From contig OY282385.1 of NCBI GenBank assembly GCA_958295935.1, forward strand, positions 1,798,001 to 1,862,000: a stretch of 64,000 bases of DNA, in the 5' to 3' direction. This document shows positions 1-64,000 of this stretch, in pieces. Source of the DNA: an uncultured Dehalococcoidia bacterium (GTDB lineage Bacteria; Chloroflexota; Dehalococcoidia; Lucifugimonadales; Lucifugimonadaceae). Each line of letters begins with the position of its first letter. The stretch's first letter is position 1. The position numbers were made by a program, and so were the translations under genes. The notes under the pieces were generated by a model. It was given only the letters and a program-made list of their open reading frames with translations. It was not told the DNA's origin and did not search any database.

Positions 1-1
1 T

Positions 2-1282
2 CAGTTCCTGGGGACCGCGGGCACCTCACAGGTGGTAGCGGAGGCTCTGGGCCTGGCTGTCCCTCACGGCGCGCTGGCTCCGTCCGGCTCGTCAATATGG
101 AGAGACGTTGCGGTCCGTTCGGCCAGGGCGCTTGCCTACCTGGAACAGGCCGGTGTGACCTCTGCGGACGTGCTGACCGACGCCTCATTCGAGAATGCGA
201 TGTTCTTGCACGCTGTGTGCGGCGGATCTACGAACCTGCTGCTGCACGTGCCTGCCATCGCCCATGCGGCCGGGCGCAGAATGATGGAGGTTTCCGACTG
301 GGCAAGGATAAACAGGGAGACGCCGAGGTTGGTGGACGTGTTGCCGAATGGTCCGGTCGGCTATCCGACGTCGGTGTTCTATGCCGCGGGAGGCGTACCG
401 GAAACGATGTTGAGGCTGCGCGACCTTGGCCTGCTGCATACGGGTGCGCTGACCGTTACGGGCCGGACGTTGGGCGAGAACCTGGACTGGTGGGAGCAGT
501 CTGAACGGCGGTTCTCCGTCCGAAAGAGTCTGTTCGAGCTACGCGGGATCGATCCGAACGAAGTGATCATGAACGCGGACTTGGCGCGTTCGCGGGGTTT
601 GACGAGTACGGTGACTTTCCCTCTGGGCAACTTGGCTCCAGAAGGCTCGGTGATCAAGAGTACGGCGATCGACCCGGCGGTGGTCGATGAGGACGGCGTA
701 TACCGGAAGCTGGGTGAGGCCAGGGTGTTTCGTTCTGAGCGCGATGCGATCCGCGCCATAAAGAGCCGCGGCGATGACAGGATCAAGTCCGGGGACATCA
801 TGGTGTTGACCTGCTGCGGTCCTTTGGGTACCGGTATGGAGGAGGTGTACCAGATCACGGCTGCGCTCAAGCATTTGTCTTACGGCAAGCACGTGGCGCT
901 CATCACGGATGCCCGCTTCTCGGGCGTCTCGACGGGTGCTTGCGTGGGCCACGTGGGGCCTGAAGCTCTGGCCGGCGGTCCTATAGGGAAGGTGAGGGAG
1001 GGGGATTTGATAAGGATCGAGATCGACCGGGTCAGCCTTGAGGGACGCGTCGATCTGGTCGGTGCGGGAGGCGTTGAACGCGGCCGGGACTGGGGTGAGA
1101 AAGAGCTCGCCGGGCGTGCTTTGCCGGACGACCTCGCACCGCACCCCGGTTTACCGGACGACTCCCGCTTGTGGGCCGCACTGCAAAGCGCGAGCGGGGG
1201 AACCTGGTCCGGATGCGTCTTTGACGTTGACCGCATCATCGATACTCTGGAACGTGGTAAGCGGAGCCGGGAAGGTTCCTGA
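2..1282 (+). CDS. IlvD/Edd-family dehydratase, YjhG/YagF-like (5' partial)
   Basis: The frame is open from base 2, so the start lies upstream of the window and roughly the N-terminal third is missing. The protein matches the Fe-S dependent dehydratase family (dihydroxy-acid, phosphogluconate and sugar-acid dehydratases). A GTAGTSQ stretch is followed by [10 protein letters not shown] and, near the C-terminus, [21 protein letters not shown]-type sequence containing the serine that acts as base in this family. Phrases such as [24 protein letters not shown] and [18 protein letters not shown] fit the YjhG/YagF subgroup (D-xylonate dehydratase-like) better than classical IlvD. A sugar-acid dehydratase, removing water from an aldonate to give a 2-keto-3-deoxy acid, is therefore the best guess; the substrate cannot be told. 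It converges with the dehydrogenase on the other strand. Confidence 0.85.
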
Positions 1283-1336
1283 AGCGCGTCTCTTCTCAGC
1301 AAAGCCCTTTTCTGGTTTGGCGGCCTTCCGCCTGCT

Positions 1337-1433
1337 GGATTCCAGTTTTCGCCGGAATGAGGGTCGGCTGGGTGCAGGCCGGCCGGGCATATGGCCGATG
1401 CCCTGCCTGCACGGAGGAAGGTTGCAACCTTCC
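1337..1433. repeat. Intergenic inverted repeats between convergent genes
   Basis: Three structures sit between the stops of the two convergent genes. At 1337-1360 is a GGATTCC...GGAATGA element, the type often dispersed between genes in environmental bacteria. At 1372-1412 is a nested hairpin, with outer arms GTGCAGG/CCTGCAC and inner arms GGGCAT/ATGCCC around ATGGCCG. At 1416-1433 is a perfect 18-bp palindrome, GGAAGGTTGCAACCTTCC. No T-run follows on either strand, so a bidirectional terminator role is only an inference. Confidence 0.6.
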
Positions 1434-1466
1434 GGGTAGAGGAGCGGTGGAATCGTCGGTCGGTAT

Positions 1467-2588
1467 CTAGGAAGTATCCTGGCCTGCGGGCGGGGCCAGT
1501 TCAAAGGGGATATCGAATTCGGCGCAGATGCCCTTGAACCAATCGATCACCTCTGGGTGAAGCGGCACGCCTCGCTCCAATCGGTCGATCTCCTCCTCGC
1601 TCTCGAGCAGCCCGGCATAGGCGACGCGATCCTGCCCTGGCATGGGTTTGGTCTCTCTTAGCATTCTGAGCATGGAGTCCATGGAGTCCTTGAACTCGTC
1701 CGCCGGGCCAAAGGCGTCGATGCTGTACGCGGCGACGAAGTGTCCGCGTCGGGCGGTCGTCAGGTCCGCGAAGCCGGGTGCGAAGGACAGTTGTCCGCAA
1801 AGTATTTCGACCACGGTGCCTAGTCCGTATCCCTTGTGGGAGCCCATTTCCCGGGTGCCTCCGACGGGCAACTGCATGCGCTGCGTTTGGGCTGCGAATT
1901 CTCGGATGCGCTGTCCGCCTTCCATGTCCGGGGTGCCGTCGTCATGTGCAACCCATCCGGCCTGCATGGGCTGGTCGAGCCTTACCGCGAGGCCGACCTT
2001 GTTTCCTGCTATGGAGGTCATTGCGGCGTCGAACAAGAACATCGGCTCTCTTCGGGCTGGGGCGGCGACCGCGATGGGGTTGGTACCTATGCGCGGTTCC
2101 GCGCCGTAGGTCGGCACCATGGCCCTGCCTCCTGCGGTCATGCACCATCCGATCATGTCCTCTTCAGCGGCCATAGCGGCGTGGTATCCGGCTGCGCCGA
2201 GGTGGCCGGCGTTGCGGATGGTTACCACCCCGGAGCCATACTGCCGTGCTTTGTCGATGGCGATGCGCATGGCCTTTGGGGCTATCATCAGCCCCAACCC
2301 CCCGTCTCCGTCTATAAGCGCGGTTGTAGGTGTCTCACGGACCACTCGCCAGTCTGGCACGGGGTTTGTAACGCCGGCGCCGTACATCTGGACGTAGTGC
2401 CTCAACATGTTCGATACGCCATGGGTGTCGATGCCTTTTAGATCGGCGAACATGAGCACGTCGGCCCCGAGTTCAGCTTCTGCCTGGGGCACGCCGCATT
2501 TCTTGAAGACGGCCTCCGTGGTCGAACGAAGCGCGTCTACGTCAACCCGCGCGGCGATGTCATCCGGTACTTGGAAGTGCTTCAGCAA
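1467..2588 (-). CDS. Ldh_2-family (malate/L-lactate type) NAD(P)-dependent dehydrogenase
   Basis: The product belongs to the malate/lactate/sulfolactate/ureidoglycolate dehydrogenase family (type-2, unrelated to classical Rossmann LDH/MDH). It shows the family signatures KGIDTHGVSNMLR, IRNAGHLGAAGYH, IGTNPIAVAAP and GSHKGYGLGTVVEILCG, and is near the usual full length (about 373 aa). I chose the TTG at 2588 because AGGAAAGGA precedes it by about 9 nt and the resulting N-terminus (LKHFQVPDD) suits the family; an in-frame TTG at 2651 would add 21 poorly conserved residues. The oxidised hydroxyacid substrate cannot be deduced. Lying next to a sugar-acid dehydratase suggests a catabolic role, but the two genes are convergent and so are not one operon. 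Confidence 0.85.
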   Translation of the reverse strand: MLKHFQVPDDIAARVDVDALRSTTEAVFKKCGVPQAEAELGADVLMFADLKGIDTHGVSNMLRHYVQMYGAGVTNPVPDWRVVRETPTTALIDGDGGLGLMIAPKAMRIAIDKARQYGSGVVTIRNAGHLGAAGYHAAMAAEEDMIGWCMTAGGRAMVPTYGAEPRIGTNPIAVAAPARREPMFLFDAAMTSIAGNKVGLAVRLDQPMQAGWVAHDDGTPDMEGGQRIREFAAQTQRMQLPVGGTREMGSHKGYGLGTVVEILCGQLSFAPGFADLTTARRGHFVAAYSIDAFGPADEFKDSMDSMLRMLRETKPMPGQDRVAYAGLLESEEEIDRLERGVPLHPEVIDWFKGICAEFDIPFELAPPAGQDTS

Positions 2589-2756
2589 TCTATCGATTCC
2601 TTTCCGGTAGCGCGGGAACTTACGGCAGACTATGCCGGGGAGAACCGGCAATGAGGATTCTAGCGCCGCCGCGTTGGGTTATCCCATCGGTTCCGCGCTA
2701 CGCGTTCATGCCGGCCCTGCGCCGGTTGTCGAGAACTAGAGTGTAATCCTGACGCG

Positions 2757-2785
2757 TTGACCTGCCTTGACGGCGTTGCTACGCT
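2757..2785 (+). promoter_or_regulatory. Candidate sigma70-type promoter for tRNA-Ala
   Basis: TTGACC at 2757-2762 and TACGCT at 2780-2785 are separated by 17 bp. The -35 is close to consensus and the -10 is weak. Transcription would begin about 45 nt before the tRNA, just ahead of the hairpin at 2795-2820. Confidence 0.4.
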
Positions 2786-2794
2786 GAGAGTGAG

Positions 2795-2820
2795 GCTGGC
2801 CTCGGTGGTCTGAGGCCAGC
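2795..2820 (+). other. Perfect 9-bp hairpin in the tRNA-Ala leader
   Basis: GCTGGCCTC (2795-2803) and GAGGCCAGC (2812-2820) are exact inverted repeats around an 8-nt loop, ending 19 nt before the tRNA. There is no T-run, so it is more likely part of the 5' leader removed by RNase P than a terminator. Confidence 0.5.
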
Positions 2821-2839
2821 GCAGAGCGGCAGATGACTT

Positions 2840-2915
2840 GGGGACGTAGCTCAATCGGGAGAGCGCGGCGTTCGCAATGCCGAGGTTGGGGGTTCGATCC
2901 CCCCCGTCTCCACCA
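2840..2915 (+). tRNA. tRNA-Ala (anticodon CGC)
   Basis: A full cloverleaf can be folded by eye. The acceptor arms are GGGGACG/CGTCTCC and include the G3-U70 wobble that is the alanine identity element. The D-arm is GCTC/GAGC, the anticodon arm CGGCG/TGCCG with loop TTCGCAA (anticodon CGC at 2873-2875), and the T-arm GGGGG/CCCCC with TTCGATC-type loop. The discriminator is A2912 and CCA is encoded at 2913-2915. It reads GCG codons. Confidence 0.95.
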
Positions 2916-3103
2916 TATCCCCTGCTTGCCTAGTTACGGTCTGCAATCCTTCCCCATCGAGGGGAGGGGACTCGTCGGGCGTTCTTGGGGAAATCTCGAA
3001 AGCGGCGTTTCGGGTCATATGAGGCTCTGTTCGCCGATCTGCTAAAACCGGATGAAGGCGCTTTGCCGTTCTCTCAAATAGCCGGCTGGCAGGGTAGGTA
3101 CCG

Positions 3104-3667
3104 ATGTGTTCCGCTTATTCAGAGCGATGGGGCGTGTGCGTGTGGTTCACCGGTCTCAGCGGAGCCGGCAAGTCGGTTACCGCGAGGGCCCTGACTGAGT
3201 TGCTGAACAAGCGCGGGCGCGAAGTCACCCTGCTAGACGGAGACGTGGTTCGCGCTCATCTTTCCAAGGGTCTGGGGTTCAGCAAAGTGGACCGGGACGC
3301 GAACATTTTGCGAATCGGCTTTGTGGCGTCCGAGGTGGTTCGTCACGGTGGCATCGCCGTTTGCGCTGCTATCAGCCCCTACCGGGCTACTCGCGGCGAG
3401 GCTCTGAGGATGGTTGGTGCGGACCGGTTCGTCGAGGTGTTCGTAAATACGCCGCTTGGAGTATGCGAGCAGAGGGACGTCAAGGGGCTTTACAGTATGG
3501 CCAGGCGGGGGGAGATCAAGAATTTCACCGGCATAAACGATCCCTATGAACCGCCGATGAACCCTTCGATAGAGTTGGAGACGGAGGTTCTTTCCATAGA
3601 GGAGAACGCTCAAAGGATCATGGAGTACCTGGAAGGCCAGGGTTTCGTATGCGCTGCGGCCAGCTGA
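3104..3667 (+). CDS. cysC: Adenylylsulfate (APS) kinase
   Basis: It phosphorylates adenosine 5'-phosphosulfate with ATP to make PAPS, for sulfate assimilation or sulfation. The P-loop GLSGAGKS lies at residues 17-24. It is followed by the DGD motif (LLDGDVVR), the APS-binding AAISPYRATR segment and the lid region KGLYSMARRG...FTGINDPYEPP. At 187 aa this is a complete single-domain enzyme. The ATG is preceded by AGGGTAGG at good spacing. No ATP sulfurylase, PAPS reductase or sulfotransferase gene is nearby; it stands alone between two tRNA genes. Family assignment is secure. Confidence 0.95.
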   Translation: MCSAYSERWGVCVWFTGLSGAGKSVTARALTELLNKRGREVTLLDGDVVRAHLSKGLGFSKVDRDANILRIGFVASEVVRHGGIAVCAAISPYRATRGEALRMVGADRFVEVFVNTPLGVCEQRDVKGLYSMARRGEIKNFTGINDPYEPPMNPSIELETEVLSIEENAQRIMEYLEGQGFVCAAAS

Positions 3668-3719
3668 GCCGGCGCCTTTCCTGCCATCTCTGGGTAAACT
3701 GGCAGGCAGGGAACTGTCG

Positions 3720-3795
3720 GCCCCTGTAGCTCAGAGGATAGAGCAGCGGTTTCCTAAACCGCGAGTCGCGAGTTCGAATCTCGCCAGGGGCTCCA
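3720..3795 (+). tRNA. tRNA-Arg (anticodon CCT)
   Basis: The acceptor stem GCCCCTG/CAGGGGC is perfect, the D-arm is GCTC/GAGC, the anticodon arm GCGGT/ACCGC has loop TTCCTAA (anticodon CCT at 3753-3755), and the T-arm is GCGAG/CTCGC with loop TTCGAAT. The discriminator base is T3792 and CCA is encoded at 3793-3795. It reads AGG codons. Confidence 0.95.
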
Positions 3796-4056
3796 CTCTG
3801 CCGCGAGGGTTCCTAAAGAGGCTTTCCTCGGGATAGACCTCTGCCTGCCCCTTCCTGTTCCTGCCAGATTCTCAGGAGAGCCGGGATGCTGCGGCGAGCT
3901 GTTCACTAGCGCGGGCTTGTCGTGTTGAGTGACGGTTGGCGGGAACGTCGTTCTGTTCGCCGGAATGGCATGGAGTGGGCGGGGCTTGCAGGAACTTGCA
4001 GGAATAGGTACCGCAACTCATGGAACGTGCACCTTATGTATTGCTCATCAAACAGA

Positions 4057-4062
4057 TATACT
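4057..4062 (+). promoter_or_regulatory. Candidate -10 box for the RRM gene
   Basis: TATACT lies 26 nt before the TTG start, with a purine-rich ribosome binding site (AGGGAGA) between. No good -35 is seen 16-18 bp upstream. The prediction rests on the -10 match alone. Confidence 0.3.
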
Positions 4063-4087
4063 AGCTCGAAACAGGGAGAGCCGGATT

Positions 4088-4339
4088 TTGAACATCTACT
4101 GCGGAAACTTGACATACAACACAACGGACTCAGATCTCAGGTCGACATTTGAGACGTACGGGCAGGTCGCCTCGGCCGCCGTCATCATGGATCGCGAGAC
4201 CGGAAGGTCCAGGGGCTTTGGCTTCGTCGAAATGCCCAACGACGGCGAGGCTCGTGCGGCTATCGAAGCGCTGAACGGCCAGAATGTTGGCGGGAGGAAC
4301 ATTGTCATCAACGAGGCCCGACCTCGACGCGGGCGTTAG
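4088..4339 (+). CDS. Small single-domain RRM RNA-binding protein
   Basis: This 83-aa protein is essentially one RNA recognition motif. RNP2 is IYCGNL (residues 3-8) and RNP1 is RGFGFVEM (residues 42-49), with the aromatic residues that stack on RNA bases present in both. A short basic tail (ARPRRGR) follows. Such glycine-poor, one-RRM proteins are known in cyanobacteria, Chloroflexota and others, often as cold- or stress-related RNA binders; the RNA targets here are unknown. The start is TTG with AGGGAGA about 8 nt upstream; a longer frame opens further upstream but has no RRM homology. It stands alone, 292 bp after tRNA-Arg(CCT). Confidence 0.9.
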   Translation: MNIYCGNLTYNTTDSDLRSTFETYGQVASAAVIMDRETGRSRGFGFVEMPNDGEARAAIEALNGQNVGGRNIVINEARPRRGR

Positions 4340-4554
4340 ATTTCTTCTCTGCGCGTAGCGTCTGTCCTCGTCCCGGATCCGAACGTCGGCGGAGTCGGGG
4401 CAGCAGGAGGTCAGGCGCCGTGATAGCGCTCGCCTAGCCCGACCTGTAGCTGCGACGCTTCGCGGGCTATAACTTCATATATTCGACACGCCCAAGGCCG
4501 GGCGCGAGTATCGTGTCAACGTATACGAGCCCGGCGGAACCGGGGGGAATGCTG

Positions 4555-5910
4555 GTGAGCGAATCTACGAAGATACTCCTTGCGGAAAGCGAGATACCTT
4601 CCCACTGGTATAACGTTCAGGCCGACTTGGATCCTCCCATAGATCCGGCGCTCCATCCGGGTACGCTCCAGCCAGCCGGCCCGGACGACTTTGCGCCTCT
4701 CTTTCCGATGTCTCTCATCGGGCAAGAAGTGAGCCGGGAGCGCTATGTCGAAATTCCTGACGAGGTGTTGGACATATACCGGCTATGGCGTCCTACTCCG
4801 TTGTACCGGGCCCATCGCCTCGAGCGGGCCCTAGACACGCCCGCCCGCATCTTCTACAAGTACGAGGGCGTCAGCCCGGCCGGGAGCCACAAGCCCAACA
4901 CGGCGGTCGCTCAGGCCTTCTACAACAAGCAGGACGGTACGAGGCGGATCACTACGGAGACCGGCGCGGGTCAGTGGGGAAGCGCCTTGGCGTTTGCGTG
5001 CAACCAGATGGGCATGGAGTGCAAGGTCTACATGGTGTCTGCCAGCTACTGGCAGAAGCCGTACCGCAAGTCCATGATCGAGGCGTGGGGAGCCAGTGTG
5101 GTACCTAGCCCCAGCGTGGATACGAATGCCGGTCGGAGCATCAGGGAGCAGGACCCCGAATCTCCGGGCAGCTTGGGCATAGCCATCAGCGAGGCGGTGG
5201 AGGACGCGGCCACCAGGGATGACACGAAGTACTCGCTGGGCAGCGTTCTCAATCACGTGCTGATGCACCAGACGGTCGTCGGTCAGGAGGCGAAGCGGCA
5301 GATGGAGAGCGCGGACGCTTTCCCGGACGTGATCGTGGGGTGCGTTGGCGGCGGCTCTAACTTTGCCGGCATCACCTTTCCGTTCGTGCCGGATAAGTTG
5401 GCCGGCAGGGACGTTAGGTTCATAGCGGCGGAGCCTCAGGCGTGCCCGACTCTTACGCGCGGCAGGTTCGCTTACGACTTTGGCGACACCGCGGGTACGA
5501 CGCCTCTGCTCAAGATGCACACTCTTGGCCACACTTTCGTTCCGAACCCGATTCACGCGGGCGGTCTGCGCTACCACGGCATGGCCCCGCTCATCAGCCA
5601 GATGGTCGACTTGGGCCTGATCGAAGCCCGAGCCTTCCACCAGAGGTCGGTCTTTGCGGCTGCCGTGCAATTCGCCCGCACGGAGGGCATAGTTCCGGCG
5701 CCGGAGCCGGCCCACGCGATCAAGGCGACGATCGACGAGGCGCTTGCCTGCAAGGAATCCGGCGAGGCGAAAACCATACTCTTTCACCTCTGCGGACACG
5801 GCCACTTCGACATGTCGGCCTACGAGAGTTATTTCTCGGACGCCATGGTGGACTACGCCTATCCGGAAGAAGAGGTGAGCAGGGCCATGGAGTCTGTGCC
5901 CGCGGTCTAA
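4555..5910 (+). CDS. trpB: Tryptophan synthase beta chain-like, TrpB2 type
   Basis: This PLP enzyme joins indole and L-serine to give tryptophan. The PLP lysine lies in GSHKPNTA (about residue 113), the phosphate-binding loop is [11 protein letters not shown], and TETGAGQWG is the catalytic glutamate region. The N-terminus ([15 protein letters not shown]) and overall length of about 450 residues are typical of the TrpB2 branch rather than TrpB1, which partners TrpA. There is no trpA here. GTG at 4555 is chosen because GGGGGG ends 7 nt upstream; ATG at 4549 and GTG at 4513 are alternatives. It may salvage indole or serve a stand-alone role. Not clearly in an operon: ispG follows after 257 bp. 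Confidence 0.92.
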
Positions 5911-6167
5911 TAGGGGTCCCTGGCTCTGCCCACGAGGGCGCCCGCGACTTCCCGCTCCATCTGAACGATTTCCCGCTCGACGCCGGGGATAAGAGCCGGC
6001 GCAGACGGCGGCTCGCTCGTTGTTGGGCTTCTGTCCCATCCGGCCGGATAGTCGTGACCTGGACCGCCGCGGCGGATCCTCTTGGTATAGCGCCCGGAGG
6101 CTCCCCTGCGTGTAAACTCGATTGCACAGCTTGGAATCGACACGACTAGGCAAGGAAGACTGTTCGG

Positions 6168-7409
6168 GTGGAACCACGACGCCAGACAAAGCAGGTTGAC
6201 GTTGGAGGGGTACAAGTTGGCGGGGGCAATCCAATCGTGGTGCAGTCGATGACCGATACCGACACGGCCGACGTGGAAGCCACCGTCAACCAGACGAAGC
6301 TACTGGCGGAAGCCGGCAGCGAGCTGGTGCGGGTCACGGTGAACAACTCCGAGGCGGCGGGCGCGGTGCCGGAGATCCGCAAGCGGCTGGACGACGAGGG
6401 CTGCCGCGTGCCCATCATCGGGGACTTTCACTTCATCGGGCACCGTCTGCTCCGCGACCACCCGGATTGCGCCCGGACGCTGGCCAAGTTCCGCATCAAC
6501 CCGGGCAACGTGGGACGAGGCAATCGCCGCGACGAGAACTTCACTTCGTTTATAGAGGTGGCCAGGGACCTGAACAAACCTGTCCGCATCGGCGTCAACG
6601 CGGGCAGCCTCGACCAGGAGTTGCTCGTTGAGAAGATGGACGCCAACGCTCGTCGATCCCAGCCGCTCAGCGGGGATGAAGTGGAGCGGGAGGCGCTCGT
6701 CGAAAGTGCGCTGAGAAGCCGCGACGAGGCGGTCTCCATCGGTCTGGGGGAGGACCGCATAATCATCTCGTGCAAGGTATCCCGGCTGAGCCAGATGGTA
6801 GCTGCGTACAGGGAGCTGTCGCGGAAGACTGACGCGCCGCTGCATCTTGGACTGACCGAGGCGGGCATGGGTACGAAGGGCGTAGTGGCCACGACGGCCG
6901 CGCTTTCCATACTTCTGGAAGCGGGCATCGGAGACACCATACGAAGCAGCCTGACGCCTGAACCCGGCGGCGACCGCGCGAGGGAGGTGCGGCTTTGCCA
7001 AGAGATTCTGCAAGCCCTCGGTCTGAGGTCGTTCCGGCCTGCCGTAACTGCCTGCCCCGGTTGTGGGCGTACAACCTCTACGTTCTTCCGGGAACTTGCT
7101 CAGGACATACAGGAGCACTTGGACAACAGGATGTCAGTCTGGAAGCAGGAGTTCCCCGGAGTCTCGGATATGACGGTAGCGGTAATGGGGTGCGTGGTGA
7201 ACGGCCCAGGCGAGTCGCGTGCGGCGAACGTAGGGATTTCGTTGCCCGGCACGGGTGAAATGCCCCGAGCTCCGGTGTTCGTCGATGGGGAGCGGGCGGG
7301 TTTCCTGCAGGGCGAGAGTATCGCCGACGATTTCGTCTCTATCGTCGAAGAGTACGTGACGACTCACTACGCTTACGGGGTCTCCGAGTCTGGAGCTGCG
7401 CCTGAATGA
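6168..7409 (+). CDS. ispG: 4-hydroxy-3-methylbut-2-en-1-yl diphosphate synthase (IspG/GcpE)
   Basis: This is the penultimate step of the MEP isoprenoid pathway: reductive ring opening of MEcPP to HMBPP. It shows the IspG N-terminal TIM-barrel signatures ([44 protein letters not shown]). The [4Fe-4S] ligands are at C296, C299 (CPGCGR) and C342 with E349 (GCVVNGPGE). Length 413 aa is usual for the direct two-domain type. The start is GTG. Its stop overlaps the proS start by 4 nt (ATGA), so the two are translationally coupled. The usual upstream partners (dxr, rseP) are missing. Confidence 0.96.
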
Positions 7410-9106
7410 GATTTTCCAAGCTCTTCGGAAAGACCCTTAGAGAGGCCCCGGCAGACGCTGAGACCGTCAGCCACAAGCTGCTGACGCGCGCCGGCTTCAT
7501 CCAGCAGGTCGCCGCCGGAATCTTCAGCTACCTCCCACTTGGCTGGCGTTCACTGGACAAGATCAGGCGCATTGTTAGGGAGGAGATGGACCGCGCAGGC
7601 GGGCAAGAGGTGAACATGCCTGTCGTGCAGCCGCGAGAGATTTGGGAACAGAGCGGCAGGGCCGATTCTTTCATTCCCCCCCTGGCCCAGTTCCTGGATC
7701 GGCGGGAGCGTCCGATGGTACTGGCCCCCACTCATGAAGAGGTTGTGACGGGTATGGCCAAGGCGGGGATGTTCAGCTACCGCGACCTGCCTTTCATTCT
7801 GTATCAGATACAGACTAAGTTTCGGGACGAGCCGCGCCCCCGCGGCGGTCTGCTGAGAGTGCGTGAGTTCGAGATGAAGGATGCTTACTCGTTCGATGCG
7901 GACGAAGAGGGTATGAATCTCAGCTACCAGGCGATGGCAGACGGATACAGGCGCATCTTTTCGCGCTGTGGGCTTAACGTCATCATGGTGGAAGCTGACT
8001 CCGGGCCTATTGGGGGGAGGGATTCAGCGGAGTTCGTGTTGCCGGCGAAGAGCGGGGATGACGTGGCCCTGGTGTGCGAGGAGTGCGGGTATGCGGCCAA
8101 CGCTGAGAAGGCCGTTTTCCGAAAGACTCCGAATCCGCCGGAGCGACAGGCCGCGCTAGAAAAGTTCTCGACGCCGGGCATAGAAACTATTCAGGACCTG
8201 GCGGCATTCGAGGGCGTACCGCGCTCCAGGACCGCGAAGGCGGTGTTCTACTACTCAAGCGGGCAGGTCACTCTGATTACCATAAGGGGGGATTACGAGG
8301 TCAACGAGACCAAGCTCAGGAATGCGCTGGGTGTCGAGGAGGTCAGGTTGGCGACGCCGGAGGAGGTTCGAGGAACCGGGCTTCCTGCGGGCTCGGCGTC
8401 GGCGGTGGGTCAGCAGTCGGTCAGAAGCGTGGTGGACGACTCGATAGAGTTGGGCTCCAATTTTCTCGCAGGCGCAAATGAAGAAGGTTTCCACCTTCGC
8501 AACGTCAACTTCCCTCGGGATTTCAAGGCCGACGTGTTGGCGGACGTCGCAGAGGCGGGGGACGGGTATCCATGTTTTCGTTGCGATGGATCACTGCGCG
8601 CGCGGCGGGGGATAGAAGTCGGCCACGTGTTCAAGCTCGGCGACGTGTACAGCGACAAACTGGGAGCGGGGTTCCTGGACGACGCAGGAAACCATCGCAG
8701 CGCTCTCATGGGGTGCTATGGAATCGGGATCGGGCGGCTGCTTGCGGCAGCGGTGGAGGCCAACCACGATGATAGGGGTATGGTACTGCCGCGAGCCATA
8801 GCCCCGTATGAGGTATACCTCGCTGGTATCAACATCGAGGACGACGGGGTACGCACAAAGGCCGACGAACTGTACCACTCGCTACGGGATTCGGGGTTGG
8901 AAGTCCTGTACGACGACCGGGACGAACCGCCCGGGGTCAAGTTCAATGATGCGGATCTTCTTGGTCTGCCCTTGCGGGCCGTCGTAAGCAGGCGCAGCCT
9001 GAAGTCCGGAGGGGTGGAGATCAAGCGGCGCGGCGCCCAGTCGGTGGAAGTGGTGTCGGTCGATTGCTCCGTGGAGGCCGCGCGCCAGGCCTTGGAAACG
9101 TCCTGA
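7406..9106 (+). CDS. proS: Prolyl-tRNA synthetase (bacterial type with editing domain)
   Basis: It charges tRNA-Pro. The order is class II catalytic core ([21 protein letters not shown] near the start, motif 2 around [21 protein letters not shown]), then a YbaK-like editing insertion (about residues 230-390; [26 protein letters not shown]), then motif 3 ([14 protein letters not shown]) and the anticodon-binding domain (YEVYLAGI...[23 protein letters not shown]). 566 aa is the normal length for the bacterial form. The start ATG overlaps the ispG stop. The ispG-proS pair is a common order in several phyla. Confidence 0.97.
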
Positions 9107-9249
9107 CCAAGCGCATATCCGCAGGTCTACTCATACCGACCTCTCCACCGGCGACGAGGTTTAGCCATGCGGTAAACGGGAGGTCGCCCGGCGATGCCTT
9201 CTACGCAGCGCAGGAGGCGGAGGCTGCGGGTCATTTCCGCTGAGCGCTC

Positions 9250-9948
9250 TCAATCCCGTGAATCCTCAGATCGAGATTCGGAAGGCGCCCGATGAGACTC
9301 CTCGCCTTTTACTTCTTCCAGCACGTCGAAGAAGTCATGGAATAGCTTGTAAGGGATGCCTGACTGTTCGCAGTGCGCGGCGAGAGAGGCACGCGCTATC
9401 ACGAGATCGGCCTGATCGGTCACGCACATATCGGAGATGCCGTCTCCGACGAAGATCACCCTGCGCCCCGCCCTGCGCTGGCTCCACAATCTGTCGCACT
9501 TGCATAGGCCGGTTCGCGGGCATTGCCGCAAGCCATCTGCGAAAGCCAAGCCTGGCCTGCCGTCCGGCCGCGTATCCAGGTCGGGAGCTGCTCTGACTAG
9601 CCGGTCCAGCCCGTTCGCCTCGAGGACCGCATCGACATAGAAACTCAATCCGTTCGATGCGACCTCGGCGTGAATTCCCCTCTGCGCGGCGTATTGGAGC
9701 AGTTCATGCAGCCCCGGCCTTGGTACGGCGATGGAGAGGGCGTACTCGGTCATTTCCGGGATTCGGGAAATTGGCAGGTGCGATATCTCGAATTCCCAAA
9801 GCTCCCTGATCCCAAATTGGCCTGTGCGGAATCTGGTCATCGCCTCGCGCCAGCCGGCGGATGCGAACTTTCGCACGACTGAATCTCCCACGTCGCGGGT
9901 GGTCAGGGTGCCATCGAAGTCGATCAGGATGGCAAGTGATGGGGGCAT
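9250..9948 (-). CDS. HAD-superfamily phosphatase, MtnX/SerB-like
   Basis: HAD motif I is DFDGTLT (residues 9-15, nucleophile D9), and motif IV is GDGISD near residue 168. A small helical cap lies between, and motif II is probably the serine in EVASNGLSFYVD. The layout (short cap, VGDGISDM, PYKLFHDFFDV near the end) resembles MtnX-type 2-hydroxy-3-keto-5-methylthiopentenyl-1-phosphate phosphatases and phosphoserine phosphatases. No methionine-salvage genes are adjacent, so the substrate is open. Start ATG at 9948. It lies alone, convergent with proS and divergent from the nusA operon. Confidence 0.8.
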   Translation of the reverse strand: MPPSLAILIDFDGTLTTRDVGDSVVRKFASAGWREAMTRFRTGQFGIRELWEFEISHLPISRIPEMTEYALSIAVPRPGLHELLQYAAQRGIHAEVASNGLSFYVDAVLEANGLDRLVRAAPDLDTRPDGRPGLAFADGLRQCPRTGLCKCDRLWSQRRAGRRVIFVGDGISDMCVTDQADLVIARASLAAHCEQSGIPYKLFHDFFDVLEEVKGEESHRAPSESRSEDSRD

Positions 9949-10034
9949 GGATTCGCGGCTGCGGGATTCGCGCGGAGGGTAGTATGAGAGGAATTCGCAA
10001 ACGCGGAAGTATACGATGCTCTCGGTTGTCCAGT

Positions 10035-10064
10035 TTGCGGAATAGTAGCCTTAGTTGTTAAAAT
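10035..10064 (+). promoter_or_regulatory. Candidate promoter of the nusA operon
   Basis: TTGCGG (10035-10040) and TAAAAT (10059-10064) are separated by 18 bp. The -10 matches consensus at 5 of 6 positions. Transcription would start near 10071, about 30 nt before the leader hairpin and 104 nt before the nusA start. Confidence 0.45.
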
Positions 10065-10101
10065 CCATCCAACGGGGGTTACCTCGTCGGTGGCATTTGG
10101 A

Positions 10102-10124
10102 AAGTGGGCTCGGCCCACTTTTTT
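10102..10124 (+). terminator. rimP-leader-like intrinsic terminator/attenuator before nusA
   Basis: AAGTGGGC (10102-10109), loop TCG, GCCCACTT (10113-10120) form a perfect 8-bp hairpin running straight into a run of T. This looks like the leader terminator found in front of rimP-nusA operons in several bacteria. It lies between the predicted promoter and nusA, so it would attenuate the operon rather than end an upstream gene: the upstream gene is on the other strand and divergent. NusA autoregulation is an attractive but unproven explanation. Confidence 0.75.
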
Positions 10125-10174
10125 ATTCGACAGGGCGCTTTTAGGCATAGCCGAAACGTCCGGAAAGGCGGCAG

Positions 10175-11797
10175 GTGAAAAGCGATCTTTTGCTGGCCGT
10201 CACACAACTTGCCGCCGAACGGAAGCTTCCCCACTCCGCAGTGGTATCGGCTATAGAGGCCGCGCTCGCATCTGCCTACAAGCGGGATCCTCTGGCGGGC
10301 GGTCAGGACGTAATAGTACAAGTAGACCCGGATAACGGGGACGTTACGGTCAAGACGGTGCTGCACGTCGTCGAGGAGATCGATGAGCCGGGTGCGCAGG
10401 TCACCTTGCCGGATGCGCGGAAGATGTTGAAGGACGCGCGGATTGGGGACGTGCTGGAGACGGGGTCGATAGAGCACAACCCCGGGCGCATCGCCGCGCA
10501 GACCGCCAAGCAGGTGGTGATGCAGCGTCTACGTGAGGCTGAACGCGACCTGGTGTTCGATGAATACGCGGATAAGGCGGGGGAGTTGCTTACCGGCACT
10601 GTGCAGCGAGTGGACTCTCGTTTCATCACCGTGGACCTGGGGCGGGCGGAGGCGATCATGCCGCCTGCCGAGCAGGCGCAGTTCGAGCGCTACCGGGCCG
10701 GGCAACAGTTGAAGTTCTACATTGCCGAGGTTGGGCGTACGGTACGCGGCCCGGAGATCGTGGTGTCGAGGACGCACCCGAACCTGCTCAAGCGGCTCTT
10801 CGAGATAGAGGTTCCCGAGATATTCAATGGGATTATCGAGATCAAGGCGATCGCCAGGGAAGCGGGATCCCGGAGCAAGGTGGCGGTGCAGTCCAAACAG
10901 CCCGGAGTGGATGCGGTGGGCGCGTGCGTGGGTCTGCGCGGGATACGTATCCAGAACATCGTGAACGAGTTGCTGGGGGAAAAGATCGACGTTATCGAGT
11001 GGGACGAAGATCTCTCCAAGTTCATCGCCAACTCCCTGAGCCCTGCCAGCGTTGACCGGGTGGAGGTGGATGAGGAAGGTCGGTCGGCGCTCGTCGTCGT
11101 GCCGGACAGGGTTCTCACTCTGGCGATCGGGCGCGAGGGTCAGAACGTGCGGCTTGCCGCCAAGTTGACTGGCTGGCGCATGGATATCCAGGGAGCTACC
11201 AAGGCGGCCGCTGCGGCCGCGGTAGCCGCGGCTGCTGCCTTGGCCGCTGCGGCCGAGCCGGAACCCGTAGTCGAAGAGATACTTGTGGAGGAAGAGGCTC
11301 CAGTGTCGGCGCCGGAGCCTGAGGCGGCTTTGCCGGTGGACGTTCCGGAAGCGGAAGCGGAGGCGGCTGAGATCGAAACGCCGGAACAGGCTTTCGAGCC
11401 CGTCGAGGAGCCGGTCGTCGTAGAAGAAGCCGAGGACGTCATCGAGGCGGTTGAGGTCTCACCGGAGCCTCAGGAACCCACAGAACCGGTAGAAGAAGAG
11501 ACGGAAGCCGCGCCCGACACGTCTGAGATAGACGAAGAAGAGCTGGCTTTGCTGGCCTTGGAAAAAGAGCTGGCTGCTCTGGAACGTGAAGAGGCGGAGC
11601 GCAAGGAAGCCGAAGCCGAGGCAGCGGAAACGGAGGTCGACGTTTCTTCCGACGACCTTTGGCAGGTCGATTTCCCCGCGGCGAGGGAGGAAGATCGAGT
11701 TGGGGCGCTAAGGTTTGCCGAGGATATTGCAGGATTCCGGGAGGAAAACGAGGGCCGAAGACGACGCAGCGGCGGAAGATCCAGACGACGGCGCTGA
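10175..11797 (+). CDS. nusA: Transcription termination/antitermination factor NusA with long acidic tail
   Basis: The domain order is an N-terminal RNAP-binding domain (1-125), S1 domain (about 133-200; [19 protein letters not shown]) and two KH domains (to about 345; [29 protein letters not shown], then [19 protein letters not shown]). Everything needed for a standard core NusA is there. After residue 350 comes about 190 residues of Ala/Glu/Pro/Val-rich low-complexity sequence, starting with an alanine tract and ending in an Arg-rich [13 protein letters not shown] tail. This is not the AR1/AR2 repeat region of enterobacteria. The start is GTG. First gene of a translation operon; rimP, which normally precedes nusA, is absent. 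Confidence 0.96.
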
Positions 11798-11850
11798 CCA
11801 TTCCGCTTCGCCCACTGTCCGCAGGACCGCAAACCGGAGGAAGCGAAAAG

Positions 11851-12159
11851 GTGAGCAGGCAAAAGCACGTGCCTCTACGTTCGTGCGTCGGATGTCGGAC
11901 AAAGCGTCCAAAGCGGGAGCTCACGCGTATAGTTCGTACACCGCAAGGAACGGTCGCGGTGGATATGACAGGCCGTTCGAATGGGCGCGGGGCTTACCTG
12001 TGCTCCCGCCCGGCCTGCTGGGTAGACGGCGTGAAGCGCGGTAGACTGGCCCACGCGTTGAACGCCTCGTTGGAAGAACGGGACCAAGAAAGGTTACTCA
12101 CACATGCTCCAGGCCGGGAGAACTACCAGTCACCGGCTCTAGCATCCGTGAGGGCTTAG
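11851..12159 (+). CDS. ylxR: YlxR-family (DUF448) RNA-binding protein
   Basis: This 102-aa protein has the YlxR signatures PLRSCVGCR, ELTRIVRTPQG and GRSNGRGAYLC. The family is a small basic RNA-binding fold encoded almost always between nusA and infB; in some bacteria it acts as a nucleoid-associated regulator or RNase P modulator. The GTG at 11851 follows AACCGGAGGAAGCGAAAAG, a strong ribosome binding site, and gives the canonical N-terminus (SRQKHVPLR); the open frame extends further upstream but into nusA. Position between nusA and infB confirms the call. Confidence 0.9.
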   Translation: MSRQKHVPLRSCVGCRTKRPKRELTRIVRTPQGTVAVDMTGRSNGRGAYLCSRPACWVDGVKRGRLAHALNASLEERDQERLLTHAPGRENYQSPALASVRA

Positions 12160-12177
12160 GAGAGAAACGGCGTCAGA

Positions 12178-14034
12178 ATGGCACGAAGACGAACAGGCCC
12201 TCCCAACCGGGGCGGGGCTCGCCAACGGGAGGCGCCGGCCGAGAGCGCCACGCAGGTTGCCGAGAGGTCTCAGGAGCCGGTCGGTCCGGTAGAACTGCCC
12301 GCGTCTATAACGGTTGACGAGCTGGCGGAGGTTCTTCAGCGGAGCGCCGTGGACGTGATCAAGGCTCTGATGCGCGTCGGCGTCATGGCGACGATCAACG
12401 AGGCAGTTGGCTTCGAGACCGCTGCCCGCGTTGCGGCTTCATTCCGAGTACCCGTGCTCAAACCAAGGGAACGCGAGGAGAGCTCTGCGGGGATTCAGGT
12501 TGGGGTCGACGAGGATCTGACTGAAGAGAACGCCCGCCCTCGCCCGCCGGTGGTCACCGTGCTGGGCCACGTGGACCATGGCAAAACCACCTTGTTGGAC
12601 GCCATTCGCGGCGCCAGCGTAGTGGATAAAGAGGCTGGCGGAATCACACAGGCCGTAGGAGCTTACCAGGTACGTAAAGAGGAGAATCTGCTCACCTTCA
12701 TAGACACGCCCGGGCATGAGGCGTTTACGGCCATGAGGGCCAGCGGCGCCCAGGTGACGGACATAGCCGTGCTTGTCGTGGCGGCTGATGACGGCGTTAT
12801 GCCGCAGACGCGTGAGGCTATCGATCACGCACGCGCAGCCGGAGTACCGATGGTAGTAGCCATCAATAAGATAGATCTGCCCGGCGCGGACGTTACCCGC
12901 ACCAAGGTGGCTTTGGCAGAGCAAAACGTCATCGTCGAGGATCTCGGCGGGGACGTCGTGTCAGTACACGTCTCGGCCACCACCGGAGAGGGAATCGACG
13001 ACCTGCTGGAGGCTCTGATCCTGGTAGCGGAGATATCGGAACTCAAGGGCAATCCCGACCGGGCGGGGATAGGGGTCGTGATCGAGTCGCACGTGGACAG
13101 ATCGCGAGGGCCTATAGCCACCGTTTTGATCCGTTCCGGGTCTGTCCGAAAAGGCGATAACGCCGTGGCCGGAATACAGCGCGGCCGTATCAGGGACATG
13201 GTCAACGGGTTTGGCGAGAGTACGGCTTGGGCGGGTCCCTCCACGCCATTGGAGATCATGGGTCTGGATGGCCTGCCCAAGGTTGGCGATCAGTTCGAGG
13301 TGGTGCCTGACGAGAAGAGCGGCCGGCAGCTGGTGGAGACGCGCAGGAGAATCGCTTCCCGCCGGGGCGCGGCTCGACAGGCAACGACCCTTGCCGAAGT
13401 TATGCGGCGGGTGCGCCGGGGAGACTACAAGGAGCTCCCAGTCATCATAAAGGCTTCCACTCAGGGCTCCGTGGACGCTGTGCGGCGGGCCGTGGGGCAG
13501 CTCTCGACCGAGGAGGTGCAGGTCGAAATCGTACTTGCCTCGGCAGGCGCTATCACCGAGTCCGACGTGATGCTTGCCGATGCGTCGGAGGCGATCGTCG
13601 TTGGCTTCGAGTCGGAGCTGGATGCGGGAGCTACCCAACTGGCTGCGGCGCGAGGCGTGAGCATACGGTCCTACCGGATCATCTACGACCTTATAGACGA
13701 CGTGCAGGCCGCGGTAAACGGCCTTGTCGAGCCGGAAGAACGGGAAGTGGTAACCGGCCACGCGTTGGTGCAGCAGGTGTTCCAGCTGGGCAGGCGTAAC
13801 AAGATCGCCGGGGTGCGTATAACCGACGGGTTGGTGCGGCGCAACTCCCGCATTCGCGTCCTACGGAGAGGCAACGAACTCTTCACAGGCCGGGTTGCCT
13901 CTATGCGCCACCTCAGAGACAACGTACGCCAGCTCACAAACAATTTCGAGGGCGGTATCGTCCTAGACGGATTCGACGACTTCGAGGAACGGGATATCCT
14001 CGAGGCGTATGAAATCCAGTCCTCGGCGCGTTAA
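12178..14034 (+). CDS. infB: Translation initiation factor IF-2
   Basis: It is the GTPase that brings initiator tRNA to the 30S subunit and promotes subunit joining. The G1 motif GHVDHGKT is at residues 130-137, G3 DTPGHE and G4 NKID follow, then the domain II and C-terminal tRNA-binding domains ([35 protein letters not shown]). At 618 aa it is a short IF-2. The N-terminal region is only about 130 residues and keeps the small IF2_N helical module ([27 protein letters not shown]). The start ATG follows AGGAGAG. Downstream of ylxR by 18 nt. Confidence 0.97.
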
Positions 14035-14069
14035 GCGGCCGTCGTCATTCCGGGAACGTACCTGTTGCC

Positions 14070-14447
14070 ATGACCAGGCGAATGGAACGCGTCAACTTCA
14101 CTCTGCGGCGGGAGCTCGGCAAGCTGGTAACTGCGGAGGTGAAAGACCCAAGGCTCTCTGAGTTGACCTCGATCACAGACGTCGATTGCTCCCCGGACCT
14201 GGGAGCGGCCAAGGTCTACGTTAGCGTACTGGGCGACGAGCAGACTCGTCTGTCCAGCATGGAGGCTCTGCGGTCGGCGTCAGGCAGGCTCAGGAAGCTG
14301 CTGCTGCGACGAGTACGGATCAGGCGCATGCCTGAACTCAAGTTCCTCTCAGACACCAGGATGCAGGAGGGAGCCGAGATGTTGGCGCTTATAGACAGGG
14401 TCAAGCAGGAAGACCTGCGCGCATCCTGTGAGGAGACGGCGCCCTGA
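14070..14447 (+). CDS. rbfA: 30S ribosome-binding factor RbfA
   Basis: This 125-aa protein carries the RbfA KH-like fold signatures: RRMERVNFTLRRELGKLVTAEVKDPR at the start, VDCSPDLGAAKVYVSVLG in the middle and RIRRMPELKFLSDTRMQEGAEM near the end. RbfA binds immature 30S subunits and helps 16S 5'-end maturation and cold adaptation. It follows infB by 35 nt and precedes truB by 20 nt, the conserved order. Start ATG at 14070. Confidence 0.95.
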   Translation: MTRRMERVNFTLRRELGKLVTAEVKDPRLSELTSITDVDCSPDLGAAKVYVSVLGDEQTRLSSMEALRSASGRLRKLLLRRVRIRRMPELKFLSDTRMQEGAEMLALIDRVKQEDLRASCEETAP

Positions 14448-14467
14448 TCAAGCGTCATGAGACCCCT

Positions 14468-15361
14468 GTGGCCGGTTTCCTGAATATGAACAAGGAGCCG
14501 GGCTGGACTTCGACGGACGTGGTGCGCAAGGTCAAAGGCCTTGTCGGGGTCAAGAAACTGGGGCATGGCGGCACTCTGGACCCGATCGCGGTGGGCGTTC
14601 TTCCCCTGTGCATTGGTCAGGCGACGCGCTTTGCGGACTCGATACTCTTCGGCACAAAGGCGTACCGGATGACCGTTACGCTTGGCGCTGCGACCGATAC
14701 GTTTGACTCTAGCGGTCGAATGGTGGCCCGCGCCGACCCTTTGGGAGTCGGCAAAGACGCCGTCGTCCAGGCGCTGGAAGCCTTTCGCGGTACGATTACC
14801 CAGATCCCTCCGATGTACAGTGCGGTGAAGCACAAGGGTCAGCGGTTGTACGATCTTGCGAGGGCCGGTGTGGTGGTGGAGCGAAAGTCGCGTCAGGTCG
14901 CCGTGGAGCGCCTCTCTCTGACCCGCTGGGATCCGCCGGAATTCGATCTGGAAGTCGAGTGCGGGCACGGCTTCTACGCAAGAACGCTGGCGAACGACCT
15001 GGGAGAGGCCTTGGGCAGTGCGGCTCACCTTTCCTCGCTGCAACGCACGAGGGCAGGCCGGTTTCGGATCGAAGACTCGTTTACCGTAGGACAGCTGGAA
15101 AGAGCGGTAGAAGAAGGAGTTTGGCGAGATCTGTTGTTCCCGGTCGATTGGACCCTCTACCATCTCCGCGCGGTTGTCCTGGACCCGCTCATGCAAGAGT
15201 TTTGCCAACATGGGCGGGCGCTGGGCCTCTCCACGCTTGGCCCTGCGAAACCCGGGGAGCAGGCGCGGGCGTACAATCGCGGCGGAGAGATGATAGCCCT
15301 CCTGGAATTCGATCCTGGGCGAGGAGGTTGGAGGCCGGACAAAGTCCTGGCTCCTTCCTAA
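14468..15361 (+). CDS. truB: tRNA pseudouridine(55) synthase TruB
   Basis: It converts U55 in the T-loop of tRNAs to pseudouridine. Motifs seen: GFLNMNKEPGWTSTDVV, the catalytic aspartate loop GHGGTLDPIAVGVLP, PMYSAVKHKGQRLYDLAR and the late CGHGFYARTLANDLGEALG with the conserved arginine. Length 297 aa is normal. The GTG start lies 20 nt after rbfA. It ends the nusA-ylxR-infB-rbfA-truB operon; ribF, which often follows truB, is not here. Confidence 0.96.
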   Translation: MAGFLNMNKEPGWTSTDVVRKVKGLVGVKKLGHGGTLDPIAVGVLPLCIGQATRFADSILFGTKAYRMTVTLGAATDTFDSSGRMVARADPLGVGKDAVVQALEAFRGTITQIPPMYSAVKHKGQRLYDLARAGVVVERKSRQVAVERLSLTRWDPPEFDLEVECGHGFYARTLANDLGEALGSAAHLSSLQRTRAGRFRIEDSFTVGQLERAVEEGVWRDLLFPVDWTLYHLRAVVLDPLMQEFCQHGRALGLSTLGPAKPGEQARAYNRGGEMIALLEFDPGRGGWRPDKVLAPS

Positions 15362-15476
15362 TGGTTCCGGCTCACACTTTTGAAGGGCGATACCCGGTTC
15401 AACCCGTCCTGACAACGGGGGATAGAATAGTCGATTGTGCCTAAGGCCCGCCTTTTGATTCATTCGAGACCTGACC

Positions 15477-16844
15477 GTGCATGAAAGCCCACTTGAACGG
15501 GTAGCGGAGCTGACGCTTCTGCTCGCCGTCATCATCATCGCCGCGAAGATCGGCGGTGAGATAGCCGAGCGGTACTTCAAGGTGCCGACGGTGTTGGGCG
15601 AACTCTGCGCGGGCATCGCTATAAGTCCTTTCGCCCTTGGGGGGCTCATCAGCCTGCCCGTCATAGGCACCCTGTTTCGCGTGGAGGAAAACTCCGAGAG
15701 CACCCTGCCGGTTGCTCCTGAGCTCTTCTTCATCGCCCAGATGGCGGCGGTCATCCTGCTATTCGAAGCCGGGTTGGAGACCAATAGAAAGCAGTTCCTA
15801 CGCTACGTCCGGCCTGCTACTGCCGTTGCAATGGGCGGTGTGATCGTCCCTTTCACTCTGGGAATGGTCGCCACGATCTGGCTTGGTTTCGCCAATCTTG
15901 ACAGTATCCAGGGCCTGATCCCTGCGCTGTTCGTGGGGGCGATCATGACTGCGACCTCTGTGGGAATCACCGCCCGGGTGCTGTCCGACATAGGCAAATT
16001 GAGCACGCCGGAAGGTGTGACCGTCCTCGCTGGGGCAGTTGTGGATGACGTACTGGGGATCATAGTCCTCGCCGTCATCGTGGGAATTCACGACGAGGGA
16101 TCTGTGTCGGCAGGGAGAATAGCCATAATCTTCGCCAAGGCCGTAGGCTTCTGGCTGGGTCTAACGATCATCGGCAGCCTGCTGTCGGGCAGAATCTCGA
16201 CTCTCATCAGCTGGTTCAAGAGCCCGGGCGCGGCCCTTGCGGTGGCCATTGGCCTGGCCTTCATTGTGGCAGGAGTCGCCGAGGTCTATTTCGGCCTTGC
16301 CATGATCATAGGTTCCTATTCCTTCGGGTTGGCGCTTTCCAATACCAACCTAAAGCATCGCATCGAGGTCCCGATGCGCCGGGTCAATTATTTCCTGGTT
16401 CCGTTGTTCTTTGCGGTGATAGGCATGCAGGTGGACTTTACGTCCTTCTTTTCCGCACACGAGGGACATTCCACCCTATCGACTATCTTGTTCGCAGTGG
16501 TCCTTTCCATTTTTGCCATCGTGAGCAAGCTGGTCGGTTCCGGCCTGCCCGCCTTGACCGTGGGCTTCAATCGCATAGGCTCGTGGCGGATAGCCTTGGG
16601 CATGTTGCCGCGGGGCGAAGTGGCCTTGATCGTAGCCGGCATAGGATTGGCCAGTGGAACGATCGGCAGAGAGGTGTTCGGGGTAGCCATCGTCATGACC
16701 GTCGTCACAACGGTGCTTGCGCCCATACTGCTGATCCCGGCGTTTCGAGGCGGCAGCGGGCTTAGGAGCGACGATCGTGCGGAGTCGGAACCGCCTGCAT
16801 CGCCTCCACAGGCTGACGCTACAATTGACTCTCGGCCCCCGTAG
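15477..16844 (+). CDS. CPA2-family cation:proton antiporter
   Basis: A 455-aa polytopic membrane protein with about 12-13 hydrophobic segments. It begins in a helix (LTLLLAVIIIAAKIGGEIAERYFKVPTVLGELCAGI) typical of KefB/NapA-like Na+(K+)/H+ antiporters. The paired aspartates of electrogenic CPA2 carriers are visible in GAVVDDVLGIIVLAV. The C-terminus is a short hydrophilic tail without TrkA/RCK domain. The ion (Na+ or K+) cannot be decided. The start is GTG. The stop codon TAG is bases 8-10 of the following tRNA-Arg gene, so CDS and tRNA overlap by 10 nt on the same strand. Confidence 0.9.
   Translation: MHESPLERVAELTLLLAVIIIAAKIGGEIAERYFKVPTVLGELCAGIAISPFALGGLISLPVIGTLFRVEENSESTLPVAPELFFIAQMAAVILLFEAGLETNRKQFLRYVRPATAVAMGGVIVPFTLGMVATIWLGFANLDSIQGLIPALFVGAIMTATSVGITARVLSDIGKLSTPEGVTVLAGAVVDDVLGIIVLAVIVGIHDEGSVSAGRIAIIFAKAVGFWLGLTIIGSLLSGRISTLISWFKSPGAALAVAIGLAFIVAGVAEVYFGLAMIIGSYSFGLALSNTNLKHRIEVPMRRVNYFLVPLFFAVIGMQVDFTSFFSAHEGHSTLSTILFAVVLSIFAIVSKLVGSGLPALTVGFNRIGSWRIALGMLPRGEVALIVAGIGLASGTIGREVFGVAIVMTVVTTVLAPILLIPAFRGGSGLRSDDRAESEPPASPPQADATIDSRPP
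16820..16825 (+). promoter_or_regulatory. Candidate -10 box for tRNA-Arg(CCG) inside the antiporter gene
   Basis: TACAAT matches the -10 consensus at 5 of 6 positions and would place the start of transcription within a few bases of the tRNA 5' end. No clear -35 is seen at 17 bp. Confidence 0.3.
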
Positions 16845-16909
16845 CTCAGTGGACAGAGCGCCGGTCTCCGAAGCCGGGTGCGTGAGTTCGATCCTCACCG
16901 GGGGCGCCA
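16835..16909 (+). tRNA. tRNA-Arg (anticodon CCG)
   Basis: The acceptor stem GCCCCCG/CGGGGGC is perfect, the D-arm is GCTC/GAGC, and the anticodon arm CCGGT/GCCGG has loop CTCCGAA (anticodon CCG at 16868-16870). The T-arm is GTGAG/CTCAC with loop TTCGATC. The discriminator is G16906 and CCA is encoded at 16907-16909. It reads CGG codons. The first 10 bases are also the end of the antiporter gene. Confidence 0.95.
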
Positions 16910-17074
16910 GATGCATGCGCCGTCCGGTTCGTCCTCCACCTCATCAAGAGGGAAGGGCCTATTGGGCGCCATCGAGGGCGGCGGGACCGACACGGCTTCT
17001 CGCTGTCCGGGTTCCATAGCGTATAACTTGACGAGGCCGGAATTCTGAAATGCCGCATTTGAGGCGCGCCCCGT

Positions 17075-20000
17075 ATGAGCGAACAAGGAAAAGCCAAGGC
17101 GATGATTGAGAGCGTCCCTCTGGGCAGCGAGCTATTCAGGCGCGTCGAGGAGCTCATCGCGTCTCACAGAGCCGTAGATCCGTTTGGCCCTGTCACGGTC
17201 GTCACGCCGTACCGCTACAGCGCGTATTACCTCAGGCGACGCTTGGCGCAAAGCGGCTACTTCAACGTCCATGTAACACGCCTGGAGGACCTTGCCGAGC
17301 TTCTTGGCGCCCGTCCGACTCTGACCCGGCTTCAGGCGGCTGCGCTGGTCTACGAATCCGCCAGGATCGCCGATTTGGATAGCGCTTTAGAACCCATTCG
17401 ATTGCACCCAGCGCTTCATGCTGAGCTGCGGAATACTTTCCGAGATCTCGATGCCGTGGGCGAGCACAGGCTGACTGTGCTAGACCAAGCGGGTACGGTC
17501 CTTCAGCAGGTTGCAGCGTTATACCGAACCTACCTGGGCCTAAGCAAACACTGGCGAGAACAGACCGACATGGCGCGGCGGGCCGCAGAAAACAAACTCC
17601 GCAACCGCAACTACGTCGCTCAGGAACTGGGAAAGCTCATAGCGCTGCGCATCGACGACCCACCGGTGCAATTAGCGTGGTTAGACCACCACATCGAGCA
17701 GATCGAGGACGCCTCGATACTCGTTGACCTCACCGGCAACCCGGCAGCCGACAATCTTGTTGCCAGTCCCACTGGCGGGCAGTCCAGTTCATCCGACCGG
17801 AGCGAGACCAAACTGATCAGCGCACCCAACCGTGCGGAGGAGGTCAGGTACGTAGTCCGTGACATCGTTCGACGTGCAAGCGAACATGGCACGCCGCCAT
17901 GGCGTATGGCGGTTTTGTTTTCGGGCTGGTCATACGGAGGCCGCGTCGATGAAGCCCTGCGCATGAGCGGAATGACGGTCTCCGGGCCGGATCACTCTCT
18001 TATCGCTCACTCTCCTGATGGCCGTTTCGTTGCCGGGGTACTGCGCCTGTTTCAGGCCCATACCGATGGCGGATGGTCGCGAGACGATTTCGTAAAGTGG
18101 ATCACCTCTGCTCCCGTGGTGTTCCCCGGCACAGCGCAACGCGTGCCATCAGCTCGTTGGGACGCAACCTCCAGGAAGGCCGGGGTCACCGACGGGATCG
18201 ATAGCTTCAGAACGTGCCTCACCCGCCACGCAAAGAAGTTGCGTAAAAATGCACGTGACCGGGAACTGTCGGAAGAACACTCGCCGATGCACGTATCCGC
18301 TCTGCGCTCAGAGGCTCAACATGCCGAGGACCTGCTCGAATTCGCAGAAGAACTTTCCACCCATGCGCCACCGGAGAGTTCGACCACTTTCGGGGACTTG
18401 GCGCAATGGCTGCGAAGTTTACGCGACCGTTACATGCTCAAGCCGGAGGGCGAGGAGAACCTGCGGGTGTGGGGCCGGATATCCGACCTACTCCGCCGGG
18501 TCGAGGCGATTTGCATACCGGTCGGCGCGTCCGTTGATTTCGACCGATTCGCCGCGCTTATAAGAGAAGAACTGGATAGGCCGCGAGGCAACGTCAGCCC
18601 CCTTGGGCGCGGCGTATTCGCGGCTCCGCTGCACTATGCGGCGGGCTGCGACTTCGACGTGGTCTACGTCCTGGGGATGTCTGAAGGCTCATACCCGTCC
18701 CCGCCGGCTGCTAATCCTTTACTGAACGACCATACGAGGCGAGAACTGGATCGAACAGGAAAGATACTCCCGGACCAATCGACAAGAACCGCACGGGAGC
18801 ACAGAACATACTTGACGGCGTTGATGACCGCTCCGGTTCGCTACCTGCTTTGGCCGCGTGCGGATGCGGGCGACCGCCGCGAGGTTGGCCCGGCGCGCTG
18901 GTTCATAGACGCTGCGCGCGAGATCACCGGCAACCGGCTTTTGCAGGGCAGCGCCCTCCTAGAACCCGGCCCTTCCAACCCGGTCGAGTTGTTGCCCGCG
19001 GCCGGTTCGGCCTTGGAATACATCGCACACCCCGCCGATCGGCATGAGTACATACTCCGAGCGGCCGCGCTACACAAGGCGTCAAACAGACCTCGACGTG
19101 ATCTGCCCTTTCTACTCAGGCGCACGTCGCCGTTGAGCCGCGGCCTTGCACTTCAGGATGCCAGGGCTTCCAGCCGATGGACTGAGTACGACGGCAACCT
19201 GATCGACGCGCAACTTCCCGGCGATCTCGGTGTCACGTCTGCCACAAGCTTTGCTACGTGGGCGGATTGCCCGTACCGCTATTTCCTCTCTCGCCTTCTA
19301 CGCGTTGAAGAGACCGAGGCGCCTGAGAAGCGGCTGACAATCGACCGCCTACAACGCGGGCAGATTGTCCACAAAGTTCTTGAGAAGTTCGTCAAGAAGA
19401 GCATCGCTAGGGGAACTACGGGATTGTGTGAACAGCGAGAGTTGCTTGAGCAAGTAGCAAGCCGAGTCTTCAAGAGGTTTGAGAAAAAGGAGCTGAACAC
19501 TCATAAGGCCCTCTGGTCAATTGAGCGAGCATCTATTCTCAAGAAACTGACCGCTTGGCTGCCTGTCTTTCGGCAAACCATGGACGATCTGGACGTAAAG
19601 CCCTGCGAGACTGAGATGACGTTCTATGAAAACAACGAAGACAACCCGAACGCGGGGGCCGTAGACGTGCAGACCTCTGATGGCCTCACGGTCAGTTTCC
19701 GCGGCAGAATCGATTTGGTAGCAAAATCTGACGACGGCTCTTGCATAGCGGTGTTCGACTACAAGATGGGCAGCGCCAACGGTTACTCCGGTAAAGGGTT
19801 GATTGATGATCCGACAGACCACGGCAGGAAACTACAGCTGCCCGTCTACGTACCTGCTGCAAAACAGGCCTTGGGCGCGTCTGGCAGCGAGGCGAAAGCG
19901 TTCGCCGCCTACTGGTTCGTGCTGGATGACCGCGGCGGGAAGCTTATTCCTGAGCCTTTGGAATTTGACGAACAGCACGCCGCTTGTCGTCTGGGGAAGG

Positions 20001-20203
20001 TAGTGTCCGTTATAGCCCGAGACGTGACTGGCGGAGTGTTCCCCGCTGTGCCCCGGGGTTTCACCCGCCGGAGCGGAGGCTTGCTGCCGCAGAACTGTGG
20101 GGCTTGTCCATACGATACGGTCTGCCCTTCAGATCGAAGAGCGAGTTGGGAGAGGAAGAACGGGGATCCTCTCCTCCGGCCTTACCTTGGTATGCAGGAA
20201 TGA
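17075..20203 (+). CDS. addB: AddB-like subunit of an AddAB helicase-nuclease
   Basis: This is a partner subunit of the AddAB complex that processes DNA double-strand breaks for RecA. The N-terminal half is a helicase-like fold without a Walker A motif (VTVVTPYRYSAYYLRRRLAQ where the P-loop would be), so it probably does not hydrolyse ATP. The C-terminal part is a RecB-type PD-(D/E)XK nuclease with GRIDLV near residue 880 and FDYK near 895. Four cysteines, C732 (DCPYRYFL) plus C1008, C1011 and C1017 (CGACPYDTVC), match the [4Fe-4S] staple of AddB nucleases. 1042 aa. Its TGA overlaps the addA ATG by 4 nt. Confidence 0.88.
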   Translation: MSEQGKAKAMIESVPLGSELFRRVEELIASHRAVDPFGPVTVVTPYRYSAYYLRRRLAQSGYFNVHVTRLEDLAELLGARPTLTRLQAAALVYESARIADLDSALEPIRLHPALHAELRNTFRDLDAVGEHRLTVLDQAGTVLQQVAALYRTYLGLSKHWREQTDMARRAAENKLRNRNYVAQELGKLIALRIDDPPVQLAWLDHHIEQIEDASILVDLTGNPAADNLVASPTGGQSSSSDRSETKLISAPNRAEEVRYVVRDIVRRASEHGTPPWRMAVLFSGWSYGGRVDEALRMSGMTVSGPDHSLIAHSPDGRFVAGVLRLFQAHTDGGWSRDDFVKWITSAPVVFPGTAQRVPSARWDATSRKAGVTDGIDSFRTCLTRHAKKLRKNARDRELSEEHSPMHVSALRSEAQHAEDLLEFAEELSTHAPPESSTTFGDLAQWLRSLRDRYMLKPEGEENLRVWGRISDLLRRVEAICIPVGASVDFDRFAALIREELDRPRGNVSPLGRGVFAAPLHYAAGCDFDVVYVLGMSEGSYPSPPAANPLLNDHTRRELDRTGKILPDQSTRTAREHRTYLTALMTAPVRYLLWPRADAGDRREVGPARWFIDAAREITGNRLLQGSALLEPGPSNPVELLPAAGSALEYIAHPADRHEYILRAAALHKASNRPRRDLPFLLRRTSPLSRGLALQDARASSRWTEYDGNLIDAQLPGDLGVTSATSFATWADCPYRYFLSRLLRVEETEAPEKRLTIDRLQRGQIVHKVLEKFVKKSIARGTTGLCEQRELLEQVASRVFKRFEKKELNTHKALWSIERASILKKLTAWLPVFRQTMDDLDVKPCETEMTFYENNEDNPNAGAVDVQTSDGLTVSFRGRIDLVAKSDDGSCIAVFDYKMGSANGYSGKGLIDDPTDHGRKLQLPVYVPAAKQALGASGSEAKAFAAYWFVLDDRGGKLIPEPLEFDEQHAACRLGKVVSVIARDVTGGVFPAVPRGFTRRSGGLLPQNCGACPYDTVCPSDRRASWERKNGDPLLRPYLGMQE

Positions 20204-23200
20204 CCTCCCGAGACGCATTTACAAGGACGCGCATCCGCGAAAGCCTCGGCGAAAACCTGCTAGTCGAGGCGGGAGCGGGTACAGGCAAGACGAGTTTGCT
20301 TGTAGACCGCGTTGTGAATCTGATCGTGAAGGGTAAGGCGCGTATAGAGGAGGTTGCGGCGATCACCTTCACCGAGGCCGCGGCCTCGGAGCTCAGCGAG
20401 AGGGTGCGCGGTGAGTTGGAAAAGCGCTTGCTGAACGGGGTTTCGTCGTCAGAGGAGGAGCAACGCCTGCAGGAAGCTTTGCAAGGTCTCGAATTGGCCT
20501 CGATTCAGACGATCCACGGATTCGCAAGGTCACTGCTGGCTGAAAGGGCGCTGGATGCCGGTTTACCGCTTCTCCTGGAGGTGTTGGACTCTAGCGACGC
20601 CAACATGCGGTTCGAGCGTGAGTGGAATGACCGGATTCGCGTCGCCCTCGATGAGCAGGCTTTTCTGGCGGACTGGAAACGCGCTGACCGACTTGACCCG
20701 GACATTTTCATAAACCGCCTCCGCGACCTGTCGCAGGGGATGCGGGGCAAGTACCACCTGCTCAAGGGCAACCCTTTTGCTGGAGACACTCAGCCCGTCG
20801 TGCTTACGGCTGATCCATTACTGGCCAAGGAAGCTGAATGGAGGAAGGCGCTTGAGAAGTGCAATGACAGTGAGGATGGCGCGTACGAGCACTTGATCGA
20901 AGCGGTTCTGCCATTGATCGAGGAGCTCAGACAGGCAGGGAATGACCCGGACGAGGTGGAATCGATTCTTGTTGCCGCACCGAGGATCTCCACCTCGAAA
21001 GGTCGGCTAGGCAACTGGGAGCGCGGAGTACTCAGGGATCTGAAGTCGAGCCTGAAAACGGCCGCGGGTTCCATCGAAGGAGGTCTTGACCGCGCCCGCT
21101 CCGCCACACTCTCGCGGTTAGCCGCGAGGCTCTTGTGCATGACGCGTGGGAACGTTGAATCGCGCCGCAGCGAGGGCGTTGCAGAGTTCGATGACCTACT
21201 TGTTTGGGCTCGGGACCTTCTTCGCGATAACCCGTCCGCGCGCGAGCACTTCCAGGACAGATACAAATACCTGCTGGTCGACGAATTCCAGGATACGGAC
21301 CCCCTGCAGATCGATATTGTGAAGTTTCTGACATGCTGCGCTGCGTGCGACCGGCCGGCCCCAGGCTCCCTTTTCGTCGTCGGCGATCCCAAGCAGTCCA
21401 TATACGGCTTCCGTCGTGCAGATCTGCGCGCATACGGGCGCTTCAAGCAGTGGTTCCAGGAATCCACCGGCCTCGAACCGCTACCGCTTACTCTCAACCA
21501 TCGGTCGCATCCGAAGATCATTGCGTGGGTAAATCAGGTCTTGAAACCGATTTTTTCACGCGGCGACTTTCAGGCCAAGTGGGAAGACCTTGAGCCCTGG
21601 TTGAAAGAAACCGACTGGCCTTCTACGGCTGCCGGGCATCGCGTTCTCGTGTTCGGCGACGCAGTGGCGGCTGAAGTGAACATGGAGGAGGTGCGCAAAG
21701 AGGAGGCTAAAGTGAACATGGAGGATGTACGCAAGGAGGAGGCCGATACGATAGCCCGTCTCGCTACAGAGTTCGGGGCCGGGCGGTATGAGATCCGGGA
21801 CATGGACGGCGCGGTGCGGTCATCGGATTTTCGCGATCTCGCAATACTGTTCCGCAGCCGCACCGGTCTTGAAATCCTGGAACGAGCCCTCGCCAGGGCC
21901 AGGGTTCCTTACCTGGTACAGGGCGAGTCCGAGGTGTTCGATACTCAGGAATTCAGAGACTTGGCCAACTGCCTAACGGCAATCAACGACCCGACCGACC
22001 AGCCGGCGATAGTGGGGGCCCTGCGCTCACCGGCCTTTGGGTGTAGCGACGTTGAGCTATGGGAGTGGGCGAAAAACCGTGGGAAGTTCAGCTACGTCGA
22101 TGAACCGGGCGCCACTTCCGCGAGCGGGATGGTCGGGGATTGCCTGCTCGAACTGCGAAAATACCACGGTATGCGGGATGCGGCCCCGTTGACTGAGCTG
22201 GTGGAGGGGTTCGTCAGGGATAGGCAGTTGCGGGAAATAGCTGCCTTGGCTCCGCGACCTCAGGAGAGGTTGCGGCGCATCGATCTCTTCATCGAGTTGG
22301 CCAGGCAGCGCCAAGAATCGGACGGTGCCTCGGCCAGCCGGCGCGAGGAATCGGTTGGCGCCTCGGCGGGAGAGTTTGTCGTTTGGTTGGCCGGGCAGAG
22401 GAGAAGAAGCACGAGGATGATCGAAGCCGCGCCGTCGGCGGTGGACGAGAACTCGGTGCAGCTCATGACCATCCACTCCGCCAAGGGCCTGGAGTTTCCC
22501 GCGGTTGTAATTGCGGGGTTGGGAGGCGCCAGCGCCAGCCGTATTGAAAATGTGATATTCGACTCGGACCCGAAGGCCGACGTGAAGGTGGCGGTAAGAG
22601 CGGGGAAGTCTAAGACGATTGGCTTCGACGAGCTGCGGGAAGGTGAAAAATCTTTGGGCGATGCCGAGGATGACCGCCTGCTGTACGTAGCCGCCACTCG
22701 CGCGAGGGATTATCTCTTTCCGAGTCTGTTTCGCAAGGAAGACGACGCCAAGTCCCACGCTGCGGTGATCGCAGAGCAGTTGGAGGAAGCGGAGGGTCTT
22801 TGGGAATGCTATGAACCTACGTACTTCCCCCCGGCTTCCGTTGCCGGGCCGGAAACGAGGCGGGCGGGCGGTGCGGAGGAGGACGTGGAGCGGTGGTCGG
22901 AACGAAGAGAGAAGGCTTTGGCTGTCGCCGCCCGTTCTTCGTCGGTCCGGGCCACGGACCTACATCAACACGAGTTGCCGCCGCCTCTTCCAAAGGAAAG
23001 GGCGGAAAGCCTCGACTCCGATACGTGGCTAAGAGGCCGGGCAGCCACAAGGGTGGGTCGGGCGGTGCATGCGGTGTTGGAGGTGGTCGACCTGGCAACC
23101 GGGTATAAGTTGAAGGAGACGGCCAAGGAACAGGCGGCCGCGCACGGCGTGTCTGACCGGCTGGGGGAGGTCATCGAACTCGCCAGGGGGACGTTGCAAG

Positions 23201-23583
23201 CCGACGTCGTGAGGCAGGCGGCTCGATCAGGCCGTTGCTGGCGAGAGGTTCCGGTCGCAGCTTCCTTGGGGGAGGACAAGGTTCTGGAAGGCGTCATCGA
23301 CCTCATCTTCGAAACGAAACCGGGAGAGCTCGTAATCGTCGACTACAAGACCGACGAGCCGCGCCGGCGTTCATTGGAGGAGATGGGCGCTCCATACGTT
23401 CTCCAGATAGGCGCGTATGCTTCAGCAGTCGAGCGGAACACTCCGGCCCGCGTGGTAAGGGCAGTGCTGGTGTTTCCGCGCTTTGGCCCCCAGGGTGAGC
23501 CGGGGGAGTTCGTGATTCCCGACCTCGAGTACGCCAAGGAGAGGGCTATGGGAATGGCCCGTGGTCTGGCAGCGCAGGTATAG
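20200..23583 (+). CDS. addA: AddA-like helicase-nuclease (UvrD/RecB superfamily)
   Basis: This is an ATP-driven 3'-5' helicase with nuclease. The Walker A AGAGTGKT has K30, motif II is LLVDEFQDTD, GDPKQSIYGFRRAD and LTLNHRSH follow, and helicase motif V is MTIHSAKGLEFPAVVIAG. The C-terminal RecB nuclease has GVIDLIF and VIVDYKTD near residues 1030-1050, all catalytic residues kept. The ATG at 20200 overlaps the addB stop. At 1127 aa it is full length. Two internal tandem duplications are unusual: a 12-residue unit (VNMEEVRKEEAK then VNMEDVRKEEAD, 21676-21747) and an 11-residue unit (ESDGASASRRE then ESVGASAGEF, from 22315). Confidence 0.92.
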   Translation: MTSRDAFTRTRIRESLGENLLVEAGAGTGKTSLLVDRVVNLIVKGKARIEEVAAITFTEAAASELSERVRGELEKRLLNGVSSSEEEQRLQEALQGLELASIQTIHGFARSLLAERALDAGLPLLLEVLDSSDANMRFEREWNDRIRVALDEQAFLADWKRADRLDPDIFINRLRDLSQGMRGKYHLLKGNPFAGDTQPVVLTADPLLAKEAEWRKALEKCNDSEDGAYEHLIEAVLPLIEELRQAGNDPDEVESILVAAPRISTSKGRLGNWERGVLRDLKSSLKTAAGSIEGGLDRARSATLSRLAARLLCMTRGNVESRRSEGVAEFDDLLVWARDLLRDNPSAREHFQDRYKYLLVDEFQDTDPLQIDIVKFLTCCAACDRPAPGSLFVVGDPKQSIYGFRRADLRAYGRFKQWFQESTGLEPLPLTLNHRSHPKIIAWVNQVLKPIFSRGDFQAKWEDLEPWLKETDWPSTAAGHRVLVFGDAVAAEVNMEEVRKEEAKVNMEDVRKEEADTIARLATEFGAGRYEIRDMDGAVRSSDFRDLAILFRSRTGLEILERALARARVPYLVQGESEVFDTQEFRDLANCLTAINDPTDQPAIVGALRSPAFGCSDVELWEWAKNRGKFSYVDEPGATSASGMVGDCLLELRKYHGMRDAAPLTELVEGFVRDRQLREIAALAPRPQERLRRIDLFIELARQRQESDGASASRREESVGASAGEFVVWLAGQRRRSTRMIEAAPSAVDENSVQLMTIHSAKGLEFPAVVIAGLGGASASRIENVIFDSDPKADVKVAVRAGKSKTIGFDELREGEKSLGDAEDDRLLYVAATRARDYLFPSLFRKEDDAKSHAAVIAEQLEEAEGLWECYEPTYFPPASVAGPETRRAGGAEEDVERWSERREKALAVAARSSSVRATDLHQHELPPPLPKERAESLDSDTWLRGRAATRVGRAVHAVLEVVDLATGYKLKETAKEQAAAHGVSDRLGEVIELARGTLQADVVRQAARSGRCWREVPVAASLGEDKVLEGVIDLIFETKPGELVIVDYKTDEPRRRSLEEMGAPYVLQIGAYASAVERNTPARVVRAVLVFPRFGPQGEPGEFVIPDLEYAKERAMGMARGLAAQV
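21676..21747 (+). repeat. 36-bp in-frame tandem duplication within addA
   Basis: Two adjacent 36-nt units (21676-21711 and 21712-21747) encode VNMEEVRKEEAK and VNMEDVRKEEAD. They differ at five codons, three of them with a synonymous change only, so the duplication is not brand new and the frame has been kept. Confidence 0.85.
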
Positions 23584-23678
23584 GCTCCGGGCCGCTGCAA
23601 TGCTTCCCGCCCTTCCAGCGCCTGATAGGATGCAGGCTTGGCGTAGTCGCTCTTGCTTTTGCGAGTAGTGGAGAAGGC

Positions 23679-24467
23679 ATGGCTCTGTTAACAGGTAAGA
23701 AGGCGCTTGTCACCGGCGCCCGGAAGGGCATAGGGCGCGGTGCGGCGATACGTTTGGCCGCAGAGGGGGCCGACGTAGGGGTCAACGATATAGTGGACGA
23801 CGGGGTAACTCATGAGACCGCGTCGCTGGTGCGGGAGCGCGGGCGGAAGGCGTCTGTGCACGTAGGCGACGTGAGCAGCCTGGAAGGAATCGACCAGACC
23901 ATGGACGATTTCCTCTCGCAGCATGGCCGTATAGACATACTGGTAAATAACGCCATCTTCCCCGGTCAGTCCAAGCCCCTTTTCGATGTTGACGAGGCTT
24001 ACTGGGACAGCATGATGGAGCTGTCTCTCAAGGGCTATTTCTTTGCGGCCCAGCGGGCAGCGCGCGAGATGGTGGATCAGGGCGGCGGCGGGAGCATAGT
24101 CTGCCTCTCCAGTGTTCACGCCTTCCGGGCTTTCCAGGACTGGACAGTGTATGGCGTTGCGAAGGCTGGGCTGCGGCGCATGGTCAAGGGGCTGGCCGTC
24201 GATCTTGCCGGCACGGGCATCAACGCCAACTGCATCGCGCCGGGGTACATCGACAACCGGCTACCCGAATCCGGACTCGAACCCGAACCGGACGACCTGT
24301 CCGATAAACCCGGTCAGGCCCTCCGCATTCCGTCTAGTCGCGGCGGAGTTCCCAGCGACATAGCCGGCGCGGTGGTCTTCCTGTGTTCGGACATGGGCGG
24401 CTACGTCAACGGTGAGACGCTGCTGGTGGATGGGGGTATGATCGCCTCCGGCGGAATCTTGGACTGA
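23679..24467 (+). CDS. Short-chain dehydrogenase/reductase (first of a tandem pair)
   Basis: This classical SDR has 262 aa. The NAD(P)-binding motif TGARKGIG sits near residue 13, NNA in ILVNNAIF, and the catalytic set has Ser in CLSSVH and the YxxxK motif YGVAK. ADVGVNDI after the second strand has an acidic residue (D) at the end, which often favours NAD. The substrate is unknown. The start ATG follows GGAGAAGG. It is about half identical by eye to the next gene, so the two probably arose by duplication and may act in one pathway or on related substrates. Not in an operon with addA (95-bp gap). Confidence 0.92.
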   Translation: MALLTGKKALVTGARKGIGRGAAIRLAAEGADVGVNDIVDDGVTHETASLVRERGRKASVHVGDVSSLEGIDQTMDDFLSQHGRIDILVNNAIFPGQSKPLFDVDEAYWDSMMELSLKGYFFAAQRAAREMVDQGGGGSIVCLSSVHAFRAFQDWTVYGVAKAGLRRMVKGLAVDLAGTGINANCIAPGYIDNRLPESGLEPEPDDLSDKPGQALRIPSSRGGVPSDIAGAVVFLCSDMGGYVNGETLLVDGGMIASGGILD

Positions 24468-24577
24468 CTGAAAGGGAGTAACCTGTAGTTAACGGCTTTC
24501 CGCCGTGACCTGTATCCGAAAGATTTCAGTCGGCAGAACGCCGGGGACATTTCGTCGTTTCTGCGCAGGAGGGTGAC

Positions 24578-25354
24578 ATGGGCCTCTTGGAGGGCAAGAA
24601 AGCTCTTATAACCGGCTCCCGCCGGGGCATCGGCGCGGGTATAGCCCTTGCGTTCGCGCAACAGGGCGCGGACGTGGGTATCAACGACATCGAGCGAGAC
24701 GCCGAGGCGGATCGAACTATTGCACGCATCGAAGAGTTGGATAGAAGAGCGTCATGGCACCTGGCCGACGTCGGGGACTCCGCGGCCCGCCATCGCATGT
24801 TCGATGAGTTCCTCGCTCAACACGGTCGTATAGACGTTCTGGTTAACAACGCGGTGGCCAGTGACAGCGTGCCGTTTCTGGAGATATCCGAAGGTTTTTG
24901 GGACCATCTTGTTGGACATGCGCTCAAGGGCTACCTCTTTTGTTCCCAGCGCGCGGCGGGCGAGATGGTCTCTCAGGGCGACGGCGGCAGCATCATTTCC
25001 ATAAGCAGCGTGCATAGCCTTCGGGCATGGGAGAACGACACCGTATACGGCATCGTCAAGGCGGGACTCAATCGCATGGTTCTCAGCATGTCCGTGGACC
25101 TGGCGGGCACAGGTATTCGCTCGAACTGCATAGCGCCGGGCTACATCGACTCTCGGGTACTGCCTCCCGAGGAGGAGCCGAATCGCGGCGGTCACGCTGA
25201 CCACGCCATTCCGAGCATTCCAGCCCGTCGAGGCGGTTTGCCGAGCGACATAGCGGGGGCTGCGGTATTTCTGGCGTCTGATCTGAGCGGATACGTAACC
25301 GGTCAGGTCATCACGGTCGACGGCGGTCTGTTGGCCGGCGGCACACCGGACTAG
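24578..25354 (+). CDS. Short-chain dehydrogenase/reductase (second of a tandem pair)
   Basis: A 258-aa classical SDR with TGSRRGIG for cofactor binding, LVNNAVAS, ISISSVHS with the catalytic Ser and YGIVK with the catalytic Tyr/Lys. The C-terminal region shares blocks with the previous gene (DLAGTGI..NCIAPGYID.R, RRGGLPSDIAGAAVFL, GYV.G..I.VDGG). The start ATG follows AGGAGGGTGAC, a strong ribosome binding site. 110 bp separate it from its paralogue. The substrate is unknown; an alcohol or hydroxyacid dehydrogenase or a 3-oxoacyl reductase are all possible. Confidence 0.92.
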   Translation: MGLLEGKKALITGSRRGIGAGIALAFAQQGADVGINDIERDAEADRTIARIEELDRRASWHLADVGDSAARHRMFDEFLAQHGRIDVLVNNAVASDSVPFLEISEGFWDHLVGHALKGYLFCSQRAAGEMVSQGDGGSIISISSVHSLRAWENDTVYGIVKAGLNRMVLSMSVDLAGTGIRSNCIAPGYIDSRVLPPEEEPNRGGHADHAIPSIPARRGGLPSDIAGAAVFLASDLSGYVTGQVITVDGGLLAGGTPD

Positions 25355-25411
25355 CCGGCCCGTCCCTACCGTCATAAAGCGGGGAGCCGGAGTTGCGCTT
25401 GGGCGCCATCT

Positions 25412-26320
25412 TCAATCCAGTTGGCGCAATCTGGGGTCCAACCTATCCCTTAGCCAATCGCCCAGGAAGTTCAGGGACATCACGGTAAGGAAGAGAGCGA
25501 CACCCGGGAAAGTGGAAGTCCACCACGCGCTTTGCAGATAGTCTCTGCCTTCTGCGACCATGTTGCCCCATGAGGGGGTAGGCGAGGGTATACCGGCGCC
25601 CAGGAAGCTGAGCGTTGCCTCTGCAAGGATCAGCCCGCCTACGCTGAGTGAGGCGATGACCGTGATAGTACCGACTGTGCCCGGCAGTATGTGTCTGAGC
25701 AGTATTCGCGTGGTGGAGGCGCCGGATATCCTCGCCAAGGCGACGTAATCGCTCTCCTTGAGCACCAGGACGTCGGCGCGCACGTTTCGGACGAATGGAC
25801 TCCACGCAAGCAGAACCATCAATGCCATCACGACCTGGAAACTTGCTCCTATGACTATAGCCACCACCAGGGCCAGCAGCAGGAACGGGAACCCGAGCCA
25901 TACGTCCACGGCCCGGGTTATCAATTCATCCACCACCCCTCCGGAGTAGCCTGCGAGCAGGCCCAGCGCGGTGCCGATCACCAGCCCGGCAGACAGCGCG
26001 ACGGCCATTACGGCCAGCGACACTCTCGCGCCGTGGATCACCCGGCTCATCACGTCCCGCCCCACGTGGTCGCCTCCCAGCATGTAGGGGCTGTCGTCCT
26101 GATAGAACGGTCTTGCGCTTCTCAGCGGCAGTGACTGGTCTATGGGGTCGTTTGGCGCAATCCAGGGCGCGGCAACGCCGGCCACGATGAGGACGGCCAG
26201 AACCAGTATCGGAAAGACCGGCCACCGCCGCAAAAACCGCCACGCAGACAAGCCCGATGCAGATAGCCGCCTGCCCATTGGGTTCAAATCGCCCGTCTTT
26301 CGGAGCATACCCTGTCTCAT
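25412..26320 (-). CDS. ABC transporter permease, DppC/OppC-like
   Basis: Inner-membrane permease of a peptide/nickel-type importer. It has an N-terminal helix, the OppC-type N-terminal segment (APWIAPNDPIDQ, ...GGDHVGRDVMSRVIHGARVSL) and the binding-protein-dependent permease domain with EAA-type loop (EAxxxSG region around RISGASTTRILLRHILPG). 302 aa, about 6 transmembrane segments. It starts 6 nt after the stop of the DppB-like permease, so the two are co-transcribed. No ATPase genes follow; the next genes are the oppositely oriented SDRs. Confidence 0.9.
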   Translation of the reverse strand: MRQGMLRKTGDLNPMGRRLSASGLSAWRFLRRWPVFPILVLAVLIVAGVAAPWIAPNDPIDQSLPLRSARPFYQDDSPYMLGGDHVGRDVMSRVIHGARVSLAVMAVALSAGLVIGTALGLLAGYSGGVVDELITRAVDVWLGFPFLLLALVVAIVIGASFQVVMALMVLLAWSPFVRNVRADVLVLKESDYVALARISGASTTRILLRHILPGTVGTITVIASLSVGGLILAEATLSFLGAGIPSPTPSWGNMVAEGRDYLQSAWWTSTFPGVALFLTVMSLNFLGDWLRDRLDPRLRQLD

Positions 26321-26326
26321 AGGGAC

Positions 26327-27283
26327 CTATTCGTACCTGATGACGGGGTTCAGGTACCCGTATGCGATGTCCGCCAGGAAGTTCATGAAGACGAATACGA
26401 ACGTCCATAGCAGAACGGTGCTGGTCAGGGTTGGAAAATCGTTGTTCCACACGGCTTCGATTGTCAACTGACCTATCCCGGGCCAGGCGAATATCCGCTC
26501 GATGACTACGGCGCCCGTGATGAACCCTGCCAGGGTTATGGCCGCCGCGGTGAGGGGCTGCAAGATGGCGTTTCGGAAGGCGTGCTTCCAGACGATCACC
26601 GTGGAATTTGCCCCTTTCGCCCGCGCCAGTTTGATGTATTCGGAACCGAGTACCTCCAACATTGCAGATCGCGTCAACCGCAAGAAAGCCGCGGCCGGCC
26701 CCCAGCCCAGTGCAACGGCCGGCATGATCAGATATTGCAGCTTTGCCCATTTCCAAAGCGGAACGTCATCGGGACCGGCCGTACCGGCGGGTAACCATCC
26801 AAGGATTACTGCGAAGAGCAGGATCGCCATGATGCCGACCCAGAAAGTTGGCGCCCCCTGTCCAAACAACGCCAGAGCTCGGCCGAGGTAGTCCCATAAC
26901 GAGCCGCGCCTCACTGCGGACAGCACTCCGAGCGGGACTCCCACTACGATGGCGAGTGCAAAGGCGGCCACTGCCAACTGCACCGTGGGCGCCATCCTTT
27001 CTCGTATCAATCTGCTGACGGGCGTTTCTGCGACGATAGTTTCTCCAAAATCTCCCCTGAGCACGCGCCCGAGCCATACGAAATACTGCACTACCAGAGG
27101 TTTGTCCAAGCCCAGCTTTCGACTAAGGTCTTCGACCCTCTGAGGACTCATACCGTACCCACCCGGCTTGGCGTATAGCAGCAGAGGGTCGCCGGCGGCG
27201 CGCGACAAACCAAATACCAGCATCGTTGCGACCACCAGCGTGAGGATCGCAAACAGAAACCGCCTGATCAGGTAGCGTTTCAT
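26327..27283 (-). CDS. ABC transporter permease, DppB/OppB-like
   Basis: This 318-aa permease begins MKRYLIRRFLFAILTLVVAT, the typical DppB N-terminal helix, followed by the periplasmic segment with RKLGLDKPLVVQYFVWLGRVLRGDFG. The C-terminal half carries the conserved cytoplasmic loop (EYIKLARAKGANSTVIVWKHAFRNA) that contacts the ATPase. It pairs with the DppC-like protein. The binding-protein gene lies upstream on the same strand with a 411-bp gap holding a repeat and a hairpin. Substrate class: oligopeptides, nickel, glutathione or similar; not decided. Confidence 0.92.
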   Translation of the reverse strand: MKRYLIRRFLFAILTLVVATMLVFGLSRAAGDPLLLYAKPGGYGMSPQRVEDLSRKLGLDKPLVVQYFVWLGRVLRGDFGETIVAETPVSRLIRERMAPTVQLAVAAFALAIVVGVPLGVLSAVRRGSLWDYLGRALALFGQGAPTFWVGIMAILLFAVILGWLPAGTAGPDDVPLWKWAKLQYLIMPAVALGWGPAAAFLRLTRSAMLEVLGSEYIKLARAKGANSTVIVWKHAFRNAILQPLTAAAITLAGFITGAVVIERIFAWPGIGQLTIEAVWNNDFPTLTSTVLLWTFVFVFMNFLADIAYGYLNPVIRYE

Positions 27284-27301
27284 ATAGAGCCAGCCCTCAG
27301 T

Positions 27302-27418
27302 GGGTGTCTAAAACAGTTCTCTCCGTCACGTACCTTTGCCTAACCGTCCGACGCGTCTCCCCTTCCCGTCCATCCACCGTCCCTGCGAAAGCAGGGACGG
27401 GCTCTAACCTCCCCCCGG
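27302..27418. repeat. Dispersed intergenic element, copy A
   Basis: It starts GGGTGTCTAAAAC and shares ordered blocks with copy C (GGGTnTCTA, CCGTC, CCTTnGCCT, CGCGTCT, CCGTCCCTGC, CTAA...CTCCCCCC). It also contains CCGTCCCTGC-GAAA-GCAGGGACGG (27377-27400), a perfect 10-bp stem with a GAAA tetraloop. The family has no coding potential that I can see. Confidence 0.6.
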
Positions 27419-27629
27419 TTTCAGGCTATGCGATCCGGATCGACTTTGGCCGCATCGACACAAAGAGACCGTGATGCGACGAAAGCCATCGCATTGCGCC
27501 GAGAACCGGACTTGGCATCTTGACGACCTTTGGGACGTCAGGCTCCCGGGACGGGCTCGACGTTGGACACTCTCTTGAACGCCGGCTGGTTGGGCAGTCA
27601 TCTCGAAGGAAGATCGCGCCATTTGCCAA

Positions 27630-27678
27630 AGCGCCCGACGCGGGAGTGGACGTGTAACCCACCCCCGCGTCAGGCGCT
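27630..27678 (-). terminator. 15-bp hairpin after the binding-protein gene
   Basis: Arms at 27630-27644 and 27664-27678 pair over 15 bp with one mismatch, around a 19-nt loop. It begins 16 nt after the stop of the minus-strand binding-protein gene and is followed by only TTT. It may be a weak terminator or, as in many importer operons, a 3' stabiliser that lets the binding protein be made in excess of the permeases. Confidence 0.5.
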
Positions 27679-27694
27679 CTGTAGGCGTCGCTCT

Positions 27695-29563
27695 CTACTT
27701 CAGTACGATGTTCTCCGGGGAGTTGTAGCTGTTGCCCAGGTGCATCGGCCACTCCTGGATGTGGTTCGGATTGGCGAACCAGGCATTTGGCACGGTCACG
27801 TAGCCGGGGAACAAGGCCCAGTTGTGCATGTACGCCAGGTACTCCTTGTTGATCTCAATGCGCTTTTCTCGGTCAGGTTCGCTGGCCGCTGCCTGATACC
27901 ACGTCAGGATCTCAGGAGACTCGAAACCGCAACTGAATCCGCCTCTGGTCAAGGTGGTTTGCACCAGTCCCTTTGGCCAGTCGAACGGGAAGGACTCTTT
28001 ACCGTCATCGCATGAAGTGAGCATGGGCACGATTGTGGTGCGGCTCACCAGTCCTGGGCGGAATACTCCGTAGGCGTATTTCAGGACCTTCACTCTGATG
28101 CCTACGTCCTCCCAGAAACCTGCGATAGCATCGCCAATTTCCCCTGCGGGTCCCTCGCCGCCGCCGAGCTCCGGTCCCACGAACAGCGGCATTTCGAAGC
28201 GGAATCCGTCGTCATCTGCAGGGAATCCGGCCTGATCGAGCAGCCTGCTCGCCTCTGCCGGGTCGTACGGGTACAGGAACTTGTCATCCCAGTTGGGGTT
28301 GTTGGTGCTGAAGTAGGTCACGTGTACAGGCTCCCCAACGCCTCCGAGCACGTGTTCCACTATTGCGGCCCTATCTACTGAACGGGCCAAAGCTTGTCGG
28401 ACCAGTCGAGCCTGCTCCATGTCATCCATGCCCGAGGGGTTGTTCGCGTCTTCGGGTTTGAACGGGTTTCCCGTCCAATTGTGGTCATGGACGTATACGC
28501 CATGCTGTACAAAGTCGATTGGTTCGTTGGTAAGCGCGTTGGTGGTCTCCCAGAGATTGCCTGGGAACATCACGCCTTCCTGGATTCCCTGTCCTGCGCT
28601 GACTTGCAAGAAGCCGCTCTGATTGAGTCGCGCCAGGTCCTTGGGGTCGATGAAGGCCACGTCGGCTTCGCCGGTCTGGAGCAGGGCCACCCTCGTGGAC
28701 TCTTCAGGGACGGCGAGTACCTTGAACTCCTGAATCTGGGCGTCCTTTCGCCAATGGCTGTAGGGCACCTTCTCGAGGGTCACGCTTACCCCGGTCTTGA
28801 ATTCCTTGACCTGCAAGGGTCCGGTGCTGATGAAGTTGTCTTTCAGCCAGTCTCTACCCATCTCATCAAACGCCCTCTTGGGCGTTGCGATGGTGGTGAG
28901 ACCGCCGGAGGCTTCCTGATTCAGGAAGTTACTTGCCCATCGGACGTCGAACTTGTTGAAAGTTCCCCGGATAGTGTTCTCGTCAACCGCTTCTACGGGG
29001 ACGTCTCCAAACAGGGCCGACAAGTTGGCGGCGCTAGCGGCTATGGACTCTGGATTGAGCGCGGGATTCGTGCGGTTGATGACCCATGCAATATCTTCCG
29101 CTTTCACTTCGCCCCAGTCTTTGTGGAAGCGCACCCCGGACCGAATATCGATCGTTACGGAGCTGAGGTCCGAAGCCAACTCCCAAGACTCTGCAAGCAT
29201 CGGGACATCCCAATCTGCGGCTCCTGGCGTGAACAGGCTTTCACCCGCGCCCCATTGTCTCGATGCCCCCATTGGAGCGTCTGGCAATGAACCGGTGCCG
29301 CCCAGGGCCTGCGCGAGGTCCGCCATGACCACTGATCCCCCGGAGCTCTTGGATTGGGGCACGTCGATCAATGCCAAGGGCCTTTCAGTTTCAGTCGTTT
29401 CAGCCATTGCCGCGGCGGTAGCTACGACTACGACGGTTTCCTTCACCACGACCGTTTCTTTAATCACTTGCGGCTCGGCGTCGCCCCCGCAGGCAGCAAG
29501 CGTGGCTGCGATTGCCAGGAACAGTACCCCAAGCAATCTCATAGACGTACATTGTTTCAACAT
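27695..29563 (-). CDS. ABC importer substrate-binding lipoprotein (SBP family 5)
   Basis: 622 aa. The signal peptide ends in a lipobox (LAIAATLAAC), so the mature protein would start at the Cys and be lipid-anchored outside the membrane. A short linker precedes the family-5 fold of peptide/nickel-binding proteins: LAESWELASDLSSVTIDIRSGVRFHKDWGEVKAEDIAWVINR is the typical region, followed by DPAEASRLLDQAGF and a C-terminal YMHNWALFPGY. The protein sits upstream of two matching permeases. Ligand unknown. A perfect TATAAT (29650-29655) lies upstream on this strand. Confidence 0.92.
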   Translation of the reverse strand: MLKQCTSMRLLGVLFLAIAATLAACGGDAEPQVIKETVVVKETVVVVATAAAMAETTETERPLALIDVPQSKSSGGSVVMADLAQALGGTGSLPDAPMGASRQWGAGESLFTPGAADWDVPMLAESWELASDLSSVTIDIRSGVRFHKDWGEVKAEDIAWVINRTNPALNPESIAASAANLSALFGDVPVEAVDENTIRGTFNKFDVRWASNFLNQEASGGLTTIATPKRAFDEMGRDWLKDNFISTGPLQVKEFKTGVSVTLEKVPYSHWRKDAQIQEFKVLAVPEESTRVALLQTGEADVAFIDPKDLARLNQSGFLQVSAGQGIQEGVMFPGNLWETTNALTNEPIDFVQHGVYVHDHNWTGNPFKPEDANNPSGMDDMEQARLVRQALARSVDRAAIVEHVLGGVGEPVHVTYFSTNNPNWDDKFLYPYDPAEASRLLDQAGFPADDDGFRFEMPLFVGPELGGGEGPAGEIGDAIAGFWEDVGIRVKVLKYAYGVFRPGLVSRTTIVPMLTSCDDGKESFPFDWPKGLVQTTLTRGGFSCGFESPEILTWYQAAASEPDREKRIEINKEYLAYMHNWALFPGYVTVPNAWFANPNHIQEWPMHLGNSYNSPENIVLK

Positions 29564-29649
29564 GATTTCTCCGCACCCTCAGATGTGCAACCCCGGTCAG
29601 TTTGTCTTGTCATGGCCGCTTTGCGCGACCAAGCGCGTTGTGATCCCGC

Positions 29650-29655
29650 ATTATA
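29650..29655 (-). promoter_or_regulatory. Candidate -10 box for the ABC importer
   Basis: On the minus strand this reads TATAAT, a perfect -10, about 87 nt ahead of the binding-protein ATG. The -35 region (T-rich, AAGTTTTTTGCAAG) has no good hexamer at 17 bp. Confidence 0.4.
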
Positions 29656-29809
29656 GGCAACTTGCAAAAAACTTGTGGTTATTCGATTTGATCTGTGACG
29701 ACCTTACTTAGAGGCAGCGTCCTACAACGAGGTATTCGTCCAGGGCGCCAGGGCGCTCTGATTGCCTGTCAACCGTTGGCCGGTGCAGACCCGGATAGGG
29801 GCTTTTCGT

Positions 29810-31234
29810 CTATGTCTCCTGCTGCCAACGTAGGTAGGGTCGTCTGGCGGCGGTGGTTTCATCGAGCCGGGTGTTGGGCAGGTCATGCGGCGCTTCGTGG
29901 AGCAGGGCCGGATCTTGGTCGATCTCTTCGTCGATTTGCCTCATGATCCGGATGAATCGGTCGAGCGTCTCTTTTGACTCCGTCTCGGTGGGTTCCACCA
30001 TCAGGGCTTCATCGACGATTAGCGGAAAGTACATCGTGGGAGCATGGACTCCATAGTCCAGCAATCTCTTGGCGATGTCCAAAGCGGAGGCTCCGCGAGC
30101 TTTTTGCCTGCGCGCGCTCAATACGGTCTCGTGCATGCAGTGGCGGTCCGCCGCCAGGTCGAACCTGTCCCGCAGCTTCGCCTGTACGTAGTTGGCGTTG
30201 ATGATGGCGTTCCGGGCGGCCTCGCGCAGCCCGTTCCGACCCATCGAGCGCATGTACGTCCAGGCGCGCACCAGAATCGAGAAGGAGCCATGAAAGCCGT
30301 TGATCTTGCCGATGGCATTCTCCGGGCGCTCGAAACGGTACAAGCCGTCGTCACCGAGGGCGGCGACGGGCGCAGGCAGGAAGCTGGCCAACTCTTTTGC
30401 AACCATAACCGGTCCCGCGCCTGGCCCGCCTCCTCCGTGCGGCGTCGAGAAGGTCTTGTGCAAATTGGAATGGCAGATGTCAAATCCGAGGTCGCCGAGC
30501 TTTACCAGACCGAGCAGGGCGTTCAGGTTGGCGCCGTCCGCATACACGAGCCCACCGGCCTCGTGCACCGCCTCGGTAATGTCGAGGATATTCGGATTAA
30601 ATAGGCCGAGCGTGCTGGGAATGGTCAGCATGAAGACCGCGGTCCGCTCGTCGCAGGCTGCTCTGAGGGCTTCAAGATCCACGTTGCCCTGATCATTCGA
30701 CGGCACGGTGACCACCTCCAGGCCAGCCATCGCCGCCGAGGCTGGGTTGGTCCCGTGCGCGCTGTCCGGTATCAACGCAACCGTCCTTTCGGACTTCCCG
30801 GCGCTGTCGAACCAGGCCCGTGCGATCAGCAGACCGGCGTATTCGCCCTGCGCTCCGGCGAGGGGCGCAAGCCCGACGCCGGGCAATCCGGTCACCTCGC
30901 CCAACATCTGCTGTAACTCGTACATGAGCCGCAGCGCTCCCTGCACGGTTTCAAAGGGCTGTGCAGGGTGGATCTGGCTAAATCCGGGTAGCGCGGCTGC
31001 TTCGTCGTTCAGTTTGGGGTTGTACTTCATAGTGCACGAACCGAGGGGGTAGAAGTTCGTGTCGATAGAGAAGTTGAGCTGACTGAGCAGCGTGAAATAC
31101 CTCACCAGGTCGAGTTGAGCCACCTCAGGCAGATCGAGATCGTCTCTGAGCAGGGAACTTTCGGGCAATTCGGCGGGCGGTACGTCACTCTCCGGTATCG
31201 CCACGGCAAAACGACCTGGCACGCTGCGCTCCAT
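29810..31234 (-). CDS. gcvPB: Glycine dehydrogenase (decarboxylating) subunit 2
   Basis: C-terminal half of the P-protein of the glycine cleavage system; together with GcvPA it decarboxylates glycine and passes the aminomethyl group to lipoyl-GcvH. The PLP lysine is K260 in SNLHKTFSTPHGGGGPG. Other landmarks are FYPLGSCTMKYNPKLN, DSAHGTNPASAAMAG and the C-terminal HEAPHDLPNTRLDETTAARRPYLRW-type end. I took the ATG at 31234, 35 nt after gcvPA; the frame is open further upstream but runs into gcvPA. Last gene of the gcvT-gcvH-gcvPA-gcvPB run. Confidence 0.95.
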   Translation of the reverse strand: MERSVPGRFAVAIPESDVPPAELPESSLLRDDLDLPEVAQLDLVRYFTLLSQLNFSIDTNFYPLGSCTMKYNPKLNDEAAALPGFSQIHPAQPFETVQGALRLMYELQQMLGEVTGLPGVGLAPLAGAQGEYAGLLIARAWFDSAGKSERTVALIPDSAHGTNPASAAMAGLEVVTVPSNDQGNVDLEALRAACDERTAVFMLTIPSTLGLFNPNILDITEAVHEAGGLVYADGANLNALLGLVKLGDLGFDICHSNLHKTFSTPHGGGGPGAGPVMVAKELASFLPAPVAALGDDGLYRFERPENAIGKINGFHGSFSILVRAWTYMRSMGRNGLREAARNAIINANYVQAKLRDRFDLAADRHCMHETVLSARRQKARGASALDIAKRLLDYGVHAPTMYFPLIVDEALMVEPTETESKETLDRFIRIMRQIDEEIDQDPALLHEAPHDLPNTRLDETTAARRPYLRWQQET

Positions 31235-31269
31235 CAGCAACCTGCGGTCACGTGCGGCCGGTCCGCTGC

Positions 31270-32628
31270 TCAAGCCCGCCCCCCTGCATCTTCCAGCGCT
31301 TCCACCAGAGAGTCGATCTCCTGCCGAGAGTTCATCTCGGTCACGCAAACCAGCATCCCGTTCGGAATACGACGGCTCAGGTCGTACCCGCCGATGATCT
31401 TGCGTTCCAGCAACGCCCGGTTGATCTCGGCGGGCGGGCGCGGGCACTGCACCGCGAACTCATGGAAGAACGTGCCTTCCACTGGCAGGGAGTAACCGGG
31501 CAGGCGGGCAATCCGGTTGGCGGCGTAATGAGCCTTTTGGTAACACAGCTCTGCGATCCGCCTTATGCCGTTTTTGCCCATGGCGGCCACGTACGTGGTC
31601 GCCATGAGGGCGATGAGTTGGGTGGACGTGCAAATGTTCGACGTGGCCCGCTCCCTGCGGATGTGTTGTTCGCGAGTTTGCAAAGTGAGCGCGTACCCGC
31701 GGCGGCCTCGCGTGTCGGTCGTGCGCCCAATGACGCGACCTGGCATCTGACGCACGTGCGCCTGTCTACACGCCAGCAGGCCCACGTACGAGCCGCCGAA
31801 ACTCATGGGAACTCCCAGGGGCTGTCCCTCAGCCGTCACGATGTCAGCCCCCCATTCGCCGGGTGATTTGAACATACCTAGCGACGTAGGGTTGACGTGG
31901 GCCACTGCCAGCGCGTTGACGGAATGAGCGGATTCGATAAACGATTGCATGTTCTCGATCACGCCGTAGACGTTGGGCGACTGGGCCATGAGGCACGCTG
32001 CTCCGTCTGGTGTGCGGAGCGAGGATGAATCAACGACCTGGACTTCCAGGCCTTGGTACCGCACGTAAGCATCCAGTACCTCCACCAGCCGTTCGTCCAC
32101 TGTGTCGAGCACGGCGACGGTGCGCCGCCTCGTCACGCGGCAGGCCATGAGGGCCGCCTCTGCAAAAGCCGTCGGACCGTCGTACATCCCGGCGTTCGAC
32201 ACTTCCATGCCGGTCAGTTGGCAAACGGCCGTCTGGAATTCGAACCCAACCTGTAACGTACCCTGCGACGCTTCCGGCTGATAGGGGGTATATGCGGTGA
32301 CGAACTCACCGCGTGATGCGATAGCACGGACAACGGCTGGAATGAAGTGCCGGTAAGCCCCGGCGCCCAGGAAACAAGCATACTCGCCAGGCGTCGCGTT
32401 GCTATTCGCGAGCGCCGAAAGCTCGGCGGTAAGAGCCGGTTCCGGGGTGTTGTCCGTCAGTCGCAGTTCGGGGTAGACGTGAGCGGCCGGGATGTCGTGC
32501 ACCAACTCTTCGAATCTCGACACGCCGATTGCATCGAGCATCGCTGCGCGATCCGCCGAAGTATTGGGAATGAACGGGTGCGGAGACCCCGAGTCGTCGG
32601 GTCCGTTAGGGGTTACCGTAGTCGGCAT
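31270..32628 (-). CDS. gcvPA: Glycine dehydrogenase (decarboxylating) subunit 1
   Basis: N-terminal half of the split P-protein, a PLP-fold partner lacking the PLP lysine. It starts with HPFIPNTSADRAAMLDAIGVSRFEELVHDIP, then has CFLGAGAYRHFIPAVVRAI, YQPEASQGTLQVGFEFQTAVCQLTGMEVSNAGMYDG and GYDLSRRIPNGMLVCVTEMNS. Length about 452 aa is normal. The ATG at 32628 lies 7 nt after the gcvH stop; an upstream in-frame extension would overlap gcvH. Split P-proteins are typical of Firmicutes, Chloroflexota, archaea and others. Confidence 0.95.
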   Translation of the reverse strand: MPTTVTPNGPDDSGSPHPFIPNTSADRAAMLDAIGVSRFEELVHDIPAAHVYPELRLTDNTPEPALTAELSALANSNATPGEYACFLGAGAYRHFIPAVVRAIASRGEFVTAYTPYQPEASQGTLQVGFEFQTAVCQLTGMEVSNAGMYDGPTAFAEAALMACRVTRRRTVAVLDTVDERLVEVLDAYVRYQGLEVQVVDSSSLRTPDGAACLMAQSPNVYGVIENMQSFIESAHSVNALAVAHVNPTSLGMFKSPGEWGADIVTAEGQPLGVPMSFGGSYVGLLACRQAHVRQMPGRVIGRTTDTRGRRGYALTLQTREQHIRRERATSNICTSTQLIALMATTYVAAMGKNGIRRIAELCYQKAHYAANRIARLPGYSLPVEGTFFHEFAVQCPRPPAEINRALLERKIIGGYDLSRRIPNGMLVCVTEMNSRQEIDSLVEALEDAGGRA

Positions 32629-32635
32629 ACAGCAA

Positions 32636-33028
32636 CTACTCCGACTCGGCCAGCAGCGCCTCGTACGCTTCTGCGGTGAGCAAGTTATGGAGATCGGACG
32701 GGTCTGCAACGCGCAGCCTGATCAGCCAACCTTTTCCGTAGGGATCGGAGTTCACCAACTCAGGGTTGTCAACTGCGTCCCCGTTCACCTCGGTAACCGC
32801 GCCGCCCACAGGCGTATACAGTTCGCTTACGGCTTTGACTGACTCAATTTCCCCGAACTTGGCGAACTGCTCGAACGTCGTGTCCGTGTCCGGTAGGTCG
32901 ACGTATACGACGTCGCCGAGCGAGTCTTGGGCAAAATGGGTTATCCCCACCGTGGCCTCGTCGCCATTCATCTTCACCCATTCGTGCTCTTTGGAGTATC
33001 TGAGGTCGGGTGGAGTTTGTTCAATCAT
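32636..33028 (-). CDS. gcvH: Glycine cleavage system H protein
   Basis: The lipoyl carrier that shuttles the aminomethyl group between P- and T-proteins. 130 aa. The lipoylated lysine is K65 in ESVKAVSEL; YSKEHEWVK at the start and NSDPYGKGWLIRLRV near the end are standard. It lies between gcvT and gcvPA with short gaps. The L-protein (lpd) and lipoate ligase/synthase genes are not in the window. Confidence 0.96.
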   Translation of the reverse strand: MIEQTPPDLRYSKEHEWVKMNGDEATVGITHFAQDSLGDVVYVDLPDTDTTFEQFAKFGEIESVKAVSELYTPVGGAVTEVNGDAVDNPELVNSDPYGKGWLIRLRVADPSDLHNLLTAEAYEALLAESE

Positions 33029-33047
33029 CTTTGGTTACTGCGTGCAG

Positions 33048-34157
33048 TCAGGCGGTGCGCTTGTAGAACGGGAGCGACGCCACGTCGGCAGCCGCGAGCC
33101 TTCCCCGAATGTCGATTTCGACGGAGGTGGATGGTTCAGCGTACTGAATTTCAACGTAGCCCATCCCTATGTTAGCGTCAATTGTGGGCGAGTGGGTGCC
33201 GGACGTGACTGTGCCTACCCTTCTGCCGTCGGCCAGTATGGGGTGGCCGTGGCGCGCTATGCCCCGCCCGGTCATCCTCAAGCCTACGAGCCGCTTGGCA
33301 GGCCCGGCGTCCCTGATCTTACGCAGAGCCGCGCCGGCTACGTAGCCTGGCGAGTCCAGATTTACGAATCGTTCGAGACCCGCTTCCCAGGGATCGTTAT
33401 CGACCGTCATGTCGTTGCCGTGCAAGAGCAGTCCTGCCTCCAGCCTGAGCACGTCTCGAGCCCCCAGCCCACACGGAACGGCGCCTTGCTCGAGCAGTGA
33501 ACGCCACACTGCCGCGGTGCGCTCCGCGGGGGGCATGATCTCGAAGCCGTCCTCGCCGGTGTAACCGGTGCGGGCCACACGGCACGGTACGCCTGCCACT
33601 TCCGTCGTTGCTATACGGAACGGCCTCAGCGAGGACGCCGACGTAGGGCACAGCCGGTCCATCGTTTCAGCGGATTTGGGTCCCTGCAACGCGATCATGC
33701 CGGTGCGTCCGGTTATAACCTCTTTGTTCACACTGCAAAGGCCCACGGCTTGGCGAGCGAGCCAGGACTCGACGGAGGTGAAGTTTCCGGCGTTGACCAC
33801 CAGCAGGAAGTGAGTATCGGATAGTCGATACACGATGGCGTCGTCGATGATGCCGCCGGCCTCGTTGCAGATCACGTGGTATTTGGAACGCCCGGGGCGC
33901 AGGCTCGCCACGTCGGCGCTGAGCGTCCGGTTCAGGAAAGCGGTCGCGTTCGTTCCGGAGAACTCGATGCGGCCCATGTGTGAGACGTCGAACATGCCGG
34001 CCGAGCGGCGTACCGCGGCGACCTCCTTCAGGATGTCGGTTGGGTACCGGATCGGCATATCCCATCCGGCGAAGGGCGCCATGCGCCCGCCCGCCTCGAT
34101 ATGTGCGTCATATAGGGGTGTCCGTCTAAGTTTTGCGCCTGCCAAATTTCTTCCCAT
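33048..34157 (-). CDS. gcvT: Glycine cleavage system T protein (aminomethyltransferase)
   Basis: It transfers the methylene group from aminomethyl-lipoyl-GcvH to tetrahydrofolate, releasing ammonia. Signatures: LRRTPLYDAHIEAGGRMAPFAGWDMPIRYP, VFDVSHMGRIE-type segment (GMFDVSHMGRIEFSG), RTGYTGEDGFEIM and GLGARDVLRLEAGLLLHGNDM. The ATG at 34157 gives about 369 aa, the usual length; an earlier in-frame ATG would overlap the upstream methyltransferase gene and adds nothing recognisable. First gene of the gcv cluster. No glycine riboswitch is visible in the 94-bp gap upstream. Confidence 0.95.
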   Translation of the reverse strand: MGRNLAGAKLRRTPLYDAHIEAGGRMAPFAGWDMPIRYPTDILKEVAAVRRSAGMFDVSHMGRIEFSGTNATAFLNRTLSADVASLRPGRSKYHVICNEAGGIIDDAIVYRLSDTHFLLVVNAGNFTSVESWLARQAVGLCSVNKEVITGRTGMIALQGPKSAETMDRLCPTSASSLRPFRIATTEVAGVPCRVARTGYTGEDGFEIMPPAERTAAVWRSLLEQGAVPCGLGARDVLRLEAGLLLHGNDMTVDNDPWEAGLERFVNLDSPGYVAGAALRKIRDAGPAKRLVGLRMTGRGIARHGHPILADGRRVGTVTSGTHSPTIDANIGMGYVEIQYAEPSTSVEIDIRGRLAAADVASLPFYKRTA

Positions 34158-34251
34158 GCTTCCGGCTAAGTCGGACTGATGCCTGGGCTGCGCCCGACCG
34201 CATATCTGAATCCTACACGGGGCGGTTGTCCGCTTGCCCATCCGCGGCCGG

Positions 34252-35490
34252 TCATTTTCCGTCTCTGCCATCGTTCGAGAAAGTCACTGACCACGCCGCA
34301 TTGGGATACCGGCTGGCCAGCAATGACGCATGTCCCGTGGTGTCATGCAGCAACGGCAGCGGCAGCGGTTCGGATGCGGCCTGAGCGTCGTCGGAACTGT
34401 TCAGCCCGGCAAGGGGGGGGTCCGCGGCCGCGTCCCTGTGGTGAATTGACACCCTGAACCCTCCCATTCCCTGGGGCTTTAGCAATTCGACTATCCCGGC
34501 CCGGTTGGCGTCCCTTTCATGCTGAGCTAGCCGGCCTTTTCGCAGTGCCGATAGCATTTTGTCGGCTCCCAGCCTGCCCAGGAAGTCGGCCTGCGTTGCG
34601 TAGCCGGCCGCGCTGAAACCAACCCCGGCCAGCGCCTCATCTACCGCGGTGAAGTCAACGTGCGCCGTCATATCCTGTCGCCCGACCCGTTTCAGCGGAT
34701 CCGAGCCCAGCGTGTGTTTGTAGTAACAGCGGAGACTGCCTCGCCAGCGCGCCGGGGTGTAAAGCCGCGGCCTGTCGAAGCCGTAGTCGATGTTTAGCGC
34801 GTATCCTCGTCGCAGCGTGTCCGAAACCTGCCTCGCCCAAGTGTGTAGACCCAGGTTCACCTCGCCTCTGAAGCCGTCGGGCAGATCTCCGGCCAGATCA
34901 CCGAGCCGTTCGGAGATGGCAGAGTCGGACTGCGGCCTTGCGACTTCGCACAACTCGCCGGAACGCTCTCCCACGTAGATCTCAAGTACCCTGCCCTGCT
35001 CGATGACGAACCGATGAACCGGCATGGAGTCCAGCAGTTCGTTGGATAGAACGCAGCCGGTGACGTTCGACGGAATCCGGCCCGATTCGACAACAGGATA
35101 GTAGCCTTCCTGCCGCGGCAAGCGATCAACGGCTACGTAGCGCAGGGCTTTGGCGAAAGCGCTGTCAAGGCGGGGCGCATATGCGGTTACGTCCCTTGCC
35201 AACATTCCATCGCCGGCCCCCATTTCGATGACGCTGAACTCATCCGGTGCATCGAGCCGCCGCCACGTCTCTTTGAGCTGGATGGCGAGGAGCGCCCCGA
35301 ACGCAGGGTGTGCCATGGGGCTGGTGAAGTAGTCGCGCGGCTCTGACCCGGATGAGGGGCTGCTCGACTCGCCCCGCCGTGCGTAGTAACCGTACGGCGG
35401 GCGGTACAGGGCCGCTTCCATGAACTCGGCGAAGGTGATCGGGCCGGACTCGCGGATCCGCTGTACGAGCATCGCTTCGACGTAGTTCAT
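34252..35490 (-). CDS. MidA/NDUFAF7-family SAM-dependent methyltransferase
   Basis: A 412-aa protein of the COG1565 family. The N-terminal FAEFMEAALYRPPYGYYARRG and DYFTSPMAHPAFGALLAIQL stretches are characteristic, then the SAM site VIEMGAGDGMLARDV and the downstream VLSNELLDSMPVHRF. In mitochondria the homologue methylates a complex I subunit (NDUFS2); the bacterial role is largely unknown. It lies upstream of gcvT (94-bp gap) and downstream of gltA (169-bp gap) on the same strand, so co-transcription with the gcv genes is possible. Confidence 0.88.
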   Translation of the reverse strand: MNYVEAMLVQRIRESGPITFAEFMEAALYRPPYGYYARRGESSSPSSGSEPRDYFTSPMAHPAFGALLAIQLKETWRRLDAPDEFSVIEMGAGDGMLARDVTAYAPRLDSAFAKALRYVAVDRLPRQEGYYPVVESGRIPSNVTGCVLSNELLDSMPVHRFVIEQGRVLEIYVGERSGELCEVARPQSDSAISERLGDLAGDLPDGFRGEVNLGLHTWARQVSDTLRRGYALNIDYGFDRPRLYTPARWRGSLRCYYKHTLGSDPLKRVGRQDMTAHVDFTAVDEALAGVGFSAAGYATQADFLGRLGADKMLSALRKGRLAQHERDANRAGIVELLKPQGMGGFRVSIHHRDAAADPPLAGLNSSDDAQAASEPLPLPLLHDTTGHASLLASRYPNAAWSVTFSNDGRDGK

Positions 35491-35659
35491 ACCTGTGATC
35501 TATCGCGTCATGCGCTGTCTATTTCATGCCAATGACGCCCGGGAGTTCAAAATGCCCGGTTGGGCGGAGCGTCATGCCGAAAACAGCGCCGCGCCGTCGT
35601 TGCGTCGAGGATAGATGGCGCAGCAGGCGGAAGTCGACGCGACCCGACGGCCTGCGGCT

Positions 35660-36796
35660 TCAGCGTGCGTCGATCGGCACGTACTCCCGCTCTCGTTCTC
35701 CGGAGAACAGCAGCAGTGGGCGTATGAGGATGTTGTGCCGGAACTGTTCGACAACCTGGATGGTCCAGCCTGGCACTCGGCCGACGGCGAAGATCGGAAC
35801 GAAGAGGTCGTTGGGGATGCCAATCAGGTGGTAGATCACGCCTGCGAAGAAGTCCACGTTGACGTGAATGCCGCGCCTTGCGTAGGGCTTCATGGCCTCG
35901 ATTACGGCCTCCAGAATGTTGTACCACCTGGGATCGCCCATCTCGTGGCTTAGCTGGCGGACACCGTCCCGTAGGTGGCCCGCGCGGGGGTCTTCAGCCC
36001 GGTAGACCCGGTGGCCAAAGCCCATGACCCGCCTCTTGCTCGACAGGAGGCCCTTCACGTATTCGGCTGCGTTTTCCGGATCGCCGATCTCCTCTGCCAT
36101 CTTCATGACGTTCTCGGCCGCGCCGCCGTGGAAGGGTCCGGAGAGGGCTGCCACGGCTGCCGTTATGGCGCTGTGCAGGTCGGCGCCGGTGCCTGCGACT
36201 ACGCGCGCGGTGAATGAGGATGCGTTCGATCCGTGGTCGGCGTGCAGGATGAAGTCGCGGTCCATCAGGCTAGCCGCGTCGTCGCTGGGCGTATTGCCGT
36301 TCAGCATGTAGAGAAAGTTGGCGGCGTGGGACAGGCTGGGGCTGGGTTCTACAATCTCGCGCCCGTTCCGCATGGCGTCGTGCGCCATGACTATGGTCGG
36401 CAACTGAGAAGTCAAGCGGACGCCCTTTCGGAGAGTGGCGTCTATCGAGTTGTCCCCGTAGTCGGGGTCGAATCCGGCAAGAGAGGACACGACGCTTCGG
36501 AGGACGTCCATCGGGTGAGAGTCTTGCACCAAGCGAATGGCGTCTATCGTTTGGCCGGAAATTGTTCGGGAGGACTTGAGTTGTTGGTCGAACTCTTCCA
36601 ACTGGCCGCGAGTGGGCAATGAGCCGTAGAGGAGCAGGTAGGCGGTCTCCTCGAAAGTGGACTTCTTGGCCAGGTCATGTACTGAATATCCGCGGTATTC
36701 GAGAATCCCCTTCTTGCCGTCAATGAAGGTGGTCTCGGTACGGTCAAAGTAAACGCCCTGCAGACCGCGATGAAGTTTCACGTCTCTGGAGGTCAT
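35660..36796 (-). CDS. gltA: Citrate synthase
   Basis: Condenses acetyl-CoA and oxaloacetate, the entry to the TCA cycle (a 2-methylcitrate activity cannot be excluded). The catalytic triad is H223 (SGPFHGGA), H262 (GFGHRVY) and D315 (NVDFF). The start (GLQGVYFDRTETTFIDGKKGILEYRGY) and the C-terminal SGEREREYVPIDAR are those of the short, 370-390 aa, Gram-positive-like type. 378 aa. Encoded downstream of thrS on the same strand with a 198-bp gap. Confidence 0.96.
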   Translation of the reverse strand: MTSRDVKLHRGLQGVYFDRTETTFIDGKKGILEYRGYSVHDLAKKSTFEETAYLLLYGSLPTRGQLEEFDQQLKSSRTISGQTIDAIRLVQDSHPMDVLRSVVSSLAGFDPDYGDNSIDATLRKGVRLTSQLPTIVMAHDAMRNGREIVEPSPSLSHAANFLYMLNGNTPSDDAASLMDRDFILHADHGSNASSFTARVVAGTGADLHSAITAAVAALSGPFHGGAAENVMKMAEEIGDPENAAEYVKGLLSSKRRVMGFGHRVYRAEDPRAGHLRDGVRQLSHEMGDPRWYNILEAVIEAMKPYARRGIHVNVDFFAGVIYHLIGIPNDLFVPIFAVGRVPGWTIQVVEQFRHNILIRPLLLFSGEREREYVPIDAR

Positions 36797-36994
36797 ACCT
36801 GCGTTGCCAAAAGTGATAAGTGAATTTGCGTCAAACCGCGAGAATGCTGACGGCCTGCGGCCCCGGGCGCGGGTTCAGGGGAAGGACTACAAACGTCAAG
36901 ACGTTCTGGGAAGTCTCTGTTTCGCACCCGTTCTTACCGTCCGGTCCAGTCCGCTAGAAAACCCTCAGAACAGCCTCCTCAAGGGAATCCGACA

Positions 36995-38872
36995 CTAGCG
37001 CCGCGCCGTTCCGGTGTCAACTTGCCGCGCGCCCCTTTGCCAGGCGGCGCGGGGCTTCAAGGGCGCCTTGCTCCTGGCTTCATCCAGGGCCATCGCGGTA
37101 AATTCTCCGATCGGCGTTGCGCCCAGGTTCTCGCCGTAGCGAGTGCGTACCGATACCGTGCCCGACTCCGTTTCCCGATCACCTACGACCAGCGTGTAGG
37201 GCGTCTTTTGCAGCTGGGCGCGACGGATCTTGGCGTTCATGCGGTCGTTAGAGTCGTCGGCCACGACGCGAATTCCGGCCCCGGTCAACTGGGCACGGAC
37301 AGAATATGCGTACTCGGCGTGTCGCTCGGCGATAGGCACGATAACCGCCTGGACAGGCGCCAACCACACCGGGAAGGATCCGCCCAGGTGTTCTATCAAA
37401 ACGCCCAGGAAACGCTCCAGCGAGCCGAGCATGGCTCGGTGGATCATTACCGGCCTATCGCGGTCGCCCTTGGAGGTGACATACTCGAGGTCGAACCTCT
37501 GCGGCTGGTTGAAATCGACTTGCACCGTGCCCAACTGCCACTCGCGGCCCAGAGCATCAGGCACGAACATGTCGATCTTCGGACCGTAGAATGCGCCCTC
37601 CCCGGCCAACTCCTCGTACTGTAGCCCGCGCTCCTCGAGTACGGCGGTTAGGGCCGATTCCGCCTTGTCCCATTGTTCATCCGACCCGACCCGTTTGTCG
37701 GGTCTCAGGGAGAGTGCGTAGCGGGTTTCTTCGAAACCGAACACGGCGTAGCTCTCGGCCAGCATGTCGATGAAGCTGTTCACCTCGGCGGCGATCTGGT
37801 CTTCTCGGCAAAAGATGTGTGCGTCGTCCTGTGCGAACGACCTGACGCGGGTCAGCCCCTGGGTAACTCCTGAGAGTTCGTAACGATGTAATCGCCCAAA
37901 GTCCGCATAGCGGACCGGCAGGTCGCGGTAGGAGTGCAGCCTTCTGGAGTAGATCACCGCGTGGGACGGGCAGTTCATGGGCTTCACGCCGTACTCCTGC
38001 TCGTCGACGTTCAGCATGTACATGTGCTCCAGGTAGTTGTCATAGTGCCCCGAGGTCTTGAAGAGATCGGTCTTGAACATCTGGGGCGTAATCACTTCCT
38101 GGTACCCGTAGCGCACGTACAGGTCGCGTACGTAGTCCACCAACGTGTTGTACACGAAGGCTCCCTTGGGGAGAAAGAAGGGATTGTCCGGGGCGATCGG
38201 GTCGAAGAAGAAGAGGTCCATCTCCCGTCCCAGCCTGCGGTGGTCTCTCTTGGCGGCTTCCTCCTGACGGCGCAGGTATTCTCTTAGCGCCTTCTCAGAC
38301 TCCCATGCCGTGCCGTAGATGCGTTGCAGCATGGGGTTGGCCTCGCTGCCGCGCCAGTAGGCTCCGGCAGAGGTCAGCAGCCTGAAGGCCCTGATCTCTC
38401 CGGTCGACTCGACGTGGCCGCCTCTGCAGAGGTCGTCGAAATCTCCGTGGCTGCAAAACGTGATGCGCTCGTCTTCCGGAATGCCGTCGATGATCTCAAG
38501 CTTGTACGGGTTGTCGGCCACCAGTTCCCTGGCCGCGTCGCGCTCCACGTCGCGCTCCACGAACTTCCTGTTTGCTTTGATCGACTCACGCATGAGGCTC
38601 TCTATGCGTTCGAGGTCAGCGGGGGCAAACGGCCGTGGAACGTCGAAGTCGTAGTAGAAACCGTCCTTGGTGGGCGGCCCGATGGTGAGCTTCGCTTCAG
38701 GGAACAGCGTGAGCGTCGCCTCCGCTAGCACGTGCGCCGCCGAGTGGCGCATCCGGCCGCGTAGTTCGTCCTGCTCTGCGGGGGTTAGGTCCCGGAAGCG
38801 CCGCCGTTTGGGCTTGCTTCCCGTCGATTGGTCCGGATTTTGGTTCTCTGCCATGTTGTCAACGCTCGTCAT
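36995..38872 (-). CDS. thrS: Threonyl-tRNA synthetase lacking the TGS domain
   Basis: Charges tRNA-Thr. The usual N-terminal TGS domain (about 60 residues) is absent: after a 40-residue Lys/Arg-rich segment the protein opens with the editing domain (HSAAH at 43-47, then CRGGHVESTGEI). The catalytic core follows, with the zinc-site NCPSHAV, motif 2 (RYELSGVTQGLTRVRSFAQDDAHIF region) and motif 3 (HRAMLGSLERFLGVLIEH), and then the anticodon-binding domain. All active-site residues seem kept. 625 aa. ATG at 38872; a second ATG at 38854 is an alternative. Confidence 0.96.
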   Translation of the reverse strand: MTSVDNMAENQNPDQSTGSKPKRRRFRDLTPAEQDELRGRMRHSAAHVLAEATLTLFPEAKLTIGPPTKDGFYYDFDVPRPFAPADLERIESLMRESIKANRKFVERDVERDAARELVADNPYKLEIIDGIPEDERITFCSHGDFDDLCRGGHVESTGEIRAFRLLTSAGAYWRGSEANPMLQRIYGTAWESEKALREYLRRQEEAAKRDHRRLGREMDLFFFDPIAPDNPFFLPKGAFVYNTLVDYVRDLYVRYGYQEVITPQMFKTDLFKTSGHYDNYLEHMYMLNVDEQEYGVKPMNCPSHAVIYSRRLHSYRDLPVRYADFGRLHRYELSGVTQGLTRVRSFAQDDAHIFCREDQIAAEVNSFIDMLAESYAVFGFEETRYALSLRPDKRVGSDEQWDKAESALTAVLEERGLQYEELAGEGAFYGPKIDMFVPDALGREWQLGTVQVDFNQPQRFDLEYVTSKGDRDRPVMIHRAMLGSLERFLGVLIEHLGGSFPVWLAPVQAVIVPIAERHAEYAYSVRAQLTGAGIRVVADDSNDRMNAKIRRAQLQKTPYTLVVGDRETESGTVSVRTRYGENLGATPIGEFTAMALDEARSKAPLKPRAAWQRGARQVDTGTARR

Positions 38873-39331
38873 GTATTTGTGATTGGTCGATGAGCCGGCG
38901 TAGCGTCGAGCGCGTTGTGTACACGTCTACTTCACGGGCGCGGCGCTGAAGACAGCCTTGCCGTCACGCGGAATGCGGGGGTAGGAATCCGGCCCGGCGC
39001 CGGCAATCGGGTGGAGGCGCGGGCTGAACGATCGTAGGTCAGGCCCGCGCCGTCGTAGTGAGGGTGTCACGCCGAAGCGGGTCGTCCTCACTGTGCGTGC
39101 AACGTATTCGGGGGGCCTTCATCATCGGACCTTGGGCATTTGAGCGGCGCGAGCGCAGGGAACCTGTCGATCAGACTGCCAGTCTATCAATCGCTCCGCA
39201 GCCCTTCAACAAAGCGGCTGCGCTGCCTACGGTAAACTACTAGTAGATGCAGTTACCCGATTGAAGCGGTTTTCCCATCGACAGGCAGCCTGTCCGCAGG
39301 GCTGTGGAAGAATGCACGGAGGTTGTCCCGG
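38873..39331. other. 459-bp divergent intergenic region between thrS and bioY
   Basis: It lies between two divergent genes and should hold promoters for both. The one clear structure is the inverted repeat at 39016-39051. I looked on the minus strand for a T-box (the AGGGTGGnACCGCG box and specifier hairpin) ahead of thrS and did not find one. Open frames here have no recognisable domain. Confidence 0.5.
39016..39051. repeat. 12-bp inverted repeat between thrS and bioY
   Basis: GGCGCGGGCTGA (39016-39027) pairs with TCAGGCCCGCGCC (39039-39051), a 12-bp stem with one bulged base and an 11-nt loop. No T-run follows on either strand. It could be an RNA structure in the long leader of thrS or a repeat remnant. 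Confidence 0.55.
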
Positions 39332-39979
39332 ATGATCACGACGGCGCGTGCGCGCGTCCTCTTTGCACCTCGAACGGGGTGGATATTCGGCGAGGAGGAG
39401 CCTTCGCTCCTGGAATCTCTCATGCCGTCCGCAAGTACCATCCACAAGCTGGGCGCGGTTGTCCTCATGATCGGATTAACCATCGGACTGGCCAGAGCAC
39501 GTTTCTTTCTGCCCGAAAACCCGGTGCCGATCACGTTTCAGACGTTCGGGATACTTATGATGGGTGGAGTGCTGGGGTGGCGGTGGGGTTTGGTCTCCAT
39601 CGTTGGATACTACCTCCTCGGCATGGCCGGAGCGCCGGTGTTTCAGGGAGGCGGCAACGGCTGGCAATACGTGGCCGGAGGAGTGACCGGAGGTTATTTG
39701 CTCGGATTTATTCTGGCCGTAGCGGTCGTTGGGTACTCCGTTCAGCACGGTTGGAGCCGGGGGCGCGTTCTGTGGGCCATGCTCATTGGTTCTCTGGCGG
39801 TCTATCTGCCCGCGCTCATTTGGCTGAGCGTATTCGACTTCAGGTGGCCGGCTGAAGGCGAATTGTTCTCTGCTGCGCTGTATCCTTTTATCCCGGGCGA
39901 CTTGATCAAGCTGATGCTGGCCGCAATCGCGACGGGTGGACTATGGCGTCTGGCGGACAGACGCGGAGCGAACCTCTGA
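39332..39979 (+). CDS. bioY: BioY-family biotin transporter substrate-capture protein
   Basis: A 215-aa membrane protein with about six hydrophobic segments. Family marks: FFLPENPVPITFQTFGILMMGGVLGWRWG, YYLLGMAGAPVF, GGVTGGYLLGFILA and the C-terminal YPFIPGDLIKLMLAA (the ALPFIPGDxxK-type end of BioY). BioY is the S component of ECF importers and can work with a shared ECF-T/ATPase module, which is not encoded here. ATG at 39332 is chosen for GGAGG 9 nt upstream; ATG at 39422 would be a shorter alternative. Confidence 0.9.
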   Translation: MITTARARVLFAPRTGWIFGEEEPSLLESLMPSASTIHKLGAVVLMIGLTIGLARARFFLPENPVPITFQTFGILMMGGVLGWRWGLVSIVGYYLLGMAGAPVFQGGGNGWQYVAGGVTGGYLLGFILAVAVVGYSVQHGWSRGRVLWAMLIGSLAVYLPALIWLSVFDFRWPAEGELFSAALYPFIPGDLIKLMLAAIATGGLWRLADRRGANL

Positions 39980-40095
39980 CAGTTTCCCTGTTTTGGGAAT
40001 GTCCTGAAGAACAACGTCCGGGCGCTTTTGAACGCGCCCGTCCACTCTGCCTGAATCATCGACAGGCGGGGGCAAGCCGGAGCTGAAGGGTTGGC

Positions 40096-41889
40096 ATGTA
40101 CAAGGACACGGATTGCGGAACACTACGCAAGAGCGACTCTGGCAAGTCGGTCACGGTCGCGGGTTGGGTGCACCGCCGCCGCGATCATGGCTCGCTGATC
40201 TTCATAGACCTTCGCGACCGCTCCGGGATCCTTCAGGTGGTTTTCAACCCGGAGACGTCGATTAGGGCCTACGAAATGGCGGGAGCTTTGCGCTCGGAGT
40301 GGGTGGTGCAGATCGAAGGCGTTGTGAAGCAGCGCCTGCCCGGTGCCGAGAACCCCCAGCTAGCCACTGGCGAGGTTGAACTGGCAGCCTCCGGTCTCCG
40401 CACACTTGGCCCGGCCCGGACGCCGCCTTTCGAAGTCAGCGATGACATAGACGTAGACGAGTTGACCCGGATGACGTACCGCTTCATCGATCTGCGTCGT
40501 CCGAAGATGCAGAAGATGCTGCGGCTGCGCCACGATACGACGCGCATCATCTGGGACCATCTGAGCGAGCGCGGGTTTCTTCAGGTCGAGACGCCCATCC
40601 TCATCAAGAGCACACCGGAGGGTGCGCGTGATTACGTGGTGCCCAGCAGGGTGCACCCCGGCAAATTCTACGCGCTGCCACAGTCTCCTCAGCAACTCAA
40701 ACAGTTGCTTATGGTGTCCGGCGTGGAACGCTACTTCCAGATCGCCCGTTGCTTCCGGGACGAAGATCTGCGTGCGAGCAGACAACCCGAGCACACGCAA
40801 CTCGATCTGGAGATGAGCTTCGTTCACCAGGAGGACGTGTTGGAGCTGGTTGAAGGTCTCTACCGGCGCATTACGACGGAGACGCGGCCCGACGTGAATG
40901 TTGAAATCCCGTTCCCGCGCATCCGGTACCGGGAGGCCATGGACCGTTTCGGCACAGACAAACCGGATATTCGCTTTGGCCTCGAACTGAAGACTTTGAC
41001 CGAAGCGGCGGGCCGCAGCGGTTTCCGCGTCTTTGAGTCGGTAGTCGCATCGGGCGGTGTGGTGAGAGGTTTCGCCGCCCCAGGTTGTGGGGGGTATACG
41101 CGTCGTCAGACTGACCAACTCGCCGAAATCGCGCGAAGCAGCGGCGCGCAGGGCCTGATCACTATCGCTCTGTCCGCTGACGCTGAATCGGTTGAGACTC
41201 TGACCGCTGACGACGTCCGTTCACCGATCAAGTCCAGCGTCTCGCTGGACACGGTGAAGGAGATCGCTCGCCAGACCGGTGCGGCGCCCGGCAGCCTGAT
41301 TCTGATCGTGGCTGGCCCGGAAAAGACGGTCAACACCGTGCTTAGCATCCTCAGAAACGAAATGGGGCAGAGGCTTGACCTTATAGATCCAAGAACGTTT
41401 CGCTACGCCTTCGTTACGGATTTCCCGTTATTCGAGATGGACGCGGAGTCGGAGCAGTGGACTCCTGCTCACCACGTCTTCTCTGCACCGCAGCCTGGCC
41501 ACGAAGATTATCTGGAGTCCGATCCTAGTAAGGTTCACGGCCAGTTGTTCGACCTCGTGTGCAACGGCTGGGAACTGGGCAGCGGCAGTATTCGGATACA
41601 CGACCGGGGCGTGCAGGAACGTGTTTTCGGTGTTATTGGATACGGCAAGGAAGAGGCCGAAAGCCGGTTTGAACATCTGCTGAGGGCATTTGAGTACGGC
41701 GCGCCTCCCCACGGGGGTATGGGGCTTGGGCTGGACCGCTTAGTTGCGCTGTTGGCTAACGAGAGTTCGATCCGAGAGGTGATCGCATTCCCCAAGACAC
41801 AGGCGGCGTCGGATCCGCTCTTCGACGCTCCCTGGACCATCTCCGAGGAACAGTTGGAGGAGCTCCACATACGAATTTTGGAAGCGTGA
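40096..41889 (+). CDS. aspS: Aspartyl-tRNA synthetase (bacterial type)
   Basis: Charges tRNA-Asp (or both tRNA-Asp and tRNA-Asn if non-discriminating). It opens with the OB-fold anticodon-binding domain ([31 protein letters not shown]), followed by class II motifs ([44 protein letters not shown]), a GAD insertion (about residues 290-420) and motif 3 ([11 protein letters not shown]). At 597 aa it has the bacterial form's length. Genes for GatCAB are not in view, so discrimination cannot be judged. Confidence 0.97.
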
Positions 41890-41957
41890 TGCACGTGAAT
41901 TCACTGCAGGCGATTCTGCTCAGCGACGCGACTGTCTCATGACTGATCTAAGCGCGA

Positions 41958-41963
41958 TACAAT
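41958..41963 (+). promoter_or_regulatory. Candidate -10 box for tig-clpP-clpX
   Basis: TACAAT, 5 of 6 consensus bases, 66 nt before the tig start. The -35 at 17 bp (TCTCAT) is poor. Confidence 0.3.
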
Positions 41964-42028
41964 GGGAATGTTGGCAGCAGTTCGATCGACCACAACGCCT
42001 CTACGGTAGGCTGTCCCGGGAGTAGTAC

Positions 42029-43381
42029 TTGAAAATCTCGCGAGAGGATACGCCTGACCGTCAGGTCGCCCTCCACATCGAGGTCGACGAAGACCGCCTG
42101 GACGATTACATGCGTCGAGCATCGCAGCGGGTGTCTCAACGCGTCAGCATCCCCGGTTTTCGGAAGGGGAAGGCGCCGCGAGCCATTGTGGAGCGCTTCG
42201 CGGGAAGGGATTACCTGCTGGACCAAGCGTTAGAAGCCCTGGTACCAACGTTAGTCGGCGAAGCAATCGAGGAGCAGGGCTTGGATCCGGTCGGGCTTCC
42301 GCAGGTGATTGTCCGGGAACGAGAGCCCGTCGTCAAAGTGGACGCCATCATTGCTTTGAGTCCTGAAGTAAAGCTGGGCGACTACGCCTCAATCAGGTTC
42401 GACGACGAACCGGAAGCGGTAACGGATTCCGACGTCAGGGAATCGCTGGAACAACTGCGCAATTCGCAGGCCACGTGGGAGCCTGTCGAACGCGCCCTGG
42501 AATCCGGAGACCTGGCCACCATCACCTTGCAGGGTCACGTGGCCGGGAAACCTCTCCTGGACCTGAATGACGTAGAGTTCCTCACGGGTGAAGAGAACGC
42601 TATCCCGGCGCCCGGTTTCTCTGAGGAGCTTGTGGGTATGCAGATCGGCGAGACCCGGGAGTTCACGCTTGCCTTGGCTGAAGACTACCCGGCCAGGGAC
42701 ATGGCGGGTAAGGACGCCAAGTTCTCGGTTACGGTCAACGGGCTGAAGCAGAAGAACCTGCCGCCTGTGGATGACGACCTCGCCAAGAGTCTGGCCGGAG
42801 ATTCAGACACACTGGAGGAGTTGCAGGCTCACATTCGCCGGATGCTCGAGTCCCGGTCCGAGGAGGCGCTGAACCAGTCACTTCAACAGCGCATTTTGGA
42901 CGTGATGGTGGATGATGCCGATATCAGGATGGCCCCTGTGTTGGTCAAGCAGGAGACCCAACGCACACTTCGCGAACGTCGGGAGGCGCTTGAGAGGGAC
43001 AATCTGAACTTAGAGCGATACATCCACGCAACCGGCATGACCGTCGACCAGTACGTTTCCCAATTGGAAACGGAGGTGTCAAGACGACTGAGGCAGACTC
43101 TCGTAATGGACGAACTGGCCGAGGCTGAAAACGTCGAGGTTACTGACGGAGAGGTCTCTGCTGAGATAGAAAAACTGTCTTTACCCGGGCAGGAGGAGAC
43201 CGATTTCAGTTCCGACGCCGCCCGCGATGCCGTGCGCCGCGCATTGATGCGGCGCGGTGCGTTGGACCGGGCCTTGAAGCTTGCACGCCAGGAAAAGAGC
43301 CCTATTTGGACCCCTGCAGACGCTGGCAGACAGACAGGCCGCCAAACGGAAAGCAAGCAGGTCATAACCATGGAGACGTAG
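42029..43381 (+). CDS. tig: Trigger factor
   Basis: Ribosome-associated chaperone with peptidyl-prolyl isomerase domain. The N-terminal ribosome-binding domain has the signature RVSIPGFRKGKAPRAIVERFAG; the FKBP-type domain follows (about 150-240; ESGDLATITLQGHV...), then the long helical C-terminal arms (MLESRSEEALNQSLQQRILDVMVD, RRMLRQTLVMDELAEAEN-like). 450 aa. The start is TTG; no upstream ATG or GTG in frame improves it. Placed before clpP and clpX, the conserved order. Confidence 0.95.
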   Translation: MKISREDTPDRQVALHIEVDEDRLDDYMRRASQRVSQRVSIPGFRKGKAPRAIVERFAGRDYLLDQALEALVPTLVGEAIEEQGLDPVGLPQVIVREREPVVKVDAIIALSPEVKLGDYASIRFDDEPEAVTDSDVRESLEQLRNSQATWEPVERALESGDLATITLQGHVAGKPLLDLNDVEFLTGEENAIPAPGFSEELVGMQIGETREFTLALAEDYPARDMAGKDAKFSVTVNGLKQKNLPPVDDDLAKSLAGDSDTLEELQAHIRRMLESRSEEALNQSLQQRILDVMVDDADIRMAPVLVKQETQRTLRERREALERDNLNLERYIHATGMTVDQYVSQLETEVSRRLRQTLVMDELAEAENVEVTDGEVSAEIEKLSLPGQEETDFSSDAARDAVRRALMRRGALDRALKLARQEKSPIWTPADAGRQTGRQTESKQVITMET

Positions 43382-43552
43382 CCCCTCCTGCTTCTCCGGA
43401 AAGAGCAAAGAAGCAAAGAACCCCGGTACGGGGGACTATTTCATACACCACCCGGCGGAAATGGAACCTCGTGGCATACACAACTCGGATACAGGGGCCC
43501 CTCGGCATACTGTGACTGCGGCAAGCGCGAATCGACGAAAAAGGAAACGAAA

Positions 43553-44173
43553 ATGGCGATGACGCCTGAGAATATAATCCCTATGGTGATCGAGCAGGGC
43601 GCTCGCGGCGAGCGAGCGTTCGATATCTACTCGCTACTTCTCAAGGAGCGGATCATATTCCTGGGCACCCCAATAGCCGACCAGGTAGCGAACCTCGTCG
43701 TGGCCCAGCTTCTCTATCTTGCCCGCGAGGACCCGGAGAAGGACATCAACCTCTACATCAACTCGCCCGGGGGGGTCATATCCGCTGGGTTGGCCATCCT
43801 GGATACGATGGACCACATACCGTGCGACGTCTCGACTATCTGCGTCGGAATGTGCGCGAGCATGGGTACGGTACTGTTGACCGCCGGCCAGAAGGGCAAG
43901 CGCTACGCTCTGCCCAACTCCACCATCCACATGCACCAGCCAATGGGGGGCGCACAGGGTCAGGCGACCGACATCGCTATAGCGGCCCAGGAAATCCTCA
44001 GAGTGAAAGAACGCCTCAAGCAGTTGATCTCGGACAAGACCGGGCAAACTGCCCAGCGAGTGGCCGAGGATATGGACAGGGACTTCTACCTGACGCCTGA
44101 TCAGGCCGTAGAGTACGGGCTGATCGACGAGGTGCTGTCAGCCGGAACCGAGTCGGCAGACGGCTCCGGCTGA
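43553..44173 (+). CDS. clpP: ATP-dependent Clp protease proteolytic subunit
   Basis: Serine peptidase that forms the tetradecameric chamber of ClpXP. The catalytic Ser is S103 (CASMGTVLL) and His is H128 (HMHQPMGG), with the Asp in MDRDFYL near residue 177. [13 protein letters not shown] and [10 protein letters not shown] are standard. 206 aa. Start ATG after AGGAAAC. It is 171 nt after tig and 59 nt before clpX. Confidence 0.97.
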
Positions 44174-44232
44174 GGTTTTCCGGAGAGCTATGGTCCGAAT
44201 GTTCTCGTGAACGATTGCAAGGGTGTGTAGCT

Positions 44233-45534
44233 ATGTCAACGAAATCGACTGACAACGAGGGAACCTCCCGCGCGGCCTACTCCTGCTCGTTCTGTCAAAA
44301 ACGTCAGGAAGAGGTGAAGAGGCTCATTGCAGGGCCTTCAGAGGTTTTCATCTGCAATGAATGCGTGGGACGCTGTCAGGAGATCCTGACTGGCGGGACA
44401 TCAGAGGCCTCACCCAGGTCCAAGCCGACCACTCCTCGGGAGGTCTTCGACCAATTAAATGATTACGTGGTGGGCCAGGAACGAGCCAAGCGGGTAATAA
44501 GCGTAGGCGTTTACAACCACTACAAGCGGGTGTGGCACAGCGCGGACGAGCAATCGGACGTCGAACTTCAGAAGACGAACATCTTGCTGGTGGGCCCCAC
44601 GGGCTGTGGAAAGACCTACCTCGCGCAGACGCTGGCCAGGATACTGGGGGTCCCGTTTGCCATAGCGGACGCTACGTCCCTGACTGAGGCCGGATACGTT
44701 GGAGAGGACGTGGAGAACATCCTGCTGCGTATCATCCAGGCTGCCCAGGGTGACGTAGAACGCGCGGAGCAGGGCATCATCTACATAGACGAGATCGACA
44801 AGATAGCGCGAAAGGCGGCGAACCCCTCCATCACCCGCGACGTATCGGGGGAAGGGGTACAACAGGCGCTATTGAAGATTTTGGAAGGCGCAATGGTCAA
44901 CGTGCCTCCGCAGGGCGGCCGCAAGCACCCTCACCAGGAATTCATCCAGATAGACACCTCGAATATCCTCTTCATCCTGGGCGGCACGTTCGAGGGTCTG
45001 GAAGAAGTGTTGCAGCGGCGGTTGCTGAAAGACCGCTCCACGATGGGATTCGGGTTGCCTGGTTTGTCACTCAAGGCCGGATCGGGCGGCATAGATTTCA
45101 CTGCCATCGAGTCGATGGACCTGCTCTCTTACGGCTTCATCCCTGAGTTCATCGGCAGAGTTCCGTTAGTGGTAGGGCTCGCGGATCTGACGCACGAGGA
45201 GTTGATCAGCGTACTGACCGAACCCAAGAACGCGCTGGTCAAGCAGTATCAGGCCCTCTTCTCCCTGGACGGCGTGGAACTGGAGTTCTCGAAGGAGGCC
45301 CTAGATACGACGGCCGAGCTTGCCCGTAAGCGAAAGTTGGGAGCGCGCGGGCTGAGGTCTATCGTCGAGGAAACGTTGGTAGACATAATGTACGAGGCGC
45401 CATCGCTAAGGGACGTAATCGCCAAGTGCACCATCGTGCCCGAAACTATCACGGAGGGCCGATGGCCCGTGTTAACCGACGAGTCGGGCTCCCAACGGGA
45501 TGACCTTCTTCCCGCGGATCGTACGGCTGCATAA
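44233..45534 (+). CDS. clpX: ATP-dependent Clp protease ATP-binding subunit ClpX
   Basis: AAA+ unfoldase feeding ClpP. The N-terminal zinc-binding domain has two CxxC pairs (C18/C21 in CSFC, CNEC near 40). The Walker A is GPTGCGKT (121-128), Walker [13 protein letters not shown], then sensor and pore-loop regions ([24 protein letters not shown]). 433 aa. The ATG at 44233 begins MSTKSTDNE; a TTG 18 nt earlier is possible but not needed. Confidence 0.97.
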
Positions 45535-45758
45535 ACTCCGGAACCGGGCAGCCAGATGGTCAAAAGCGCCGGGCCGAGCGCATCCGTATTCGGCTACTGC
45601 GGCGCAATACTCGGCCGAGCTTGGACTCCTCCCATAAGCTCGGCTGTGCGTTAGTGCAAAAGTATGTCACCCCCTCACGCCAGAGTTTCTCAGGCGCTCT
45701 GCCGCGTATCGTATCGTGGTCGTAGACGGGCGTAGCGGAGCAGCCCTCGGACATCTCC

Positions 45759-46910
45759 TTGGAACCTCTATACACAGAACAGCAAAACATGCTGCGCGCC
45801 TCGGTGCGGCAGTTCGCCGAGGCTGAACTGGCGCCATATGCTGCGCAGGTAGATGAGGCCGAAGAGTTCCCTGCCAGGCAGTTCAACGGTCTCGCTGAAC
45901 TGGGCATCACCGGCCTGACTTTAGACGAAGAGTTTGGGGGTAACGGAGGCGGTTACCTCGATATGATGGTCGCCGTGGAAGAGGCGGCGGCAGCTTGCGG
46001 CTCGACCAGTACCGTGCTTGTCACACACGTATCGCTGGGAGCGCAGACCGTGAACCAGAAGGGTGACGCCGAGCAGAAGCGTCGTTGGATTCCGGACCTC
46101 GCGGTTGGCAAGCGAGTCGCAGCTTTCGCGTTGACTGAGCCGCAGACCGGCAGCGACGCACTGGCGCTCGCAACCACGGCCACTCCCGACGGAGACTCCC
46201 TACTTCTGAACGGGACCAAGCTATTCTGCACGAACGGCGCGGTTGCCGACGTGTTCGTCGTGTTCGTAACGAGCGACTGCTCGGCTGGTTACCGGGGAAT
46301 AAACGCCGTCGTGGTTGAGAAGGGGGAGCCCGGCTTCACCGTTAATCCACAGCACGGAAAGATGGGAATGCGCGGCTCCGCCACTGCCGAGCTCGTCTTT
46401 GAAAACTGCCGGGCGCCAAGAGCCAACCTCCTCGGCGAGCCGGGCACGGGGTACCGCACGGCCATGGAAATCCTGGATTCCAGCCGCATCATGATAGCGG
46501 CGCAGTGCACTGGCCTGGCTCGCGGCGCGCTGGAAGCAGCCATCGCCTATGCGCAACAGCGGGAGTCCTTCGGGCGCGCTATCTCCTCCCGCCAGGCGAT
46601 CCAGTTCATGATGGCCGACATGGCCACCGAACTCGACGCGGCGCGGCTGCTCACCTTCCGCGCTGCCAGCCTCTACGACGCAGGGATGCCTCACAGCGCC
46701 GAGGCGGCTATGGCAAAGCTCTACGCCTCGGAGGCATCGGGGCGAATAGCCTCCAAGGCGCTGCAGATCCACGGCGGAGCCGGCTACTTCCGTCCCAGCG
46801 CCGTGGAGAGGATCTACCGGGACCAACGAGTGACCGAGATATACGAGGGCACGTCTGAAATCCAGCGCATCGTCATTTCCAGATCGCTGCTGGGAGCATC
46901 TGCGGACTGA
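45759..46910 (+). CDS. Acyl-CoA dehydrogenase
   Basis: FAD-dependent enzyme that oxidises acyl-CoA at the alpha-beta bond, passing electrons to ETF. The FAD/substrate loops AFALTEPQTGSDALAL and KLFCTNG are present, as is the C-terminal catalytic glutamate in TEIYEGTSEIQRIVISR, which is the pattern of short-chain/isovaleryl-type ACADs. 383 aa, typical. The start is TTG at 45759; ATG at 45789 would clip the first helix. Stands alone between clpX and the yceD operon. The electron acceptor genes etfBA lie 16 kb away on the other strand. Confidence 0.94.
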   Translation: MEPLYTEQQNMLRASVRQFAEAELAPYAAQVDEAEEFPARQFNGLAELGITGLTLDEEFGGNGGGYLDMMVAVEEAAAACGSTSTVLVTHVSLGAQTVNQKGDAEQKRRWIPDLAVGKRVAAFALTEPQTGSDALALATTATPDGDSLLLNGTKLFCTNGAVADVFVVFVTSDCSAGYRGINAVVVEKGEPGFTVNPQHGKMGMRGSATAELVFENCRAPRANLLGEPGTGYRTAMEILDSSRIMIAAQCTGLARGALEAAIAYAQQRESFGRAISSRQAIQFMMADMATELDAARLLTFRAASLYDAGMPHSAEAAMAKLYASEASGRIASKALQIHGGAGYFRPSAVERIYRDQRVTEIYEGTSEIQRIVISRSLLGASAD

Positions 46911-47040
46911 CGCCGTGCTATGGGGCCCATGCGCTCAAAAGTAGTGGCTCTTGATTCCACTTGAGGTGAGCATTGCGCGTTTACGCTCTGCCCTGGGTGT
47001 TTCCTGCCGGTTGCAAAGTGCGCGGGCGCGTTTGTGAATA

Positions 47041-47069
47041 TTGACACAATCAAAAGACAGGCATAGCAT
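47041..47069 (+). promoter_or_regulatory. Promoter of the yceD-rpmF-fabD-nusB-acpP genes
   Basis: TTGACA (47041-47046), a perfect -35, is 17 bp from TAGCAT (47064-47069). Transcription would start near 47077. The -35 includes the TTG where a longer yceD frame could begin, which supports the start at 47125 instead. Confidence 0.6.
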
Positions 47070-47124
47070 TCTCTCTTCGCGTTCGATTCCGAGCGCGCTC
47101 GCGGCTTCTGTGGATACCGGCGCG

Positions 47125-47661
47125 ATGATCTTCAACGTTTCCGGACTCATGAGGGAGCCGATGGGCGCCTCCAGGCGGTTTGATCTGGAATCGGAGCGTC
47201 TGGAAACTGAATATGGTGATTTCGGAGACATCTCAGGGAAGGTTCGGATGCTTCGCACGGACCGGACCATCCTGGTGACAGCGGAAGTCTTTGGGGTCGC
47301 CAAGGGCGACTGTGCGCGTTGCCTTGAGCACGTTCGACTTGATCTCGAAGCCGTAATCGAAGAGGAGTACTATCCACTTAACGCTGACCTGATGGAGGCG
47401 CAGTCAAACAAGACTGAGTCGTACGATCAGGTCTTTCGCATTGACGAGTGGAATAACATCGATCTCAGCGAAGCGGTTCGGCAGTCGCTTACGGGGGCAA
47501 TTCCCATCGCTCCCCTCTGCAAGCCCGAGTGCAAGGGCCTCTGCCCTGTCTGCTCCCTAGACCGAAACACCGATGCCTGCGCTTGCCGGCAACCTGCCTT
47601 GGACCCGCGTTGGGCGGCCCTTGCAGGTATCAGCCCTGACAAAGGACACTCGGTAGGTTGA
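47125..47661 (+). CDS. yceD: YceD-family (DUF177) protein
   Basis: A 178-aa member of the YceD/DUF177 family, encoded next to rpmF in most bacteria and linked to 23S rRNA or L32 handling, though its exact job is not settled. Family signs are the CARCLEHV block and the C-terminal CxxxCxGLCPxC-type region (CKPECKGLCPVC). The ATG at 47125 follows the promoter; a longer frame back to 47041 would overlap the -35 box. Followed by rpmF 25 nt later. Confidence 0.85.
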   Translation: MIFNVSGLMREPMGASRRFDLESERLETEYGDFGDISGKVRMLRTDRTILVTAEVFGVAKGDCARCLEHVRLDLEAVIEEEYYPLNADLMEAQSNKTESYDQVFRIDEWNNIDLSEAVRQSLTGAIPIAPLCKPECKGLCPVCSLDRNTDACACRQPALDPRWAALAGISPDKGHSVG

Positions 47662-47686
47662 CCAGATCCGGAACTGAGCAATCCTG

Positions 47687-47914
47687 ATGCCGCCCTTACC
47701 CAAGAAGAAGCACTCCCGCGCCCGAAAAGGCGGCAGAGCGGCTCACCACGGCTTGAGCCGAGTCTATCTCTCCACTTGCCCGGCGTGCGATGCGGTCAGG
47801 TTGCCGCACCGCGCCTGTTTGGAGTGCGGATACTACAACGGCCGCTATCCGGTTGGATCCAGCCGAGACGAAGATACCGCTAGCGCGGCTGGATCAGCAG
47901 TCGAGACGAGTTAG
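47687..47914 (+). CDS. rpmF: 50S ribosomal protein L32
   Basis: 75 aa with the L32 start PPLPKKKHSRARKGGRRAH-like (here MPPLPKKKHSRARKGGRAAH) and a zinc ribbon of two CxxC pairs (CPAC, CLEC). The 15-20 residue acidic/Ser-rich tail after the zinc ribbon (SSRDEDTASAAGSAVETS) is a little longer than usual. Follows yceD closely. Confidence 0.95.
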   Translation: MPPLPKKKHSRARKGGRAAHHGLSRVYLSTCPACDAVRLPHRACLECGYYNGRYPVGSSRDEDTASAAGSAVETS

Positions 47915-47963
47915 GGACGACAGTCTCTCTACGGCGAGAACTCCCCCGAAGGAAGGTTTAGGA

Positions 47964-48902
47964 ATGACCTTATCTAACAGTTCGCGATTGGCGTTCTTGT
48001 TCCCAGGCCAAGGATCACAGGCCGTGGGGATGGGCAAGGACCTCTACGAGTCCTCCCGCGCCGCCAGGGCGGTGTTCCAAGAGGTGGACGACGCCCTGGA
48101 CCTGTCTCTTAGCTCGATCATGTTCGACGGCCCGGCAGAGGTTCTGACCCGCACCGAGAACGCTCAGCCCGCTATCGCTGCGGTATCTATGGCGGCCTGG
48201 AAGGCGGTCGAAGAGGTTGGAGACAGCCCGCAGGCGCCTGACTTGGTAGCGGGACACAGCCTTGGCGAGTACTCTGCTCTCGCGGTTGCCGGCGTGCTCA
48301 GCATTTCAGACACCGCGCGCCTCGTGTCCCGACGAGGCCGCTTCATGCAGGGCGCGTGCGACGAACGCCCGGGGGGCATGGCGGCGATCATCGGGATAGA
48401 CGATGTTACTGCGCGGGAGATATGCCTCGAGACGGGTGCGTACATATCGAACGTCAACACCCCGGAGCAGATCATAATCAGCGGCGCCCACATGACCCTG
48501 GCCAGGGCCATAGACCTGGCCTCGGCGAGGGGCGCCCGTAAAGCCATACCGCTTTCAGTGGCCGGCGCCTTCCACTCCGGCCTCATGGAGCCGGCGCAAC
48601 ACGAACTTAATGATCTGATCGAGTCGATTTACTTCAGTGACCCCTCGATGCCCATAGTAGGGAACGTACAGGCCAGGGCCCTGACCACCGCAGCCGAAAT
48701 CAAAGAGGAGCTGCAAATGCAGCTCACCTCGTGCGTTCAGTGGAACCGCACAATGGGCTTCATGCTGCAAAGCGGCGTGAAGCGATACGTCGAACTTGGT
48801 CCCGGGCGGGTGCTCAACGGTCTCATGAGGCGCATCGACCGGTCTGCCCGTGTTACCAGCATCGGTGACTACAAAGACGTCTGCGCTTACGCGGCAGCCT
48901 AG
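47964..48902 (+). CDS. fabD: Malonyl-CoA:ACP transacylase
   Basis: Loads malonyl onto ACP for fatty-acid synthesis. Signatures: FLFPGQGSQAVGMG, nucleophile S99 in GHSLGEYSAL, and the conserved arginine region (RGRFMQGACDERPGGMAAI) with SVAGAFHSGLMEPA holding the catalytic His. 312 aa. Start ATG at 47964 after AAGGAAGGTTTAGGA. The neighbours plsX, fabH and fabG usually found here are absent; nusB and acpP follow instead. Confidence 0.96.
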   Translation: MTLSNSSRLAFLFPGQGSQAVGMGKDLYESSRAARAVFQEVDDALDLSLSSIMFDGPAEVLTRTENAQPAIAAVSMAAWKAVEEVGDSPQAPDLVAGHSLGEYSALAVAGVLSISDTARLVSRRGRFMQGACDERPGGMAAIIGIDDVTAREICLETGAYISNVNTPEQIIISGAHMTLARAIDLASARGARKAIPLSVAGAFHSGLMEPAQHELNDLIESIYFSDPSMPIVGNVQARALTTAAEIKEELQMQLTSCVQWNRTMGFMLQSGVKRYVELGPGRVLNGLMRRIDRSARVTSIGDYKDVCAYAAA

Positions 48903-48928
48903 TCAGATCCGGCAGGCCTGGGCTCGCG

Positions 48929-49453
48929 GTGACCGGACTAATGCCTGTAGACACGATCGCCGGGAAGCAAGCCCCGGAAGACGCCGCCGCTGACCTTTAC
49001 GACCGGCTGACCGAGCTTGCCGGCGGGTTGCCTGTAAGTGAACGTACGCCTGCGCTGCCGCGAGGACGGCGTAGGGCGCGAGCTCTTGCCCTGCAGGCTC
49101 TCTACGAAACCAATCTGACCGGCCGCCCCGGTAGTTTTACGTTGGGCCGCATTGCTCGCAAGGATGAACTGAACGATGATCTCCGCAGCTTTGCGGCTAG
49201 TTTGGTGGAGTGCGTGGAATCCAGGCGACGCAGGCTAGATGAGCAGATCAACAAGAAAGCGGCTGACTTCCCGATTGACCAGATCGCAGCGATTGACCGC
49301 TGCGTGTTGCGCGTGGCGCTGGCGGAGCGGCATCTATACCCGGACACTCCCGGAGCCGTGGTGATAAACGAGGCGGTGGAAATAGCGAAGCTGTTCGGCT
49401 CGGAAACGTCCGGAAAATTCGTTAACGGGGTGCTTGGTACTCTGCTAGGATAG
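48929..49453 (+). CDS. nusB: Transcription antitermination protein NusB
   Basis: RNA-binding partner of NusE/S10 in rRNA antitermination. The NusB core starts at about residue 45 (RRRARALALQALYETNL) and has IAAIDRCVLRVALAERHLYP, VVINEAVEIAKLFGSETSGKFVNGVLG. The first 45 residues are an extra N-terminal segment not typical of the family. GTG at 48929 is used; ATG at 48941 is 12 nt downstream and equally possible. It sits between fabD and acpP, an unusual place. Confidence 0.93.
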   Translation: MTGLMPVDTIAGKQAPEDAAADLYDRLTELAGGLPVSERTPALPRGRRRARALALQALYETNLTGRPGSFTLGRIARKDELNDDLRSFAASLVECVESRRRRLDEQINKKAADFPIDQIAAIDRCVLRVALAERHLYPDTPGAVVINEAVEIAKLFGSETSGKFVNGVLGTLLG

Positions 49454-49558
49454 CCTTGTCAGGCATGTCCCCCCATGAGGCGGGCGCATGTTGACAAGCG
49501 ATCACAGACCTGCCGGGCCTAAGCGCCCCATTCCAAAATCTCCCGGAGGTAGCTCCAG

Positions 49559-49816
49559 ATGGCCACCGTGTTCGAGCGGGTGCGCGACATCACAGCAGAT
49601 AAATTGAGTGTGGACATAGAGGAGATCAATTCCGAGTCCTCCTTCACCGAAGACCTGAACGCCGATTCATTGGATGTCGTAGAGCTGATAATGGCCATCG
49701 AGGAAGAGTTCGGCAGCGGTGATCAGCCTCTTGAGATATCGGACGAGGACGCTGAAGGCATCAGGACCGTCAGCGACGCCGTTACTTATCTCAAGGACCA
49801 CGGCGTAAGCGACTGA
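49559..49816 (+). CDS. acpP: Acyl carrier protein
   Basis: 85 aa. The phosphopantetheine serine is S37 in [21 protein letters not shown] and the acidic helices are typical of fatty-acid ACPs. The ATG follows CGGAGGT at proper spacing. Lies 105 nt after nusB. fabF and fabG are not adjacent. Confidence 0.95.
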
Positions 49817-50059
49817 CCAGTCGACTGCTATCCGCAGCCGACACGGTTCCTTCGGGAAACACGCTTGAGCCGGAGCGTATAGACGGGCCGCGCGTGCCGA
49901 ATCGCGCTGTGTCTGACGTTGCCAAAGGCCCCCGGCTATCCGATGAACTTCGCACGCGCGGCAAGCCGGCGGCGCGCTTGCAAGGCGCGAAGGCGGACCG
50001 CTACTGTGTGATAACGTAACGGGGCGCGTCTAACTGCCCTGAGAACACGTTCACGTTAC

Positions 50060-50758
50060 ATGCCTGATTCAGCCGGTCGGCGGTCTTGGGACTCCTTGGA
50101 GTCCATTTCCAGCGAAGTACGAGTCTGCACTCGGTGCTCGTTGAGTGAAACCAGGATCAATGCTGTTCCCGGCGAAGGGTCGCCTGTGGCGTCGGTTATG
50201 TTCATAGGAGAGGGACCTGGGAGCCAGGAAGACCAGCAGGGGCGGCCATTTGTCGGACGGGCGGGAAAGTTGCTCGACAACCTACTTTCTGCGGTACCCA
50301 TCGAACGGAGAGACGTCTACATCACCAACATCGTAAAATGCCGGCCGCCGAACAACCGCGACCCCCAGCCCGTGGAGGTGGAAGCCTGTGGCCCCTTCCT
50401 CGATGCGCAGATCGAGTTGATAAACCCTCGGGTAATCGCCACTCTGGGCCGCCACTCGCTCGTGCATTTCTTCCCAAACGCCAAAATCTCAAGGGATCAC
50501 GGCAGGATCATGCGATGGCGGAACCGCATCCTTCTACCGCTCTACCACCCAGCCGCGGCTCTTCGTTCCTCGCGGGTGATGCAGGCCACCGCCAGCGATT
50601 TCGAGCGTATTCCTGAGGCGCTGCTGGCTGCGCTATCGCCAAAACGAACAGCCGGGAGGGTGGGGGAGTCGCAGTCATCGTATGAGCCGGCTGTGGAAGG
50701 CGCCTCAGGTGCGTCGCCCGAAACGGATTCCGGCGAGCGACAGCAGAGCATGTTTTGA
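50060..50758 (+). CDS. Uracil-DNA glycosylase, family 4 (Fe-S)
   Basis: Removes uracil from DNA, the first step of base excision repair. The [4Fe-4S] ligands include C23 and C26 (VCTRC) and two more cysteines (KCRPPNNR; the C in EACGPFLDAQ). Motif 1 is FIGEGPGSQEDQQGRPFVGRAG, motif 2 the HPAAAL region. Residues 1-190 cover the domain; the 40-residue C-terminal tail is Ser/Glu-rich. 232 aa. It follows acpP after a 243-bp gap with no clear features. Confidence 0.93.
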   Translation: MPDSAGRRSWDSLESISSEVRVCTRCSLSETRINAVPGEGSPVASVMFIGEGPGSQEDQQGRPFVGRAGKLLDNLLSAVPIERRDVYITNIVKCRPPNNRDPQPVEVEACGPFLDAQIELINPRVIATLGRHSLVHFFPNAKISRDHGRIMRWRNRILLPLYHPAAALRSSRVMQATASDFERIPEALLAALSPKRTAGRVGESQSSYEPAVEGASGASPETDSGERQQSMF

Positions 50759-50860
50759 AGATATACGCCGCCAGTTCCGCACACTTCCCGGTGCATACCT
50801 CTTCTCTCGGTAATAAGGCTGCCGCGCGGCGCCGGTTCGGATCCTTGCCCAAGTTCACAC

Positions 50861-52531
50861 ATGGCCGCTAATACCCTAAAAGAGCCCAGCCTCAAGGTTC
50901 TGCCCCTCGGAGGACTTGGAGAGGTCGGCAAGAACATGATGGTCCTCGAATCTGGCGAGGACATCGTCGTAATCGACGCCGGAGTTCTCTTTCCGGAGTA
51001 CGACATGCCGGGTGTCGAGGTTGTGATACCCAGGCTCGACTACCTCTCGCAAAACGCCGACCGGGTGCGGGCAATTTTGATCACCCATGGCCACGAGGAC
51101 CACATCGGCGCGACGCCTTACGTGGTGGATCAGGTCTCCGCTCCGGTATACGCCCCGCCCATGGCCTTCGAGTTGCTGAGGCACAAGTTGCGCGAGTCGA
51201 AGCGGCTTGAATCTACTGAGCTGCGAATGGTCCGTTCGGGAGATACCATTCGGGCTGGGTCGTTTTCTGCAGAGTGGTTCCCGGTATGCCACAGCATCCC
51301 CGACGCGCACGGCATAGCGGTGCGCACGCCGCTGGGCACGGTGGTACACACCGGGGACTTCAAGATCGACCACGACCCGGTAATTGGCGAGCCTACGGAC
51401 TTCAGCGACCTAGCGCGCATCTCGGAGGATGGCGTATTCCTACTGCTTTCGGATTCCACCTACGCTGAGGAGGATGGTTACTCCGGGTCCGACAGCAAAG
51501 TCGCCGACGGTTTGTACCAACTGATCGACGACGCGCAGGGTCGGGTGTTCGTCGCCAGTTTTGCGTCACAGGTCGCCCGGGTTCAGATCGTTGCCGACGC
51601 GGCGCTTTCCACCGGGCGGAAGCTGGCGGTCTTGGGCCGGAGCATGATCAACACCATCAGGATCGCAAAGGATCTTGGGCATCTGGACGTACCCTCGAAG
51701 ATCATGATAACGCCGGCAGAGGCGGCAAGCCTGCCCGACCGCAAGGTGATCTACATGACCACCGGCAGCCAGGGCGAGTCATCCTCGGCGCTTGTACGGA
51801 TGGCCAGGGGGGAGCATCGGGAGGTGGACGTGCGAGAAGGCGACACGGTAATCATGTCGGCTAGCGCCATACCGGGAAATGAGACGGCGGTTAACGAGTC
51901 CATCGATGACCTCGTCCGCCTGGGGGCGCGAGTCATCACCAACCGGCGGCACACCACGCACGTTCCGGGGCACGCCCGAAGCGAGGAACTGCGCTCGCTA
52001 ATCAATCTCACGCGTCCCCGTTACTTCGTGCCCGTACACGGCGAGTACAGGATGCTAAGGGCGCACGCAGATATTGCCATCAACCAGGGCGTGCCGGAGG
52101 AGAACACTTTCCTGCTTGTAAATGGTGACCAGCTTGAGCTATCTGAGCGCGGCGGGGAGATCATCGATCGGTTGCCTGTGGGTCACGTATTCGTCCATGG
52201 CCTGGGCATGTGGGACGAGTCGGGTAACGTGGTCGTGGAGAGACGCTCCCTCGCCCGTGATGGAATCGTAGTCGTATCTTTGGGCAGACGGCGGGATGGA
52301 CGTATTACGGGAGAGCCAAAATTCGTTTCCGTGGGGTTTGTGCACACTGGGCAGGCCGATACGCTGTTCAACGATGCTCTGAACTCGCTCAAGCCTGTCC
52401 TTGACCGGGCGAGAAGAGAATCCATACAGTGGAACCAGCTTGAGCAGCAGATTCGGACGGGAGCGGGGAGGTTTCTTGGCAAGCGTACCCGTCGGCGCCC
52501 GCTGATAGTGGTGGCGCCCGTGGACGTGTAA
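50861..52531 (+). CDS. rnj: Ribonuclease J
   Basis: A metallo-beta-lactamase/beta-CASP ribonuclease with endo- and 5'-3' exonuclease activity, the main RNA-decay enzyme in bacteria lacking RNase E. Metal site HGHEDH at residues 76-81, then CHSIPDAHGIAV, TGDFKIDHDP, DSTYAE and the beta-CASP domain with VHGEY and the C-terminal domain. 556 aa. The start ATG is the first of the frame. ftsK starts 108 nt later. Confidence 0.96.
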   Translation: MAANTLKEPSLKVLPLGGLGEVGKNMMVLESGEDIVVIDAGVLFPEYDMPGVEVVIPRLDYLSQNADRVRAILITHGHEDHIGATPYVVDQVSAPVYAPPMAFELLRHKLRESKRLESTELRMVRSGDTIRAGSFSAEWFPVCHSIPDAHGIAVRTPLGTVVHTGDFKIDHDPVIGEPTDFSDLARISEDGVFLLLSDSTYAEEDGYSGSDSKVADGLYQLIDDAQGRVFVASFASQVARVQIVADAALSTGRKLAVLGRSMINTIRIAKDLGHLDVPSKIMITPAEAASLPDRKVIYMTTGSQGESSSALVRMARGEHREVDVREGDTVIMSASAIPGNETAVNESIDDLVRLGARVITNRRHTTHVPGHARSEELRSLINLTRPRYFVPVHGEYRMLRAHADIAINQGVPEENTFLLVNGDQLELSERGGEIIDRLPVGHVFVHGLGMWDESGNVVVERRSLARDGIVVVSLGRRRDGRITGEPKFVSVGFVHTGQADTLFNDALNSLKPVLDRARRESIQWNQLEQQIRTGAGRFLGKRTRRRPLIVVAPVDV

Positions 52532-52639
52532 CGCGGCAGGCCTCCGGTTCCGTCCGCCCATGGCTGAAACCGTCTCTGGCGGCGCTCTGCTCAGGCAACG
52601 GCAGCCAGGTATTTTCAGTTTGGCATAGACAACTCCCCG

Positions 52640-54925
52640 GTGCGATCGATCCCGATTCGTTTCTTCCTCCTTGCGCGTGGGTTTCTGGCGAATGCCTACG
52701 GCAGGTTTGCCGCTTTGGTCATTGTGGCCGGAGTTCTAATAGCCTTCCTGGTCCGAGAAGAGTTCATATCTTGGTTCGGGTGGAGCGCGGTACCTCTACT
52801 TGGCTGGGTTGTGGTCGTTTTGTTCTTGGCTAACGGCATGCCGCATTTGCTGAAGCGATGGCCCCGGGAAATGGCGGCCGCTTTACTGTTAGCCGTCGCC
52901 GCGTCGATCATTCTCGGCACAATTGCCAAGCCCGGCGCTTTCTACGCAGACGAGTCTATGGGAGGGCGTATAGGCGAACTCATGGCGCGTTGGCCCTCGG
53001 AATGGGACGGCTACGGGGTCACGTTCATCCAATACGCTCTTGCCGGGTTGCGGGCTGCTTTGCTGCTGGTTCTGGCAGTAGCGGTTGTCCAGCCCGGCGC
53101 GGCGCGCAAGGCTGGAGCCTTAACGGGGGTGGCCGTCTTATGGGCTGCGGTGACGTGCGTTGCAGTCTCGAAAGCGGCTTGGGTACAACTGAATGAGTGG
53201 GCTGAGGACTTCGCTGCTCGACGACGCGAGAGGAAAGCCGCCGCACTTGCCGCAACCACAGAGACTGCCACAGCCGCGGCCTCGGCAGAGCAGGAGACGG
53301 AGATACGTATCACGGGCGGCGAACTGGCGGTCGAGGACACCGCTCTGGAGGATTCACCCCTGATAGCTGGGGCCAATATCTACGGTAGTACCAACGGACA
53401 CCAGGAGATATCCGAATCCGACCTATTCGAGGATGACGAATTGGAGGCTGATGAAGAACTGGCGAGCCCCGTGGAAGCGGTTCAGGCTGGCGACGCTGAA
53501 GTCCCGCCCTTCGTTTGGAAACTGCCCTCGCTATCGCTTCTCAAGAGCGCGTCAGGCGGCGGCGTGTCCAAGTCGGAGATCGAAGCGACCGGCGAGCTGA
53601 TCGTCGACTCGCTCCACCAGCACGCCATCGAAGTCTCAGTGGACCAGGTGAGGATCGGACCAACGGTCACGATGTATGGCTTGAAGCCGGGTTGGAAAGG
53701 CAGCGGCGCCAAGCCGGGAGCTCAGCGCGTCAGAGTGGACACCATCCTCAACCGTGAAAAAGACCTGGCCCTGGCCTTGGCATCGCCCAATCTCCGTTTC
53801 GAGGCGCCGGTGCCGGGTGAGTCTGTGGTGGGTATCGAAGTGCCCAACGAGAACCCGATGCCCGTCACCGTAAGGTCCGTGATGGACTCCGAAGGGTACA
53901 GAGCCGCTGAAGAAAAGCTCTACTTGCCGGCGCCCTTGGGCCTCGACTCAGGGGGCCAGCCGGCCATCGCCGACCTCACCCGCATGCCTCATCTCCTCGT
54001 TGCAGGATCTACCGGCTCAGGGAAGAGCGTGTGTATCAACGCCCTGATCGTTGGACTGCTGATGAGTCGTACGCCGGAGCAGCTGCGGATGGTTATGATC
54101 GACCCTAAGCGAGTTGAGCTAACGCCCTACGCCGGCATACCGCACCTATACACCGAGCCCGTTGTGGAGCCCGAAAGGGCAATCGTCATCCTGCGCTCGC
54201 TGGTGCAGGAGATGATGGGCCGCTTCCAACAACTGCAGTCGGCAGGGGTCAGGAACATAGCCACGTTCAATGAGAAGTCCACCACCAAGATGCCCTATCT
54301 CCTCATCCTCGTGGATGAGCTGGCCGATCTGATGCTGACAGGGGCAAACGAGGTGGAACGGCTGCTTGTACGCCTGGCTCAGCTAGGCAGGGCGACCGGC
54401 GTCCACCTGGTCGTGGCGACACAAAGGCCATCCGTGGACGTAGTCACCGGGCTTATCAAGGCCAACTTCCCAAGCCGCATCAGTTTCTCGGTGATGTCCC
54501 AGGTGGATTCGCGGACGATCATCGACAGTCCGGGGGCCGAAAAGCTATTGGGCAAAGGGGACATGCTCTTCCTGCCGGTGGATAAGGCGAAACCCGGTCG
54601 AATTCAGGGAGCGTTCCTGAGCGACTCCGAAGTAGAGGCAGTGGTCAAATTCTGGAGCGAGTACGAGTGCCCCGAATTGCCCATGCTGGAGGTGAACGTT
54701 GAAGAAGAATCGGGTGCGTCGGACGTAGATTTGGCCGGAGACTCGCATTTCGACAACGCAGTAGCTCTCGCCAAGACCCAGCGCACCCTGTCTACGTCGC
54801 TGTTACAACGTAGGCTGCGCATCGGCTACCCTCGCGCCGCTCGACTCATGGACGAACTCGAAGAAGAAGGAGTGGTGGGGCCGGGAGAGCCGGGCAAGCC
54901 TCGCCAGGTGGTTCTTTCACAATAG
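52640..54925 (+). CDS. ftsK: DNA translocase FtsK/SpoIIIE
   Basis: Septal DNA pump for chromosome segregation. Five hydrophobic segments lie in the first 190 residues, then a charged, acidic linker (about 195-310) and the motor: an alpha domain before the Walker A GSTGSGKS (about residues 456-463), Walker B LLILVDELADLM and ATQRPSVDVVTG. The C-terminal gamma winged-helix domain that reads KOPS-like sites is present (LLQRRLRIGYPRAARLMDELEEEGVVG). 761 aa. GTG start. It converges on the metallopeptidase gene. Confidence 0.96.
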   Translation: MRSIPIRFFLLARGFLANAYGRFAALVIVAGVLIAFLVREEFISWFGWSAVPLLGWVVVVLFLANGMPHLLKRWPREMAAALLLAVAASIILGTIAKPGAFYADESMGGRIGELMARWPSEWDGYGVTFIQYALAGLRAALLLVLAVAVVQPGAARKAGALTGVAVLWAAVTCVAVSKAAWVQLNEWAEDFAARRRERKAAALAATTETATAAASAEQETEIRITGGELAVEDTALEDSPLIAGANIYGSTNGHQEISESDLFEDDELEADEELASPVEAVQAGDAEVPPFVWKLPSLSLLKSASGGGVSKSEIEATGELIVDSLHQHAIEVSVDQVRIGPTVTMYGLKPGWKGSGAKPGAQRVRVDTILNREKDLALALASPNLRFEAPVPGESVVGIEVPNENPMPVTVRSVMDSEGYRAAEEKLYLPAPLGLDSGGQPAIADLTRMPHLLVAGSTGSGKSVCINALIVGLLMSRTPEQLRMVMIDPKRVELTPYAGIPHLYTEPVVEPERAIVILRSLVQEMMGRFQQLQSAGVRNIATFNEKSTTKMPYLLILVDELADLMLTGANEVERLLVRLAQLGRATGVHLVVATQRPSVDVVTGLIKANFPSRISFSVMSQVDSRTIIDSPGAEKLLGKGDMLFLPVDKAKPGRIQGAFLSDSEVEAVVKFWSEYECPELPMLEVNVEEESGASDVDLAGDSHFDNAVALAKTQRTLSTSLLQRRLRIGYPRAARLMDELEEEGVVGPGEPGKPRQVVLSQ

Positions 54926-54936
54926 GCGGAACCCCA

Positions 54937-54950
54937 TGCCGGCGCCGGCA
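54937..54950. repeat. 14-bp palindrome between convergent genes
   Basis: TGCCGGCGCCGGCA is a perfect palindrome lying just after the ftsK stop and about 30 bp before the stop of the oppositely oriented gene. It might form a short terminator hairpin for both strands, but no T-run follows on either. Confidence 0.35.
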
Positions 54951-54979
54951 AGCGGCGAACGAAACGCTTGGCTGCCGCT

Positions 54980-56323
54980 TCAAGAGTCCGGGGTCGCCAG
55001 GCCCTCCACCAGCGCATTGAATTCCTGGATGGATGACACACCCGCAACCGCATCTACGAACTCGCCTGCGCTGCTCGTAGTTTGCCTCAGTTCCCACAGC
55101 CTCGATGCGATGGGGCTGATCGACGAACCGCTCTCCCCGTAGCTGCCGGCAAAGGCAAAGTAGGCCTGGTTGATCTTACGAATGTAGATGCCGTGCGTTT
55201 GAAGCTCGACGCGGCGGTCGTCCATGTAACGCTCAGCCTCTACTATCATCCCGGCCGCAAGAAGTTCATCCGTCCTGATCCTCGTCTCGCGCATGAAGCC
55301 GAAGAAGTCGAACTGATCTTCCGGCGGTTCCGGTACGCTTTCGACGTCCCTGGGAGGGATGAGCGTTTCCACCTCCTCACCGGTGATAGCCGCATATACG
55401 AGGCGGCCCATCTCCCGGCCCGCCATGTCCGCGACCGTCTCGTTGAGGACCACCATGTCGGGGCTGCTCCAATAGTTGAACCCCAGCGGCTTGAACACCA
55501 GGTAGTTGTGGAGCCATTCGTGCACCGCCACTTCCAGCAGACCCAGCAGGTCGCGGTTGGGCTGGACGGTTGCCGGATAGGTACTCAGTCCGCCTGTACG
55601 CTGGACGATGGCCGACATGTCCTCAGAAACCAATATCTCCTGCTCGATCCGCTCCATCTCCGCAACCGGTATGTGTGGCTCGATGAGGTGGTTCTCATCA
55701 CGATAGATTCGGTCTCTTGGGGACACCACGAGGATGCTCGGCGGCGGGTCGAGTCGAAAATCGACCGGCGGCCATATGAACGCCCCCAGGACGTTTAGAT
55801 CTTGCTCGATCAACTGGGCGCTGATTGCAGATTCCAGGTACTCCTCTACACCGTCCCGAATGGCATTCCGTTCGCTTAGCAGATCGTCCAGCCGGGCCTC
55901 CAGCGACTCCACAATCGTTCGATCACCAGCAACCACAGAGATCGACCTGTCCAGCTCATCCCGCACCGCTCTTATTTCGACGACCATCTCACGATAGCGC
56001 GAAAGCTGGGCCTGGCGGTCGGCTTCCGAGGTTTCTGTCCACGGTAGCCAGGCGTAGGCCCTGTGCAACCACTTGTCGGCAAAGTTGCCGACTTCCCAGG
56101 AAATGAGGTCGAAACTCCACTCCGCGGCGTGTTGATGGGAGGGGGTCAGCATGAGCCTGTCGCCTGGGGGAAGTACGATAGCCAACGCAAACAGCAAAGC
56201 GAACAGGGAAAGGCCTACACACCGCTTGATCCGCAGCCTGAAGTGACTTGCGGTGCGCAAAGCGGCCGTAGCTCTGCCCAAGATGGGCGCGAGGCTGAAC
56301 CGCTCATGCCCCGGATGGCGCAT
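54980..56323 (-). CDS. Membrane-anchored putative zinc metallopeptidase (gluzincin-like), uncharacterised
   Basis: I do not recognise a named family. A single hydrophobic segment (CVGLSLFALLFALAIVLPP, about residues 35-53) near the N-terminus suggests a signal anchor with the rest outside the membrane. Residues 100-175 are charged and probably coiled coil. HEWLH (H268, E269, H272) is an HExxH zinc motif, and NETVAD, with E295 23 residues later, matches the third ligand of gluzincins. A helical C-terminal region follows. I start at the ATG at 56323 (GGAGG and AGG upstream); ATG at 56344 is possible. It is divergent, by 82 bp, from another HExxH protein. Confidence 0.7.
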   Translation of the reverse strand: MRHPGHERFSLAPILGRATAALRTASHFRLRIKRCVGLSLFALLFALAIVLPPGDRLMLTPSHQHAAEWSFDLISWEVGNFADKWLHRAYAWLPWTETSEADRQAQLSRYREMVVEIRAVRDELDRSISVVAGDRTIVESLEARLDDLLSERNAIRDGVEEYLESAISAQLIEQDLNVLGAFIWPPVDFRLDPPPSILVVSPRDRIYRDENHLIEPHIPVAEMERIEQEILVSEDMSAIVQRTGGLSTYPATVQPNRDLLGLLEVAVHEWLHNYLVFKPLGFNYWSSPDMVVLNETVADMAGREMGRLVYAAITGEEVETLIPPRDVESVPEPPEDQFDFFGFMRETRIRTDELLAAGMIVEAERYMDDRRVELQTHGIYIRKINQAYFAFAGSYGESGSSISPIASRLWELRQTTSSAGEFVDAVAGVSSIQEFNALVEGLATPDS

Positions 56324-56405
56324 GTAAACCTGAACCCTCCGCATCGGATAATTGGCCGAGCTCGACGGCGTGTTGACTATTCAACGTATACTCTCGCGGC
56401 CCACA

Positions 56406-58796
56406 ATGCGATTCCCATCACTCGTATATCTGGCGACGGCGCTTATGGCGCTGGCGCTTCCTGCGCTTATGGCAGCCTGCGACCGCAACACCGGCCCGCG
56501 GGCCCAGCCGCTTGTGACAACCGCGCCGCCTCCCGGGACTTCCGCGACCAGCCCGGGACTGCCTACGCCCACTGAATCTCCGACTGCCCAGCCTACCCCT
56601 ACATATCCACAGAAATCTCCGTCTGCGACCTCGCCTCCTCCTTCGCCCCATCCAACCAGGCCGCCAGTTTTACCAACCCCTGTACGGGAGCCAACACCCA
56701 CTCCAACCAGTCCGACGGCAACGCCTGTGGAATCGGTCACAGGTGAAGTCCCTCTTGAGGGCATATCGCGGAACGCTTGGGTCCTGGACAGGATAGAGGC
56801 CATCCGGCAGATATGGGGCTTTACGGACCAGGGCAGGCTATGGATGGAGTCGTATGACTTTCGCCAGATGCTTGGGCAGCCTGCATGGTACGGGAGCTAC
56901 GGCGCCGGCGGATGGGCAGGCGCAGGCGAGGCAAATCCTCGCATCGTCATGCACGAGCTCTCGCACTCATCTTGGAGCGCCTTTCCGGTGGAAGGCAGGC
57001 CCGACCTATCACAAGACGTTCCCGACAAGCTGCACCCGATACTCGCCCAACTGCACGCAGACATAGACCGCTTTCTGCGCCAGCCCCCCGACTCTTTCGA
57101 GCCCCTCAGAGACCGCTTTCGCAATATGCCTAACCTTGCTAGAGGAAGCTATCCTGACCTGCACCACTTCGGCGAGGCGGAGCTGATAAACATGACCGGA
57201 GGCAACCTGTGGCTCTTGCCGCCAATCCTCCGCAAATATTTCTCTGCCTACCTGGCCAATGAAGGCGTGGCGGCAGACCAAGTCCCGGACTGGGCTTCGG
57301 CGATTGGATGGTTCCGATCCCTCGCGGCCGACGACCGTCGCATAGCGGAAGAGGTGTTCGGCCTGCAGCACATTCCGGCCGAACTCTACGAAGGTCTACC
57401 CGCGCCCGGCGCCGCCACGTTGGACCGACACATCGTCAAGATATTCGAGTTGGAAGAGAAGCAGCGACTGCTGGATTTGGCAGAGCAGTTCGATCTCGTA
57501 AAAGCCAGCCAGTTTTCACTGGTAGACGCGGCCGGCGTGGACCGGGGCTTCTCCTTCTGGCGGAGCTACTTGGGGGACAAGAAACGCCTGCACCAGCGTC
57601 ATCCAGAAGTTCTAGGCGACCACTCGCAGGCCCCTGCGCGGCAGTTGGGGGATGCGCTTGATTTCTACCTGTCCATCGAAGGAAGTGGGCCGGAATCGCA
57701 GGCGGAAGCGGTGAGAGCTCGATCCGGCGAACCGATCATCCACGAGTTCGCAGTTCTCCTGAAACCCCGAGCTATAGGCGAACTGTACAGCGGCGGGGTA
57801 GGGACTGAGGGGTTGGAGAAAATTATAAGCACGCGGGCGGCGAAGCTCGCCGAGATGGCCCGACGCGTGAGTGAAATCATATCGGCCGGCCAAAAAAGCC
57901 CGTCCTCGGGCGTCGCTCTGCTGGAGATATGGCTTGCGGATCTATCGGACGATGACATTCGCGCCGATCTCAGTTTGGGGATGGAGCTCCTCCGGGAAAC
58001 AGACCCGAACGTGACCCAAAACATCTTCCCGCTGCTCTCAGACAACACTCTTCGCAGATTGCTTACGGTCAAGCCGGACATAGCCAGGGCCCATGAGATC
58101 AGCCCTGAGCGGTTACTCGCAGCAATTGGCATCGTACCCGGCGCATCAGCGGAACAGATCGCATCCGGCGCCAAACTTCTCGCCGACAACACCTCCGGGA
58201 ACTTCGCTATAGACCGGCCCTACAACCGCGCCGTGTACGATGCCATCGAGGTGTTGGGAGAGACGGAGCCTGCCAAGGCCATCGCCGCGCTGCGGCAATC
58301 GGGTATGAGGCTGCTGCCATGGATACAACGAGGCTCGAGAGGGGCGGTCGCTATGATGCGGTCGCAACCGCGCCTTACGGCCGACCTGCTCGCATCGGTA
58401 CCAGGTCCGCGAGAAACTCCGGAGGCCCTTCTCCACGCGCTGATCGGTTACGAACCCGAGTTGGCCGCTGCGCTGCTTATGGAAATGGAGCAGGCCGGTG
58501 TAGATAACATCGCCCAGCACACGCTGATGACCATAGCATTCGACTCTTACTGGACTGGCTTGGGAGGAGGGCCCGGCGTCGATCCGGCCAACGACGCCAG
58601 GTTCTTGGTGGAATTGGGCCGTCTGCGCAGCGCGGAGTGGCTGAAGCAGACTTTGAGCCTGGGGGTACGGCAGGTACGAGCAGAGATCGCAGCGGGTGAG
58701 ACCGATCCGCAATTCATCGACCAACTAACCCGTACACTAAGCCAAGCCCTCATCCCATCCCACAACACCCTTGCGGATCAACTCTTACCCCTCTAA
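56406..58796 (+). CDS. Putative HExxH metallopeptidase lipoprotein, uncharacterised
   Basis: 796 aa. The signal peptide ends in a lipobox with C25 (LMAAC). A Pro/Thr/Ser-rich linker of about 80 residues (PTPTESPTAQPTPTYP and similar) leads to a folded region. HELSH (H183, E184, H187) is an HExxH motif in the VMHELSHSSW context, and HHFGEAEL (H253/H254, E257) may give the third ligand. The remaining 500 residues are rich in helices with repeat-like Leu/Ala spacing and resemble helical-repeat domains, but I recognise no domain. No named family is obvious. ATG at 56406 is chosen because the signal peptide starts there. Confidence 0.65.
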   Translation: MRFPSLVYLATALMALALPALMAACDRNTGPRAQPLVTTAPPPGTSATSPGLPTPTESPTAQPTPTYPQKSPSATSPPPSPHPTRPPVLPTPVREPTPTPTSPTATPVESVTGEVPLEGISRNAWVLDRIEAIRQIWGFTDQGRLWMESYDFRQMLGQPAWYGSYGAGGWAGAGEANPRIVMHELSHSSWSAFPVEGRPDLSQDVPDKLHPILAQLHADIDRFLRQPPDSFEPLRDRFRNMPNLARGSYPDLHHFGEAELINMTGGNLWLLPPILRKYFSAYLANEGVAADQVPDWASAIGWFRSLAADDRRIAEEVFGLQHIPAELYEGLPAPGAATLDRHIVKIFELEEKQRLLDLAEQFDLVKASQFSLVDAAGVDRGFSFWRSYLGDKKRLHQRHPEVLGDHSQAPARQLGDALDFYLSIEGSGPESQAEAVRARSGEPIIHEFAVLLKPRAIGELYSGGVGTEGLEKIISTRAAKLAEMARRVSEIISAGQKSPSSGVALLEIWLADLSDDDIRADLSLGMELLRETDPNVTQNIFPLLSDNTLRRLLTVKPDIARAHEISPERLLAAIGIVPGASAEQIASGAKLLADNTSGNFAIDRPYNRAVYDAIEVLGETEPAKAIAALRQSGMRLLPWIQRGSRGAVAMMRSQPRLTADLLASVPGPRETPEALLHALIGYEPELAAALLMEMEQAGVDNIAQHTLMTIAFDSYWTGLGGGPGVDPANDARFLVELGRLRSAEWLKQTLSLGVRQVRAEIAAGETDPQFIDQLTRTLSQALIPSHNTLADQLLPL

Positions 58797-58798
58797 AA

Positions 58799-58893
58799 GG
58801 GTGTCTAAAACGCCTCTTCGTCAGAGATCTGTTGCACAACCATACCGCGTCCCCGCCGCCATCTTCGGATCCCGCTGGAGCCTGCTTTCGCAG
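58799..58893. repeat. Dispersed intergenic element, copy B (degenerate)
   Basis: It starts with the same 13 bases as copy A (GGGTGTCTAAAAC) and contains CCTGCTTTCGCAG (58881-58893), which is the exact reverse complement of part of the copy A hairpin. The middle is not alignable by eye. Confidence 0.4.
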
Positions 58894-59074
58894 AGGCAGG
58901 CACCGAGCCTTCTCCTGAGTATGGGTTAAGGGACTTATTGAAAGCCTTTACGGCCCGGCAAGCTGCACGCGGTGCATAATTTCTGAGTTCAAAGGGAGGC
59001 GAGCTCGCGTTTCGCGAGGGGACGAGTGCGCACTCATAGGGCAAAAAAAGGCGGAGAGCGGCCCGTTCTCTTGC

Positions 59075-59080
59075 TATCAT
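59075..59080 (+). promoter_or_regulatory. Candidate -10 box for the EF-G-like gene
   Basis: TATCAT, 5 of 6 consensus bases, 38 nt before the TTG start, without a good -35. Confidence 0.3.
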
Positions 59081-59118
59081 CCCGCTTGACAGGTTCTCAC
59101 CGTTGAAGGAGACCCGAC

Positions 59119-61095
59119 TTGGCCGACTACTCGACAACACAAATCCGCAACGTTTCACTGGTCGCGCACAACGGCGCCGGCAAGACCTCTTTGGCCGACG
59201 CCTTTTACTACACGGCAGACGGGACGAACAGGCAGGGCAGGGTGGACAACCAGACGAGCCTGTCCGATTACGAGCCAGAGGAGCAGACACGCGGTTCGAG
59301 TATCCAGACCGCTGTACTGCCTTGCGAATGGAAGGGCCACCGGATCAACGTGCTGGACACGCCGGGCTATCCCGACTTCAGGGGGGAGATGATGTCTGCG
59401 CTCAGGGTGTCGGACGCAGCGGCCCTTGTGATCTCGGCCGCGGCCGGGATAGAAGTGGGGGCCAGGCAGGCATGGCAACTCTGCGACGAGTTCAACTTGC
59501 CGCGCGCCATCGTGATCAACAAGCTGGACAGGGACAACACGTCGTTTGCGGAGACAGCCAGTCAGGTGGCCGAACTATGGGGCCGCCAGTGTGTTCCGGC
59601 GCAGGTCCCCGATGGGGATGCATCGTCATTTGGCGGCGTCGTCTCGCTTCTCGACAATCCCGCCGTTGACGCCGAGGCCTATGAAAAACTAGTCGAGGCG
59701 ATTGCCGATACCGACGACGACCTGGCTGAAAAATATCTTGAGGGCGAGGATCTTTCAGCGGATGAGCTGGTCGAGGGCCTTAAGGCGGGTTTCCTGGCCG
59801 GTCAGATAATTCCTATATTTGCAACTTCGGCGTCGACTAATACGGGTACCGCAGAACTGCTTGACGCCATAGCCGATTTCTTTCCGTCGCCGGCAAATGC
59901 AACGGCTGATAAACCGCCTAGTGATGCCATTGCGTGTCTGGTGTTCAAGACCACCGCAGACCCCTTCGTGGGCAAGCTTTCGTTCTTCCGCGTATACGGA
60001 GCGCCGCTTGAGGGTCAAGACCAGCTGTGGAACTGCAACAGTGAGACGAACGAGCGCCTCGGCCAACTATACCGGCCCGCGGGGAAAGATACCTTGCCGG
60101 TCGACTCTCTGCCGGTCGGTGATATCGGCGTGGTAGCCAAGCTTTCCGAGACCAAGACCTTCCACACGCTGGGGCAGCGTTCCAGTCCGGCGCTGCTCGA
60201 GGGAGTCGAGTTGCCTAGGCCGATATTCTCGCTCGCCGTGTCGCCCAATACTCAGGCTGACCTGGACAAGATGGGCCCGGCGCTTCAACGCATATCCGAG
60301 GAAGACCCGACCTTGGTGGTGGAGCGCAACTTCGACACCGGGGAGACCGTATTGAACGGGCTTGGCGACATACACGTCGAGATGGCCATAGAGCGCATTC
60401 GCCGCAAGTTTGACGTCGAACTGAAGACGAGCCTACCGAAGATCGCTTACCGCGAGACCATATCTGCGGTCACGAAGACCGAGTACAGGCACAAGAAGCA
60501 AACCGGCGGCGCCGGACAGTACGGACACGTGATCATGGAATTGTCCCCGCTACCGGCAGGAGAGGGCATCAATTTCAGCAGCAAGGTCGTTGGGGGCAAC
60601 GTACCGAGGGAGTACATCCCCTCAGTGGAGAAAGGAATACGCGCGGCTGCCCAAGCAGGCGTACTGGCAGGTTTCCCTGTCGTGGACGCAGGAATACTCT
60701 TGCTGGATGGAAGCTCGCACTCGGTAGATTCGTCAGGAACTGCGTTCGAGATAGCCGGCAGCATGGGATTCCGCCAAGGCGTGAGGGATGCCAGGCCCCT
60801 GCTTCTGGAACCTATCGTCAAGGCGAGAATCCTGGTGCCGGATGATGCCGTGGGCGATGTTATGGGTGACCTGAACACTCGCAGAGCGCGCATAAGCGGC
60901 ATGGAGCCCAGGGGGGTCGGCTTCACGGAAATATCCGCGGCCGTGCCGGCCTCACAAATGCAGCGATACGCTGCAGACCTGCGGTCTCTGACGCAAGCGC
61001 AGGGCGCATTTTCCACCGAGTTCGACCACTACGAACCCGTGCCTCCTCAGGATGCGGAACGGGTCATCCAAGCGACGGCAGGCAGCGATCGGTGA
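59119..61095 (+). CDS. Elongation factor G-like GTPase (EF-G2 type)
   Basis: An EF-G paralogue of 658 aa with G1 AHNGAGKTSL, G3 DTPGYPDF and G4 NKLDRD, then domain II, III, IV (THE-type loop region GGAGQYGHVIMELSPL, FSSKVVGGNVPREYIPSVEKGI) and V. The histidine of DTPGHVDF, needed for fast GTP hydrolysis in canonical EF-G, is a tyrosine here, as in other EF-G2 proteins. A canonical fusA, usually next to rpsL/rpsG, is expected elsewhere. Role unsettled: an accessory or stress translocase is one idea. The start is TTG after GAAGGAG. Confidence 0.9.
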   Translation: MADYSTTQIRNVSLVAHNGAGKTSLADAFYYTADGTNRQGRVDNQTSLSDYEPEEQTRGSSIQTAVLPCEWKGHRINVLDTPGYPDFRGEMMSALRVSDAAALVISAAAGIEVGARQAWQLCDEFNLPRAIVINKLDRDNTSFAETASQVAELWGRQCVPAQVPDGDASSFGGVVSLLDNPAVDAEAYEKLVEAIADTDDDLAEKYLEGEDLSADELVEGLKAGFLAGQIIPIFATSASTNTGTAELLDAIADFFPSPANATADKPPSDAIACLVFKTTADPFVGKLSFFRVYGAPLEGQDQLWNCNSETNERLGQLYRPAGKDTLPVDSLPVGDIGVVAKLSETKTFHTLGQRSSPALLEGVELPRPIFSLAVSPNTQADLDKMGPALQRISEEDPTLVVERNFDTGETVLNGLGDIHVEMAIERIRRKFDVELKTSLPKIAYRETISAVTKTEYRHKKQTGGAGQYGHVIMELSPLPAGEGINFSSKVVGGNVPREYIPSVEKGIRAAAQAGVLAGFPVVDAGILLLDGSSHSVDSSGTAFEIAGSMGFRQGVRDARPLLLEPIVKARILVPDDAVGDVMGDLNTRRARISGMEPRGVGFTEISAAVPASQMQRYAADLRSLTQAQGAFSTEFDHYEPVPPQDAERVIQATAGSDR

Positions 61096-61132
61096 TGAGG
61101 GTCGGGATTTTGCAACCGCCCGATGACCAAGA

Positions 61133-61247
61133 GGGTCTCTAGAAACGCTCCTCCCCGTCGAGCGCCTTAGCCTGGCCGTCTCGCGTCTTGCCGCCCTGTT
61201 CCCCCGTCCCTGCCTACAGAGGAATAGGTTCTAAAACTCTCCCCCCT
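61133..61247. repeat. Dispersed intergenic element, copy C
   Basis: It shares with copy A, in order, GGGTnTCTA, AAAC, CCGTC, CCTTnGCCT, CCGTC, CGCGTCT, CCGTCCCTGC and CTAA...CTCCCCCC over about 115 bp. The copy A hairpin is degraded here (CCCTGCCTACAGAGG). Confidence 0.55.
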
Positions 61248-61338
61248 GACAGGGGAAGGCGCTTATAGGACGCTCTCCAAGGCGTTCAAGGGCTTTGCAT
61301 CCCTCGATAGATACCGGCCTACATGCCGCTGCGCATGA

Positions 61339-61776
61339 TCAATTTTTCCTGGCCCAGATGGTCTCGTACCGGTTTCCGCGAATGAGCGCGGCTATTTCCT
61401 GTCTTTCAAAGCGCCGGAGGTCTTGGAGACAGGCATTTGCGGAACGTACTACGTCCTTGTGACCAGACGACTCCAGCCTCTTGACGAGCCTGTCCCATAC
61501 GCCAAAGGAGATGACGTTTTCGACGTAAGTCGCCCACGGAATGGCGGCCACCTCAGTCGGACGCGGAAGATGAGGCCGTTGCCGCTTGAGGCTGCGCAGT
61601 CGGTCAGCCGCGGACCTCGCCATGGGCATCACGCGTACCAGCGGCCCCTGACCAGGGGACTCGCGCATGTCGACCACCAACGCCCGCCGAAGCATTGGAA
61701 AGAATATCGAAAACGTGTCCGCATTCTCGACGTGCTGGATGACTGTATCCAGGTCAAGTCCAAAATTTCCGTCCAA
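61339..61776 (-). CDS. Conserved hypothetical protein next to etfBA
   Basis: 145 aa, no recognised domain. It starts at TTG 61776, which follows AGGTGT. Recognisable blocks are LDLDTVIQHVENADTFSIFFPMLRRALVVD, RVMPMARSAADRLRSLKRQRP, IPWATYVENVISFGVWDRLVKRLE and the C-terminal AALIRGNRYETIWARKN. Predicted soluble, with mixed helix and strand. It lies 52 nt after etfA on the same strand, and is likely co-transcribed with etfB and etfA. A regulatory or accessory role in electron transfer is inference only. An upstream in-frame ATG at 61893 would overlap the etfA 3' end and look spurious. Confidence 0.7.
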   Translation of the reverse strand: MDGNFGLDLDTVIQHVENADTFSIFFPMLRRALVVDMRESPGQGPLVRVMPMARSAADRLRSLKRQRPHLPRPTEVAAIPWATYVENVISFGVWDRLVKRLESSGHKDVVRSANACLQDLRRFERQEIAALIRGNRYETIWARKN

Positions 61777-61828
61777 TTGACACCTCTTTGACTTGTGCCT
61801 CAAAGCCGACCGACGCCTGCCAGCCCGC

Positions 61829-62821
61829 TCAATCGTTCTGCAAATCTTGTACAGCAGCGATGAATGCAGGCAGCGCCTGCCTCCAGTCGCCAACGACTCC
61901 GTACCGCGCGTCCTGGAAGATGTTGGCCTCCGAATCGTTGTTTATCGCGACTATGTTGCGAGCGCCTGAACAGCCTGCCATGTGCTGGCTGGCGCCGGAT
62001 ATTCCGACCGCCAGATAGAGTGATGGCGTAACGCTCTTGCCGGTCAGCCCCACCTGTCGTTCGTGCTCGACCCATCCGGCATCGCACGCGGCGCGTGAAG
62101 CTCCAACCGCGGCCCCCAACAGCTCAGCCAATTCCTCCAGTCGGGAGAAGGGTTCCGGCCCTCCGAGACCTCTGCCACCGCTTATCACAATGTCGGCATC
62201 CTGTAACCGTACACCCTCAGCCTGCGCGGCAACAGTATCCATGAGGCGCGCGCGCGGCTCACAAATAGCCCCCGCAGGATCGAAGCGGATCACTTCAGGG
62301 AAGCCACCGGATAGCGGAGCCGAATCGAAGCAGCCTGGGCGTATGACCGCCACCTGCGGACCGTCTCCTGTGAATTCGTATACCGCCATGGCATTGCCGC
62401 CGAACACGGGGCGGGTGACTGCTAACCTGCCGCTTTCCGGATTGACCGCAAGGTCAATACAGTCCTGGGCCGCGCTTTGGCCCAGCCTGAAGGCGAGACG
62501 CGGGCCGACGTTCGATCCGTAGTCGGTTCGGGCAAGCAGTACAGCGTCCGGATCTTCCTGCTGGCATAGGCTTGACAGGACCGACACAGGTGCGTCGAAG
62601 ACGCCCGCGTCACCGTTCTTCAGCGCGGGGTGCTCGATGAGAAAGACCGTATCGGCAGGCAGGGCCGCCGCTGCGGGCTCGATTTCGGACAGGTCGTCGC
62701 CCACGAAGGCGATGCTTCGGTGCGAGTGCGGCATTGCGCTGAGCGCGGCCGATGCCAACTGTAGCGTGGCGTCCGACACTCTCCCGTCTTCAATCTCGGC
62801 GCAGATCAGTACCTTTGACAT
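61829..62821 (-). CDS. etfA: Electron transfer flavoprotein subunit alpha
   Basis: Binds FAD and carries electrons from acyl-CoA dehydrogenases and similar enzymes to the quinone pool. The C-terminal FAD-binding domain is visible: SGGRGLGGPEPFSRLEELAELLGAAVGASRAACDAGW, QVGLTGKSVTPSLYLAVGISGASQH and the end NNDSEANIFQDARYGVVGDW. 330 aa is the usual size. It follows etfB by 75 nt. ETF-quinone oxidoreductase is not in the window. Confidence 0.95.
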   Translation of the reverse strand: MSKVLICAEIEDGRVSDATLQLASAALSAMPHSHRSIAFVGDDLSEIEPAAAALPADTVFLIEHPALKNGDAGVFDAPVSVLSSLCQQEDPDAVLLARTDYGSNVGPRLAFRLGQSAAQDCIDLAVNPESGRLAVTRPVFGGNAMAVYEFTGDGPQVAVIRPGCFDSAPLSGGFPEVIRFDPAGAICEPRARLMDTVAAQAEGVRLQDADIVISGGRGLGGPEPFSRLEELAELLGAAVGASRAACDAGWVEHERQVGLTGKSVTPSLYLAVGISGASQHMAGCSGARNIVAINNDSEANIFQDARYGVVGDWRQALPAFIAAVQDLQND

Positions 62822-62896
62822 GTCAGGCAGATTGCTCCGTAGAGGTGCGCGAACTATATGTCGCGGCTCTTGTCGTCAGGCTGAACTTTATCCTTT

Positions 62897-63703
62897 TCAG
62901 ATCAGTTGCTCCTCTCTGAGCCTGATAGCCAGGAGTCTGCCCGAGTCTGCGTCGTCTTCACCCTCGATGAGTTCGCAGCCTCGACTTCTTTCAGGTATGA
63001 AGAGGCGCTTCAACCGCAAGGGCGGCGGATCCTGGGTCTGCAGACCCAAGTCCGCGAGCGAGTAGCGGATGGGCTGCTGCCTTGTGGCCGTCATGATCCC
63101 GCGCAACGTCGGGTAGCGCGGCTCGCCGTACTCGTTGCTCACAGTAACAACTGCTGGCAGGGTCGTCTCGATTACTTGGTAACCGTCTGGTAAAGCGCGA
63201 TGCACGCGTAGCGAGCCGTCGCCGGTGAGGGACAGATCGCGAGCGAGCGTGATGCAGGGAAGGTTGAGCGTCTCCGCAAGTCCCATGGGTAGTTGAGCTT
63301 GGTCCCAATCAGATGCCTGTCTTCCGCACAGAATGAGATCGAAGGGGCCTTCCTCATGCAGGACGGCGGCAAGCACGCGCACTGTGCTTGAGGTGTCGGT
63401 CTCGATAGCGGCAAGTGCGGGGTCATCCACCAATACGAGCCTATGGGCCCCCATCGCCAGCGGCTTCTTCATCACTTCCATGACGAAGTCAGTACCTGCG
63501 GAGAAGACCGTAACCTCATTTACGGCGGAAGGTTCTGATTCACATAATCGGATGGCTGCTTCGGCGGCGTTCAGGTCAAAGCCGTTCACTACCGGCGATA
63601 CGCCCGGCGGCGGTACCGCTCTCAAGGAACCCTCATCCACCTTGAACCGGGATGCTGGGATCTCTGGATCCGGGACTTGCTTGGCGCATACAGCGATTCG
63701 CAA
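62897..63703 (-). CDS. etfB: Electron transfer flavoprotein subunit beta
   Basis: Partner of EtfA; binds AMP in typical ETFs. The start MRIAVCAKQVPDPEIPASRF, the FDLNAAEAAIRL block and GRQASDWDQAQLPMGLAETL and VSNEYGEPRYPTLRGIMTAT regions are standard. 268 aa, normal length. First gene of the etfB-etfA-hypothetical operon on the minus strand. Its promoter should lie at 63704 or above. Confidence 0.95.
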   Translation of the reverse strand: MRIAVCAKQVPDPEIPASRFKVDEGSLRAVPPPGVSPVVNGFDLNAAEAAIRLCESEPSAVNEVTVFSAGTDFVMEVMKKPLAMGAHRLVLVDDPALAAIETDTSSTVRVLAAVLHEEGPFDLILCGRQASDWDQAQLPMGLAETLNLPCITLARDLSLTGDGSLRVHRALPDGYQVIETTLPAVVTVSNEYGEPRYPTLRGIMTATRQQPIRYSLADLGLQTQDPPPLRLKRLFIPERSRGCELIEGEDDADSGRLLAIRLREEQLI

Positions 63704-64000
63704 AGTGCGTGGCCCTCCGCTTGTTGCCCTATCCGCCGGCCGTGGCCGGATCTTGCAAGGCGCTGCGCTATCTCGCGACGCAGGAAACTACCACCCAAGT
63801 CGGGTGGTGGTCAAACTCGAAGTGTGATCAATGTGAATCCTGAGCCGCGAGCCGCTGACAAAGCCGGTATTTTCACTACGAGCGAGTCAGTTGCAATATC
63901 TTGTTCGATCCGCATCCGAGGCTTTGATTCGTGCAGTGCATTTTATAACTCGCCCTGCCCTTGAATTCGTTCGAGGCTCTCTGAATGTTTCCACATTGGC
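63704..64000. other. 297-bp region upstream of etfB; no gene seen
   Basis: It holds a hairpin at 63790-63808 (ACCACCC, loop AAGTC, GGGTGGT). I see no coding sequence, tRNA or repeat copy. The -35/-10 for etfB was not identified. Confidence 0.4.

Follow-up and report, generated by a model that had tools for sequence, protein, structure and literature searches.

Membrane proteases can be gated by cages of SPFH proteins. In the FtsH-HflK-HflC complex, the caged enzyme is a membrane zinc protease; HflK and HflC have N-terminal transmembrane segments and large periplasmic SPFH domains, and they form a cage around FtsH (PMC12005517). In STOPP systems (PH1510/NfeD-type), the gene for a membrane-bound protease lies beside an SPFH gene, and PH1510 is reported to use acyl-enzyme intermediates, i.e. 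it is not a metallopeptidase (PMC3795559). The gluzincin peptidases of families M3, M4 and M1 carry an HExxH motif with a downstream glutamate on the following helix.

Here we describe protein A, a candidate peptidase from a bacterium of the SAR202 group, whose members are abundant in the dark ocean. Like FtsH, A is a putative membrane zinc protease that is associated, in its case by gene neighborhood, with an HflKC SPFH cage, and the HflK and HflC proteins encoded here are true equivalogs. Unlike FtsH, A lacks an AAA+ domain (no AAA+ match was found for its 454 residues in Pfam and NCBIfam searches), has a gluzincin-type site, and has a catalytic domain that is predicted to be extracytoplasmic; the genome has a separate gene for FtsH. 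A resembles the STOPP proteases in that the gene for a membrane-bound protease stands beside an SPFH gene, but its motif is HExxH and it has no Pfam match. It shares the HExxH motif and the glutamate on the following helix with the gluzincins, which also supply its top-ranked structural rows, but it lacks a Pfam or PDB sequence match to them and has an additional transmembrane helix and a helical hairpin (residues 107-180) ahead of the catalytic domain.

The divergent genes and the predicted zinc site of protein A

The window (the whole stretch of 64,000 nucleotides that was analysed) belongs to a genome represented by a single 2.75-Mb contig. The relatives of this genome are SAR202-cluster Dehalococcoidia (Chloroflexota), among them Candidatus Lucifugimonas marina. 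The original prediction described two adjacent, divergent genes about 80 bp apart, each encoding an exported HExxH protein. The gene positions hold, but the ATG-to-ATG distance is 61 bp, given that the likeliest start of B is the ATG at 56406 (796 aa); an 814-aa open reading frame begins at a TTG at 56352. Export is borne out by a membrane helix in A and a lipobox cysteine, C25, in B, and the predicted long Pro/Thr/Ser linker and helical region of about 500 residues in B are both present (residues ~29-118 and ~296-796). The features are as follows.

54980..56344, minus strand: protein A, membrane-anchored candidate peptidase with an HExxH-x22-E (gluzincin-type) pattern, 454 aa; ATG at 56344, stop at 54980
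56165..56221, minus strand: A, N-terminal transmembrane helix, residues 42-60, from hydropathy
55508..55522, minus strand: A, HEWLH, residues 275-279, holding two of the predicted zinc ligands along with the general-base glutamate; H, E, W and H invariant
55427..55444, minus strand: A, NETVAD, residues 301-306, with E302 as predicted third zinc ligand; N301 and E302 invariant
56345..56405, no strand: divergent intergenic region between the A and B start codons, 61 bp, from sequence
56406..58796, plus strand: protein B, exported lipoprotein with an HExxH domain and a helical, solenoid-like half, 796 aa
56478..56480, plus strand: B, predicted lipidated Cys25 of the lipobox LMAAC, from sequence; C25 invariant in the alignment
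56490..56759, plus strand: B, Pro/Thr/Ser-rich linker, residues ~29-118, from sequence
56952..56966, plus strand: B, HELSH, residues 183-187; H183, E184 and H187 invariant in close homologues
57156..57176, plus strand: B, DLHHFGE, residues 251-257, in which H254 and E257 are candidates for additional ligands; both invariant in close homologues
57291..58793, plus strand: B, all-helical region, residues 296-796, from the model

Residues 42-60 of A form a single strong hydrophobic segment, preceded by ten Lys/Arg residues and one Asp/Glu residue. The predicted topology is N-in, C-out, with an extracytoplasmic catalytic domain. An N-terminal membrane helix is also present in 33 of 35 A homologues.

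A single HExxH motif is weak evidence, since several percent of proteins of such length are expected to contain one by chance. However, HExxH is invariant in both A (35/35) and B (12/12 covering rows), indicating that the motifs are not chance occurrences. H275, E276, W277 and H279 are each invariant in all 35 aligned A homologues, N301 and E302 are invariant in every homologue of this 35-row alignment that covers that part, and the same residues (H275, E276, H279 and E302 included) are invariant in a 51-row alignment drawn from public contigs. E302 lies 23 residues past H279, and the HExxH-x22-E spacing is a gluzincin pattern. The gluzincin pattern first proposed for A from its HExxH motif and NExxxD glutamate is supported, with all three predicted ligands invariant.

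The AlphaFold2 model of A has a mean pLDDT of 90.9 and a pTM of 0.86. It consists, in order, of the membrane helix, the long helical hairpin, a small strand-containing part and the motif helices, with HEWLH on helix 266-282 and E302 on helix 295-321. A Foldseek search of the PDB with this model found nothing significant (best E 0.33). With VIA-align 2, M3 and M4 peptidases occupy all of the top five rows, at Z scores of 8.0-8.3, values that fall within the range of common arrangements and alone are no proof; these rows include Pz peptidase A and oligoendopeptidase F (M3) and pseudolysin and vibriolysin (M4), and further M4, M1 and M3 rows follow lower down. The presence of gluzincins at the top of the VIA rows, together with the ligand pattern, makes it likely that A is a gluzincin-type peptidase.

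Neither family had been recognised at the outset, and neither is recognised now: A and B are both without a Pfam, NCBIfam or PDB sequence match, with no peptidase family found in Pfam or NCBIfam at E values up to 1 and no usable match in PDB sequence searches for either protein. A match to KIF21A in these searches (E 0.0059, under its cut-off) falls on the helical hairpin.

Protein A is found in 180 of the 197 genomes of its order (92 of the 93 of good quality), in 33 of the 40 nearest relatives and in 77 of a phylum-wide set of 301 genomes. It is mostly single-copy, and none was found on plasmids. Genomes of family f6 carry a second copy, unlinked to hflKC, in addition to the hflKC-linked one (L286:6203-7606, plus strand). 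A represents a real and conserved family of putative peptidases, one that is as yet undescribed.

Association of A with hflK and hflC

Gene clustering around 116 nonredundant A loci revealed two SPFH genes directly downstream of A and on the same strand. These are hflK and hflC according to the NCBIfam equivalogs TIGR01933 and TIGR01932, which they match well over cut-off; in the window genome, HflK scores 245.7 bits against a cut-off of 159.4 bits and HflC scores 225.3 against 134.4 bits. Downstream sequence of 2.5 kb or more is available for 102 nonredundant A loci; in 40 of them the gene after A, in the same orientation, is hflK, and hflC comes next in nearly every case. By coordinate comparison, A and hflK are neighbors in no fewer than 48 genomes, which belong to seven families; the counts, all of them minima, are 27 in f1, 2 in f2, 7 in f6, 1 in f11, 2 in f101, 6 in f108 and 3 in f115. 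Three of the f1 cases come from the locus set and the rest from row-by-row coordinates. The recurrent neighbor of A is, unexpectedly, hflK-hflC and not B. The visible divergent partner is thus not the conserved one, which corrects a natural misreading of the locus. Conserved EF-G and ETF neighbors of A were put down to local synteny rather than to partnership.

The window genome itself departs from this arrangement. Its A gene is the ortholog of the gene that adjoins hflK-hflC in relatives, but, unlike in most f1 relatives, its hflK-hflC genes (L264:9817-12155, plus strand; G000 C1 ~1754816-1757154) are about 97 kb from A, outside the window; both have been kept, though separated. The gene for FtsH is elsewhere again (G000 C1 2070066). 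A and hflKC are also split in several genomes of genus g10 and in several other families. The contig region that carries hflK-hflC in the window genome also encodes a 725-aa exported protein (L264:3290-5467, plus strand) built from some five nearly identical units, each ~125 residues long and bearing a motif that resembles FSYYNSMESVDGDWYLFIIDE; the units look like tandem sensor-type domains.

We put the probability at roughly one half that A is a single-pass, extracytoplasmic, gluzincin-type zinc peptidase for which the HflKC cage is the working partner and B an optional accessory. The adjacency suggests that A may be a second protease partner for the HflKC scaffold. Phylum-wide counts led us to reject the idea that the two are obligate partners: HflK is found over cut-off in 18 of 301 genomes and A in 77, and A is missing from 9 of the 18 genomes with HflK. 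The same excess of A over HflK fits an alternative in which A would be a general secreted or membrane peptidase, serving envelope maintenance or peptide use, with its position beside hflKC being only frozen synteny. Several families of the order that have A without adjoining hflKC, and the unlinked second copy in family f6, also fit this explanation. However, the A-hflK-hflC order is constant in seven families while the flanking genes vary among them, a pattern not predicted by plain synteny. We regard this alternative as a serious possibility, at worse than even odds.

Protein B and its pairing with A

No nearby glutamate of the gluzincin type, some 18-25 residues or slightly more past HExxH, is evident in B. 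Instead, the co-conserved candidates H254 and E257 fall 67 and 70 residues past H187, in a catalytic part that is modelled with low confidence. H183, E184, H187, H254 and E257 are invariant in all 12 B homologue rows that cover them, and the HExxH motif is retained in 14 of 16 members of the wider family. A wider set of SAR202 proteins (L236-L243, ~600-945 aa) has the HExxH and HxxE regions in common with B; they differ from B in carrying other N-terminal regions and in having no match to its long helical C-terminus. In two of them, L239 and L243 of family f7, HExxH is replaced by ADVMR and H254 by W. Their simultaneous loss points to H254 being part of the metal site and to the L239 and L243 copies being pseudo-enzymes. 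B is therefore best described as a putative HExxH metalloprotein with a distant further candidate ligand, whose membership in the gluzincins is not established.

The C-terminal helical part of B is modelled well. Its top structural rows are ARM/HEAT proteins, none of them significant (best VIA Z 7.2; Foldseek E at least 0.04), and a HEAT/ARM-like solenoid is suggested for this half of the protein. Foldseek found no significant match in the PDB for the B model, and no relatives of B were found on viral contigs. Outside f1, B is directly preceded, in the same orientation, by a small open reading frame of ~140-170 aa that belongs to one family (L223:5969-6421, L225:8320-8748, L232:8060-8578, L234:5591-6043 and L235:5446-5880).

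An order-wide search found full-length B in 23 of 197 genomes; weaker matches were left out, many of which cover only the linker or signal region, while others are distant relatives. B adjoins A in 11 of these 23 genomes, with the genes divergent in nine (all f1), tandem in one (G354, L121/L224) and convergent in one (G401, L123/L226), the latter two outside f1. In the other 12, B is unlinked to A; unlinked copies occur in G001, f10, f15, f101, f119 and one f99 genome. The f1 copies of B all fall in one clade of the B tree and the tandem and convergent cases fall outside it. From this topology, the divergent layout looks like a single event, with adjacency having been gained or rearranged more than once.

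These observations bear on the proposal of a two-part system, in which A and B would be exported peptidases controlled jointly from the 61 bp between them. Its components, two exported HExxH proteins, are indeed present. The divergent adjacency in nine f1 genomes, as well as in the f1 genomes G002, G013 and G023, the single clade of the f1 copies and the recurrence of A-B adjacency outside f1 in other arrangements would all agree with such a system. As a unit, however, the pair is not supported: with A in 180 of 197 genomes and full-length B in 23, A is unpaired in most relatives, which is the outcome that the original prediction had named as telling against it. In G445, moreover, B is reduced to an in-frame, 88-codon remnant, in which the start of the catalytic domain is fused to the C-terminal end, beside intact A and hflKC (L244:3624-3890, plus strand; the same record as L093), and in G010 the B gene has an internal TAG. 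A joint A-B system is thus unlikely. Since A is kept where B has been deleted and full-length B is scarce, B is, as far as gene content can tell, an accessory, and the A-B pairing is a minor lineage feature.

A possible partnership between A and HflKC

If the HflKC cage is the working partner of A, then A, hflK and hflC would be co-transcribed, although the gap between A and hflK, measured to the earliest start codon that could be used, has a median of 155 bp, which is not tight and does not prove a single transcript. A is predicted to have the same N-in, C-out topology as HflKC, and the simplest view places it with or inside the HflKC cage, which might enclose or gate it. There, A would trim or remove membrane-associated or exported proteins without ATP, in parallel with the separate FtsH of the genome. 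B, anchored by its lipid and probably on the same outer face, would act in some lineages as an optional accessory exported peptidase at the A locus, probably binding a substrate or a partner through its solenoid-like half. More tentatively, HflKC in bacteria of the SAR202 order may serve A as a second, ATP-independent gluzincin peptidase at the outer face, with FtsH working separately on the cytoplasmic side. In the literature searched, to which any claim of novelty is limited, we found no paper joining HflK with SAR202 and no description of an SPFH-gluzincin peptidase partnership of this kind.

The relationship could also run the other way, with A processing HflK or HflC rather than being regulated by them, by analogy with the action of the stomatin operon partner protease on stomatin. 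The archaeal membrane-bound 1510-N (PH1510) is described as a stomatin-specific protease (PMC3795559), and A has the same gene-neighbor relation and membrane anchoring. Against this analogy, A does not belong to the serine proteases, and HflKC is absent from many genomes that carry A; we consider such processing improbable. Least probable is a structural role for A in HflKC assembly, as a pseudo-peptidase: no activity is on record for A and Foldseek gave no significant match, but H275, E276, H279 and E302 are wholly invariant in aligned relatives.

The preferred reading, in which HflKC is the working partner of A, has consequences beyond this locus. A candidate zinc peptidase that is spread over the phylum and recurrently found beside hflKC would extend the SPFH-linked proteases by a new class, and the link between A and HflKC is directly testable in cultured SAR202 bacteria.
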